64,000 nt of DNA, taken from the NCBI GenBank assembly GCA_029959195.1, contig CP114120.1, forward strand, positions 1,612,001 to 1,676,000, in the 5' to 3' direction. Below the pieces are notes generated by a model. The model saw only the letters and a list, made by a program, of their open reading frames with translations. It did no database searches and was not told the DNA's origin. Of the stretch, positions 1 through 64,000 are shown in pieces. The DNA comes from Dictyophora rubrovolvata (taxonomy: Eukaryota > Basidiomycota > Agaricomycetes > Phallales > Phallaceae). The position numbers and the translations under genes were made by a program. How positions within the stretch are numbered: position 1 is the first letter of the stretch; the number at the start of each line of letters is the position of its first letter.

Positions 1-250
1 GGAGGCCAGAGTATGTTTCTCGAATGTAAAACTGAATATTTCTCTTAAACATTTTAAAGACGGGATCGAAGAATTTGTACCCGACGTCGAACATTCCGAG
101 CAAAGTCTTATGCCCCGCATAGAAGCAGAACCCGAACAGGACCAAGACGAAGTGGAAGAGGAGCAAATGGGATGGGACGACGACGATGGCTTTGTAGATG
201 ATGAAGGTGGATTCGAGGGCGATTTAGAAGTAGGGGATGACGCCGACTAA
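1..250 (+). CDS. 3' end of a gene with a very acidic C-terminus (partial)
   Basis: Only the last two exons are inside the window. A 10-nt exon end is followed by a likely intron at 11-59 (GTATGT donor, TTAAAG acceptor) and a terminal exon from 60 to the TAA at 248-250. The terminal exon reads in one frame for 63 codons and is dominated by Glu and Asp, with the stretch MGWDDDDGFVDDEGGF near the end. Such tails occur in nucleolar, chromatin-associated and importin-type proteins, but nothing here fixes a family. Coding status is well supported by frame and composition; function is unknown because the body of the protein lies upstream of the window. Confidence 0.65.
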   Translation, partial: EARVCFSNVKLNISLKHFKDGIEEFVPDVEHSEQSLMPRIEAEPEQDQDEVEEEQMGWDDDDGFVDDEGGFEGDLEVGDDAD

Positions 251-588
251 GACAAGTTCAATGTATATGTATGCTGGTGGAGAACTGGGGGGGGAAGTCT
301 AAAAATTTGCATCAATTCAAGTCCTTGGCTTAGAGTACTGAAGCATTTGTATCGCGCATATATCGTTAAGTACAGGTATGTTTTTTTGCCTACCGCCGTC
401 GCTATACTGGCGTTGGTTCATTGTCACTACCATATAATGTGGGACCCGACAGAGATGGCGAAGTAGGACTATAGTTTATTTATGAGGTAGTACAGTACAT
501 TTAATTTCATTGTATGTATAACAACTAGACAACAGGAGGCAAACAAGTAGATTTGACAAAATTATTCGATGAACTACAGACAGTAAGG
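251..588. other. intergenic, no gene seen
   Basis: AT-rich spacer between the acidic-tail gene and the minus-strand locus. It has a G8 run near 289 and stops in all frames. It probably holds the 3' untranslated regions of two convergent genes. Confidence 0.5.
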
Positions 589-1448
589 CTACTCAACAAT
601 AGTAGAACTTTGGAAGAGCATTTCTTTGACGTCATTGAACGAATATTCAACCACATCCCTGCAGCGAAACCTCATATGATTCAATTGACGGAGTTGCCGC
701 GGAGTAGTTCGCGCCAATAACCTTGTAGCATTCGCAGTTGTTTGGGTCCCAAAGAATCTGATGATGAAGCTTGGAAAAATTCTCGAGATATTCGTCAACT
801 TGTTCATGTTTAAGTTGTATTACGAGCTGCGCATCTGGGCTGGCCGGCAAGAGAACTGGGAGTCGTTGGACGGTGAGGTGGGCTTGTTGCCCGATAATCG
901 CGTCCCTGTCGGTTGGATTGCTAGAACGGAATTTGTACAGACAGGTCAAAGATACTTAGTGAATGCGTTGTATGTACGGCATCAGTTCTCTTGTGGCTTT
1001 TCCCATTTTTATATCAACTTCCCACTTGGCTCGTTCTGGGAGATAAGCATATTCACAAACGTTGACCACCTAAACCCGTTGCCACTAATGCACTATATAT
1101 GTGTCTGGAAGATGATGAACAATGGGATAAATCAAGGAAGGAAATGTCTTACTCGTAAGGAGTTCGTGCATTTGCGGTGAGTGCGGGCTCGAATATCTTG
1201 TAGTACTCTTCCATGTTTGTGCCCCTGGGAGGATAGATTATTTCTCGACCAGTCTTCGCCGTGAGAGCTTCAGAGGCTTCATGGTGAACCCGCCCCAAAA
1301 CTTTGCGTCCTTCAAGACGAACCGCATCGACATGTTCTTCAGCCAAAAGGATAAGGCGGGTCTTCCGTTTGAAGATTGAATCGACCAAACAATGCGGACA
1401 CATAATGCGTAAACAAAACGCGTCACGCGAAAAGCACCAATCAGTCAA
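589..1448 (-). CDS. unrecognised multi-exon protein, model incomplete
   Basis: Two minus-strand blocks look coding. Block 1 (1448 to about 1149) reads through a basic/acidic segment including KTGREIIYPPRGTNMEEYYK and ends at a good GTAAGA donor near 1151. Block 2 (about 949 to 589) reads through ILWDPNNCECYKVIGANYSA. Between them a further frame (about 1070 to 960) reads VVNVCEYAYLPERAKWEVD, which looks like an internal exon, but I could not make all junctions keep frame. The proposed N-terminus overlaps the left arm of the inverted repeat at 1381-1430, so the true start may be the ATG at about 1406 (MCPHCLVD). I do not recognise the family. It is divergent from SMC4 and probably shares its promoter region. 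Confidence 0.4.
1381..1430 (-). repeat. left arm of a 50-bp inverted repeat
   Basis: The reverse complement of this segment matches 1628-1677 at about 46 of 50 positions. The arms are separated by 197 bp. This arm contains ACGCGT (1418-1423) followed directly by CACGCGA. It lies inside or just before the 5' end of the minus-strand locus. Confidence 0.8.
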
Positions 1449-1627
1449 ATCAAGTTGGTAGTTAGATGTATAGGGAGTTGGAATGCTGAGAGAAAACTAC
1501 ACAAATACTTATCGGGCAAAATCTCGCGATTTTTGATGATTATAGCAGTGGGGATAACTTCGTCGTCCAATCGAATCAAGCCTGGCTAATTACGACATCC
1601 TGCTTACCAATCCAACGTCTTACGGCC

Positions 1628-1677
1628 TCGCGTGACGCGTTATGTTTACGCGTTGTGTGTCCGCATTGTTTGGTCTA
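1628..1677 (+). repeat. right arm of the 50-bp inverted repeat, carrying two ACGCGT boxes
   Basis: Near-perfect inverted partner of 1381-1430. It contains ACGCGT at 1635-1640 and 1648-1653, only about 50-65 bp upstream of the SMC4 start codon. ACGCGT is the MluI cell-cycle box bound by MBF-type factors in yeasts. Its use here is inference. Confidence 0.75.
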
Positions 1678-1700
1678 TTGTCAATTCTCTCAACATAGTC

Positions 1701-4700
1701 ATGCCTCCCCGTCGGTCTACGCGTGCATCGGCGACTCCCATATCAGATTCAGAAAATGATGAAAATATAGAGCCAGTGAAGAAACAGACTCGGACTCGAC
1801 CTATGTCAAAACGCAAGCGAGAAGCGACCATTAAAGAGGAGGAGGAAGAGGAAGAATTTACCCAGCTCCGTCGAAATCATACTGTTCAAGTAAACCCGGT
1901 CTTAGCAGTAAATACCTCAAAACAGAACGCGCGTATACCATCTCTGTCCCCGTCACCGAGTATATCAGGGCTTGGAGGAGAACCGCCCTCGAAAAAGCCC
2001 AGAAATAGCGACGCAAACGAAACGGAAGAAGACTTGACAGGCTCTTACATTGATGATACGCGGGGCATGGCAGCTGCTGATGCTGAAGCTCTTACGAATG
2101 AATCAATAACTCCAAAATTGCATACAAAGAGTCACGACGATTCTGCTAAGCCTGACACGTCAGACGAAGAACCTCGACCGTCCCAAAAAAGCCAGGCGTC
2201 TCCGCCAGAGGAAGAAGATCATAAAGTCCGCTTGGTTATTTACCGACTTGTTCTTGAGAATTTTAAGTCGTATGCTGGTCGACAAGAAATCGGTCCATTC
2301 CATAAGGCAAGTCTTTCAAAACACTCTGCCTCAGTATCATATACCTAAGCCACGTTATAGTCTTTTTCGGCTATCGTTGGACCCAACGGCTCAGGCAAAT
2401 CAAATACTATCGACGCTCTCTTATTCGTATTTGGAAATCGCGCCTCCAAACTGAGACAAGGAAAACTCGCTGAACTCATTCATAACTCGGCTAAATACCC
2501 CGACCTAACCGAATGCAGCGTCGAAGTGCATTTCCGGGAGATAATTGATATGGTGTGTTCACTCGCATGCCCCATGTAACCACACTAAACTCCTAATCTA
2601 ACCCAGCCAGGACCGAACGCATATTCCGTTGTCCCAAATTCTGATCTCGTAGTGTCTAGAGTGGCGTATTCAAACAGTACTAGCAAGTATAAAATTAATG
2701 GTCGTTCGACGAATCGTGAAGAGGTTACTACTCTCTTGAAGGGGAGGGGTATTGATCTGGATCACAATCGTTTTCTTATCCTACAAGTAAGATTTTCCCA
2801 TACAGCGTCCTCACAAATAGCCTTATTCATTTCTATCATAGGGAGAAGTTGAATCCATCGCTCAAATGAAGCCAAAAGCCGCTTCAGAGCACGATGACGG
2901 TTTATTAGAATATCTCGAAGATATTATAGGAACGACCCATTACAAAGCTCAGATTGAAGAAGCCTTAGCAGAGGTAGACAAATTTGCCGAACTCCGGGCG
3001 GAGAAACTCAATCGCCTACGCATCGTTGAACGAGAGAAAAATGCTCTGGAAGAAAAGAAGAGACAGGCGGAGGAATACCTTAAGCTTCAAAACGAATGGG
3101 TTCGAGCCCAGTCGCGTTTGTATCAATGGTATCTGTGGCAGTGTATGCTCAATGAGGAAAGGTATAACGATGTTACCGTAAGTTTTTCGAAGATCAGAAT
3201 TTTTTTGTTGTTCCTCATTCATATATAGGGCCAAACTGAAAGATTACTTTTTGAAGAAACAGAACGGAACAAGGATAATCTTGCGCATTGTGAGGCTCTG
3301 GAAAAACATTATAGGGATCGGGTTGCCGCATATGAGGTGATATATTCAAATTCGTACTAGTGATGCCTAGAGTTCTAATATTTGCAAAGGATATCAAACG
3401 TCATGTCGGAGAAGTTATGAAAACACTCCAGAGCAAAGAAAAAGAAGAAGTCAGTCTGCAAGAGCGCAAAAAGCACGCCAGTGGTAAAGCTAAGAAAGTC
3501 AAGAAAGCTTTACATGATGTCGGTTATTTCTCTAAGCATTCTTTAATATTTTTACTTAGTAAATATTAGGATGCTCGTATATTAGCTGAAGGAGAGCGTA
3601 CCATACACAGCAGCGAGGAAAAGATTCAACAAGAACGCGCAAAGCTTGAGAAGCTGGAGGCATCTCTCGTTGAAGAAGAAACTGCTTTGGAGAAAATTCA
3701 AGAGGGTCTGAAAGGTTTGGTTTCTCCTCATGAACCTTTATATATCTGCTCATGCCATCGCTTTCTAAAGATAAAACCCAAGTTTTTCATGACCAAATAG
3801 AGGCGAAGCAGAAGGAACTGGCACCATGGGAAGCCAAAATCAACAAGACCAAGGCTGAGTTAGACATTGCAGTTAGTGAGCAAGATGCTCTGACTCAAAA
3901 AGCTGAGGCTGCGCAAAAGGCAGCGGCCGAAGCTGAGTTGACGCTGAATCAATTGAAAGAGGGGCAACAGAATAAGGTATTGTGTGGTTTATGTTGTTAT
4001 GATTGTCTACTTTTATGTTTTTAGGCTACCGAGCTCGAAAAGCTTCGGAAGTCGCGGACGACGCTTTCCAGGGATTCTCAAAAGAACGAAGCCCTGATCA
4101 AGGTTGGTATTTGATGTTTTTGATTGGGAATATTTTCTCCGACTGACGCTGGCTCTAAGGATCTCCGTGCACGCGTTCAGTCTCTTCGTGAAAAGGCTAA
4201 CGGCTGTCAACAGAGAGTGACTGAAGCTAGAGCATCCCATGCAGCAAATACGTCTCAAAACAATGTTTTGGATTGTCTTACTCGTTTGAAGAATAGTGGG
4301 AGGATTTCCGGTTTTCATGTAAATCTTGCTCCTTTCTCAGCTCCAGTTTTATTTATTTATTTATTTACTTTCTTTCTTTATAGGGTCGGTTGGGAAGTTT
4401 AGGAACGATTCCTGATAAATACGACGTTGCAGTCTCTACAGCTTGTCCATCCATGAACCACATGGTTGTTGATCAAGTCGAGCAAGGACAAGCCTGTATC
4501 GAGTACTTGCGTAAACAGAACGTTGGACGGACCAATATCATGATCTTGGAGAAGTTATCGACCTATGGCATGGAGCCTATTCCAACGCCGGAAAATGTCC
4601 CTAGATTGTTCGACTTGATTAAACCTAAAGAACCACGCTTTGCTCCGGCTTTTTACAAAGGAGTTGGGAACACGTTGGTAGCCAATGATCTTGAACAGGC

Positions 4701-6997
4701 TAATCGAATTGCCTTTGGAGGTCAAAGACGATGGCGTGTCGTGACACTTGCTGGACAACTAATTGATACGTCGGGAACAATGTCTGGCGGTGGAACTAGA
4801 GTGTCCAGAGGTGCTATGAGTTCCAAACTGGTCACTGAAGCTGTTGGACCGGAAGTAATGAAACGATACGAAAAGGAGCTCGAAACTTATACCCAACAAC
4901 TTGAAGCATCTGTTAAAGAATTAGCTCATGCCGAGCTTGCTGGAGATGACTTCTCCCGACAATTGCCCCAGCTTGAAATGGACATTCAGAAACTGGAACT
5001 CGACGCACAAACATGTTCTCAACAGATTGATGAAGCTACAAAACGACTGGAAGGTCTCAGGTAGGTTCCAAACTGCAGCCATTGTTCTCAAATTGACTGT
5101 GATTTAGGCTGCAGTGTAAACCAAATAAAGATGATCTCGCTCGATTATCTGCTCTGAAGAAGGAAATTGCCTCTTCGGCAGCTGAATTAGAACGCTTGCG
5201 AGATAAAACAACAGGAATTATCAGCGCCATTCAGGAATTGAAAAATAAAATTCTTGATGTTGGTGGTTCAAAGCTCGTATCACAGAAATCCAAGGTCGAA
5301 AGCGTTAAACTGTACCTCAACCTCGCCAATGAGGAGATTACCAAAGCCGAGGTCGCCAAAAACAAAGCGGAGAAAGATATAAAGAAGTACGAAGGACTGA
5401 TTGCCAGTAACAATACCCTCTTGAAAGAAACGGACGATGAACTAGAAACTCTCGATAAACAACTGGCTGCGTGCAAAAGCATTTTAGATGATATCCATAC
5501 CAAAGTCGAGGCCGCCCAATCAGCCGAGGAGAACGCTAAGGAAGACCTTCAGGGGATCAAAGCGGATCTGGATGAGAAAACGCAAGGGATACAGGAGTTC
5601 AGGAAAAAGGAAGTACGTTGCAAAACAAGATTGAGACTTTTCAATGGCGTTGATTATTTCGTTAGGTCGAGTATAAACAGATCCTCGAGGACGTCAAGAA
5701 AGAAAGTGCTGAGAATGAGAGAGCAATTATGCATTGGCAGGAAAAGCACGACAAGCTTAAGCTTGAGGAAATTGACCTTGAGTAAGCAGCGGACTGTTTC
5801 GTCTATATATGCGTCGGTACTGATGAAGCACATTGCTAGTGATGAAGAGGAGGAACCTACGAGGCCTACTACAGAAAACGATCAGTCGGACGAAACTCCT
5901 GTTAAAGCGGAAGCCCAAGCCCATGATCCAATTATCTCGGCCCGTTCATCGACAGAGTTGCACGTCTATAGCATCGAGGAATTGCAAACTTTCACCAAGA
6001 AAGGCTTACTGGGTGATGCTACCCTCTTAGAAGGTAGAGACGGATCTTTTGTTGTTGTTTTGCCGGCTTTATTGATCTAAAAGCTACCCAAAGAACAATT
6101 AAAAAACCTACAACCCAATTTGGGTGTTCTGAAAGAGTACAGGAAACGAGAAGCCGAGTTCCTCGATCGTGCTCAAGATTTGGATAAAGTTACGACTAGC
6201 CGGGATGCTGCCAAAAAGCAATACGACGAACTAAGGAAAGCGCGTCTCGAAGAGTTTATGTGTGGATTCAACATCATTTCTGCCAAGTTAAAGGAGATGT
6301 ACCAGGTATAGTTTAGAATTCTTTCGCCTTCTAGTTCTTCGACTTATAATATGATGCAGATGATCACCTTGGGTGGAAACGCTGAACTAGAACTAGTGGA
6401 TAGTATGGATCCCTTTTCTGAAGGTATCATATTCAGCGTAATGCCTCCAAAGAAAAGTTGGAAGAATATTTCAAACCTATCAGGTGGAGAAAAGGTCAGC
6501 GACGAAACGACTTAGCTATTGCTGATGTGCTGACCTGTTTTCCTTGGAAAGACTCTTAGTTCGTTGGCCTTAGTATTTGCGCTCCATGTTTTCAAGGTAA
6601 GCTACGGTGCGATTCGCTATTCTAAAACAGACTGATTTCTTGTCAAGCCGACACCATTGTACTTCATGGATGAAATCGATGCCGCGCTGGATTTCCGTAA
6701 CGTCTCTATTGTTGCGAACTATATCAAAGATCGTACGAAGAACGCTCAGTTTATCATCATCTCGCTGAGGTTAGTAGTTTGGGTTCATTCACAGCCTTAA
6801 TATATTTGAATCATAATACAGGAATGACATGTTCGAACTAAGTCATCGACTCATTGGTATTTATAAGACTTCGAATCAAACTCGAAGTATGTATAAGAAC
6901 TCTCTGAAACTATCATTACGATTACTCATACGAGTTCTTAGGTATCGCCATTGATAATCATACGTTAGCTCCCGCTCCTATACAAGTTCGTGTGTGA
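1701..6997 (+). CDS. SMC4: condensin subunit SMC4 (structural maintenance of chromosomes)
   Basis: ABC-type ATPase core of condensin, which pairs with SMC2 to compact mitotic chromosomes. The start is ATG 1701 (MPPRRST), followed by an acidic/basic disordered tail of about 180 residues. The N-terminal ATPase lobe has LENFKSYAG and Walker A GPNGSGKSN, the latter just after the first intron. Long coiled coils flank the hinge at about 4384-4800 (FHGRLGSLGTIPDKYDVAV, FYKGVGNTLVANDLE, GTMSGGGTR). The C-lobe carries the signature LSGGEK and Walker B LYFMDEIDAALD, then a short tail to TGA 6995-6997. About 19 small introns are needed. The first (2307-2360) has a GC donor; the one at 3519-3569 appears to use GTCGGT. 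The hinge and the FYKGVGNT segment distinguish SMC4 from SMC2. No break was seen; the gene looks complete. Confidence 0.97.
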
Positions 6998-7107
6998 TGT
7001 GTGATTTGAATGCTGTCTTATTAAACGAATTTATTCTGTAATTTTGAGTCTCGTCTGCTCACTTTCCCCCCTTCTGTAACAGTGAAATAAACTTGTATTA
7101 CAAGACA

Positions 7108-8693
7108 TCATTCCATTCGAACAAGACGACTTCCCTCACGTTTCAGTGCGGGTTCTAACCATTGAGCTAGAGTTTTGTTATTCCATACTGTGGTGCCCGA
7201 ATAGGGCTGAGTTTCATCTATACATATTGAGGGAAGAAGAAGCTCATCGTGGAAGTAAGGGTCTGCCAGAGCCGCTACCGTAGAAAGTCGTGCGGAGGGC
7301 TCATATACTAAAAACTTATCGATAAGAGTAAGTAACGAATGCTTTGATTTATGGGACGAAGGTAAATTTGGCAGTAAAGTGGCTAATGGTCGGGCCTCGG
7401 CTTCTCGAAATTGAACTTTGTCCACATCTGGAAGCGAACTGAAAGACTGAGAATTGAAAGGGCTTCTCAAAAAATATATATCAAGAACAAGGTCCCAACG
7501 GAAACTTACAGGCCAGGTTTCATCATCAGGCGTACCTCGCAATCGGAAGATACTCCATGCTAAACCCAATTCACCTCGTTCTCCGTCAAACAAGGTGCAT
7601 TTACACCAGCTCGCCCTGTAATCGATATTGGCTTTCAATGATGAGGGTATAATGAAGGGAGGTAAAACCTCGTCCTCGTCTGGAAATATGCATGGCGAGG
7701 ATACCGGACTTGAGGAGGGTATAAGCTGGAGCGCGGTGAAGAATTGCGCAATGGTTGCCCCAAGACTCCAGCAATCTATCGCTGTCGTTGAATATACAGG
7801 CGGGGAGAATAGGAGTTCTGGAGCTCTATACGGTCTGGAGAATAACGTCAAAGCAAATCCAAAAAAAAATGACCATATGACATACCCTGTGGAAACTTGA
7901 GAACACATATCTTCTGGGGTTTCGCGCCAGTCCCTGGTCAGCATGTTAGCTTTGAGGGGCTTCGTAGCTACGCTTTGAGTAACAGGCTGATCCCATGCTA
8001 TCCCGAAATCAATTAATTTAACGACTCCAAAGTGGTTGATCAGAACATTGCTTGGGTTCAGATCTCTGTGGGAGATCGGAGGGTCCAGCGAATGGAGGTA
8101 TGCAACAGCCAAGAGTAGCTGATAGATGATCGATTTCGTTACAATCTCAAATGAATTGATATCTTTGCTTAATGAAAGGACAGGGCGAGCGAAAGGGGAA
8201 TACGTGCCATTATAAGGCTCTGGTGTGTACAAGGGCGAGGATAGAAGGATGACAAGAGAAAGTGGGATCAAAGGCATATACAATGCGTACGGTGCTTCTA
8301 CACCTCCTTGCTCAAATTTCAACATTTCAATTATCTATCGAGATATGTTAGCAAATGATGGATTAAAACGATGAAGTGGCGTACATTTTTGTGCGAAATA
8401 CGACGCAGAACAGCTACCTCGCGTTGAATATCGTGGGGAGGTAAACATCGTTCATGTACCACTTTAATCGCTACCCAGTTCTCCAGATCGTGTAGAGGAT
8501 CTAAAGGTAACTCCAGGGGTTGATTATTACTTTCAATCGATCCTTTTGGAACACGGGCACGCCAAACAACAGCATGAATTCCATTGGCTAATCTCTGCCA
8601 GCCTCGATTGCTGGAGCTAGACTTCTGTTTGCTAGTCAGTCTACCATTATAGTTTACTGCCAAAGCATTACATTCATTGAGGATTTTAGACAA
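7108..8693 (-). CDS. CDK-like (CMGC) protein kinase with atypical Gly loop, possible CAK1/Csk1 type
   Basis: Introns at 8335-8384, 7835-7885 and 7447-7509 join one kinase domain. Visible motifs in order: degenerate nucleotide loop ANGIHAVVWRA, VAIKVV (ATP lysine), SHRDLNPSNVLI (catalytic loop), KLIDFGIAWD, PYRAPELL, then CWSLGATIAQF. After it comes GTPDDETWP, joined to SFSSLPDVDKVQF, a typical CDK C-lobe segment. Only one of the three loop glycines remains, and the usual HRDLK lysine is Asn. Budding-yeast Cak1 also lacks most loop glycines, so a single-subunit CDK-activating kinase is a reasonable guess, not a proof. No in-frame ATG precedes the kinase core within the open frame, which opens at a TTG; a short 5' exon upstream, ending at an acceptor near 8710, is likely. 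Confidence 0.85.
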
Positions 8694-9063
8694 TGTCCGA
8701 TTTCGATATATGTGCTAGTTGATCACGTAGAGTAGAAAGATAATAGCACTGGCGTCGGACGTCACTAGCACTGTGACGAGTCGAATCATCATAATGTTAG
8801 TCGTAGAACCTCAGCTTAGCATTAAATCTTCTAACTGTTGAGTCATATATTAAATATTGATGCAAATACATGTAATTAAGATACATTCGTAAATAGATAA
8901 CCCGTGTAAACGTGATGAGTGGAAAAGGCCCTGAAAGTTCTGATACGTCGCACTATGAGCTTGAAGTTGTGCTGACGAAAGGGGTTTCCCCAAGCGCGAA
9001 ACTTCGTCAAAACAGGTGTGCTCAGTCAAGAAGGAAGTTGAACATCAATGGTCTCCGTTTGCG
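8694..9063. other. intergenic, no complete gene
   Basis: AT-rich spacer between two minus-strand genes. It probably holds the kinase 5' UTR, possibly including a small first exon, and the 3' UTR of the F-box gene. A short plus-strand frame from 8912 lies mostly here and looks random. Confidence 0.5.
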
Positions 9064-10974
9064 TCAGCCCAGTTCCATCATAAGTTCACTATACGGAGAC
9101 TGCTGCCAGTGAGGCGGCGGTTCAGAAGGTTGCGAGAAATCAATTCGACGGAGTACATTATTGGCAATTCCTAGTTCTAAAATAGGGTTTGAACGGGATA
9201 TACCAGGGAAAAAAAAAACAAGCACAAGTCTGACCTGGCCTGGTATGCATCCTAGTCCAGGAATACCATAATTCTGATCTGGTGAGCTGGAGGCAGGAAC
9301 ATAACTGAACAAGGCCGGAATAAAGATTCTGCTGGACATGTAAAATGACCATGTCATCCGAGTTGATTGGTTCCATTGTACAAGTTCTTATGGGGACTGT
9401 GACATCCATGATATGAGGCAAAACAAACACTCCGCGGTCCTTCAGAAAAGTTTTTAGCTCTTTTGTGGCACGCTTACAAGAAAGGTGGTCAACACGTACA
9501 TCAACATAAACAGCTATTCTGTGGTCATCATCATACGCCAAATACATTATGGGATATCCCACGTTGACAATGGTTATATTATCTCGTAAAGGAGTTCCAT
9601 TTCGTAAAGCCCGCTCAAAATCGCGGACAATGCATATATTGCCTGCTGCGTCAGCGGCGACAAAATGCGATCCACAAGGAGAGACGTGCACTAGGGCAAA
9701 TCAAAAATGAATTTATGGTTATATGGTTTATTCAATAACAGGGACTTACCAGCGTTGCAATGCCAAATGCCGGGCTCGGAAGGGGTCTCGTTGACTACAA
9801 CGCATGGTATTAAAAGAGATGTTTCATTTTCAGTGTTGGTCGCATGGATCGGATTACCAGAGTCTGAGTATTTTAAACAGTACGTTGCTTTAGCAAAAAC
9901 CTGACTAATTCCTGCTACGTTGGTCGGGAATCGCAGCAGTGTAGAGGTGTCTGAAGGGTCTAAGGGAAAAATGAGGACGTCACTATGAGTGCATATGAAT
10001 GCATGACGTTGGCTGAAGTCGACATAGTTAACGTCAACAACCGGATCTTCTCGTGTGCGAAATTGGATGGATTGGATGAGCTGTCCAGTCAATAAATCGT
10101 ACAGATAAGCTTCGCCAGCTACTTGGGAAGCCAACAGGAGTTTAGAATGAACAGCGCGCAAAGCACGAGTGGGATTAGGGGGTGATATGACCGTCCAAGG
10201 CACGAATGCCCCTCGATCATCTTGGGAAGCTGACAACTCAGACTGCCAAGCGATCCTCCGAGCTCGTAGTTGGACAAAGTCGTTGTATAGCGTTGATGGA
10301 CGAGACGTGATATGCTTGACATCTCGTTTCCTCCGCCATACATCGACAATTTCCCCTCGACGAGTGAAGACCACAAATCCGTCTGTAAATTCCACATGAG
10401 CATATCCATTTACTTCTGACTACACAGAACAAATGAGTTGAATTGGAATTCGGTAAGGAGACATCCTTACATGGGGAAGGAGCCAAAGGATGTCCGAACC
10501 GGAACTCTCGATAGGAGCGACGCGAAGTCCTCCATCAAAATGAGTGGTGATGACGGTTTCTTGCTCTTCATCGATCTTGAAACGCCAGACAGCTTTACCA
10601 GCTGTACCCACATGAGATGAATAGCTCGATTCTTGACCTTCCCAGCGAAGATGCGTTTTATAAAATTTATGACCTGGTAACAATTTGCTATTAAATCATC
10701 GACAGGATATTTCAATTTGTTAAACGAACATACAAAGTTCGCTCCAGGTATGGATATCTTCTGACCATTTTTTTGGCACCGGAGCACTGTCAACGGTTTT
10801 GGTCTGGGGTGGTATGAAACCATGTAGGATAGCCGCGGCGTGAAATATGTTTTCCGTGTTGCTGTTCATGAAACGCCGCCATGGCTTTGAGACTCGGCAT
10901 AGACGTTGCAGTTGTTGAATGGGCAGATAAGAGAGGATCGAGAGGATAATCTCTGGGGGTAGCACATCCAACAT
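9064..10974 (-). CDS. F-box protein with a beta-propeller-like body
   Basis: Starts at ATG 10974 with an N-terminal F-box (LPPEIILSILSYLPIQQL, then CRVSKPWRRFM), the SKP1-binding module of SCF ubiquitin ligases. Introns near 10682-10736, 10420-10470, about 9692-9745 and about 9177-9230 join four further exons. The body has WD-like or propeller-like strands (VWRFKIDEEQETVITTHFDGG, GFVVFTRRGEIVDVWRR, SKLLLASQVAGEAYLYDLLTG, HAFICTHSDVLIFPLD) but no clean GH...WD spacing. The last exon ends at 9064. It is most likely a substrate-recognition subunit; the target is unknown. Convergent or tandem minus-strand neighbours show no functional link. Confidence 0.85.
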
Positions 10975-11416
10975 GGTCTGCTAAGTAGAGGACTGAAACA
11001 GCTCCTAGCAACAAAAAAACCTCTCAAAGACTAAATATTGTCTCAAAAATAAATAAATTGGTGTGTGAAAAGCGGAAAGTTAGCTCACGAATCACGATGA
11101 CTTCATCAAGAATGAAGACGGTCTAGATTGCCTCCGTCATAATCGAAATCTAAGTTGCATGTCACACTCAGACGAAGAGTAATTTGCGCTGCCAGAGCTC
11201 TTGTCGATAAGATTATATTATAGTATTTCATACATGCAATACTTCTTTGCTTCTGCAAAATATTTTTCCCCTTGTCGCACGGCATGGTTCCCAGTTTCGA
11301 GGTATAAATGTTGGGTAATATTCGAAACTGACGTCAGAGCTCCACGTTCATCCTTCCAGCTTGTGCACCTTCGGTTCCATTTCCTAACGAAAAGTTTAGG
11401 GAAGCCATCCCTCGCC
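10975..11416. other. intergenic, no gene seen
   Basis: Holds the F-box gene promoter/5' UTR and the SRP14 3' UTR. Overlapping short frames on both strands near 11201-11427 look like chance openings. Confidence 0.55.
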
Positions 11417-12099
11417 CTATGACCCATCTTGTTTCACTTTTGACTGCTCCTTTTGTGCTGTCTTCTTTCGAGCTTCCTCCTGTCTTAGGACCTTTTTCAC
11501 CAATCGCTGACGCTTTCTGCGTCCATTGCCACGTTTAGGACCATGAACAGTGACTGGTTCAGTCAATTTTCGTTTTTTCGCGGTCACTTGTTCTGCTCGT
11601 AGTTTCTCTCGTTTCTTGTCTCTCTTTCGCAAGGTCGACATCGACGACTTTAGCAGAGCACCATATACAGAATGGAATTTATCTAAGTCCCCAGGTTGTA
11701 TCTATAAACATGAGGATCGATTCAAAGTGGTCATGATAGTGTTTTGGAAGTAGAGATGAACATACACGTGTTGAAAATTCGATTTGTTTTCCGTCAGTCG
11801 CCCGTATTAAGCAGGGATATTCCTTATCGTCTTCCTCCTGCGAACTGGGTACCATTGCTACATCCCCTCCATCATATGTATCTGTTAAAAGGAAAAATTG
11901 TCCTCTTTTGAACGGTGAAACCCAACCCCAGAAGTGGGCACACGCACATCGCTTATGAGTTAGCCAAATAGTACCTTTCCCCTTCTTACTAGAGAAGAGC
12001 TCTGTCAGTTTTGTGATGAACTTTACAGAATGATTAAATACAGCAGAAATTTTAGAATTTTTGGGATCCACTTACTGTATCGTTGTCGACTAGTTGCAT
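11417..12099 (-). CDS. SRP14: signal recognition particle subunit SRP14
   Basis: Small RNA-binding subunit of the SRP Alu domain, needed for elongation arrest during cotranslational ER targeting. Start ATG 12099 gives MQLVDNDT. Intron 12021-12075 then leads to FITKLTELFSSKKGKGTIWL, matching the SRP14 N-terminal helix and first strand. A second intron (about 11884-11949) restores THKRYTYDGGDVAM. The next exon reads EYPCLIRATDGKQIEFSTR, the conserved core that parallels the human CLLRATDGKK segment. A third intron (about 11697-11764) leads to the last exon, PGDLDKFHSVYGALLKSSM followed by LRKRDKKREKLRAEQ and a long Lys/Arg-rich tail. The downstream 74-codon basic frame is therefore the C-terminus of SRP14 and not a separate gene. 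Confidence 0.93.
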
Positions 12100-12183
12100 G
12101 AATGGTTTGGGGCGGGTGACTACAGCAAACTACTCGGAAATGACATAAGCGCGCGTTGAAGCGTATGATTCATTTCGTTGCTC

Positions 12184-15100
12184 ATGCCATCAAATACCGC
12201 GAAGATTCCTCAGAATTCTACCTCAAAAGCTAACTTTTCTATACTTGATGACGACGAAGATGGCTGGCAGGATATGCCTATTGTCAGACAAGATGATTTT
12301 GCCAATGGTCTAGACGAAGAGGACCAGAAGAAGTATAAATATGTCGCTCCAGTTAAGGACACTTCCAAGAACGCTACTGGGAATCTGATAGATTTTGATG
12401 ACCATGGGAATGAATGGAGGTCAAAACTGGACCAGAATGAGGACGAATATACTCGTATTCGACTTGACGAAGACGATGATACTGAAGAAGTTCATTTACG
12501 GACGAAGTACTTGTTCGATGAGGATAAAGCTATGACTCCTTTGAGTCAAATGCAGGCTACGAAGACGCTTCTAACGGAAGCGCAACGCATAGCCTATGTT
12601 GCTCTATGTGCACTGGCAATTCGAGAGATGACAGACCGCCTGAAGGTAGTCAGGGCTAAGGAGCTAAAACCGGCTATTACCAGCCTTGAACTGTGGGGGC
12701 TGAAAATCTTAGGCAGACTCTATTATCATATGGAATTAGCAACACCTGGTACGTAATTACTATCGTAGACAATGAATCAATGGATTTCATTCTTTGGAAT
12801 ACAGAACAAAAAATGATAGAAAGTCTTGCGGAACACGGTGTTCTTGCTGAGGATCTTGTCCCTTCCCTCATGACCACTCACACAGTCGCAAATCCCGAAT
12901 ATGATCCAGCAGAAGTCCAAAGAGCGGAAGCAGAACAGTCAAAAAGAACCGAAGAGGATTCTGACGAGGAAGACACACAGACTTTGGTCGACATGCCTAA
13001 GTCTTCCACCAACCAAACTACTCCAGTCTCCGCCACAACCGCTCAACAACAAAAGACTGTCCCCAACGTAATGCAACCTCACGCAACTACTGCAATGCCA
13101 GGCGTGTCAACTAGTTTATCTGCCACAGACGAAAGTGTCACACTCGATATCAGATGGACGGTGTTATGTGATCTATTTCTTTTGATGATCGCGGATAGTG
13201 TTTATGACAGTAGATCGCGGGTTTTGCTAGAGTTGGTTGCGTTAAAACTGGGTCTGGGATGGTTGGACGTCGTTAAATTCGAGAAACGCGTGACAGATGC
13301 GTTGGAGATCCAAGAGAGTGTCGAGAAGATGGAGCAACAGGATATAATAGACGGACGTATGAAGGCTGCTAGGAAAAAAAGATACGTGATGATGGGATTG
13401 GCAACAATAGGTTGGTGGTATTCATTGTACGAACACTCGATTCACTCAATTTTTTTTAGGTGGTGGTCTCGTAATTGGTCTTTCTGCTGGGCTTCTCGCT
13501 CCAGTAATCGGAGCTGGACTTGGGGCCGCTTTCACGACAATTGGTGTAACTGGGACAACCGGCTTTTTTGCAGGGGCCGGAGGTGCTGCACTTATAACGA
13601 CGGGTGGTGCACTAACGGGGTCGGGTATCGCAGTAAAAGGCATGGCAAGACGAACACGTCAAGTCCGAACGTTCGAACTGCTACCCCTTCATAATAACAA
13701 GCGCGTAAACTGCATCATTACTGTACCAGGGTACGCTTGAGCCTTTTTTATATTTATTTATTTGTACCAAGCATTATCTTTCCTTCATAGATTTATGAAC
13801 AGCATTCAAGATGACGTCCGTCTTCCTTTTAGTGTGCTTGATCCGGTAGTTGGGGATGTCTTCAGCGTACGTTGGGAACCTGAGATGATGGGCGAGACTG
13901 GAAACGCTATCAAGATCCTTACCGGCGAAATCCTATCGCAAATAGGAACCACAGTGCTTCAGGCGACTGTAATGACGACTCTTATGAGTGCATTGACATG
14001 GCCCATCAGTATGTCTTTCTATATCCTGTGCATTAAAACAAATTATCTGATTGTCACTACAGTTCTTACTAAACTAGGCTACCTCATTGACAACCCCTGG
14101 TCCAACGCTTTAGATCGGGCTCGGGCAGCAGGAGGCGTTTTAGCAGACGTTCTACTAAACCGTCATTTAGGAGTTCGTCCGATCATGTTGATCGGATTCT
14201 CTCTTGGTGCACGGGTGATTTTTTATGCTCTTTTAGAGCTAGCCAAGCACAAGGCTTATGGGATTGTTCAAGACGTCTTCTTACTTGGCGCAACAGTTAC
14301 CGCACCGACCCGGAATTGGATAGAAGTTCGAGGAGTCGTTTCCGGTCGCTTCGTCAATGCATATGCCACCACAGACTGGGTTCTTAACTATCTTTTCCGA
14401 GCCACCAGTGGTGGCCTGAACACGGTAGCCGGTCTACGCCCTATTGATAACGTTCCCGGTGTTGAGAATGTCAATGTGACTGATAAAATTGCTGGCCACA
14501 TGAGTTATCGCACGTTCATGCCTTTGATTTTGGATGAGCTGGGATTCCCTGTTACGGCCGATTATTTTGATGAACCTGTGGTATGTTTTACATGATTTTT
14601 TTTGATTAAAATAATCACAGTTTTTTTATTGCTTCAATAGGAACCGGATATGGTGGGTGATCGTGAGGTGGTACGCGAAGAAAAAGAAACGAAAAAGAAA
14701 GGATGGTTTTCTCGCACCAAGTCACCTCAAAAGATCACAAATGTCCAACGACCTCCATCGTCTTTGAACCTTCCGCGCAAATCTACCTCGTCTGCGCATC
14801 TACCTGGAGGTGCCGATGATCTGCCTGAACGGCTTCCTCATGCCACCACCACCCAATTAAACACTCCAGACGAAACGCCTTCACGTGATTCATTATCAGC
14901 CATCCCAACTCATGCAGGCTTTGATTTCAGAGCTATTCAAGACTTGCTGGAGAAGGAAGGTGGCAAGAGCAATGATAAGAATTTTGATTCCATTGTGGAT
15001 GATGTTGTTCCGGATCCTACCCCACTTGCTTTACCACCCCATTCTCAGCGCACCGAATCTGCCCCACAATTACAAAGATCACCGGTTGCGTTAGATACTC

Positions 15101-15564
15101 CAACGACTTCCCAGCGGCCGTCGACAAAGCCGGGACCCGAAAGAGTATCGCCTGCCGACTATTACGTTCAGGATCTCAACCAGAACTTCTCCCGATCATT
15201 ATCTTTTAATGATGTTGAGGATGTTGACGAGCAAGATATTACGTTCGAACATGATAATGATATGAATGGCCATAGTTCCTTTGGTACACCACCGAATTTC
15301 GACTCTCATATCGATGGGGAGGACCTCGAAAATGGAACTTATGAATCGCAGCATTATACGTGGCCGTCCGATGTAACAACTTCCGATGATATGGGCCTCG
15401 GGCAATCAGTCTTTGCCACTGAACTCGGTAGCAAGAGTTTACCGTTGAAAGCCGACACTACTCGGTCTATCCGGTCTTCCAATCTGTTTGAATCTCCCTC
15501 TCGTTCATTTAATTTAGCAAGTAACTCGCTTCCTATTGATGATCCATGGGCTACACCAAATTGA
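12184..15564 (+). CDS. DUF726 membrane protein with alpha/beta-hydrolase motif (Mil1/TMCO4 family)
   Basis: Start ATG 12184 (MPSNTAKIPQ). Introns: 12749-12804, 13411-13459, 13731-13790, 14009-14062 and 14581-14640. The N-terminal third is acidic and disordered. A Gly/Ala-rich membrane segment follows the second intron (GGGLVIGLSAGLL, GAGLGAAFTTIGVTG). After the third intron comes the DUF726 hydrolase part: CIITVPGF, DVFSVRWEPEM, a GxSxG nucleophile elbow in LIGFSLGARVIFYALLELAK, then VFLLGATVTAP and the AGHMSYR block. The C-terminal third is disordered, ending DDPWATPN. The yeast member (YFL034W, Mil1) interacts with a clathrin-adaptor chain and is lipase-like; that function is inferred from family only. 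A decayed copy of the 3' half lies at 22141-23378. Confidence 0.92.
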
Positions 15565-15834
15565 GATAAATCCACCAACGCTTTTCCTTCTTATGGCATT
15601 CTTTTTCTCTTCTCTGTCTTTTGCATATTGCATTCACACCATGATTAAATTGTATCGACCAGTTATTTATGCTGTAGTTAATCTAAAAGTCTCATGAGTA
15701 TTCTATGATTGGCAATAATGCAGTACTAATTCAACAATTCAACACAGCGTTCTATTTTCTATCTATCCTAAAGTTTAGGAAATGAAATATCCAAAAAGCG
15801 GACTCGGACTTTTTTTGCAGTATTTAAAGACACG
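15565..15834 (+). other. DUF726 3' flank, duplicated downstream
   Basis: This AT-rich 3' untranslated/flanking stretch is also present at about 23121-23380 with small differences, up to a shared block at about 15778-15815 (GAAATGAAATATCCAAAAA). Similarity stops there, marking one edge of the duplication. Confidence 0.75.
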
Positions 15835-16480
15835 TGCTACTCAACTTCGAATTCACCAGTACCTACCACTCCGTTATCAACTCAACATCTCACGAAACCT
15901 TCTACATTCCAACCGACAAACTTCGTCTACCTTGATAATCCAGTTCTCTATCCAAGCAGTCAAAGTGTCGCAGTCATTCAACAATATTTGGAACGCCCTT
16001 TCCAATAATGGCATCCAGGCTGATTCCGATTTCTTGAAATAGACTGTCTCCAAGCTCCACCACGACGCTTTCACTCTAGGATACATTCCCGATCACGAGG
16101 ACAACGCTGATCATAGCAAGAACCACTGGGTTATTGTTATCGAGACCTCTGGTGAGTTCCTCCGTCTCGGCATGGAGAGTCGCAGGAACGACAGAACTGG
16201 AAAGCTCGGTGTGCTAGTCCTAAAGCGGCTTAGTTATGACGGCAAATCCAGGAGTGTTCTCTTTCGCGACTCATTCACGTGGACGGGCTCCTGCAAAACG
16301 GTATGTAGAGGAGTTCTTGAACTTTGTCGTCTCCCGGGGATGGCACAAGTACGAGATGTTCACCGACCCGGACAAAGCCAAGAAGGGATGTCGCCACCAC
16401 GCGTAAGTCCTTTCTACCCATATTTCAACAATGCTAACTGCAAGATAGGGAAACCATTACGAACGGTGTTTGAGGCATGA
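15835..16480 (+). pseudogene. relic of a DUF7770-like fungal gene
   Basis: Three collinear frame pieces are seen. The first reads TNFVYLDNPVLYPSSQSV near 15920. The second reads LGYIPDHEDNADHSKNHWVI and then VIETSGEFLRLGMES (about 16075-16285). The third, one base out of frame, reads APAKRYVEEFLNFVVSRGW then HKYEMFTDPDKAKKGCRHH (about 16289-16401), followed by a GTAAGT...ATAG intron. The order 'NHW...g..lRl.m', 'k..Y.F...gCR' is what I recall for DUF7770 proteins of ascomycetes and basidiomycetes. At least two frame breaks mean it is not a working gene as read. Function of the family is unknown. It is the first element of the accessory island. Confidence 0.45.
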
Positions 16481-17427
16481 GTTGGATCAACGAAAAGTCT
16501 GATAGAGGGAGTTGAAAGATGGCAAACTACTTGCCATTTGTGTACACAAGGGACGAAGATGACGAAGAGTACCTGGACAAGACGCCAAGGGACATACATC
16601 GAACATGGCCGTTTCCTACAGTGATTTCACAAGGAATCTTGTGGGGTAGTTGTTTAGAGGGAATGGCGTTTGTTTTCCATAGCTTATTTGATGTCTCTAT
16701 CTTTGTAGAAAGTGCTTAGGGGTATCGGTATTAGCTTGGCGGGTAGTTTGGTCAACATAAAATCTAAAACAAACCAGTCAAACCTTCAGCTTCAGGTCTC
16801 AACACCATGACGTGTTTGCGGCCTCCAGGCATATATAAGGTACTTAGGCTGCGTGGGAATAAAGTCTTACAAATCTACCCTACCTGGCTCTCGAATTCCA
16901 ATTGCCAGCTTGAAATGGCTACCAGAATGCTTATTTGCAGCGTCTAAGAGGAAAAGACAGGACAAGGGAAAACTGTGCACGACTTCCGGGTGATCCGCTT
17001 TGACAACTCGGCTTATCATTGTAAGAGTCCGGTTTCATCGAGTTATATGCAGCGTCTAATAGTGCTAACTGAAAACTGTAGAGTGTTCTACAAAAGTGCC
17101 GTATCATACTGGTGAGACGTAAATGATATGATTCCTATCTAGTAGACCTGATAGGCCCAGTATAGCTTGGCGGTTTGGAACATGAAGGTGGCGGATTGTA
17201 AGCTATGGACAACTGCATGTCCAATTCGTAGCATACTATGGATTATAGACCTTGTGGCTAGGTGTCTTATAATAAAGCCTTGCTTCTATTCTTCTTACTT
17301 TATGGCCCTCCAGACTATCGCATACGAGGCGCTATAGTGCCCAACTCTGTCACTACGTGTTTGCCCTATATCCTAAAGCCCGTTGCGCTTTCGCTCGTGT
17401 CTAGAAGAGATAGATATGTTAGTTACA
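16481..17427. other. island spacer with a short repeated segment
   Basis: No convincing gene. A 66-codon frame at 16519-16719 has no recognisable domain. The stretch 16858-16932 recurs at 18609-18692. The stretch 17079-17105 resembles 20436-20460. Confidence 0.45.
16858..16932 (+). repeat. island direct repeat, copy 1
   Basis: Matches 18609-18692 over about 75-84 bases, from AAAGTCTTAC to CTACCAGAATGCTTA, with a few substitutions and a short insertion in copy 2. Non-coding as far as I can see. Confidence 0.7.
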
Positions 17428-18260
17428 CTATGCGGATGCGAATATCAGGAAATTATACCTTGCAACTGCGTTGCCTTTTTGAGCGTGCCACAACATAAAT
17501 CTGTAGTACATGTCCTTGCGGTCTTGACGGAGTTCGAGACCTTTTTTATGGAACGCCCTCCGTAGTGGTTCCACAAATCCACAATCGTACGAAGCAGCGT
17601 CTAGTGCAAATAGGTCCCAGTCGCGCGGACCCCACAGAGCCATGTCTAGGTCATAAAATGCGACGCGGCCATCGTCGAGCAGCTTGATGTTGTATGGCGA
17701 TAGGTCTCCATGGTTCCAGACAACCTCGTCCCTAGGCAGTATTGTCACATTGCCGTCGTGCGCCTGGGTCAGGCGGTCATCCATGTAAGCGTTGAATTCC
17801 GCACGTGATGACTTTACCAGACCTCCGTCGCCGAACGGCTTGAAGATGTGTCCTTTGAGATACCATGATTGCGAGGGACAGAGTTCGTCCATCTTCGGTT
17901 TGATCGCGCGAAGGGCAAGATAGGCGTCGCAGATTCTGGTGGCGTCGTAGTCGCTAAGCGTCTGACCATCTTTGACCAAGTCTTCCACTGCCACGCCACC
18001 TATAAAATCCATGACAAGGATGGTAAGCTCACCATGGGTGATCAATGGCCCATGAGGTCTAGGTAATACGACTAACGCGTGGTCGATCAGCGATGCGAAG
18101 TAGTTGAGCCAGGCGTGCTCGCACTCGAGCGCTGCTTCATCGAGCGCATCTGCAATTTTGGCTGCTTGAGTTTCGGATAGTTGGACGAAATTCCAGGTCT
18201 GTTACCTAGATTCCAGTGCTTTTCGCATAGACTCTTGATGGTGTCGATCTCGACCGCCAT
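17428..18260 (-). CDS. aminoglycoside-phosphotransferase (APH)-family kinase-like protein, N-terminus degenerate
   Basis: The C-terminal two thirds (18045 to 17428) is a clean frame with the APH hallmark: VVWNHGDLSPYNIKLLDDG (Brenner motif HxDxxxxN intact), then VAFYDLDMALWGPRDWD with the metal-binding Asp. Upstream, VLPRPHGPLITHGELTILVM and DFIGGVAVEDL match the usual hinge region. Further upstream the frame shifts near 18195, between MAVEIDTIKSLCEKHWNL and TWNFVQLSETQAAK, and no clear N-lobe lysine strand follows. It may therefore be an N-terminally broken gene, or one whose first exons I cannot place. Fungal APH-like proteins are mostly of unknown substrate, and a drug-resistance role should not be assumed. 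A shorter, decayed copy of this locus lies at about 21526-21826. Confidence 0.65.
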
Positions 18261-18608
18261 ACCGACTCGGACTCCTGGATAAAACCGTGACCGACCGTCG
18301 TGTGACTCTGTTCCCGGTTTGTCAAATGTTCAAAGTATAGCCCGGTTGCGTTGTGGGGGTCGCGGTCTGATTGAACTTTATGAGACAATTTTGCACAGCC
18401 AATGGTTGCTGTTTTGGAGGTGAAGTGGTGGCACGAGCACCGGATCAAAATCTTCGGGATCAAGGCACGATTATTCTCTTCTCCAGTAGGAAGAGCAGTC
18501 ATCCGAGCTTCAAAGACTCAAATAGCTGGACGAAGCCAAGTTTTATCAAGAAAAACAAAGGGTGCGAAGTTATTTTTCAATCGCAAAAGGTTAGCAACTG
18601 ATAGACGA

Positions 18609-18692
18609 GTAAAGTCTTACACAAATCTACTCTCCCTGGCTGAGGGCTCTTGAATTCTAATCGCTAGCTTAAAACGTCTACCAGAATGCTTA
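18609..18692 (+). repeat. island direct repeat, copy 2
   Basis: Second copy of the segment at 16858-16932. It sits just upstream (on the plus strand) of a short coding-like relic. Confidence 0.7.
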
Positions 18693-18759
18693 CTGATTGG
18701 TATGATCAGGAGTCTTGTGCTGGGAAAATAGGTGAAGAAGAACTTGTAGTCATGTCTCG

Positions 18760-18952
18760 TTTACTTCCTTCGCGGAAATGCACACTCAAGCTCAGTTCTT
18801 GCTCAATGTCCGGATACTCTACTACTTCGATCCATCATCTGACTGGACGTCGCTGTTTTCGGAGAAATGGGACCTGTTCTTGAGGCAGGATTTTCAAGTG
18901 CAAATCTTCCATGGTACAGGCGATTCAGAGCATTTAATGTGCTCATATACTT
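18760..18952 (+). pseudogene. coding-like fragment of unknown family
   Basis: One frame reads without stop through FTSFAEMHTQAQFLLNVRIL, then DWTSLFSEKWDLFLRQDF, ending at TAA about 18952. The amino-acid composition looks like real protein, but there is no start context and no partner exon. Probably a fragment of a lost gene in the island. Confidence 0.3.
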
Positions 18953-19348
18953 AACAATAAGATAGTATGTAATGGACGGAGGAGATTGCTGTCGGTCTTA
19001 TTTTATGGAAAGATGGCCCACGATGATTTACATATATACCGCAAGGAGTGTTGCCCAACACTAGGCTGGGTTCGAGACATATTTCGTCTAGAAATGCAGA
19101 TATATATGGAGCGATAAGGGCAGCTTCCCTTGACCCCGCCTCGAGACACTGATGACGTCTCAAATCCAATCATCGCCGGCCGAGAGCTCTGTAGATTTGT
19201 AGGGGGCAAGGCCACTTAGATTTATATTTAAATCTAAACTTGAAAGTAATGGGATGATTGGGTCGATTGTTCAGATCTGATTCTCAAGGATCCGGAGTTT
19301 CAAACTCACTTCGCCAGTTTATTCAGCATCATCACGGATTAGCTAATC

Positions 19349-20281
19349 ATGGAACACGTCCCGTTTACTCGAAGTGAGATCTTGGACCAATGTCGACCCC
19401 GCCTCGAGGACCTCTCAGGCGACCAAGCCCACTTTGTCGTGCTTCAAGACAAAAACGGGCAGGGTGAAGATCGCATGTGGACTTGACAAATATAGCGTCC
19501 AGTATCATCTCGCAATGATGTGGTTCCTCAAGCAGAGCCTTTTATCGAACAAGTGCACTATTCCAACCGGGTACGGCATTATAGAGGAACGCGACGCTGG
19601 TTACTTAGTCATGGAGAACATTCGCGGACCCACTATATGGGAGGTCATGGGCAATGGAGCTCAGGGGCTCTCAGAAGAGGACGCAAGCGACATTGCGGCC
19701 GCTCTTCTAGCTCTACGCGATGCTCAGCCACTTTGCGACGAACTTATCAAGTCAAATGCCTTGACACCCCTGACTCATTGGTACCCCCAAGGCCCGATCT
19801 TCGGATACGACAATGACGGGGGACGGGTAGTTGATGATAGGGACGACTTTCACAACTTCATGGCCATTAATTTCAAAGAAGCCGAGATTGATCCAGAAAT
19901 CGTTCCTGTAACGACAACCGTACTCGCTCATGGGGAGCCCTCACCTCATCACTTCAAACGATGTCCCGACGGAACTATTGGTATCATGGATTTACAAACG
20001 ACCTTCCTCGCACCAAGGTGGTGGGATTATTATGCCGTTCACATTTCCAGAGGTGGTTCCAAGTACACGGGGTCATTGGAAAGGGCTATGACTAGGTATG
20101 GGATGGGCGTTAGCGACGATCTCCTGCGAGAGTTGGATATCAAGTTCACGAAATGGTTCTTTTACTTTGGAGGATCTTATGCTCGGTATGAATTGTCATT
20201 TCCGATATGGATTCTCGGACACTGTCATTGATGCTGAATTCCGACTTTAGGGCAGAAAGAATGGCACGCATGGAACAATGA
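19349..20281 (+). pseudogene. APH-family gene with a frameshift and altered catalytic motif
   Basis: ATG 19349 opens MEHVPFTRSEILDQ. That frame ends early (TGA about 19478), while the next frame continues from about 19450 with VKIACGLDKYSVQYHLAMMW (ATP-lysine strand), GYLVMENIRGPTIWEVMG (hinge) and the rest of the C-lobe to an intron at 20186-20250 and TGA 20279-20281. One base change in or near an A4CG3 run at about 19440-19460 would explain the shift. The catalytic motif, normally HGDxxxxN, reads HGEPSPHHF: Asp to Glu and Asn to His. The downstream metal-ligand strand reads GIMDLQTTF. Both the frameshift and the changed motif argue that this copy is not a working kinase. It belongs to the same broad family as 17428-18260 but faces the other way. 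Confidence 0.7.
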
Positions 20282-20670
20282 TGTCCTGGCGTGGTGAAAA
20301 GTAATTGTTATTCTAAAATTAATCACACTCCCAAACGTTTAGACTTGTATATATGCATTCTAGCTTAAAGGTGAAGTAATGAAAGACATATATGTACAGG
20401 ACACCACTATAGTTCATAGTATGCTAAGAATTAGTGTGGAGTGTTCTAGTATACAGAAGTGCCTTAGTTATTTAGTAGGTCCCAATTACCTTCCTATCCC
20501 CGCTCCCTCTTGTATGTCTTTGATTAGATATATGACTCGCTGGTACAATTAATCGCCACCTACGTACATATAAAGCCCTGCTCCTATTCCCACTCTGACC
20601 CTCCAGACCTTTTCCACTACCGCATTATATCACTCGCACCCGCTTGTATTACTCGCATACAACTCTACTA
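20282..20670. other. island spacer, no gene
   Basis: AT-rich; contains a segment (about 20436-20460 and 20565-20600) resembling sequence near 17079 and 17262, so the spacer shares ancestry with the flank of the first APH locus. Confidence 0.45.
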
Positions 20671-21075
20671 TACATTGAATATGCCAACCTCGTCGACTTT
20701 GCGACAATCAATCGGTTCACAATGTCCAAGGACTTGCGCGGTTGTCGCAACTGGGTGTATGTCCCGTTCAAAGTCCTGTCATTGGAATTCACTAATCAGA
20801 CTACAGGAAAGGCCTTGCACAAGTTCTTATTGAGGGCCTTTGCTTCAACCTAAATATGGCTCACGCGGAGTTAGCATGGAATCTCATCGTGACTAGAAGG
20901 AATCTTGGCCCAATGGAGCGTTCGTGAAGAGCTTGCGAGGCAGTCGCTCCCGCGTTTCGTTTGGACCAATGTTTCAAATATTACTACACCTCTCACGGAG
21001 TAAAAAGAGAAGTGGCCCAATCCGATGGCGAGTTTCTCAATCCGCTCAAGAATGGCCGCAAAATCATGGAGGATT
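20671..21075 (+). pseudogene. unrecognised gene relic with one plausible intron
   Basis: ATG about 20681 (MPTSSTLRQS) can be joined across a GT...CAG intron (about 20754-20807) to GLAQVLIEGLCFNLNMAHAE and then WNLIVTRRNLGPMERS before a stop. A frame further on reads YYYTSHGVKREVAQSDGEF (about 20973-21075). These pieces are collinear and protein-like but out of frame with each other. I do not recognise the family. Confidence 0.3.
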
Positions 21076-21525
21076 ACCGGTTGTAGTCGCTTTTTGGGTT
21101 TATGCGGTTTTAATGAGGATGAATTAATAGTGGCCAGTTTTTAGCTTGTTCTTTTCATCAACCCGGTACAACGCCGCTCTAAGTTTGTCTTATCAATTTC
21201 AACCTACTTGCTATGTGTCCGCCCTTTGGCAATCTCAAGCTCGGGAATAGAGGATTGCGGGGTCGAAACAGATGGATAAGAGGTTGCAATGAGCTGTGGT
21301 TGTATTGAAAGTCTACTATTTCTTTGAGTCTCTCTCTATACTTGGATCTCAGATAGTTTGTGATAGCTACACGCGCACGAAGGTGAAAAAAAATGAAATC
21401 CTTTGTTTTGACAGCACAGCATTACTGGACTGAAATGGTTGGTCTATGTTGCAGCTTCTTCTACGATTCCCGGTGATATGGAAGCGACAATGATTAGGAC
21501 TATATCTCATTGTCTGGTTCACCTT

Positions 21526-21826
21526 ACTGGATTGCGCTTTCGCTCCGACGTGTCTGGAAGAGAAAAGGCATGTTAGTCATACTATGCGGATGCGAAGAAC
21601 GAGATATATAGGCGCCGCAGATTCCGGTGGCGCCGTAGCATGACAAACTAGGTGGTATAGAGTGCGGTGTCGCGGTCTGTTCAAGAATTTGTGTGATTGC
21701 TTATGAGACAATTTGCTGCCTCGGAGAGAGCACCGGATCAAAATCTTCCGGATCAAGGCACGATTATGAGATACTCGCTTCTCTTCCCCAAATACTAGCT
21801 GCACGAAGTCAAGTTTTATCAAAAAA
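21526..21826 (-). pseudogene. shrunken second copy of the APH locus
   Basis: Plus-strand 21529-21599 matches 17378-17440 (GCTTTCGCTC... ACTATGCGGATGCGAA). Plus-strand 21700-21826 matches 18378-18560 (GCACCGGATCAAAATCTT, then CAAGGCACGATTAT, then AGTTTTATCAA). The middle, about 0.9 kb including the catalytic motif, is missing. It is therefore a deletion derivative of the locus at 17428-18260, in the same orientation. Confidence 0.7.
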
Positions 21827-22140
21827 GTGGTTTGCGAAACATAAGCCTCTCTCAACCATTGCGCATGCACTATGAATGTCGGTTCCCGGATGTTCTCGCT
21901 TCCCCTACCACTACTGCTAAGCTGATGTGGTGGAGTCAAGGCCATGGCTTCGAGACCTATTATTCACATTTACAGATTTTTATACCTGGTTCCCAGAGAA
22001 CCTATAATTTTCAAGGTCGATATACCAACCTGTGAGTTACGCACTCAGCGTCTCGTCTTGTATGTGAATTTTTGTTTGTGGTCATCAAATAAACTAAAAT
22101 TAATGTTTTTCAGTTTCGTACTTTATCCTGAAAAACTTCC

Positions 22141-23378
22141 TGTAGAACAACAAGATATAATAGACGGACGTATGAAGGCTGCTAGGAAAAAAAAAAGATA
22201 CGTGATGATGGGATTGACAGCGATAGGTTGGTGGTATTCATTGTACGACCACTCGATTCACTGACGGGGTCGGGTATCGCAAATAGAAACCACGCACTTC
22301 AGGTGACTGTAATGACAACTCTCGTGAGAAAGACCACAAATGTCCAATGACTCTCCGTCGTCTTTGAACTTTCGGCGTAAATCTACCTCGTCTTTGCACC
22401 CACTGCCTGGAGGTGCCGATGATCCTCCTGAACGGCTTCCCCATGCCACTATCCAACTAAACATTCCAGACGAAACGCTTTCACGTGATTCTTTATCAGC
22501 TATTTCAGTTCATGCAGATTCCAAGACTTGCTGGAAAAGGAAGGTGGCAAAAGCAATGATAAGGATTTTGATTCCATTGTGGATGACGTCGTTCCGGCGG
22601 CCCCTACTCCACTTGCTTTACCACAATCCGCCCCACAATTACAAAGATCACCGCTCCAACGACTTCCCAGCGGCCGTCGACAAAGCCGGGACCCGAAAGA
22701 GTATCGCCTGCCGATTATTACGTTCAGGATCTCAACCAGAACTTCTCCCGATCATCATCTTTTAATGATGTTGAGGATGTTGACGAGCAAGATATTACGT
22801 TCGAACATGATAATGATATGAATGGCCATAGTTCCTTTGGTACACCACCGAATTTCGACTCTCATATCGATGGGGAGGACCTCGAAAATGGAACTTATGA
22901 ATCGCAGCATTATACGTGGCCGTCCGATGTAACAACTTCCGATGATATGGGCCTCGGGCAATCAGCCTTTGCCACTGAACTCGGTAGCAAGAGTTAACCG
23001 TTGAAAGCCGACACTACTCGGTCTATCCGGTCTTCCAATCTGTTTGAATCTCCCTCTCGTTCATTTAATTTAGGAAGTAACTCGCCCCCTATTGATGATC
23101 CATGGGCTACACCAAATTGAAATAACAGTCTCTTTAAATCCATCAATGCTTTCCCTTCTTATGGCATTCTTTTTTTTCTTCTGTCTTTTGCATATTGCAT
23201 TCACACCATGATTAAATTGTATCGACCAGTTATTTATGCCGTAGTTAATCTATAAGTCTGATGAGTATTCTATGGTTGGCATTAAACAGTACTATGTAAT
23301 TCAACAATTCAAAACACAACGTTCTAATCCTAACGTTTAGGAAATGAAATATCCAAAAAACATGATTCGGATTTTTTT
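22141..23378 (+). pseudogene. truncated, internally deleted copy of the DUF726 gene and its 3' flank
   Basis: Matches 13335-15810 of the intact gene. Block 1 (22141-22280) covers the end of exon 2, the start of the intron and a jump to the GACGGGGTCGGGTATCGCA segment. Block 2 (22281-22330) matches about 13941-13990. Block 3 (22331-23118) matches about 14732-15564 with small deletions and is nearly identical over the last 370 bases. Block 4 covers the 3' flank. It carries frame breaks and an early stop (TAA near 22996), so it is a dead copy. Its last part adjoins the 3' end of the phosphotransferase gene, which was probably the original neighbour of the intact gene. Confidence 0.9.
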
Positions 23379-23439
23379 TTCTTGGCAATGAAAGCGTCTT
23401 GTAAACTTTGTGAATGGGATATATGAATGTCAAGTTGAT

Positions 23440-25504
23440 TCATGTTTTCTTAGTATGCCCATTGACTTCGGCAGCCTTTCTCCAAGCGCCATCAGTATCT
23501 TTTTTCCGGACAGTGAAGCAAGCGATACCCAAATAACCAGTGATTTCTACGAGAAATGCATTGAGAAATATACATAAAACTTCCTTCAAAGGAAACAAAT
23601 ACCTGATATGACGGACGTAACAAATCGGTGGTATGCAATAAACGTTACTCCAAGGGTAGCATAAACGAATGCACTGGAACCGACGTAAGACATTTGAATG
23701 ATAGGGTTTCTTGGTTTCAGAGGAAAAACGACCAGATTAGAAAGATTGCAGCTAAAACTCGTGAATAGACCCACATATTTATGTAAGGGAGATTGGCATC
23801 CAATGCACCAAGCGCAAACCAGACCCAAAGCCAGTTCCAATAGGGAAAAGGACTACTCGTAACGTGGGCCAGGACTATTCGGCCTACTTGGTGGGCAAAC
23901 TGAAGACCCCAGGCACAAAGAAATGGCACGAAAAGCGGTGAATCACGGATGGGACAATTCGGCGCCAACAGCCACGCATATTGGAGAAGGACTGTAACGG
24001 AGAAGGGAAGCAGCGAGAGTAGAGGATGTGTGACTGATCTTTTTGAGGCAACGCAGGAACGGTAAACATTAGTATAGCTGTAATTTGAAGGTCAGAATTT
24101 GAGCGGATAAAACGATAAGCTACAGTTTGCACGATGAATGACCTGACGAAAATGTTGAATGCAAGAGCCAAAGCACCAAAGACCATAAAGGATTCATTGA
24201 GACCTATATTCGGAATGATTCGCGTTACGGAATCAACCTGATCAAGATGTAAGGCTGTGAGCAAGCCGGTATCCCATATTGCAGGCCCTACAAAATCCAA
24301 CCGATCCGAGATATTAGCGGGAGAAAAGTCGCAAAGCCCGATACTACTCGACGTACCATAAATCCCAGATACAATGAATATAGCGATTATCATCAAGATA
24401 CCTTCAACTGGCCCTGAGAACACACCAAGGTACAGTTGTCCTACATACGGAAGAATAGCAATTTAGTTGGGGCAAAGACGACACAAGGTCCGATATTCCC
24501 GTGTCCACAGTGGGGGGGGGGGTAGAATAAATTCCGATACACACCTGTATGGTACTCTTCCCATGTTGATATATAAAAGTTGGCTAACGTGGCCACTTGA
24601 GAGGCAACCGTCCACCAAGACCGGCCGAGGTTCAACGCCCGAGCGGCGAGGATAGCCTCAAGCTGTATCAAAGAAGAGGTCTCGTGAGCGGCTGTTACTA
24701 ACTAACCCAGGGAGGATAACTAGGCCCGAAGACCGAAACTCCTTACAGTAGTATTAATGGCATCGCAGCCTGTGGCAAAAATATCAAATCAAGTGACATG
24801 TAAAGTGTGAAGACAAAAGAAAGAAAAAAGCCTACCGTGATCGAACATTTCGCCAAGCGGACCCGCCATTCCCGTTCGTCGAGCTTGCTTCCTGAATTTG
24901 ATTTGAGTGGTGAGCAAAATTTCTCATCGGCAGGAGCAAAAAAGCGGGAATCAAAAAAAGGTAGGATATACGAACCCATCAATACCATCCAAACTCTGGT
25001 AAATGAAAAGGCCTGCTGCCCATCTGTTTTTCAATTGAAATACGTCAGTATGCAAATTTGATTAGGAGGAGGGACAAGAAAAACTCGCGTGAAATAGACC
25101 CAATGTGGTGGACCTGCTGCGCCTCCTTTCTCGGCCAGAAAATACGGGTCATAATAAAGCAGAGTTAGAAAGTTGATCATGACGACACACAGCCCGGAAA
25201 GTGTTATCTAATAAATAAAAGGTTCAAAATTGACACCGGCCTCTCTTCCGTCTTTTTTGTTGGGTGTAACTGACAACGTTTGGTGCGACCCATAATGGCC
25301 ACAATGTAACCAGCCAATTCCAGAAAGGCTGTAGTATGTATCGTGATACAACGGACCTTTCAAAAAAAAAGAAGGGGAAACGGAAAAATACGCAGTTCAG
25401 GGTAGACACGTAGTTTTTAGTGCAGCAGGTACTACTCACTTGTCTACACCTTTATATGAATAATTCGTCAATCGTCCAAGAGCGTCAGGTTTAATATATG
25501 ACAT
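23440..25504 (-). CDS. choline/ethanolamine phosphotransferase (CPT1/EPT1)
   Basis: Final step of the Kennedy pathway: transfer of phosphocholine or phosphoethanolamine from CDP-alcohol to diacylglycerol in ER/Golgi membranes. ATG 25504 gives MSYIKPDALGRLTNYSYKGV. Exons then read FWNWLVTLWPLWVAPNV, ITLSGLCVVMINFLTLLYYD and AAGLFIYQSLDGID. The CDP-alcohol phosphotransferase motif DGxxARx8Gx3Dx3D is complete: DGKQARRTGMAG, then PLGEMFDHGCD, split over two introns. Later blocks are SWWTVASQVATLANFYIST, GVFSGPVEGILM, and the C-terminal GYLGIACFTVRKKD. The intron 25024-25088 starts with GC. One junction near 23770-23790 is unresolved: reading requires either a 23-nt intron or a longer one skipping part of the exon. 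Several TM segments are evident. CPT1 versus EPT1 cannot be told apart here. Confidence 0.93.
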
Positions 25505-25997
25505 GATTTCGGGGATTTTTTTTTTAGTATTGGTATAAGTACGCAAGATTCGCTTTGAAGTAAGATAATTCCGGCAAAGGCCCGTCAGATACGGTATAAA
25601 TTATGGACTCGAGTGTGACGTTTATCATGTCACTATTAGTTCTACGTCATAAAAAAATTGCAGACTTCCGGATATCATGGAGCCGGCGAATAAAAAATAT
25701 ACTAAGTATAGCGGTACAAAAGTAATACATACATATGATGGTAATCTAAAAGAATGGTTGGGACAAAACATATATTGATGCGCGGAGGGAAAGCAAATAA
25801 GTGATAATCGGAGTAGAAGGCCGAACAGGGAAAAAAAAGCTGGTATCGTCCGAAGAAAACACGGCCAAACACATAGGGTCAAAGAAGACAATGACACGAG
25901 CATCACAGTCCTGAAGCAGAAAAGACAATGCTGCAATAGCGGTGTAGTCCGGGAAAAGGAATGCCGAAAAAAGGAATGTACAAAACGGGACACAACA
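25505..25997. other. intergenic, no gene seen
   Basis: AT-rich promoter side of the phosphotransferase gene and 3' flank of the next minus-strand gene. A minus frame at 25625-26008 is hydrophobic and low complexity and looks like chance. Confidence 0.5.
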
Positions 25998-26789
25998 TTA
26001 GAATCCACCTAAGCAACCGGAATCCGGGGGTATATCTGAATTGAATTCGGAAGTGGGATATCGTGAACGTAATGGTCTTGGGCGTGCGGTCGTGAAAACA
26101 GGGGTATGATCACTGTCTGAAGAGGAATACGTGTGCTCCTTCCTTTCTCGATTTCGGGGAGACAGCGAACGTTTCCGCTGATGTGGAGGAAGAGGAGGAT
26201 GGGGCAAGAATGCGAGGACATCCTGGGAAACATCCGCGGGAGAGGATAATAACGGTCTCTGGCTACGTGTCCGATCATGCGTTGTGGAAGAGATATGGAG
26301 AGCGGAAAAAGTATGACACGGGTCTGAATCGAGTGGGGGCGATATTAATCCATCGGAGTCTTCCGACTCGGACCATGTTAACTCTGGCATATTACTGTGA
26401 GTGTGAGGGGTAGGATAATAAGACGATGGGGACGAGAAGTAGTCTAAATGGTGCTGGGACGATAAATAAGGCCTTGGGGTATTCAACGAAGTATGGTATG
26501 CGTCAGCGTCTACATCGTACCCCCTCTTTTGTTCGACGTCGTCCTTGACTTGCGTAAGTAAACGAGCTTCACGGTCGCAGATAACATAAGTGCGCTCGGG
26601 GCAATTTCTACTAGGCAGGGCACATTCGTTCGGCGCGACAACTAGAGGTGTGCGATCATAATAAGCTGCGGGATAGGCATAATATGTGGCCGAGACGAGC
26701 TGTGAAGGCGACGGAGGAAAGTGGACGTGGGACTGGCACTTTGCACTCGACTTGGCAAGATCCGCCTTGAGAATTGAGCGAGGCGACAT
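25998..26789 (-). CDS. basidiomycete 'HFPPSP' hypothetical protein
   Basis: Single-exon frame of 263 residues if started at ATG 26789 (MSPRSILKADL). It is preceded by an open extension that looks non-coding. The N-terminus has CQSHVHFPPSPSQLVSATYY, then YYDRTPLVVAPNECALPSR. From memory this arrangement (HFPPSP, then YDRSPIVVSPN, then CALPER) recurs in short uncharacterised proteins of mushroom-forming fungi. The rest is Ser/Pro-rich and disordered, with an acidic WSESEDSDG patch and a basic RKRSLSPRNRERK patch. No enzyme domain. Likely a regulatory or nuclear disordered protein; function unknown. Confidence 0.7.
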   Translation of the reverse strand: MSPRSILKADLAKSSAKCQSHVHFPPSPSQLVSATYYAYPAAYYDRTPLVVAPNECALPSRNCPERTYVICDREARLLTQVKDDVEQKRGYDVDADAYHTSLNTPRPYLSSQHHLDYFSSPSSYYPTPHTHSNMPELTWSESEDSDGLISPPLDSDPCHTFSALHISSTTHDRTRSQRPLLSSPADVSQDVLAFLPHPPLPPHQRKRSLSPRNRERKEHTYSSSDSDHTPVFTTARPRPLRSRYPTSEFNSDIPPDSGCLGGF

Positions 26790-29700
26790 GCAATGAACAG
26801 GGAGAATAACGAAGCAGAAGGGGGATGTCAAAGGAGAGAGGAGCAGAAATACATAGTACGAGATGGGGTTGTGATGGTTTAAAAAGCCAACGGAAAGAAT
26901 TGTATAACAAGCCAGTACTCGAGGTGGGATGAGTTTACGTAATACTGTGCAGGCAACGTGCGGGCCAATAGGAAACGGCCATCCCACCAAGGCAAGCTTT
27001 GGCGCTCGGAAGAGTCGCTCAAGCAGATCCGACGTGCGTCGTGCAGTACATAGCTCCAGAGTCCATAAAGCACAACATGCATACGTTATGATTGATTGTT
27101 CTGGCTGAAGCGCATGGCTATTGTTCAAGATATATATTATAGCCGCGCTGGTAAAAATCAATCACCAAGATACCGGAAATGTATGAGATTCTTTGTTCGA
27201 GGTCATATAGCTCTTGCGGCTTGGTTTTTTGGGCATTCTGGAAAATTATAATAATTATAAATATATCCCTGCAGCTGAAAGGCCTTCTCTAGTTAATCGC
27301 GATTACGACCCTTGCAGTTGGATCGAATATAGATATCGCCCAGCTACGGGATACAATTACTTCGGTCCGTTGCCTTCCGTTGTCTCCTCCCCCCGCATAG
27401 GTACGCAACAGCACTTCCCAAATTCGACACTAGACAATTATTGGATTTAATTTCCACGCCCCTCCCATGAGACCTCCTTCGCCTCCTTTTTGGCCGATAT
27501 CTCGGAGCTCAAGCCCAACCAACCATATATGGACGGCCAGACATGAGCTACTTGCACAGTTACAGTACTAGTAACTAGCAGTCGGGCTAGCTCGGATCCA
27601 CTGGCGCATTAGCAGATTTCACGTCCGAAATGACAAGACGTCTTCCAAAGTGCCTTCCCTTGATATTCCATTATCTCAGGCAGGAATCATATGCTAAGTA
27701 CGGCCACGAGCTTTGACTCCTTCTTCGACATGCCATCATCTCAACTGACATCACCACCCTTCCCGATCGCGCCTTGATTCTCGTCACCTTAGCCGATGTG
27801 TGGTAGATGGATAACCAAACGCGGCTCAAAAGTGGGATAGAACCTTTCATTAAATATCGAAAGCATGATGAAAGTGACTTCTGTATTAATGATGGAGCCA
27901 TTAATTTCTTCCAGACGTGATGATAAGATTATTGCTATTATCTGGTTCAGTTCTCACAAGTTCAATATAAGCAACGCAGACTGATTTCACATCCCAGCAA
28001 TACCAAGTGCTTTATAGGAGTCCGAATCACTTCTTATACGGGCAGCGACACTCCCCGACTTCCTAGTACGACGAGTCTATACAGGGCTCCCTCGGGAATC
28101 CGACACCGCGACACCGACACGAAGGTACCCTCAGTTGACAGTCTCGGTGGTATCTCAGCAGGTGAGCACGCATCAAGTTCATTTTCATAAAACGAACCAT
28201 TGGCAAAATTATTTAGAAGGTGACGTGGGCTGCGCATTGTAAACATTCGTAATCTGGCATTTGTCAATGTGTAGTTCATTCTTCAACAATCACTATTTGT
28301 CTCACCTCAACACAACTGTCCATAAACAAATACATGTCGCCAGTCTATATGTACCCTTGATTTCCGCTGAAAAAAAAATTTCCTCCGCCAGCAAGCCCGC
28401 TCTTTGATTCGTTCGGTATATTAACATACAAAGTTAGCCCAGCACCTGTATTCAATTAGCCTTCCGAACTGACATTCTTTCTCAACCACGAGAAACCTTC
28501 TACTTATCTATATTGCTGCTTCTTTCGACACGCCGGCTAACGCAACAACAATCTTCGATCCAAATATTTTCTTCCACGGGTGATATTTACGCACCAAACA
28601 AGCCAGCGCGACTCAGATTCGTCAACGCGTCGTGGAAACTCCAAACCTCGGAGATTTGAATTTGAGTCCTCGAGTTCTTTCACCATCCGACATTCGTGAC
28701 ATGGTGGTGGATAATTTTTTTCCCCCCGCCCTGTTCTCATCACGCAGCTGCAGGGGCTTCTTCTCCTCTATAATCTATAATAGTCCGCGCGTCCCTAGAT
28801 CCGGATCCGGTGGCATCACAAACAAATAAACGTTTTTCCCAAAATAAATGTGTTCCTTGACACCTGTTTCATTGAAAAAAAAAAATAGCCTCATGTTAGA
28901 CGAAGAAACCGTCAATCTTTCCGGTGTTGTAGGGTGTTGCCTGGTGTTGCCATTCCTTGCAGCTTCTATCTCGGCAACCAGGATCTGAGAAGACTATGTA
29001 TGAACGTTGCATTTTGCGCTGGAACATTCACCGCAACAAATGTACACAAGCATGCCAGGTGACCGGTGACCGGTGACCAATGACCTTGCACTCACATTGA
29101 CTCCTTTCTGTGAAAGATCCATTCTTGGCCTCAAACGCACGCGGCTTAGTACGAGTAGAACTAGAATTAGAAGCTCCTGCTGGAGCTATGTAGCCTCATA
29201 GGTAATTCTATTTTTATCTGCGAGCTTTCACACATAATAAAGCTAATTACGACATCATGATCACGACCTACTGATGTACAAATATACCGCTTTGCCCGTA
29301 TAGCTTCGCTGCATACATATGTCTATCATAGGCTAAGCCAATAACCGCATGGCTGACCGTATTGAAACCGGAGCCGTCAAATCTCCATTAGTATATAATG
29401 TATACAGAGACGCCCTTCAGTCTTTCGAATTGACATCGTTTTGCAATAGTGACCGATAGTACCCTTGTACCTTTGTATATTGCAGTGCCTCCTCTTTTCT
29501 ACTCAAATGGTCACCCAAAGCGTCATATGAAACCTAAACCTACAAGCCGCTTAGGTATAGCTGTGAGTAACCACACCGATTAGAAAACGTTTAATGAGGA
29601 CATCTGGGTGTGTGATAAACGTTGGTGGCTGACAGCGGACCTTCTCAGCGAGGCTGACAACAGTCCAGACCCATCCAAACTTTTATACAGAGAGCTTGAC

Positions 29701-32025
29701 GTTCAACCAATCGCCATGCGTGTCACAAGAACAAATATAGAACCAAGAAAAGGAAGCATATTCTCTTCGGTTACTTCGACAAAAGGCAGCAGGCCCAGAA
29801 TTCTAGACGACCGCAAAAATCCGGAACCTTGACCGTTTGAACATCACAATCTCACCATGTTAGGAGTTTCTAACAAAGAAACGGTCACATGGAAAGACGT
29901 ATCACTAGCCCCAAGTGGGGAAGGCTGGGCGTGCTTAGAATCATCTCGCAAAATGTCTAGGCAGGTCTGGGCAGACATTTCAAATAGCGTCCAGTTCGTT
30001 TGTGAATCGAGAAAATCGGACGTCTTGACCAATAGATACCCTTAGGGACTGCAATCAGTGCTGCAGCCACTTAGAAGGCCAGGGCCGCCAGGTAAATCGT
30101 AATCCTGGGTGGAAGACGATGTATGGATAATTCTTCGTATTACGTGCGGAACGATTTCGTCTTTCCGTCATGTCCCATTCATTCTCATGACAATCTACTC
30201 TGGTTTGGGGGGCCTCCAGCGTGATTGGTGGTCCAATGATACGTGTTCAAACTCTTGACGTCTTTTAGCGTTGAGCGGAACAGACAAGAAATTAAACCTG
30301 GTAATAATAAGCAAGGAATCGAATGCATTGTTGGATTTTGAGGTTCGGCGAGCGTTGCCGGCTCATAGTATAGTTGCTTATGTAACTAACCCTCATGGAA
30401 TTGTAAAACTTAACAGTCAAGTCGACTGTCCGACGAGCTGAAATAACAACATGCATTTAGAATAAGCACATACAAAAAAGTACTGCAACCGTTACGATAT
30501 TCATTCCTAGACTTCAAATAAATAGAAATTAGCCCCATCAGAGGCTCCGCGCAGCTCGTTGAAAAGTCGGCTATCAATGAATGTTTATCTTGTACCGATT
30601 TCTAAACGGATGAATAAGACTCAGAATATCGGATCGCAATTGGTTTGTATGTAGAACATAGCCTTTGCCTTGAAGTCAATAGCTGTGCGCTGCTGAGTAA
30701 TCCCGGAACACAACACCGAAAGTCTATTGAATTCAATAAGACGGTTCGAACATTGTTCACTTACGCCACAAAACTCCAGAACCGATACAAATATGAATTA
30801 TAATTATAGATGGAGAAAAGCGTCCGAGTCGGGGTCGGACTAAAATCAAACACTATGACAGTATGTGTCGACATCGGTAACCTTGAAACGCGATTTCCCA
30901 CAACTACAATTATTCGTTTGACATTGGTTCAAGATACAGACACCAGAGCGTACCTTCCGGACGTATGATAGTTTGTATACGCTGGTTCAGTTTTGGCGAT
31001 TGTGTATTTGTCCCGCATCATGATGGGCAAGCGTTGGACCCTCATTAGGGAAAATCTACGACTTGGGGATCCTATGAGCTGCTTCAATTTAAGAGGCGGT
31101 GTGCAAAGCGTATTGTAACATCTGATGATGGAGGACGCACCGCCTCGTATTCTACTGTTTGAATCGGAGGCAGTGAGTGCTGATCGGATGTAAAACGTCA
31201 TGCATGTCATACGTCACACAGTCCAGTCACGGATCAGCACCAGTTCATATTGTACCTTTCTTGTGGCAATAGCCTCATTACGTCTCTTTCAACATTTGCA
31301 AAGTATTATCCAACCAGAATTTATTTTTGGAACGTTATCTGATATGGTAGAAATAAATCTTTGTTTTTCACTTTCAAAAGTTTGACAGGATTGTAGCGCC
31401 TTTACTAGCTCATGCAGTTCCAAATGAGTTTACTGTAAACCTTTCACTGAGAAAACTATTACTGCAAGCTTCTGGTCAGTTAGTGACGAGTTCTTACTGG
31501 CTTTGGTTCCTGAGCCAATAATAAAGACTTGTAATTGACTGGTAAGACGATCTGGAGGACAGTAAGTGAATGTCGTGTATAAAAACTCTCTTCTTACTAA
31601 CGCGAGGTAATGATTATTTGCAGAATGCAAACAATACTTGCATAGTTTACGTCAGTCTTTGGCGAGATTTATCATATCTTAATCGACTTTGAAAATTGTC
31701 CGGAACAGCCTCGCAGTGATTGAAGCGCCGACCCAGCCACTGCCATCACACGCGCGGCGGTGCATCGCTCTGAACTGCATACCAAACTCCCATTGCGCTT
31801 TTTGCTACTGAGCAATCCCATATTCAAACAATGACCTATACACAGCTCCTCTTCTTTGGTTATAAGGACGACGGTTCCGTCCCATCATGATCATCATACC
31901 TGCCTTCCGGTAGATCGCCACACCTCTTGGGAACGATCCAGGTTTTTAAACTACTAGAGTATGTACATCTTCAAAACCTCTGGTGGCACCTCCTTATTGT
32001 TGTTTAATTCTGTAGATTATCGATA
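26790..32025. other. gene-poor region of about 5.2 kb
   Basis: Short frames occur on both strands (for example 27214-27450, 28632-28829, 29608-29832, 30929-31210) but none has a recognisable domain, good splice partners or protein-like composition. I found no tRNA cloverleaf and no transposon ends. A 7-bp tandem (GGTGACC three times, then AATGACC) lies at about 29059-29086. Several A-runs occur. It may hold long 5' regulatory DNA, an unrecognised lncRNA, or decayed elements. Confidence 0.5.
29059..29086 (+). repeat. short 7-bp tandem repeat (GGTGACC)
   Basis: Three perfect units of GGTGACC followed by one AATGACC. Each unit contains the palindromic half GGTNACC-like core, so the array can also be read as overlapping GGTGACCGGTGACC. 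Possibly a factor-binding cluster; no other evidence. Confidence 0.6.
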
Positions 32026-33093
32026 ATGTCACACCCCGATGAAATATTCCCATCTCAAGAATCTGGTTTACCCGTTTACTATCAGACCGACGATTCCTAC
32101 GATTACCAGTACTATCCAGTACCAGGGTCATTTTCTTGTGAGTTTTTTTTTTTTTGGTAAATAGGTGGGTTTTAATTTTAACATTATCATTTTAGTAGTA
32201 TCTTATCAGCCATCAACGTCGTATCTTCAAGATACCCCCATTGCTCCAGTGTTCAACAGTGATAACGCTACTTTCCCAACCCCCATCACTACGGAATATT
32301 CAGGAAACAACATATCTTCAGCTACGGAATACTCAGAAAACAACAGATCTTCAGCATCTTCGCAGGGCACACCACAGGGTACCCCCGAGGGTTATAGTAA
32401 GTCATTTTAGTCTTCTTTACCTTTTTGGAACAGCCTATAAACTCCCCTCCTCTAGCTTCCCCATATGATTCTGAGTTAACAGTACCGATTCCAGAACCGG
32501 CCAACCCTGGTCCTTCCGATGTTGTGGTACCCCTTAATCAGTTATCTCACGATGTCCGATTGAAATCCAACATCAACGCTGCTTCATTAGAGAGACACCT
32601 GCTATTAATAAGCTCACGGCCCAAATTATACCGCTGTATGAGTTGTAGCATGAGTTCCGAAATTCTAAAAGGAACTCAAGCTGCAAAAGCTCATGTTTAC
32701 CAACACTTATTTGGGACCTCTAAACCTTACATTTGTCGAACATGGTGGGTGTGGTATAACTGTTATCCAACAACTAAGGCTGACAATTCTTCTAGTAATG
32801 TTGAATTTGCCTCAGAGCGGGCAGCTGAACGTCATAGACGAAATCAGGAAAAAAAATACCCTTGTCAATTTTGGTAAGTTTCTTCGCCCCTCCTCCTTTG
32901 GTATTATCTCGAGTCATTAACGCTTCTACTCAGTGGACGTCCTTTCGCCCGGAAAGATGCCATGCGCGCCCACGAAAGGAAAGGAAAATGTGGAAGGTCT
33001 CTGGCAGGATATCCAGCCGAGGTTGGTCTACATTATCTTTCTTTTGCAGCTTGAATAACACTCACCTTTTTATTCTGCTAGGTGCATCAATAG
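32026..33093 (+). CDS. small zinc-finger protein (C2H2/C2HC-like)
   Basis: ATG 32026 opens MSHPDEIFPSQESG and a Tyr-rich stretch (DDSYDYQYYPVPG). Introns near 32137-32194, 32397-32454, about 32743-32793 and 32876-32933 join later exons. The middle is Ser/Thr/Pro-rich. The C-terminal half has YRCMSCSMSSE, then AKAHVYQHLF and KPYICRTW (first possible finger), and YPCQFCGRPFARKDAMRAHE (second finger, C-x2-C with His and a final HERKGKC). This resembles fungal transcription factors with one or two C-terminal fingers near a low-complexity activation region. The 3' end is uncertain: reading through gives a stop at 33054, while splicing a GTTGGT...CTAG intron gives VHQ and a stop at 33093. Confidence 0.75.
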
Positions 33094-34121
33094 CATATTT
33101 TTTGAAAAAAAATATATTTGCAGAATATGAGCTGGTCTCATCGTCCCAAAAATACGGACATCCTTCTTTGGACTTTCTCCTTTTTTATTCATCTCCATTG
33201 TACTGCTCAAGGACTATCTTAATTTGTTTAATATTTAGACCCAACAGATCGTAGATAACAAGTTGTATATAATCTGTAATCTGTAATGTAACTGTAATGC
33301 TAATTCACAAAATGAGATATCGCTGAAAAAGGATCCGAAGCAGTGCTGGCAGCGTTTTTGAATTAGTTACGCATAATCGCATGTTAAGAGACTAGTAGTT
33401 GATTAGGAGCTTGCCGTTGATTTAGATTGAATTCGCTGAGAGTTCCAGATAGGCTAGTTACTAGTTCGGTTCCCTCATGGAATTTGAAAACTCACCTGAA
33501 ACTACTATCTTGCCTATGTATTAGTATAAGCTCCGATGTTTCATTCCCACCCGATATCACCAACACAGGCGAATCAGCGAGATTCAAGTAAGCAGTTATG
33601 CATTATACTAGCTCGATATATGTAATTAAACTATTGTTATTTTAAATTCGTCGGCCAGGTGTAGACCTCTTTTACCTCTGCTTCCCTGTTAAGGCTCGCT
33701 GTTTGTAATAGACGGGCTTCAGCTATATTTATGCCTGTCGCCTTTGAGAACTTTTAATGAAAGGGAATAGGCTCCACCAATATCACCAACTTCTTAACCC
33801 CTGCCAGTGTGAACATCCTGCTAATGATGCTAGCTATCGGCCGTGGTGCCAATAGAAATTTTAATTCAAAATGGGAGCTTAGCCTTTATGCACGTGTCAT
33901 CAAACTCAGACCATCCTATCCCGAAATTGGTTCAGCCAGGTTCAGCTATCTTTCGACAAACTGACAGCAAGGGCTGCTCTGCCAGTGGGGGCCCCTGAGG
34001 GATCCCCTTTGTATGATGAACAATCATCCTTACTTAACCACCAAATCTCATCATTTCAGCGGGAATGGAGTGGCCGTCAAAGGGAATCATTGCTTGCAAA
34101 TTCGGATTCTCAAATTCTTCG
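33094..34121. other. intergenic, no gene seen
   Basis: AT-rich, stops in all frames. Likely the 3' UTR of the zinc-finger gene and the promoter of the membrane protein gene. Confidence 0.55.
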
Positions 34122-35861
34122 ATGGATCTCTTTAGGAATGTCACCGACGCCGCTTTTAAATTAAAAGAGTTTGATGGTGAGACTCATTCCACTACCAGCA
34201 TCATTTCCTCGCTCTTTTTTTCTTCATCATAAGAAATTATCCAAACCATAATGGCTTACAGTTTTATTCTGTCTCGTCGTTCTACAGATGTCTCTCTTGA
34301 TAGGGCTGAGCTTATTGGAATCTGGCTGGAATCAATTATCTTCGGTTAGTCATAATATTAATCACCCGCTTCGATAAATGAAAACTAACCTCCCTCGTGT
34401 TTCTCAACGTCCAGGTTGTGAGGCCCTGTCTTTTGTATACACTATACATTTATTACATGGCATGAAGCGCAACAGAGTTTTGCTCTTCAACTTTGCCGCG
34501 CTCATTACAATGTTCGCTTTGAACACCATCGTATGTGTTCTAAAATGATCCGCTTTTTCAAAGAGTTTAAAATCAACTCAAATCTGAACAGCATGTTGGC
34601 TCAAATCTTCGTCGTATTTTGAACGCATTCGTGTCCACACCAGACGATCCGATTCCTAATGCAGAGGCGTATCTTGCTGATTTTGCCGGTTTCTTGTATC
34701 GCTTTAAAAATATCCTGATCATAGTTCAGTCAATCATACTCGACATACTTTTGGTAGGCGTTGTCGACAATATAAAATACCTGAAAATTCGTTGACAAGT
34801 CTTAGATCTATCGTACCTATATCATCTGGGATGAAAATCTATTAATTATACTGTTACCCCTTTCTGGAAGCTTCGCATACTTGAGTACGTCGTGACTTAT
34901 AATTACTCTCATTTAATTTCATTAATCAATCATATATAGTTGCCGGAATTGGGGCCATTCGCGCTTTCGCGGTGCAAGAAGATGATACAGTTTTCACCGA
35001 AAGCTCTCTCCGAAAATGGGTCTCCGCGACACTCTCAATCACCTTGATGACGAAATTGATATGCCTAGGTGCTTTTCGTGTCGATTTACTTTTTGGTATG
35101 ATATGACTAATATTTAAAATCAAGTTCTCGTCCTTGCTGGAGCTCTGATACCACGTCAAAGTTCTGCGTGGCAAGCATTCAGCCGTCGTAGTCGTTTTAA
35201 AGGCCGGGCCTATAAGGTATATGAATAAGTCTCTCCTTGGCTGCGTTTTTTAATCTAACACACCATCAGACCCTTCTGATGATCATTGAAACTGGTGGCA
35301 TTGCTTTTCTGGGAGCTTTGATTTTGCTTCCAACGTATTTAACCAGAGACAATGCTCAAGAAACATTGTTCAATATGGTGCATATTTTCTTTGGCCAGGT
35401 TCTCCTCAGAAAAAAAATCATTAACAGGACCTCCTTGTTTACAGCTGTCCCCTTTGACCGGCGAAGCATTCGTTCTCATTTACCTCGCTGGTCTTTTGGG
35501 AATGGTCCCAAGCAACAGCGGTCCGTCGAGTCGCATTCGCCGATTTGGGTCTGGGAACCAGTCAACGACGCCTACGCACGCCGCAGACTCTAAACGGGGC
35601 GAATCTTCGACTAATGCCATGTTTCATTTCAAGAAGTCTCTCCCAGGTTCCTCTGATGAATATTTGTCAGATGAAATCTCGACCAAAGTTATTCCCGTCG
35701 TTCCTGAACCAACAATGATCCCCAAAGCAATTCACAACACTCCCTTACAACTTTTTGATTCTTTAACGTACAACTCTAAAGCGATGGAAAAGGATGTGAA
35801 CAATCACTCGCAGCACAGGCATCCCTTTGCCGCCTCTAGTCCTGTACATATGTCTCCCTGA
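34122..35861 (+). CDS. orphan seven-transmembrane protein of mushroom-forming fungi
   Basis: ATG 34122 (MDLFRNVTDAAFK). Exon 2 has DRAELIGIWLESIIFG, exon 3 CEALSFVYTIHLLHGMKRNR, then LLFNFAALITMFALNTI, HVGSNLRRILNAFVSTPDD, FLYRFKNILIIVQSIILDIL, IYRTYIIWDENLLIILLPL and ETGGIAFLGALILLPTYL. This order of helices and the I-Y-R-x-Y-I-I-W segment match a large, uncharacterised 7-TM family in Agaricomycetes, possibly receptor-like. After the last helix (LTGEAFVLIYLAGLLGMVPS) a long cytosolic Ser/Thr-rich tail ends at 35861. About seven introns. One junction near 35095-35124 is uncertain: the exon ends just before a stop and a 29-nt or longer intron is required. No ligand or pathway can be inferred. 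Confidence 0.8.
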
Positions 35862-35949
35862 GTTCCAAAACCGAGGATTTGCATGATCAGGACAAAATTT
35901 CGACATTCATTTCAAATGTGTACTATTTACTAAACCTTTGATGTTGTAT

Positions 35950-36215
35950 TATGGATAGATCCTTCCCCTGCCGGTCTCAATGATAAAAATATGACCATAA
36001 TTACCGAACACCGGGCAATTGACTCGTTCCCCGATCCATTTCAAACCTCGCTAAGTCGCTTGTTGCAGTTGGCTTGAAAACTACAGACGGACTTGGAAGA
36101 GTTTACTGAAGAGGAAGAGTTGGTGCTGTATAAATACTTGAATATTATTCAAGAGACTTCTCAAATTAAATTGAACGTTAAACCTAGGAGAGTGGCAATT
36201 GGTGAAATAGAATAA
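35950..36215 (+). other. coding-like remnant downstream of the 7-TM gene
   Basis: Two short frames are protein-like: MTIITEHRAIDSFPDPFQTS (about 35991-36077) and LEEFTEEEELVLYKYLNII to a TAA at about 36213. No acceptable intron of normal size joins them (only 18-19 nt lies between). They may be a small gene with an unseen exon structure or a remnant. Confidence 0.25.
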
Positions 36216-36524
36216 GATTAGGTCCGCGTAGCTCAAAGCAATGCTTGACTAGTATTTATTCAGAAAAGCAAGAATGGTTGGGCTAATCGACAACAAGCAT
36301 ATATTTGAATCTTCAAAGGCTTTCGAGCACAACTTGAAGTCCTACAATTCATCGCCCGTCGCCGAGATGGACGAACCCAAGAATTAGAAATTGCTTAGAC
36401 GCTTCGGGCACGTGACACCACGCCCTGAAATTGTTTGTCTTTTGTTATATTGTCACAGTTAGGTTTTCGCGACCCGCCGGGCGTACATTTGAGCGCGTTG
36501 TTTGATTGTTTCCCTTGTACTGCT

Positions 36525-37299
36525 ATGATTCGTCGAGCGCAAACCGCACGACATAGGGCCTCGCAAAGTGTAGCACTAGCGGACGATCTTGGCTTTGTGC
36601 GTGAAAGCGATGAGAGTAATATCGAAGAGCAGCTTCGAAGTGATCTAGCAAATGCGAAGCAAGAGATCGGAAAGGTATCCAAATTATTATTGTAAAAGAA
36701 TGTAGATAGTTGACGCTGACGACTTGCGTAGCTCAAAGGTCAGATCGACAGCCTTAATAAGGCTCTAAAAGACCGGCCGCCCTCTGAAGAAGTCCAAGTC
36801 CTGCGGAAAGAGCTGCAAGACCTAGAGCTATTATTGCATGGTACCCAGAAGGAGAATGAGAAGGCGTTGAGTGAATTAGTAAGAGTCAGAGAACGAGAGA
36901 AATTGATGGAACGCGAATTGAGAAGACTCATCGGGGAAGACTGGGAGGTTAGTTCAAGGTAATCATTGAGATGGAATAATTGACAGTAAGTAGGACACCC
37001 TTGCTGTCGGCGGACGCTATTCCCCTTCTCGACCAGGACCAACTACGTCTTCGGTCTCCCGACACGTGGCGATCAGTGATAATTCTACCGTCGTTTCCTC
37101 CGGGGCCAGGTCATTCGAAAAGACAGACACGGCATTGTTGGCCTATGTGGAGCAGATACGGATGATGTTAACTGGCATGGACGAACGATTGCAACATGGC
37201 GAAAAGAACGTTCAAGCTGCTATAGAGCGTGCGGAGATCGAGCAACAACAGCTGCGAGACATGCTTAAACAAGAAGAATCGGATCCTGTTCCGTCATGA
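36525..37299 (+). CDS. coiled-coil protein of unknown function
   Basis: ATG 36525 (MIRRAQTARHRASQSVALA). Intron about 36675-36731 (GTATCC...GTAG) joins to LKGQIDSLNKALKDRPPSEE. A second intron (about 36948-36992) joins DWE to DTLAVGGRYSPSRPG. The protein is about 210 residues, with two coiled-coil stretches: the first with VQVLRKELQDLELLLHGTQK, the second with LLAYVEQIRMMLTGMDERL and ERAEIEQQQLRDMLKQEE. Between them lies a Ser/Pro-rich linker. No catalytic motif. Converges with riboflavin synthase, 72 bp apart. Confidence 0.75.
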
Positions 37300-37371
37300 A
37301 ATAGACGACATAACGTATTAATTCGAAATTTGTATACCAAATGGAGGTGGTACCGCCTGGTTCCCGGTTCA

Positions 37372-38304
37372 TCAAATGCCTTTTTCCTTTATCACTCTTT
37401 CCACTGTCTTCTCAACCAGAGCTTCTAAGCCAGAACCAAGGACGCTTCCTTCGAGACCGGCTTTGACCGCGCGCTCGACATATTTCCCTAACATGTCAAC
37501 TTCAATATTCACGGACTCTCCTATGTTCTTCTGTGATAATGTGATTTTGCTTTGTGTGTGCGCAATGAGCATCACGCCAAACGTAGCATCCTCATCATTA
37601 ACGGAGGTGATTGTCAGACTGGGATAGATAGACCATTAAAGAAACATAGCGTGCTAACTTAGAGACACTTACGATGTCCCATCGATAGCAACAAAGCCTT
37701 TAGGAATGATATATCTCATCATGTCAGAGCCCTCAGGAAGTTGGAACAACATCCTTAAGGAGTTTCCGTCTGGTTCTCGTTTTACGATGGTAGCGATGCA
37801 GTCGACATGTCCCTGGTTAATGAATCCCCATCAGGATTCAAGTTCCCGCGTGCAGAAGAAGAAAAACAACGAACCTGAACAAAATGGCCACCAAAGCGCA
37901 CATTGGCGGTCATAGCCCGTTCCAAATTGACATAACTTCCGACTTTGAGTGCACCTGCATGAAGTGAGTCGAGGAATTCGAGTATTTTCTCAACTTGTTT
38001 GCAACGAGTCATACCCAAATTAGTCCTTTCCAGAGTTTCTGGTGCCAATCCAACTTTGAATGAATCGCTCGTGAATTCGGTGACTGTTAAACATGCGCCA
38101 TTTATTGAAATTGAGTCGCCGATATGGCAATCTGTTAGGATTTCGGAGCATTCAGAGATCGTCGTACTCCAGCCGCCTCCGCCACTCTCAGTTTTGTCCA
38201 GTGGCACAATAGAGGAAACGTGTCCTTTACATTCAACCTGAAATACAAGCGTCAATACGATATATAAACGGTTAAATATTGTTCCTTACAAGTCCAGTAA
38301 ACAT
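37372..38304 (-). CDS. RIB5: riboflavin synthase
   Basis: Converts two 6,7-dimethyl-8-ribityllumazines to riboflavin plus a pyrimidine product, the last step of vitamin B2 synthesis, working as a homotrimer. ATG 38304 gives MFTGL; intron 38238-38289 then leads to VECKGHVSSI. The two tandem lumazine-binding barrels are visible. Barrel 1 has GDSISINGACLTVTEF and VGLAPETLERTNLG. The link ERAMTANVRFGGHFVQGHVD crosses the second intron (about 37815-37875). Barrel 2 has FVAIDGTSLTIT across a third intron (about 37625-37673), then GVMLIAHTQSKITLSQK and GESVNIEVDMLGKYVER. The C-terminus reads EKTVERVIKEKGI. Length and motifs match the fungal enzyme; no defects. Confidence 0.97.
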
Positions 38305-38484
38305 TCTGAAGCAAGTGTGGGTGATCTAACCGAACGTCAACAAGTTGTGAGTCAGCTTTCCCACACGTTTAAAAACTGACCGGAGTACCAGTACGAATAA
38401 TACGACATTAAATGGGATACAAATGGGATATGCAACTGTAATGTTTGTTGAAATGGAGACAAGACGATAATACACGCTTGACTA

Positions 38485-39739
38485 TTAATTGTTATCATCG
38501 CTTATTTCATCCATATCAAACGTTCTGTTTTTCCTAAATCTCCTGCTCTGCTGTTTCACCTTCAAATGCTTTCTTGCTTGAATGTGATTCCCTCTAGAAA
38601 ATTCTTTCCAATTTGCCTCTAAACGCCGCACGACACCCCATTCATCTTTGGGACAATTGTCATTCCACTGTGTTTCGACGTGCCAACCCTTAATGTCGGC
38701 GATAACGGATATTATGTGTAGTGTCCGTGAGGGAGAATCATGTATATCGTGAAAATCCGACTCGGCGAGGATACGATTGGGATTGCAGGACTCGATTAGT
38801 GTTCTATGGCCGGGTGAACGCAGGTTGATTCCCGTAGATAAGGATAAGAAGATATTGGGATGAGAATTCTGTAAAATAATAATCAAACAATTTCAGTTAT
38901 TAAAAAAGAATGCTACCGACGAACCTCTAAGCTCTTCCACACCTCGGGACTGAATCCGCAGGAGTGCATGTCAATACTAATCAAATCCCACCGGTCGCCG
39001 TATCGGCTTAGCATCCGGTCAATTAGTTGTAAGGTGGCTTGATGTGCTTTCACGCTATGAAAGCTCACATTTCGTCCGAACTCGACTGCCAAGTCAAGCT
39101 GAGCCTCAAGGATTTTTAGTTGATGATCTAGAGGTACATTAAACGGTGACAATTTGCGAGGACCATCCGGAGAAAGTGATATCGGTACGCGAAAAGACCG
39201 GTCTAGTCCAACTTCTCCTACCATAGCAGCTGGGAAGTCTGCGAGGTTTGAACGAATATTATCCAGAACGTCTACCAAGGATACGGGTTCGGGCAATTCC
39301 GGCAGCATTTTTTCGAGAAGTTCAGAATATTCATCATCGGTACGACCTTGAAGGAATAATTCACAATAATGGTCCCTTTTCGAGGCCGACTTTTCCACAG
39401 CGATCCAATGTGTGAACCAAGGATGGTAGCCTATCAAGATAACTGAGAACACGTTTCTATACATGCCAAGACTAAACTAACCAAAACATGGAATAACTTT
39501 GTTGGGCCATGCACTTGCTAACTGACGCACCAAACTTTGGTCGTTTTGTTTCGTGGCCCTAGTGATTATTCAGCATCAAAATCAAGTCCGCATGATTTCA
39601 TGGCCGCAACCGACATGGCACAAATCTTCATCGATAACGAATTCATAAACGAGTCAGGAACGGGCGAATCAGTCAGATGACAATGCACATCGACAACGTG
39701 AGCCCAAACATCGGGAGGGAGCTGCAAAGTAGTTGACAT
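38485..39739 (-). CDS. TatD-family metal-dependent hydrolase (Scn1-like)
   Basis: ATG 39739 opens MSTTLQLPPDVWAHVVDVHC; the HCHL pair is the first metal-binding pair. Intron 39559-39614 has an unusual GTCGGT donor; with it the frame reads CAM then ATKQNDQSLVRQLASAWPNK. A second intron follows CFG, giving GYHPWFTHW. Later motifs are AMVGEVGLDRSF (metal-binding Glu), VSFHSVKAHQ (His), and ILAESDFHDIH (Asp) after the third intron (about 38873-38926). The set of H-x-H, E, H, H, D residues is that of TatD nucleases. The long spacer and the C-terminal basic tail resemble Cut9-interacting Scn1 of fission yeast. It shares an 85-bp divergent promoter with TRM5. Confidence 0.9.
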
Positions 39740-39824
39740 TTGGGTCAGTGGATCAGCTTGTACGTTGGATCGGCAATACCCCAACAAAGGCGGAGTTTCA
39801 AATCAGAATATTCGATGCTCATGG
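39740..39824. promoter_or_regulatory. 85-bp bidirectional promoter between TatD hydrolase and TRM5
   Basis: Only 85 bases separate the two divergent start codons (39739 minus, 39825 plus). If the second TRM5 ATG (39873) is used the gap is 133 bases. Both genes must share regulatory DNA or have promoters overlapping the neighbour's coding region. Confidence 0.6.
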
Positions 39825-41615
39825 ATGTTTAGATCCAAATTGCGAATCACCTTTGTCTGCAAAACGACGAGGATGTATTCTCAAAAACTATCTTCTTCGG
39901 ATATTTTCCCGCCAAAGTTACCATCTATTTCTCAATTTAATCGGGAGTTTTTTCGAAAGGATCTTCCACTCTTGGCGGTCAGAGTCGACGCTCCCAAAGC
40001 AGGTGTTTTTCTGAATGCACCTGTCATGAAAGGGTACGCCGTCATTAACTTGATGGATTTGTATAAAATTACAATAAAGGCTTTTACTTCACGTACCGAA
40101 AGTAAAGACAGTCATCCACAGTCCATCCAATTCGCAAGAACGATTGGTTCTCCTAGGAACTGCTGATGAAGGTGTTTTACGCCTCTGTTGGATAAGTCTC
40201 CCCTTGTGACGCTCTATTAGGTCAATTATCTTCAGAGGCGAAAAAATTCATAGCTGAAAAGGGTTTGGAAGTCATTCCTCACCTTCTGACGTTAGACTAT
40301 GATTATTGGACGACTGGTAAAGTTTCCGTAGCTCGGCTCCAAACTTGCATTCTAAAAAATAGCTTAGATCAAATATTGGAAGCTATTTTACCACCCGGTT
40401 TATCAGAAGGGACTCCGACATCTTTCGCAACAGCTGGTCACCTAGGTTAGATTTAAACAAAAACTTTCTTTCCAAACTTTCTATCTGAAAAATTTGTGTC
40501 AGCACACGTCAATCTCAAGGAAGAATATAAAGAATACAAAAATATTATTGGCCAAGTTATTTTGGACGTATGTTTTCGTTCCCCTGTTACTGCATCATCT
40601 CATCTTTCGCAGAAAAATTTGCATATTAAAACAGTGGTTAATAAACTGAATAACATCAACACCCAGTTCAGATTTTTCGAAATGGAACTTCTTGCTGGTA
40701 TGCCCGAATACATTGTCACGGTGGTGAGCTACCTCCATTTCGAGTCGTTTGCCCGAGCTTAGGATCTAGGAAGAATGAGTCTGGGTGCAAGTTCACGTTT
40801 GATTTCAGTAAAGTCTATTGGAATTCTCGGCTCCATCATGAGCACGAACGTCTAGTTGCTCTGCTCAAGCCTGGAGAAGTCGTCGTGGACGTATTTGCAG
40901 GAGTCGGTCCCTTCGCCCTCCCCGCAGCCAAACGGGGTTGCGTTGTATTTGCTAATGATTTGAATCCTGAGAGTGTCAAATGGATGCAAACCAATGCTAA
41001 AAATAATCACGTTTGTGTTAACATATGAAGTTTTGAACTAATTTTCCAATAGTTTCTTTTTTATAGTTGACAAATCGCATCCGCACTTCTTGTGAAGATG
41101 GCGCAAGTTTTATCCGTCGAATCGCGAGAGAAGTGTGGGACAGTCCATTCCCCGATTTAGAGGAGGTTAAATCTGCTACTCGACAACGACGCGAACTCAG
41201 AAAAGTAGCTCCAACAGAATCTGTTCCTCTTCGGGAAGGATCCAGACGAATATCGCATTTCATTATGAATCTTCCAGACACTGCAATATCCTTCCTTCCC
41301 TCATTCCAAAAAATGTTTTCCGAGTTGAAAGTGGCACCTGATTTCTCAAAAGTATATGATGAAATGCCTTTCGTTCATTGCTATTGCTTCACTAGAGAGT
41401 TGGAATATGACAAAGCCCAAATTGATATACGAAATGTAAGTTCTTGGTTATATTCATTACTGCTTCTCTGATATTTATTTTTCTGGCAGAGAATGTCTGA
41501 GGCTTTAAATTATTCCATGGAAGAGTTGGGATCAATACACGTCGTTCGCCGCGTTGCTCCAAACAAAGACATGTATTGTATTAGTTTTACACTACCCGAA
41601 GAAGTTGTACTATAA
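39825..41615 (+). CDS. TRM5: tRNA (guanine(37)-N1)-methyltransferase
   Basis: Makes m1G37 (and the wyosine precursor) in tRNAs, keeping frame during decoding; in fungi it acts in the cytosol and mitochondria. ATG 39825 gives a basic [20 protein letters not shown] leader that could be a mitochondrial signal, with a second ATG at 39873 for a shorter form. Introns restore [32 protein letters not shown] then [31 protein letters not shown], and [20 protein letters not shown]. The SAM site is [19 protein letters not shown], then [33 protein letters not shown] carries the NLP catalytic segment. The final exon ends [14 protein letters not shown] at TAA 41613-41615. About eight introns, all with AG acceptors. 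Complete. Confidence 0.96.
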
Positions 41616-42810
41616 TTTTGCGCACCGCATTACGTCTGTTTGATTTCACTGCTCAAAATCTGTGTATGGTGCACATAAACTACATTCACCATAACCTAAT
41701 TGAGCTTGTCATAATTATAAGGGAGCGATAGTTGGCCCGTATAAGGAATCTTTACCGTCCACCGCGACATTGGCTGATATGACACAAATCATCTTTGTTA
41801 TTCCAAACTCTGATTTTATCTTTTCATATTTAAAAATTGTCTCTACTCAACATTCATCAAACCTCACGGTTGGATGTTTGTACCCTACACCAGATTTTTT
41901 TGCAGGTCGCGCGCCCAAGGCTTAAGGCCTAAGGCCTAAGGCGCCGGCACTCACAACCAGGCCTCTGACGGCCATGCATATGAATACTGGCACCTCAGGC
42001 TCAAGTGTATGAATTTATCAGTTGGCAACTGAATAAGTACAAAAACTGGCGTGTCTGAACATTATCATCGGCCATAAACGAGGTTACTCTGTAGCTATGA
42101 AGGCGGCATGTCAGCGGCTGCCCTTTGACCCATTTGGAAGAAAGAAGGTGGTGTAAACTCTCCTGCAGTGTGACATTGGTGCGAGCACCACCATTACTGC
42201 CAAGCGCAAGGTAACCATCTGCACCTTCGACTCGAGGGTGGGGAAAGATAGAGCGCACCGCACTCGATGATAGCGCCGGGCCACCGGGGTGAACATGAAC
42301 GGAAAATGTGGGTACACACTTGCATCCGGGGAGTCTGTGCCTATCGCGCAGGTCATGGTGACGGGTTCACATGCTGCGCTGGCAGTGCCATTTGTGATGA
42401 CTGACTGACTCGGACGACTTCCTAGCACATGGCTTAGGAAGCCGCTTGCTTCTCTGCCGGTGAACGGCGAACGCGAAGTACCAGTGGACTTGAACGTATT
42501 GCCACTAAGCTGCTGTTCGATGACATCGATGATCACTCACACTAATGGGTCTTCCGGAAATTGTATGTCAAATTACAAATGATTCATATGTACTGGAAAA
42601 TCTGTGCCATGATTAATCCATCGAGTCACTGATCCGCGCTCTTTCGCAGGTCCTTCTCAGCGAGACCCCTTCCCCAAGTGATGTTCATGTATAATGGATT
42701 TGAAATTTAGGAGCTCTACGTCTCACCTAATATTTCAATTTACAACAGGTTAAAAGCAGGCGCTCGAATCCCTCATGTTACCAGACGAAGCATACGCACC
42801 TAACATCAAC
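41616..42810. other. intergenic with a GC-rich patch and a minus-strand coding-like frame
   Basis: AT-rich up to 41880, then a patch with a short tandem (AAGGCCT about three times at 41920-41943). Minus-strand frames at 42536-42111 and 42258-42001 overlap and read STGTSRSPFTGREASGFLSH and GYLALGSNGGARTNVTLQES. They look protein-like but have no recognisable domain and no clear splice joins. Possibly a remnant. Confidence 0.35.
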
Positions 42811-44169
42811 ATGTCTTCTCCACAGTTGACTCTTTATACCACCATATCTCCCGCGAGTTAGTTTGTTGCTTCTTCCGTCGCTGTCACAGGTTACTCAATC
42901 TATATTCCATTAATTGTAGCACAATGTGTCCCGGTGGCCCTTGAGGAACTAGGTATTCCATGTATGTCTTCAGTTTCGCAGTCACGTTTCAATAACAAAC
43001 AAACAAGCTCACGGTGCTGCAGATAATTTAAAAGCCCTTTCCTTGGAAGACAGGGAACAGAAAAGTGAATGGTACTTGAAAATCAATCCCAATGGTTTGG
43101 AAACTCCATAATATGATTGTCAATGTACTTTTTAATTCATGAAATAACATCATAATAGGTCGTCTCCCTACTCTAGTTGATCACTCGAAAGAAGATTTTA
43201 CCATAATGGAATCTTCAGCTATCCTTCTTTGTACGTTTTCAACCGTTTTATTCTACTCAATTGACATCGTTTTGTTTCTTGCCAGACATTGCACAACACT
43301 ATGACACAAAACATCTAATATCATACGATCCGATTAAAGAGCCCAATTTGTTCAGCGAACAGCTTCAATGGCTTTTCTTCGCAGATGGAGGGATTTCGCC
43401 AATGTAAGTGGCACTTCTATATATGTGTGTAATTCTCGGAGCGCAGTACTGACTAATGACATCGAAGGTCGGGTCAAGCGTAAGACTGCTGCTTTGCCTT
43501 CAAGCTGCCAGCTGAATGTACCTGAACTTTGAAATTAGTGCTCACTTCGTGCGTTACGCTCCGGAAGACATTCCTTATGCTATCAAACGCTATCATGTAC
43601 GACATGCTAATATGTGTAATCACGGTTGACTGAAAGCTTATGTTCGAATCATAGGACGAGGTTAGTCGACTTTATTCCGTCCTTGAAGAGCGCCTGAAGG
43701 GACGAGAGTGGCTAATTGGACCACATTATAGTTTAGCTGATATCAAAACTTTGTAAGCTTTTTGGTTTTTTTTATTCGTGTGAATTTAACAAGCGAGTCT
43801 GACTTGAGTTTGGTGTAGGCCCTGGTATGTCTCAACCATTTTATCTTGATCTTATCATTCTTCGACGTTGGATTGTTAATGCGTCGTTCTTCGCGGTAAA
43901 AAGGATTCGCTGCGCAAAATTCATCGGTGTTAATATAAAAGATTATCCAAACCTCGACAACTGGCTTAAGCGCATAATGGCTCGTCCGGAGACTCATAAA
44001 GGATTAGGTGTTCCTGAATGGTTTGATCCAGATGCGTAAGTCTATTTATTCTATATCCAAATTGATTGACTTTGTTCATGGATAAATAAATGTCAGCCGA
44101 GCTGACCTGTCGAAAGAGCAAACTAGAGCCTTCGGTATAAGCCTCTTTGGTCCCAAAAAGGTTGAGTGA
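42811..44169 (+). CDS. glutathione S-transferase, Ure2/bacterial-GST-like
   Basis: ATG 42811 (MSSPQLTLYTTISPA). Short exons joined by about eight introns rebuild the thioredoxin-like N-domain: CVPVALEELGIP, then LKALSLEDREQKSEWYLKIN, PNG, RLPTLVDHSKEDFTIMESSA and ILLYIAQHYD. The ESSAI pair is the glutathione-binding segment. The helical C-domain has NLFSEQLQWLFFADGGISPM, SGQAHFVRYAPEDIPYAIKR, YSVLEERLKGREWLIGPHY, SLADIKT and YPNLDNWLKRIMARPETHKG. After GVPEWFDPD a further intron leads to a last exon ending FGPKKVE at TGA 44167-44169. The joint around 43815-43920 is not certain. Likely detoxification of electrophiles. Confidence 0.88.
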
Positions 44170-44885
44170 TTGTGCGGGATCTGGAGTGCTATCCTTCGTG
44201 TTTTCTCTTGAACGGGATTCCACCGATACACGTCCAATCTTAATAGAAGTGTTTATGTATTCAGCTATGGAATTTCGATGACGTGCACTGTACTGAACCG
44301 ATCGATAAACTGGATTCAAATTCAAAGAAATTCTGTTTAAAATAACTAGTATTATTACCTGCAAGAACTTTCATAATAGACAATGCCAACCCTGATCAGT
44401 TTTTAATGTGCCGGTGTTTCGCAACTAGTAGCGGTTTATGATTTAGATAAAGCTTGTATTCTAGGCTCGAAAATATAATGATTTATATACAGAATATAAA
44501 CTATTAAATGGTGAAAAGTATCTACCGGGATCTCTGAGAGAGTATAATCCGACGGCGCAATATTAATTTGCTAGTCCGTTATTTAACACGCTGCGAAGGC
44601 ACTCCGGAGTCCGCACTTTCACTTAGTTACTTAAACTTGGCATTTAATATGAAGGCTGTGTGACTCCACCACAGCAACTTTTGTCACATTCCGGCATTGT
44701 AAAAGCCTACGCTTCCTCAGCCAACGGCCGAGCTGCTCGAGTCCACCTTGGTGGAGCCATTTAGTAGACTCTCTACTCCCTTTCTTTCTCACTCTTTTCA
44801 CTATTCTTTATTTTCTTTCTTGACTTAGAATATACCCATCAATTTCTATATCTAATCGCATCTTCTTGAAAAGATAGTTACAATA
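44170..44885. other. intergenic, no gene seen
   Basis: GST 3' side and carrier promoter. A pyrimidine-rich (CT) tract runs from about 44770 to 44825, about 60 bp upstream of the carrier start, as is common in fungal promoters. Confidence 0.55.
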
Positions 44886-47800
44886 ATGGCGCTCAATGCT
44901 TTTCGAAAAACAGTTTCAAACCCTGAAACTGAATTGAAACGATGGAGGAAAACATTCGATTCAAACGCAAAAAAGGAGGTAGAAGGACAAAAGTATGCTT
45001 CGGTTCTAGTTCTCAACGAGCATAGCTTTGCTAACTTCGTGCAGGTTTCTTGATATCGAGTCATTCATAAACGCAATTGCGCCCAAAGACGATTTGGAGA
45101 AAATAAAACGAGCACAGTACGCTATACTATTTAAGGTAGCCGATAGCTCTCGGAGGGGCCTGGTGTCATGGGACGACTTTGTGGTGTTTGAGACCATATT
45201 GAAACGCCCCGACGCTGATTATTGGATTGCCTTTAAGTACTTCGACGTGTGAGTTGCCCTCATATTTTCCTATCTCGTCTCCAAAATTGACTGTGCGTAG
45301 GGACGGATCGGGCACAATTACATATGATGAGTTCAAAAATGTCTTCTCCACCAGCTTAGGTCCCAGTAGCATCCCTTTTGATTTTAATTGGTGCGTCTCC
45401 TGCGCTCAGATCTCTGTATAGCCGTCTGATGTATGATCATCCAGTGACTGGGTGAAACTTTATCTTGGAAAGCGAGAAGGCACCCACGTTCTTGGATGTA
45501 GGTCAAGAGCTCCTGATCCTACTTTTCTTGTCATTTCCTGAATAACTATACAAGATAATGAATTTACTCAACTCATGAAAGGACTACAAGGCGAACGTTT
45601 ACGTCAGGCCTTCAAATACCTAGATGACAACCAAGATGGTTTCATAAAACCCGAGCAATTTAGACGAATTATTGTAGTACGTGTCGAGCTGTTTCATGGT
45701 GAAACTAAATCTCAGCTGTTCTCCTAGGAACTGGCTGGGCATAAACTGTCTGACGTAGTAATAGAACGGCTTCCCACCTTGTGCACTATTTCACCCGGTG
45801 GTCGTATATCATACTCGGAGGTGATAGCTTTCCACAACGTCATAAGAGGTGCGTCAAATGTATGTTAGATTATTTTTCAGCGCACTTACACTTCTATCAT
45901 AGAAATGGACATGGCTGAACGGTAAGCGAGCAGTAATGAGAGAACTATGGGAACGCTTACAAGCTTTTTTCAAAAGTATAATCCGCGATGCAACTGCGAA
46001 ATCGAAGGATGGTCGCATAGACCAAGTTGATTTCTTGAACCATGCGGCGTCTACAACTCGTTATGGTATCTTCTCGCCTATGGAAGCATCCATCATATTT
46101 CACTTTGCTGGACGAGGAAATGGGAATCAAAGACTGGCGCTTGTAGACTTCGCGCAGTTGCTAGATCCACGATGGCAGCCTCCAGCCGACACATTTACCA
46201 AGCCAGCTGTCTCTGATGCGGTGTCTCTTTTGAAAGAAGTGGGACATTCAACCTATAATTTTGTTCTCGGTGGATTGGCAGGATCACTTGGTGCAACAAT
46301 AGTATATCCGATTGATTTGGGTAAGCGTAGTCCTTGTGAAATGTTTTGGCAATCGTTTCTTGTATTCACCAATGATTAGTTAAGGTAAGTTGCTTTACTA
46401 GTCTTGAATTTCAAGGAATATTCGTACCTTTACTGAATCTTGTTTAGACAAGGTAAGCAGAAGCTGTTTTCTTCTTTTTTATACTTTCTAAACTCGGACC
46501 AACAATGTCACTAGAATGCAAAACCAACGGAGTACTGTCGTTGGTCAATTGCTGTATGCGAACAGTATGGATTGTGTTCAGAAGGTTTTCAGAAACGAAG
46601 GCCTTTTGGGATTTTATCGGGGTTTAGGACCACAACTTGTCGTATGTGATATCGTCCTTTTTTCTGAAGTCAGTATTAGTATACTCGAGTGTAGGGTGTT
46701 GCACCAGAAAAGGCCATCAAATTGACCGTAAATGACTTTATCCGGAGCAGAGCAATGGATCCCGAGACCGGTAGAATCAAGTTAATATGGGAGGTTGTAG
46801 CGGGAGGTATGGCAGGTGGATGTCAAGTTGTATGTATACGTCTGGTACTGTTAGGTATCACGGAGCTGATTGAATTCAAGATTTTCACGAATCCGTTGGA
46901 GATTGTGTAAGGTTGAAGCATCGCCATTATGTCCACGTCGTGTAACTGTTGCATAGGAAAATCCGATTACAAGTCCAAGGTGAAGTTGCGAAGGCTGAAG
47001 GTGCAGTACCAAGAGGGGCTATTCACATCGTGAAGCAGCTGGGATTACTTGGGCTATATCGTGGGGCATCGGCGTGCCTTCTTCGCGACATTCCATTTTC
47101 CGCTATATATTTCCCAGGTAATTTGTTAGCCGGTCATTTTTTCAGAACCTGATGTTAATATTTCTCAGCGTACGCGCACATCAAGAAGGACGTCTTCCAT
47201 GAAGGATATAACGGGAAGAAACTTGGTTTTTTTGAAACGTTGGTATCGGCTGCAGCCGCGTGGGTGTTCCCGTTTGGACGGTGCTTCAATAACTGACAAT
47301 CACGCTTCAGCGGAATGCCGGCGGCATATCTGGCAACACCAGCAGGTATGTTCCGACGGTAAACTTTTTGAAGGATATATGTTCACCAGAATTATATTGC
47401 AAACTCGTGACCAGATGTCGTCAAAACGAGGTTGCAGGTAGAGGCACGAAAAGGCGAAACAACCTATAAAGGCTTGACTGATGCATTTTTCAAAATTTGT
47501 ATGTGTATCTTCCGATCTTTTTCTCTGATGATTGTTTTTGATTCCTTCGATTTTGGAAGATCGTGAAGAAGGGTTTAAAGCTCTTTTCAAGGGTGGACCT
47601 GCGCGAGTCCTGCGAAGTAGTCCTCAGTTCGGGTTTACCCTAGTGGCCTACGAGTACTTGCACAAGGTATGTGTGGACGATCGAACGGCTTTAATTTCAC
47701 ATTAATCGACCTGCACCTTTTCTATTAGTTCCTTCCTGTAAGTTTGACTCGTTCCTTTTTACACAAGCCTTATATAGTGTTTACCCCTTAGTATCCGTGG

Positions 47801-47984
47801 AGTGAGCAGCCACGCCAACTGGAAACTCGACTAAGCGCTCCCGATTCAGATCTGTCCCGCATCCGGTATGTCATGATATTCATCTGATATCATTGACCAG
47901 CTCACTCTTTTTTGCAGAGCTCGGAATGCATTGAAAATACTTCTTGATGTCCATGGCGACTTTGGTCGGCGCCCTACGAACTGA
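44886..47984 (+). CDS. AGC1: calcium-regulated mitochondrial aspartate/glutamate carrier (AGC1/aralar type)
   Basis: Exchanges matrix aspartate for cytosolic glutamate plus a proton across the inner membrane, feeding the malate-aspartate shuttle. The N-terminal half faces the intermembrane space and has EF-hands: [13 protein letters not shown] (about 45245-45335) and [13 protein letters not shown] (about 45622-45665) keep the Asp/Glu ligands. The carrier half has three repeats: [40 protein letters not shown], each followed by its (F/L)YRG- or FKG-type block ([41 protein letters not shown]). About seventeen introns. Two consecutive 5-nt microexons (46380-46384 TTAAG and 46448-46452 ACAAG) lie between 46320 and 46515 and supply VKTR of the first signature motif. 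The last exon ends GRRPTN at TGA 47982-47984. Confidence 0.96.
46380..46384 (+). other. AGC1: 5-nt microexon 1 of the carrier gene
   Basis: Flanked by ...GATTAG upstream and GTAAGT downstream. Adds TTAAG after a G left from ATTGATTTGG, giving GTT AAG (Val-Lys). Confidence 0.85.
46448..46452 (+). other. AGC1: 5-nt microexon 2 of the carrier gene
   Basis: Flanked by TGTTTAG and GTAAGC. Adds ACAAG; with the next exon's first A this reads ACA AGA (Thr-Arg) before ATG CAA AAC CAA. Confidence 0.85.
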
Positions 47985-49077
47985 GCTGGTTATGACAATG
48001 GATATATAATCATTGTTGTGACACTGCGTCGTCCATTACCTTTACTGATCGGATGTACATATTTGGTTCACCTTAGATATATTATACATAGTTCCACTAG
48101 TGTTTTCTTAATTCTTAATCGCTTTTTTATGACAATTGTGTTGGTGTCAGATGGGCCATTGTACTTATTTATAGGGTTTCAACCTCTGTGATGGTACTAG
48201 TAGACATCAACACTTTATCTTCAAGCATCACCTACCTTCGATATTATGGTGGGAACGCGGTCGAGACTCGGATTAGATTCCCAATTATATTTTCTTGAAA
48301 AAGGTCGACTTTATGTTTCACTCACAAAACGGCCGCAGTCTTACAAAAAAAAAAACTCCGTAACTTCATTTGACAACTCATTCGAACTCATTATTAACCT
48401 CGGGGTTTACGGTGATGGTGTCTGGCAACAGCCTCGTGTAGCCAAGCAAGTTACCTCGGTTTCGGATGGATTTGGTTTCGTTACGCGTTACGCGTTACTA
48501 GGAAACCGAACTTCTTGGATACAACCAACAACACAGGCTCCGAACGTGTACAAACCTTAAGTCTCTCTTCATTGTTAATGTCTAACAAGAAAGAAGGAGG
48601 ACAAAGGGGAAAAGGTACTCTTTGCGGATCCTATTAAACTGAAGTTTTGTTCGCGACACATGTACATTATTACTTCCGAATAGCTCATCGTTTAATTTCG
48701 AAGTTTCCTATCAGTTTTCGGCCTTGGGCACAGCTGTTCTGATGCGCGATGATTTTCCCACCCCACTCAAGCTATATAACCTAGGCTAAAGGTGAGGTAA
48801 CATCGGCCTTCTCACCCCACCCACCTTTCGTTTGGTTTTCCATCTTCCTTACCCTCTTTTCACCAAGGTTAGCTGGTAATGAAACCAACAGTTTCGTAGT
48901 AACTAATAACTGTTGAATTCACAGGGTAGTATTTTACGGCAGTGCCAGCTATATAGCGTCGACCGCTTAACTTTTTCGTTCACTAATTGTACTTCGGGCT
49001 CTGCACCACTCGTTTTCTTGAAATTCTAAAAAAACTCCTGCTTTTTACCTGGTTAATCATTTCGATATTTCTTTAAT
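47985..49077. other. intergenic, no convincing gene
   Basis: Carrier 3' UTR and promoter of the secreted-protein gene. A plus frame at 48246-48560 has no domain. A CT-rich stretch and a likely TATA-like ATATAG element (about 48952) lie upstream of 49078. Confidence 0.5.
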
Positions 49078-51524
49078 ATGTTATCATTTGCGGTCACCTC
49101 TTTAATCATCAGCGGGGCTGTTGCTCAGCAAATCATGGGTACTTCGTCAACCTACCTTAGTGCCTATCCGTCTGCGTCATCGGTTGCTTCTCCCTCTTAC
49201 AGCGCCCTGTCCGCTCAATACACTGGTCAGCCTAGCTCGACGTATCAGTCCGTCTCGTCTCAGTATACTCCTCCGCCTACCCTGGCCGCATCTCAGTCCG
49301 CTTACTACCCTCAATTCACGGAAGGCGCCTACTCGAGCATGGACTGTGGTTACGGCTATTCAAAGGACAGCAGTGGAAGATGTACTGCTCTCTCTTGGGT
49401 ATGATTCAATTTGACGATACGTATCGTTCCTAACGCGCGTGCTCACTTTTACTGTGCAGTATAACTCGCAGTCGTGGGGTTGTTACGAAACCACCATCAT
49501 CAATAAGTCCGTATCATCATTCGATCATGTCTAACGCTTTTATTAAAACATTTTTCACAGTGAGTGCTACCAATCGTATGATCAAACTACCGTCACTAGT
49601 ACAATGACCGAAACGGTGACCATGACTGAAACCATGACATCGGTTTCTACTATGGTGGAGCCTACTACGGTTACCGTCTTCAACACAATGACTGAGTAGG
49701 TTTAAGAATGCTTAAGCGTTGAATCGAATGACTCAGCACTTTTTATAGCTACTTGACGAATACTCTGACTAACACGTTGACAGAAATTTTCGTAAGTCAA
49801 CTTCACTTAAACCTTTTGATCTGAGAACAATTATTCAACAAAAAAAAAGACATCAACGGAGGTAGATATTACAATACCTCCTTACTACCGTGAATAGAGC
49901 CTGACAGTATTGTAGCTCGTTCCTACGACCCGTGTATACGTGTCCACCGAAGTTGTAGATGACACTATCAGCGTCGAGCACACAATGACAGCCACTGAGA
50001 CTATGACACAGTTCAACACGTATACTGCGACTGCGACAACTGTATGGTTTATTTATACGAAAATTAACTAGAGCTGACTTTGACTGACAGACTGATTTTG
50101 CGACCCAAACCGACATCATGACCGAAATCGAAACCAGCACCGTTGTATCGACCGTTGTAAGTACTGACTTGACCTGATCTCGGCACTAGCTGACATCTCT
50201 TTCTCAAATTAAAGCTTCAGCCTACTACCTACACGAGCATTTGGGTCTCTACGCAAGTCATTGACGAAACTCAAACCATCGAGAATACACAAACCCAGGT
50301 CATGGTATGCCTATTGAATCTTGAATAATTGAACTTTATGTGACTTCAATTTCTCTTATGCAGACTGAAACAATGACCAGTTTCTTGGTTAGTACTTCAT
50401 CTTCTTTTGAAATATACTCATCTTTGTTAACACCACAAACACACGAACAGAGTTTCACTGCTACCGAGGTTAGTTTGGGGGGTTTTGGGTCGTCTGTTCA
50501 TTTATTAACTCGTTGATAGACTGCGACCGCTACCCAAACCGAACAAATCACGGACTTCGTGACGATGGCATGTTATATTCCTTGTTTATCCAACTCTAGT
50601 GGTTAACAGCATTTATTTCACTCTCATCAGGTTGTGCCGACCACGTATACCAGCCTTGTAGTCAGTACTGACATAATCGATAACACAAAGACTCTCGTGT
50701 ATACTCAGACTTCGGTCATGGTAAGTCCTACGCTCTTATATAGACCTTATCGCCTTCTTACCTTTCCTTTTCAGACGGATTTGATGACAATGACTCAGGT
50801 ACATAGTTTTTTTTTTACCCATGAGAGTTTAGATATTTAGTGCTTTTTCGCTCTAGAGCGTTACCACGACCGAGGTATGCTCTTTTTGAAATACCATATA
50901 ACTCGTGTATTAAGCGAACATTTCTAGACGGCTACTGCTACATTGACTGATATGGAGACCATGACGGTCTTCTCGACTGTTGTAAGTCCCTATGTCAAAA
51001 TTAGAATGACACGAAAAGTCCGATCACTGATATATGGGGAACTTTCAGGTACAACCTACTACATACACCAGTGTCTGGGTCTCTACCGAAATTATTGACA
51101 ATACCTCAACTGTGGAGCATACACAGACGGCAACCATGGTCAGAACATTGAATTAACAATCTGCCAAAACTTGAATGATCTTACTTCTTTTTCTAATAAT
51201 AGACTGACTCGGTAACTGTTACTCAGCAATCGCTCGTAACGCTGACTTCGACCGCGACCGCAACCGAAACTGAAACCGCCGCAGCGGATGCAACCGCTAC
51301 TGCATTATCGAGCTGTATCAGCCAGGTTAGTTGATTGTTATATTTATCCTCGGTACCTGTCATCTTTTTTTAAACAATTTGCAAAGTGCCAGAATTCGTG
51401 GTGGACACTCACAAGTACAGCTCTTCCAACTGCAACAGCATCGTCCTACGGTTATTCCAGCGCCAGCTCGAACAGTTATTCTGGAAATAACTACAATTAT
51501 CCTCGAGGATTCCGTCGCTTATAA
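49078..51524 (+). CDS. secreted Thr/Ser-rich protein built from duplicated exon cassettes
   Basis: ATG 49078 opens a signal peptide (MLSFAVTSLIISGAVAQQ) and a Ser/Tyr/Pro-rich region, then GYGYSKDSSGRCTALSWYNS with several Cys. From 49561 on, the protein is almost all Thr-rich repeats, split into small exons. Exons (5' to 3'): 49078-49398, 49460-49506, 49561-49695, 49749-49791, 49850-49861 (12 nt), 49916-50041, 50091-50156, 50215-50304, 50364-50387, 50451-50468, 50520-50567, 50631-50720, 50775-50798, 50857-50874, 50928-50981, 51049-51138, 51203-51325, 51387-51524. From 49861 on all introns are in phase 0. The cassette 90/24/18/48-54 nt occurs twice in full and once as a 90-nt exon followed by a fused exon. 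The C-terminus has CISQCQNSWWTLTS and NYPRGFRRL. Likely a cell-wall or secreted, heavily O-glycosylated protein; function unknown. Confidence 0.88.
50215..50567 (+). repeat. exon cassette copy A (90, 24, 18, 48 nt)
   Basis: Exons encode LQPTTYTSIWVSTQVIDETQ..., TETMTSFL, SFTATE and TATATQTEQITDFVTM. All introns are phase 0, so the whole set can be copied without breaking the frame. Confidence 0.85.
50631..50981 (+). repeat. exon cassette copy B (90, 24, 18, 54 nt)
   Basis: Exons encode VVPTTYTSLVVSTDIIDNTK..., TDLMTMTQ, SVTTTE and TATATLTDMETMTVFSTV, in the same order and sizes as copy A. Confidence 0.85.
51049..51325 (+). repeat. partial cassette copy C (90 nt plus a fused exon)
   Basis: The 90-nt exon (VQPTTYTSVWVSTEIIDNTS...) is followed by one 123-nt exon whose start (TDSVTVTQ, then SLVTLTSTATATETET) corresponds to the 24-, 18- and 48-nt exons without introns. 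Confidence 0.75.
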
Positions 51525-51892
51525 TCGCGATGCTGTCTGCTTTTACGTTCCTTTCTTTGATAAAAATTATAATTCGTTGGAGTACAAATAATACTTCTTT
51601 TTCATATTTATGCACCAAGTTTGGACACTATCATTATACACTTTCATGCCTGCCTTAGCTTACAGTGTCATTTTTTCCCTTTAGCATTCTTTTAAGAATC
51701 GGTAGTCAATTTTGGAATGAGCTCGTGTAGTTTGGCAGAAGCCAAACCACGGCTAAAAGTTACGTTGGCAGAGAGAACTAACTGTCTTCACGTTCATAAA
51801 AGTCATTTATACATGTACGCAAATACCGTTTCAGATCGTTTTGTTACAAAGATGTGTAGGGCTTTGAAAAAAGGATATATTTTGGCAGCTGA

Positions 51893-53299
51893 TTATTCCA
51901 TGTGATCCTTATCAACCTGAACCAGCATCCGACGCGGTTGCATGAACTTCAGACCCGATAAATCAAATACTGGGACCTCAAAAGGAAAATCGACGGCCTT
52001 AAGAATAAGAGATATGTCGATCCAAAAACCAGCCTACGAAGATAAACATAAAAAATCCAAGAATGTTTTCGGGGCATGTGAACTTACTAGACCAGTGACG
52101 AATGCGAATCCACCGGCGGCTTTGAATTCATTCGCGGCTCGCGTTAGTTCACCTACACCTGTGTGAACTGGGAGATAACATTAGCTCAAAAAAATTCTAT
52201 TTGCAAATTTGAAAAAAAAACTGTGTAATTACAATGTGCGGCCGCAATGAGGCCAAACGTGAAGGTTAATGCTAGAATAGAATCGTCAAATAAATGATGT
52301 TAAGATTGCCGAAGAAAGAAGACAAAAAAAATCAGCTCACGGAAGAATACAAGAACAAAGGCTACATTTCTAATCGGGTGGTCAATTACATAGATATGCT
52401 TTAATCTCAAAGATGCGCTCTCACGTTCGAAGGGAGGCAACTGCATAGAGGGTACAGAGTATTGTCCATATGACGAAGTATAGCCCGACGCCTGAATTGT
52501 ATTCACGTGAAGATGCTCCTGCTGCCGTAGCGATAACGCCAGCAAAAGTATTATCTGTCACGTTGGCTGGTGCGAAGGAGGCAGCCACCCTAAAAGTAGG
52601 TTGGATCAAGATACCGTAACTTGCCCAGAAGCCGCCTGAGTGCCAAAAGAACTGGAGTTAGGGGAGGTGTATAGAAATGTGACAATTTAAACCAACCAAA
52701 AGTGCCAAATACAACCATAGGGAATCTGATGGATTGTTTAACATGGCTGTTTTTTTTTAATTTCCTTTTACTACTCACGTATTTCCCACTGACCATTCAA
52801 AGATAGCGGAGAGATAAAGACCGACACTAGCACACGCGTAGAAGGCCTGCACGCCAAAACTTCAATAAATGCAATTCGACTAATGAAATCGCAACATACT
52901 CCTAATGTGGCAAGACCGCTATTCCCATCAGCGGCCTGGAATCCCATGAGATCCATAGACAACGGTAAATGAGCTAAAATTATATGTAAAGATTAGTATA
53001 GATGACGGCAGTATACACTCACCTAGTAAAAAAGAAGATACGGCTCTGTCGTAATTATAAAGAATAATAGATGGAGTTGAAAGATCCGTCTGTCAAAATT
53101 CGGTTTACGAAAATGAAATGACAGGGTCTTACAAAGGTGCCGCATTGGCGACACGGCGAACCAAGTCAGACTGTCCAGCCATCTTCGGCTGTAAGTAAAG
53201 AGCTTCGAACTGCTCGGGGGTAAGTGTCACTGTGGTCATCGTCCGTTTTATCCCTTGTTCGATATCATGATGGGAGGTGGTGTGCTTCTCGTCAGACAT
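51893..53299 (-). CDS. GPR1/FUN34/YaaH-family transporter (acetate/ammonium type)
   Basis: Six-helix plasma-membrane protein family moving acetate or linked to ammonium export. ATG 53299 (MSDEKHTTSHHDIEQGIKRT), with a second in-frame ATG at 53239. Blocks restored by splicing: LAHLPLSMDLMGFQAADGNS, AFYACASVGLYLSAIFEW, SVGNTFPMVVFGTFGGFWAS then YGILIQPTF, YFVIWTILCTLYAVASLRTN, LTFTFGLIAAAH, and a C-terminal AGFWIDISLILKAV segment, ending at TAA 51893-51895. The GNTF...FGTFGGFWxSY segment is the family hallmark; the usual NPxG N-terminal motif is changed to LMGF here. Around eight introns. Substrate not determinable from sequence. Confidence 0.85.
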
Positions 53300-56200
53300 A
53301 TTGACAGTTGGGGTATGAAATGGTGAGAAAAGGGATATGAGAGTTGTCGGGGTAATATAACCTTTACTACTCTTGCGCCATGAGAAAACTGGCTAAAGAA
53401 ACTCTGGAAGCCCAGGTCATGAGCCCCACAGAGGCTTCTACCCCTGGGAAGAGGTTTAATAAACGACCAATGAAGTTGCAGGTGATACTCCGGGGGGAAA
53501 CAGACAATGTCCTTTTCTTCTCCCATAAGAAATGAATTAACCTTTGGTCGAAAAAAAGTTCATTATGATTGCGTGTGTTGGAAACAGACGTCGAAACTGA
53601 CAGCAATGGTACGTTTTGGCAGGATTGCTCCGAACGAGCCGAACTCCGGCATCATCTGCGTCCGTGATACCCGCAAAGCTATTTTTCTCAAAGTGTGGTC
53701 AAATTTGTGAAGTTCCCAGAGTCGTGAAAAATTTAAACTATGCTACTGGATAGCATGCCTTTGAGAAACCAAGCGACGGAAGATTGTCTAAAGCTGCGCA
53801 GCTGTCTGTGAGTATAAGTTATAAAGTAAAACACCTACTAGCCTGAGACTGAGACTTAGCTAGCGACTATCCACCGTATGATATGACCCACTGTTTTCAA
53901 GATATATCCTAGCCTATATGGCAAAAGAATCCTAGGACACTGCCCTGGTCGGATACGCGAATCATGCCAAGGGTGAACTTACTTATACGTGAAATGATGG
54001 ATTACTCGTATTAACGTGGTTAATTAGTTAAGAGGAACAATGACTGTCATGCCTTGTCTAGAAACAATGGTCATTGATCAATAACCCCCTCGAAATCAAT
54101 TCATTCCATGGAATCGGTACCAAGAGAGTCCGCACCAGAAATTCGTCCGAGCTCTCCAAATGGACCACGGAAGCAAGTGCAATTCGTGCCAAGCTACGCC
54201 CGGCAGTGTTTCGCGTATTAAATGTTTGCGATTCATATGTGATGATGGTGATGAAAGGTTCATACTGAATGGAAGAATCTCCATAAATCATTTCAGCCAC
54301 AGACTACTTCGCAGTTAGGTGGATCCCATTCTTTTCTTGGGGTGCCCTTCACATTAAAGTATACTCGCTGTTGATAAATCATGGAAAAACTCGTATGGCG
54401 AGATACTTACGTGGTGATGCCATGCAAACACAAGCCGATAACTCCCTAATTGGCGGTCATATGGTAAGTTCCGAACCTCCTGCCAGGCAATTGACGGGAC
54501 CATAAAGATATACTGAAAATAGAATGTTAACCGTCGATTTAAAGTGGCACATAAGTACAAGGAAAATCTTTCGATCGATCAGAAGCAAGAAATTGCGGCT
54601 TGTTGATATACAAGATAAGTACCAGCACTTGTATAATGCTGTACTAGTACATGTCTAAGTGACACGATCAGTCGTTATTCGGGTTACGCCTCGAAACGCC
54701 TGAGTAAGACTTCCAATTCCTGTTGTAAAACCATCGACAGATTTCCGAGAGAAAACTGAAGATAGGAAATTTGAAACCAAAGGACAATAAGATTAGGTTT
54801 AGGAGCGCGTGCTTTAACGAATTCAAATTTCGAGTCCAATCGATGTGGGATCAAATTTCAACGTCACGCGTCACGGCCAATCTTGCGGCTTCGCTGCAAA
54901 GCCGATCAAAGTCTGTGCGGCATTTGGTAATTAAATGTCACATCTTTAGATGTCACGCGTCACGGTGGATACTGTCGTCCCGGTGGGTGTACAGGCTTCC
55001 CCTGCTGAGAAGTTCAGCCTATTGCAATAATTGCGTTCATTCTCATCCGGCAAACATTTTCCGGTGGAGTTCAGCCTGAGAAATATCAAGTTCATCTCGT
55101 TCCGATCCTTGGTGCAGCGGTGTAAGAAAATAGCTAAAAAAGGTATATGTTGTCGTGAACTTTTACTCAATTTAATTCCCATGAGAATGATAGAGAAACC
55201 AGACTAAAATCCAAGTTTTTAAGTCAGTGAATGCCCTCTCAAAAACAGGTTAGTCACTTTGGCCTGTAATGAATAATAGACTTATCTTTCGATCATTGCT
55301 CCCCAGTGCGAACGGACTAGACAAATTCAACGGATATCTTGAACGCTTAATGCCGAATTCGTTAAGGCCAAGAAATAGAACTTGATGAGTGGAAGACGTC
55401 GGTTCTAATTCCTGCACAGGCTCAGTAGTATCAACCCGTGTAACCGACTAAACTTTCAACCAGGTTTGATCTTCTACATTTAGATTGCTATGCCACTTGC
55501 AATGAATAAGCAAAATTATAATCAAGGTAATTCAGCACCAGTTCCTTGTTTCTGGAAAGAAACTGTTTTAGCGAGAAGTACGTTTAAACCCAAATTGAAA
55601 TTGGAGATTATAGCACGAGATTCACCTACTCACGACGGAGATGCTCATTTCTTCATCATGTTAATACAGCCCTTCGTTATCAAATACTGCTAACTTCAAT
55701 TGGGTGATGTCATAGCAAATGTCGGATCTTGTACCTGGGCTATAATTATTTAAGCTATATGCTACTCATCACTAGCGATGTCGATATTGTTATTCACGAA
55801 CAATCGTTTAATGCTGTCTCTGCTTCTAAAAAAGAGCCGTCCTTCCATTTTGAGAACTTTCTCTCTGACCGAAAAGGCATCATTATCGGAGGTTAATACA
55901 TTATGAGGGGTTATAAACCGGCGGTGTGATTTTCCTAAGCCTCTTGCACTGCAACGATCAACCAACTGCCTTCATTAATTCAAGCCAAGGAAACAAAAAG
56001 AGGTAGGAGATAATTAATAGATTATAGCAAAAAAAAAAGGAAGAAAAAAAAAAGCCACATGAGTTGTACTCATGGGAAAATAAGGACGTGTATGATAGAT
56101 ATGAGAATTGAGGTGTGTGGCGAAGTACTATCCACTTGGGTCAAAAGAAGAGCGGAACCCATCGACTAATTTGATGTCCCTCAATAAAATGTCAACGGAT

Positions 56201-56472
56201 GCTCGTCCCTTAAAAGAACACTTCTTGATTCGGGGGTATTTGCCTTTCCAGTCACCCAAAGTAACCTCTGGCACTCTGAAGCTGTTGACCTGCAAAACAT
56301 GTATAATTAAATTAATAATTATAATCTACAACTGTATCTAATGTGAGCTATAAGATTATCATCAAGTAGAAACGCAATTTGAAAGGACGAAACGAATATT
56401 AATCATGGCTTGGATGGATATCTAATAGCCGACTCCCGCTTCATTTTTGTGATTAAGTGGTCTCAAAGAGAT
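53300..56472. other. gene-poor region of about 3.2 kb
   Basis: Apart from the coding-like patch at 54058-54560 I see no gene. Two copies of GTCACGCGTCACGG (about 54862 and 54952) lie 90 bp apart. Poly-A runs occur near 56030-56050. Confidence 0.45.
54058..54560 (-). pseudogene. unrecognised coding-like locus or relic
   Basis: Minus-strand blocks read VPSIAWQEVRNLPYDRQLGS and YRLVFAWHHH up to a GTAAGT donor near 54410. An acceptor (ACAG about 54370) leads to RVYFNVKGTPRKEWDPPNCE to a stop. A further frame reads AEMIYGDSSIQYEPFITIIT and SLARIALASVVHLESSDEF. Collinear and protein-like, but the blocks do not all join in frame and no start is clear. Could be a small unknown gene or a remnant. Confidence 0.35.
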
Positions 56473-57640
56473 TCACCAATGGCCCAACTGCGCACCACGG
56501 AAACCAATCTCGACCCAATCACCCACACCCTCTGTCTTGGGTTTACCTCGAAGACCGACAAAGCCGACTTTGTCATACACTTTTTCAGCTGCGGGATTGT
56601 CATGTGCGACATAAAGGACAACCCAATCTTTCCGTTGGGAAAACAGATAGCTTTGGAAGATGGTTTTAGCACGTACTCGCTTATAACCGAGAATACAAAA
56701 GCTTACTGTTTGCAGACTTCTCTAACCAGTCTTTCTGCACATCCACGCTTCCGCCAAGCCGGAGAAGTATAGACTTTTGATATTGTCGCCACTTTTCCAC
56801 TATTACGAGTGGTCGCAACTAAACAAGCCATTTCGGAAACACCATTATTTACCACCTCGTGAACCCATCCGATCTGGTTGGTGATAAGATACCTGGCTTC
56901 TTTTAGTGCGCCAGCATCGTCTAGAATGAACGGTTCCTGTCTTCTATTTAAATCTTTTTCTTTAAAAACAAGGACTGGCGAAAATTTTCATTTACCGATT
57001 TGGAAGCGAAGCCTTTGCAGAGAGCGGCCACCTGGGGGATGTCCTCTTCTCTGGCCAGCCGCAAATTATAAACACAATCTGGGGGTGCACTGGATGGACG
57101 GTCGATGAGAGTTTTGATGGTGCAATGGGAGAATCGAGCGGCATAATATGGATGGTCTTCTAATTCGACATCGGCCAGTGTCGCCCAGGCCTGGGCAAAG
57201 GCTTTTGCGAGTGGTGCCGGAGCAAAAATAGAATAAACGCGTTCGGTGGGCACCAACGCATGCAGTTCAGCCACGAGCTTTGCTACTCGCGCTGAAAGAA
57301 AAGCCGGCGTCATGGAAAATGTAGGAACGGTAGGAACAATGAAAATGGGATATTTTCCCATAGGCCATTCTGTGCAGCTCAGAATGAAGTCGAGACGACT
57401 TTGAGAAGTGGACGGATAAAAAGACTCGCACGTCAACCACAGCTGCCCCGACTGCTCATGTGGGTTCTGACGACGAGACCACAGTGCATGCGGCAGTATT
57501 ACATTAGCTGGGCGTTCGTGTTTTTTAAGAGTATTCCAGACGAGGGGTGGAATAGAGTGAACGGAGGTGTAAACAGAAATTTGGATAATGGCTGAAGCAG
57601 AAGCCCGGGATGACGATTGTTGTTGGGGAATGCCAGGCAT
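56473..57640 (-). CDS. GNAT-family N-acetyltransferase
   Basis: ATG 57640 (MPGIPQQQSSSRASASAII). Exon 1 runs about 220 codons, including KYPIFIVPTVPTFSMTPAFL and VYNLRLAREEDIPQVAALCK, the usual start of a GNAT fold. Intron about 56944-57000 leads to EPFILDDAGALKEARYLITN, then VATISKVYTSPAWRKRGCAE, where VYTSPAWRKRGCAERLV is the acetyl-CoA pyrophosphate-binding segment (V-x-x-x-x-R-x-x-G). A second intron (about 56648-56708) leads to LFSQRKDWVVLYVAHDNPAA, then EKVYDKVGFVGL, the end of motif B (N-x-x-A-x-x-x-Y-x-x-x-G-F). The stop is TGA 56473-56475. The N-terminal half has no known domain. Substrate unknown. Confidence 0.9.
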
Positions 57641-58184
57641 AATAATTCAATGTAAAGCGAGAGAAGGTCTAGTGTGTTTTCTTTACTAGTTGCAGAGATT
57701 ATTGACAGCATTTTTTGGTTCCTTTTATAATTTTCTGTTGACGGAGCAATTGCAAAAAAAACAGAAAGAAAGAGTGATGTAGTGTGTAATCGGGATATAC
57801 CAAATACATTTTTTTTAAAATTCTAGAGAAAAATAATAATAATCATTTCTGAATATTACTTTGACTGTTACATCGACAATCAGGTCCCACCTAGAAACAT
57901 GACTGACAAGAGTGGATTGGCTCGAGCGCGAGAATTGTGCGAAACTGACGGGATTGCTTTGTAAGCAGTTTGTAACTTTTCATTATCCGATCACTCCTGG
58001 ATCTCTGGGCGTTCCCGATAACCACGTGTCGGATATTAAGCACACAGGCACCGTCAACACTACGTTTTTGATTTTTATCGCGTGTTTATTTTAGGAGAGA
58101 AAAAAGGAAAAATACGGAATTATTGTACACCACACCAACGACATGTATATGTAAACGCATTTCTGTGCTTTTCTTTTTCTCACC
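57641..58184. other. intergenic, no gene seen
   Basis: AT-rich spacer between two minus-strand genes; A/T runs around 57750-57850. Confidence 0.55.
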
Positions 58185-60466
58185 CTACTTCAACGCCTTG
58201 TCAACCTCCGTAAGCATTGCGAGAACTTTCTCTTCGTTGTGTCTTCTCCCGATGAGCTGTAGTCCAACCGGGAGACCGATAGACCGAGTTGGATCGTCTG
58301 TCCATTGCTTATGTACAAACGCTTCACATTCATTACGCGCTAACCCCATTGGCATTGTTAGCGTCGCGGCATCACCATTCCATCGTCCCATCGGAAACAC
58401 GGCCGCAGGATAGTCCAACAGATTCCAGTGCGATGTATACGTCCAGGAAACCGTCGTATCATGTGGGGGTGCAAGACTAGGTGCAACTGGTGAGATAATC
58501 CCATCTACGGGACGACCTGTCATCGTTCGTGTTTCTGTTTCATTCCAGTGGACCAGTGCAGCGGACCTGAAACCCTCTCGTGCCAAGTTCAATTGGAAGA
58601 TCTCTCCCACGCTATATGGCTTGTCTTTCGCATGGGATAGCATCCACTCCGTTTGTTGCACAGCTGGTTCACCGGCAATCGCGAGGGTATCTCTATATTC
58701 TATACCAGCATCAAGAAGGTACAGCTGGGACTGTAAGCCGTTTTGAAAAAAAAAGAAGTGATGTAACCAAAGTTAGCCTGGCACATGCCCCCAAATTTGG
58801 TCTAACGGGTTGAATGAACTCACTATCAATTCCCATCCTTGCTGATGGTTTCTTGGAACCCAGTCGATGACTTCATGTCCAGCATCAATCAAGGCCTTTT
58901 TGACTACATGTAAAGCTTGCAAAATGGGCGGGTGTGGCGCAACTACTCCATCATCCCAAATCATTCCAAAGCTCAATTTCGGGGGTAGCGTTAATCCTTT
59001 GGCAACTTCTTGCTTCCACGGTATTTCAAGCAGTGGAGCTTCAATCAGCCAAGGCTTCGCGTCTAACATAGTCTTGCAAAACAGCGAGAGATCACGCGCT
59101 GACCGTGCCATAGGTCCCAAAACGCCGACGATCCTGTTATCAGACTATAAATATATATCCTCAAACCAAACCTCTTCTAATACACTCACGCATCCATCCC
59201 ATCATGAGAACCTAAGTTATTTGCCGGTTGAGTCGTCCATAAAGCGCAAAAAAGGGTAGCACCCACCTAGCAAGCCAGCGTGTGGTAGCCGCGCAACCGA
59301 AGCTTTAAATCCATAAATACCTGAGTAGGCGGCAGGTATTCGCTAATGTCCGTATGTAAGAGCTTAAAAGAAACAATATCTCTTATTGCTAAATCTTACA
59401 ATGCTGCCGCCGATATCTGTTCCTATTCCCAACGGACTTCCTTTGACAGCGATCAGTGCTCCTTCACCGCCGCTGCTACCTCCAGGAGTGGCAGTACGAT
59501 TAAATGGATTTAAGGTACGTCCCCAGACATTGTTATTGGTTTCGAGAGACTAGTAATATGCACGTTTAAGCGTACGATACCAAAGGGAAAGAAATAAATA
59601 CCATACCAGGAGTGACTGCGGGTTAGCGGTTTTCACGTAGAACACAGCCCCTGCTTCCCGAAGGATACGCACTGCCACGGCATCTTTCTCGGCCTTAGTT
59701 TTGAAAGCCCATCCAATGTACCCTTAATGCCGAAATTTTAAAAAGCCAGGATTAAGCATCCAAACAGTTATTAACCCCACCTGTTGATGTATCATACCCT
59801 TTTAAAAGAATATGGTCCTTCACACTAACCGGCACTCCGTGCAAGGGTCCAATTGTCTACACTCAACGTTTGAATAACAAGATCAAATATAGCAAAAAAA
59901 AACACAATCTTTACCTGACCGGTTCGAGCGAAGTAAGCATCCAATTCTTTCGCTCTCTGGAAGGCTTCTTCAAATAGAACCTCTGTCAAGCAACTTTATT
60001 GGAAGGGTTTGTCAAAAAATTCTTTGACGGAACGGAGTTGACATACTTGGTCAAATCTTGAGCTGCCGTTGCTACCTAAAAGGAAAGTGAATGAATAGGA
60101 AGTGTCGGATCAGGTGTTGCAAGAATAGCTTACTTTGCAATAAGCTGTTGTCACTTCGAGCGCTGAATAGTGACCTAGGCGTATCAGTTCGACTAAACCT
60201 GTAGCATCATGATCGACGATATCTTTTTCTCGTTCTGTGAGGGCGTGCAGAGCAAAATGTGAAACGTCCTTGACTTCGAGTGGAATATTCTCTCGAATTC
60301 GCCACTCAGGATGGTCTGACAGAATCTGCTCGCGTTGCATTTGTTTTGCAGCAGCTATTTTTTTCCACTGCAAATGGTCATTTGTGCCATTCGTAAAACC
60401 ATTAGCACGATGAGTTGGATATGTTTCGGAAGAAGGATTGTCAGAAGATAGAACAACGTGAGGCAT
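58185..60466 (-). CDS. amidase-signature hydrolase (fatty-acid-amide hydrolase/acetamidase-like)
   Basis: Hydrolyses amides with a Ser-cisSer-Lys triad. ATG 60466 (MPHVVLSSDNPSSETYPTHR). Early exons: EWRIRENIPLEVKDVSHFAL, DHDATGLVELIRLGHYSALE and VTTAYCK. Then LHGVPVSVKDHILLKGYDTS (catalytic Lys in SVKDH), GAVFYVKTANPQSLL, NRTATPGGSSGGEGALIAV, KGSPLGIGTDIGGSIR (both serines) and IPAAYSGIYGFKAS. The C-terminal part includes GPMARSARDLSLFCKTMLD, LSFGMIWDDGVVAPHPPILQ, GRPVDGIISPVAPSLAPP, HWNLLDYPAAVFPM and IGLPVGLQLIGRR, ending at 58185. About nine introns. All catalytic residues appear present. Likely cytosolic; the natural substrate (acetamide, other amides) is unknown. Confidence 0.95.
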
Positions 60467-60989
60467 TGATTAAATGGTGAAATAGAAGCCTGGGAGAGTA
60501 CTTTGGGTAGAGTTGAGGAAAGCTGGCAGTGAGATGGTTTGCCTTATGGAACGACATCGAAACTGGACTCGCTTTTATATACGAAGACGGAGCTGCTGGA
60601 GGGAAGCAATGGCGCTCGAAAACCGACACGGGAATTATGAGCCGATCTTTTCAACAACAGTGATAAAAACAAGAAGACGAAGACTGTTTCAGAAGACATT
60701 CTTTGAATGAGGAGGGCGCCATTTGCCACGAAGTCCGAAAGAAAAATAAATAGAAGTTTTTAGGAATAAATAAATAAAAAAAAAACGCGCTCTTTGCCGG
60801 GAATAAAAATTTTGTATTTTGTTTACAAAGTCGGAAGGAGTTATTTCTGAATGAGAATGGACGTTCAAGAGAATGCTGGTGGGCTCCAACGGAACATGCT
60901 ATAAGCGCGCGTAGGCTCGGACGCGGCGCGGAGTCCTAACGATCCGTCTAACCGCCATAAGTATTCCCTGTAGCTTGCCCAGACACTCC
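60467..60989. other. divergent promoter region between amidase and bL9m
   Basis: About 520 bp between two divergent start codons. A-rich runs at 60740-60790. No gene; a plus frame at 60513-60710 is a shadow in the amidase 5' region. Confidence 0.55.
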
Positions 60990-61777
60990 ATGCTGCGATT
61001 TCGGCGAGATTTTCCACTTTTGAAAGATACATTTTCGTTCCGGCAGAATGTGAGTTTCATGTCTGATCCTTTTTCTTTGCAAATGAAAAGAAAGAACTCG
61101 CTTCCTTTGCCCTTCTCTCCAAAGCGTTACAAACACCAGAATGCGCACCGCACTATCACAGTAAAACTCCTTGAAGACATACCTGGCGTGGGAGAAAGAT
61201 GTATGTCATGTGTTTCAATGCTTGAAAAGTTGTCATACTCAAACTAGTTCTAAAAAAGCCTCCATTCAATCTGTCGCGCCCGGTCGAATGAGACATGTTT
61301 TTTACCCGCGTAAACAGGCCGCTTACATTACAGAAAGGCCGAGGAAGGATGCGTCTGTATGTCCTTTTCAAAATTTTGTCCCAAGTTTAGGCCATAATAC
61401 AAGCGCTTTTCTAGACGAAATTACCGCAGCTGAGAACGGAACTCTCCAATATAAGAGATCGTCTTTCGACATTGGAACCCCTAGTTTTTCAAAGAGCCAT
61501 CCATATATCACCTAACATATCGATAGTCGCTGAATCACATAAACTGAAGGGGCCTGTCACTAGCCACGATGTTATCCAGCGCTTGGGAAAACACATTGGC
61601 CTAGATATAGCTCATCTAAGTGCCGGTATCGATTTTCGAAATTCATCTGCGACAGACAGGGTCGACTCAACTGGGGAATATCATGTGCTCGTGCACTTAT
61701 CAACCGGAGATATATTTCCCGTAAAAGTTCTTATAGAACCAAAATTGGATGCGCTGGAAAGCCGAATGGCTTCCTGA
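60990..61777 (+). CDS. mitochondrial large-ribosomal-subunit protein bL9m
   Basis: ATG 60990 (MLRFRRDFPLLKDTFSFRQN) gives a basic, amphipathic-looking mitochondrial presequence. A GTGAGT...AAAG intron (about 61050-61094) is optional in frame. The L9 N-domain reads ITVKLLEDIPGVGE, then after an intron (about 61208-61248, donor not certain) ASIQSVAPGRMRHVFYPRKQ and AAYI. A second intron at 61357-61414 moves the frame to STKLPQLRTELSNIRDRLST and LEPLVFQRAI, then GPVTSHDVIQRLGKHIGLDI, ending at TGA 61775-61777. The APGRMRHVFYPRK segment parallels bacterial L9 APGYARNFLIPKG. It belongs to the mitoribosome. Confidence 0.85.
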
Positions 61778-62510
61778 GAAAACCTCAGAAGCATTTGGCA
61801 CAACATCAATTTTATAACGTAGGACCTTTAGGCACACCATTTAGTATCGTGACCATTCAAAAAACAAACGAAAAGCGCGGGTTGGGGTTTATTTAAAGAA
61901 GTGCTTCATTCCCTCAACTGCGATGATTTGACCAACATGTGGGCGTACAAAGAAATGTAATTAGACGGAGAAAAAAACAGTAGGTACTTGGGACACTTAC
62001 CATATCATTTTTTTGTGATGTTTAACGCTCGAAGGGCTCCTGTGGCTGTAATTTAACCTGAACCGACAAAAAAGACGGAACGTCTGGCAAGTGCTTTCAT
62101 TATTTCACGGAGCGCCGTAACTTCAAATGACTATTATATGGCGCGTTCGATATACAACGATGAGTTTCTCCCTGCATGTGAATTCGCTGGTCATTGATCA
62201 CGACAGGATGCAATAGTCATCGTGACTGGCAAATAGTAAATATTTTTCAAGAAGCGTCTGTGTAACATGTGTTATACGTTCTATGTTATATGTTAGGAAC
62301 CTCAGCGGAGACCCGACTTTTTTCTTTGGACAATCTCTACTATATAAAAAATTCACCTACTGAATTGAAAGAAGGACTATATGATGTGAATACATAACCG
62401 AAATCGACTGCGTTGGAAGAATGGTGCACGCTGAGGAAGTCTGCCGGAGGTCGCCATTACGTAAGCGGCCAACAAGTTGTTTGACCAACCTCCAACTTCG
62501 TAACACAACA
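61778..62510. other. intergenic, no gene seen
   Basis: bL9m 3' flank and GOS1 promoter; stops in all frames and no recognisable motif. Confidence 0.55.
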
Positions 62511-63490
62511 ATGTCCTACGACTCTCTCCGGCGACAAGCTAGGACCCTAGAGTTCCTTGTAGATTCAAAGCTAACCTCATATTCTCGCATAGCATTGGTT
62601 GTGACAAAAGAGGGAAATGACATTGAATCTCACGGCTCTACCGACCGGTGGCAAGACCTTGAGGCTGAGATCGAGGATCTCCTAGAGAAGGTATATTTTT
62701 GGTTTTTTTGTCAGAAGGTGAAGGTGGCTATTATTCCTCATCGAGTCATAGCTTCGAGAAATTAATGATGGCATGTCGAGTCTATTGAGTGACGTGAATA
62801 ACCCTGCTTCCCAAAGTCTTCAACATACCATACAACGTCATCATGAAGTTTTAAGAGACTATACGCGAGATTTCAACCGTACAAAGGCTAGTGCAACGCA
62901 GTCCAGTCTAGTGATCAAAGACGATAAAAAATAACGCTCTTCCATTTTTTTTTAGAAAAATGTGCAGTCTGCATTAGACAGAGCGAACCTTCTATCGAAT
63001 GTTCGAAATGATCTCGAGTAAGACGGCCCTTTGGTGCTATATCCAACTAAGTCTTAGATGGAATATTTAGCGCCTACCATCGCTCCTCTGCTGCCGAGTC
63101 ACTTTTAGCCGAACGGGGACGGATAGACAATGCGCACAGAATGACAGACGACGTTCTAGGGTATGTGTTACACCTTCCTTTCCAGGAATTTGAATGATGC
63201 GTTTTTACCCTTTTCTCTCTCCAAAGCCAAGCCTATGAAACTCGAGACGAGTTTGCTAGACAGCGGTCAGCCTTGTCTTCCATCAATGGACGAATGAACA
63301 ATGTCATCCGTAAGCATTCTGGTTTAATATTCTTGGAATCGTATATGTTTTTACAAGTAATACAGAAACCCTTCCCGGAATTGATTCATTAATTTCGATG
63401 ATTAAATCTCGTCGAAGAAGAGATACCATTATTCTCGGTTGTATCATTGGTGCTTGCATAGTATTTATATTAAACTATATGACCAATTAA
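62511..63490 (+). CDS. GOS1: Golgi SNAP receptor complex member 1 (Qb-SNARE)
   Basis: Qb-SNARE of the intra-Golgi fusion complex with Sed5, Ykt6 and Sft1. ATG 62511 (MSYDSLRRQARTLEFLVDSK). Exon 2 follows the intron after LEKL (about 62690-62750): REINDGMSSLLSDVNNPASQ, then QSLQHTIQRHHEVLRDYTRD. The intron at 62887-62955 has a GC donor after FNRTK and leads to KNVQSALDRANLLSNVRNDL. The SNARE helix is AESLLAERGRIDNAHRMTDD then VLGQAYETRDEFARQRSALS and SINGRMNNVI. The C-terminal tail anchor is TIILGCIIGACIVFILNYM. The TAA is at 63488-63490. Length (about 220 residues) fits the family. No defects. Confidence 0.95.
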
Positions 63491-64000
63491 GGCATGTTTT
63501 CGTCGCTTACATGCTAATTTTTTTCTGTGGATTACCGATATATCCTGGTTGATTCTGGGAGCTGGTCTTACGCAACGTCCTAATGGAGGACGAAGACAAA
63601 AACAGTTTTCCATGCTTGTGGTGGGACCTAGCGACAGAACATTCACTCGAAGGCAGGTAATGACGCCTGGGATTGCTAAGATATCGCAAGTAACGAACTA
63701 GAAGAAGTTCTTTGTCCTTTCATTACTGATTGTTCAATAATGGAAAGTGCCTCTTCATTCTATCAAGGCCGGATAGATGGATAGGCTGAAGGCCGATGAA
63801 TAGAGTGGCAAAACCGCATGATTTTGGAATTACGGTATCTCAGTCAGTTTCCAAAGTCTTGGATTCAATGGTGGATTCTCAAGCCATTGTAGAATTCACG
63901 GAAGCTTAAAAATAACCAGCGAACATTTTTTCATATGCAGGTCGAAGTCATGTCATGCTCGATTCGACAGGGCGGTAAGCTCGTCCCGTTCTTACCTAGT
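63491..64000. other. terminal intergenic stretch, no clear gene
   Basis: A 37-codon plus-strand frame (MNRVAKPHDFGITVSQSVSK, about 63799-63912) could be an exon of a gene running off the window, but has no start context or splice support. Minus frames are short. Confidence 0.4.

Follow-up and report, generated by a model that had tools for sequence, protein, structure and literature searches.

Two predicted consecutive 5-nt exons in the first carrier signature of an AGC1-type gene of Dictyophora rubrovolvata

Microexons, including adjacent ones, are already known, and the pair described here belongs among them. In the rice gene Os08t0562700-01 a 5-nt and a 12-nt microexon lie next to each other; both were validated by sequencing of RT-PCR products, and the annotation lacks the 5-nt one (PMC8831610). 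Arabidopsis APC11 contains a constitutive 1-nt exon that was shown experimentally, for which intron definition and stepwise intron removal were proposed (PMC4674806). Human MPC1 has a constitutive 4-bp microexon between long introns, and in this case the authors invoke exon definition (PMC9929638). Microexons that adjoin very short introns in C. elegans are reported to escape the need for PRP-40, and the intron-definition model offered there is called speculative by its authors (PMC8378409).

For fungi, a 2024 paper describes functional microexons as previously undescribed in filamentous species (PMC11121469). A 1-nt exon has been reported in Fusarium CYP621A, where 20 orthologues share it and reads from two species confirm it (PMC12940212). 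The P450 genes of Phanerochaete chrysosporium, described in 2005, have many tiny exons, the shortest of 6 bp, and frequent introns of 45-55 bp (PMC1184071). In the open-access literature that we searched, no fungal pair of 5-nt exons was found.

The gene studied here, AGC1, resembles the rice gene in having two consecutive tiny exons, one of them 5 nt long (PMC8831610), and it resembles CYP621A as a fungal case in which a microexon is deduced from a conserved motif and the reading frame; the median intron there is 56 nt (PMC12940212). However, in contrast to the plant gene both exons are 5 nt long and lie in a short-intron genome, and unlike CYP621A, with its single 1-nt exon backed by orthologues and reads, AGC1 has two predicted 5-nt exons in a row. 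APC11 shares with our proposal for AGC1 an ultra-short constitutive exon, intron definition and the sequential removal of introns, whereas it has a single microexon and experimental evidence (PMC4674806). The MPC1 exon is similar in consisting of a few bases that are not a multiple of three, and different in its long flanking introns (PMC9929638). P. chrysosporium is, like the host of AGC1, intron-rich with tiny exons, and the passages of that paper on basidiomycete P450 genes are without a back-to-back pair (PMC1184071).

The window, i.e. the whole stretch of DNA analysed, has a length of 64,000 nt and corresponds to positions 1612001-1676000 of contig C4 in a genome of 28.24 Mb and 11 contigs. 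Positions in AGC1 are those of the window, and all its features lie on the forward strand. The gene, modelled by hand and by script on the genomic sequence, extends from 44886 to 47984 and has 21 exons that encode 661 residues free of stops. Its 20 introns are all of the GT-AG type and 50-69 nt long, which corresponds to 10 introns per kb of coding sequence.

The product is a predicted aspartate/glutamate carrier of the SLC25A12/13 type by homology. It matches the Pfam family Mito_carr in three stretches (236.6 bits) as well as EF-hand families, and residues 20-300 resemble the regulatory domain of Aralar1 (4p5x, E 2.2e-41). The latter two matches describe an EF-hand N-terminal domain of the Aralar/citrin type, and because of these homologies the name AGC1 is right. 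A PxD/ExxK/R signature is found in each of the three repeats (PIDLVKTR, PLEIVKIR and PADVVKTR). The regulatory half has a single location in the genome. Near the end of the gene model there is also a 9-nt exon (47729-47737, TTCCTTCCT) that encodes FLP. The evidence for this exon is weaker since the frame survives its skipping, and it could be optional.

The first signature is interrupted by introns 8, 9 and 10. The upstream exon (45977-46320) ends within the signature, after YPIDL and one G. Intron 8 (46321-46379, 59 nt, GTAAGC...TAG) is followed by the microexon TTAAG (46380-46384), which completes V and gives K. Intron 9 (46385-46447, 63 nt, GTAAGT...TAG) is followed by the microexon ACAAG (46448-46452), which supplies T and the first two bases of R. 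After intron 10 (46453-46514, 62 nt, GTAAGC...TAG) the downstream exon (46515-46641) brings the last base of R and then MQNQRSTV. The splice product that restores the motif reads GATTTGG, TTAAGACAAG, AATGCAAAAC. Both TTAAG and ACAAG are internal exons of at most 15 nt, flanked by GT-AG introns and needed for frame and motif, and the three introns fall inside the gene-wide length range.

A sequence-only reading of this locus had given the same exon and intron boundaries, and all of them are exact, as are the intron lengths and the GTAAG donors and AG acceptors that it described, the acceptors being TAG in each case. It had also claimed that removal of 46321-46514 as one intron breaks the frame; this form indeed runs into a stop at 46627 and leaves 390 residues.

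To describe the alternatives we enumerated splice paths whose donors lie within 46300-46345 and whose acceptors lie within 46490-46530, with intron lengths of 40-230 nt and at most two internal exons. There are 418 paths between 46300 and 46530; 82 are open with the frame kept on either side, 65 contain P.[DE]..[KR], and the strict signature PIDLVKTRMQ is given by a single one, the form with TTAAG and ACAAG. With the first donor and the last acceptor fixed, the motif is matched by one splice form out of 52. Repeat 1 with both microexons scores 85.7 bits against the Pfam Mito_carr family, compared with 64.0, 69.0, 69.6 and 72.2 bits for four chosen alternative open forms (four of 81).

The same kind of enumeration bears on a different view of the locus, in which the 194-nt stretch is one complex intron, either a stwintron or recursively spliced, that leaves no exon, or in which another order of removal leaves other residues. 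In Hypoxylon, a mitochondrial carrier gene has been reported to contain a stwintron (PMC8469720). However, full removal of the stretch shifts the frame, and when up to three GT-AG introns of at least 40 nt are taken out, nested or in any order, there are 82 distinct open in-frame remainders, of which only TTAAGACAAG fits the motif: others of equal length fail, and those of other lengths alter the spacing. A stwintron has an internal intron that interrupts a splice element of the external one, with nothing coding between the two, and the 194-nt stretch is not built in this way. We therefore consider a complex intron highly improbable. That the motif can be completed only through TTAAG and ACAAG, as the earlier reading stated, is true for GT-AG introns of at least 40 nt, nested and any-order removal included, and the domain matches and splice-path tests uphold its description of an AGC1 gene whose first PxDxxK signature includes two separate exons of 5 nt.

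Next, we used a spliced profile aligner, which works without gaps over 23 columns and permits introns. Its profile was trained on 21 signature peptides with repeat 1 of AGC1 left out, and its splice matrices on 17 AGC1 introns, leaving out the three around the microexons. The aligner places both 5-nt exons unaided, with a score of 38.9 bits. If at most one intron is allowed, the best form of repeat 1 reaches 17.6 bits and reads on into an intron, while the best two-intron form of equal start, end and length reaches 11.9 bits. The aligner was run over 35 carrier clusters (the genome holds at least 35) and found 87 signature sites of at least 16 bits at 33 loci, and none in the other two clusters. 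The surveyed carriers supplied 19 of the training peptides (19 of 28, kept by eye), so the scores of contiguous sites in these carriers are not independent. On the opposite strand there is one match of at least 16 bits, and its score and 14-nt exon point to the neighbouring carrier gene itself.

The frequency of chance fits was estimated from 20,000 dinucleotide-preserving shuffles of the 194 nt in which the outer splice sites were kept. Some splice form agrees with a loose motif, PIDL[VILMTA][KR]x[RK]MQNQR, in 160 of the 20,000 shuffles, so a chance fit to this motif is not negligible. The strict motif, with [VIL]K[TSAVI]R, is reached in 9 of 20,000, and the loose motif together with GTAAG donors and YAG acceptors in 2 of 20,000. 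A broken gene or an assembly error, with a truly damaged motif and 5-nt exons that fit by chance, would be in line with the loose fits, and also with the fact that the exons are deduced from the genome. In contrast, the frame is open throughout the rest of the 661-residue gene, whose product agrees with its family, strict fits are limited to the 9 shuffles, and the aligner gave no match of at least 16 bits in 551,532 nt of shuffled sequence (three sets of 183,844 nt). We regard such damage as very unlikely.

How unusual the exons are can be judged from the 87 signature windows of 69 nt, which cover 33 loci and 68 introns of one protein family. Fifteen internal exons lie wholly within them, with sizes of 1, 5, 5, 7, 14, 15, 21, 26, 26, 29, 31, 32, 35, 36 and 48 nt. 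An internal exon of at most 15 nt is present in 5 of the 87 signature windows, which belong to 5 of the 33 loci, and one of these five cases is weak. Repeat 1 of AGC1 is the only signature window with three introns. Random intron placement predicts 2.28 internal exons of at most 5 nt, 3.12 of at most 7 nt and 6.21 of at most 15 nt in the 87 signature windows; with AGC1 included, 3, 4 and 6 are observed. The counts fit random intron placement, and this fit rests on small numbers, because with AGC1 left out just 1, 2 and 4 exons remain.

For adjacent exons of at most 5 nt each, 0.031 signature windows are expected and one is seen; this one is AGC1, which prompted the survey. If 20 introns are scattered at random over genes as long as AGC1, 63% of these genes contain one or more exons of at most 5 nt and 3.9% contain two of them side by side. 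One tiny exon is thus to be expected, whereas the pair is uncommon without being astonishing. At the intron density of the signature windows, 0.0113 per coding nt, two exons of at most 5 nt would lie between three consecutive introns in about 0.3% of such triples. The earlier statement that exons this small are very rare back to back needs softening: single ones are not very rare, being found in 5 of 87 signature windows as random placement would have it, and the back-to-back pair of 5 nt is uncommon.

We also searched the genome with a strict 5+5 pattern with strong sites, modelled on AGC1, in a search that skips very common words. There is one match in 28.2 Mb, AGC1 itself, and since the reversed control of the pattern also matches once, this is no more than expected by chance. 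Protein scans for relatives in bacterial/archaeal and viral contigs gave 15 and 3 stretches, respectively, with a pattern match, and none of them was confirmed as a relative; these collections are not meant for fungi, so the result is uninformative on conservation.

Tiny exons are also predicted in other carrier genes of this genome. In L014, which we take to be citrate-carrier-like, the first repeat seems to require a 1-nt exon (C) at L014:2160 (C11:546080, +), between introns at 2076-2159 and 2161-2220; the repeat scores 20.8 bits with this exon and 3.1 bits with at most one intron. In the neighbouring look-alike L015 the C lies inside an exon and the intron is one base further on. L015 also has a 14-nt exon in the first signature (L015:3421-3434, -), with 28.6 bits compared with -1.3 for at most one intron. 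In L016 a 7-nt exon, GTTTGAT, is part of the PFDVVK signature of the third repeat (L016:2553-2559, -; C11:793003-793009); the score of 40.1 bits falls to 13.7 if at most one intron is allowed, and both flanking introns start with GTAAG. A 15-nt exon in L025 is weak, with 36.9 bits against 33.5 with one intron.

The donors of introns 8-10 agree with the U1 consensus in 6, 8 and 7 of its 9 positions, respectively; in 78 other introns the average is 5.7. GTAAG donors follow all three AGC1 microexons, if the 9-nt exon is counted, and occur in 3 of the 17 other introns of the gene (Fisher P 0.018, tested post hoc). Outside AGC1, the donor after the 7-nt exon of L016 is GTAAG, while the 1-nt exon of L014 is followed by GTGCG, against the trend. 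Strong GTAAG donors after microexons may help, which is suggestive only. Within the stretch tested, no YTRAY branch site is present in introns 8-10, compared with 51% of the 78 other introns, while YTNAY is found in all three, and in 82% of the others.

The exons could alternatively be part of a switch for unproductive splicing, in which frequent and purposeful skipping or retention, followed by mRNA decay, sets the level of AGC1. Five nucleotides are not a multiple of three, and the six altered forms (skipping of either microexon, skipping of both, or retention of any one of the introns) all truncate the protein, to 357-410 residues, with 9-12 introns remaining downstream of the stop, so they would be decay targets if the fungus has such a decay pathway. 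However, retained introns, and skipped exons whose length is not divisible by three, often act in this way, and the U1 matches lean towards constitutive use. We consider such a switch unlikely, more probable nonetheless than a complex intron or a broken gene.

We think it very probable that AGC1 is intact and that both 5-nt exons are normally present in its mRNA, probably through intron definition; they most likely owe their origin to a near-random placement of introns. As to this origin, introns are dense (10 per kb of coding sequence in AGC1) and nearly randomly placed, so that some would land 5 nt apart, which is the most likely source of the 5+5 arrangement. An origin of introns 8-10 by duplication was considered and dropped: the longest strings that they share pairwise are 5-6 nt, and two of the three are the donor itself, so there is no sign of a recent tandem duplication.

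In the proposed mechanism each intron of 59-63 nt would be recognised as a unit across itself. Since two spliceosomes cannot flank a 5-nt exon simultaneously, introns 8-10 would leave one by one, and once a neighbouring intron is removed the microexon would have become part of an exon of normal length. The order of removal need not begin at the 5' end. The sequence-only reading held that splicing of the two exons must depend on intron definition. This is reasonable for the AGC1 microexons, but "must" is too strong in general, because the 4-bp microexon of human MPC1 is spliced in through a process that its authors term exon definition.

A pair of 5-nt exons that follow one another within an invariant motif offers a clean test of how the spliceosome deals with exons far too short for binding on both sides, and the site also tests the order in which neighbouring introns leave. 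It is possible, though we are somewhat inclined to doubt it, that in this fungus exon length has no practical lower limit, with introns placed at random and as little as 1 nt apart, both singly and in tandem, that tandem microexons are routine and mostly unannotated, and that intron definition is complete. If this were true, AGC1 would be one of many genes with tandem microexons. Should exon sizes indeed follow random placement even to 1 nt, the usual methods of gene prediction will have misread the frame of many genes of intron-dense fungi.
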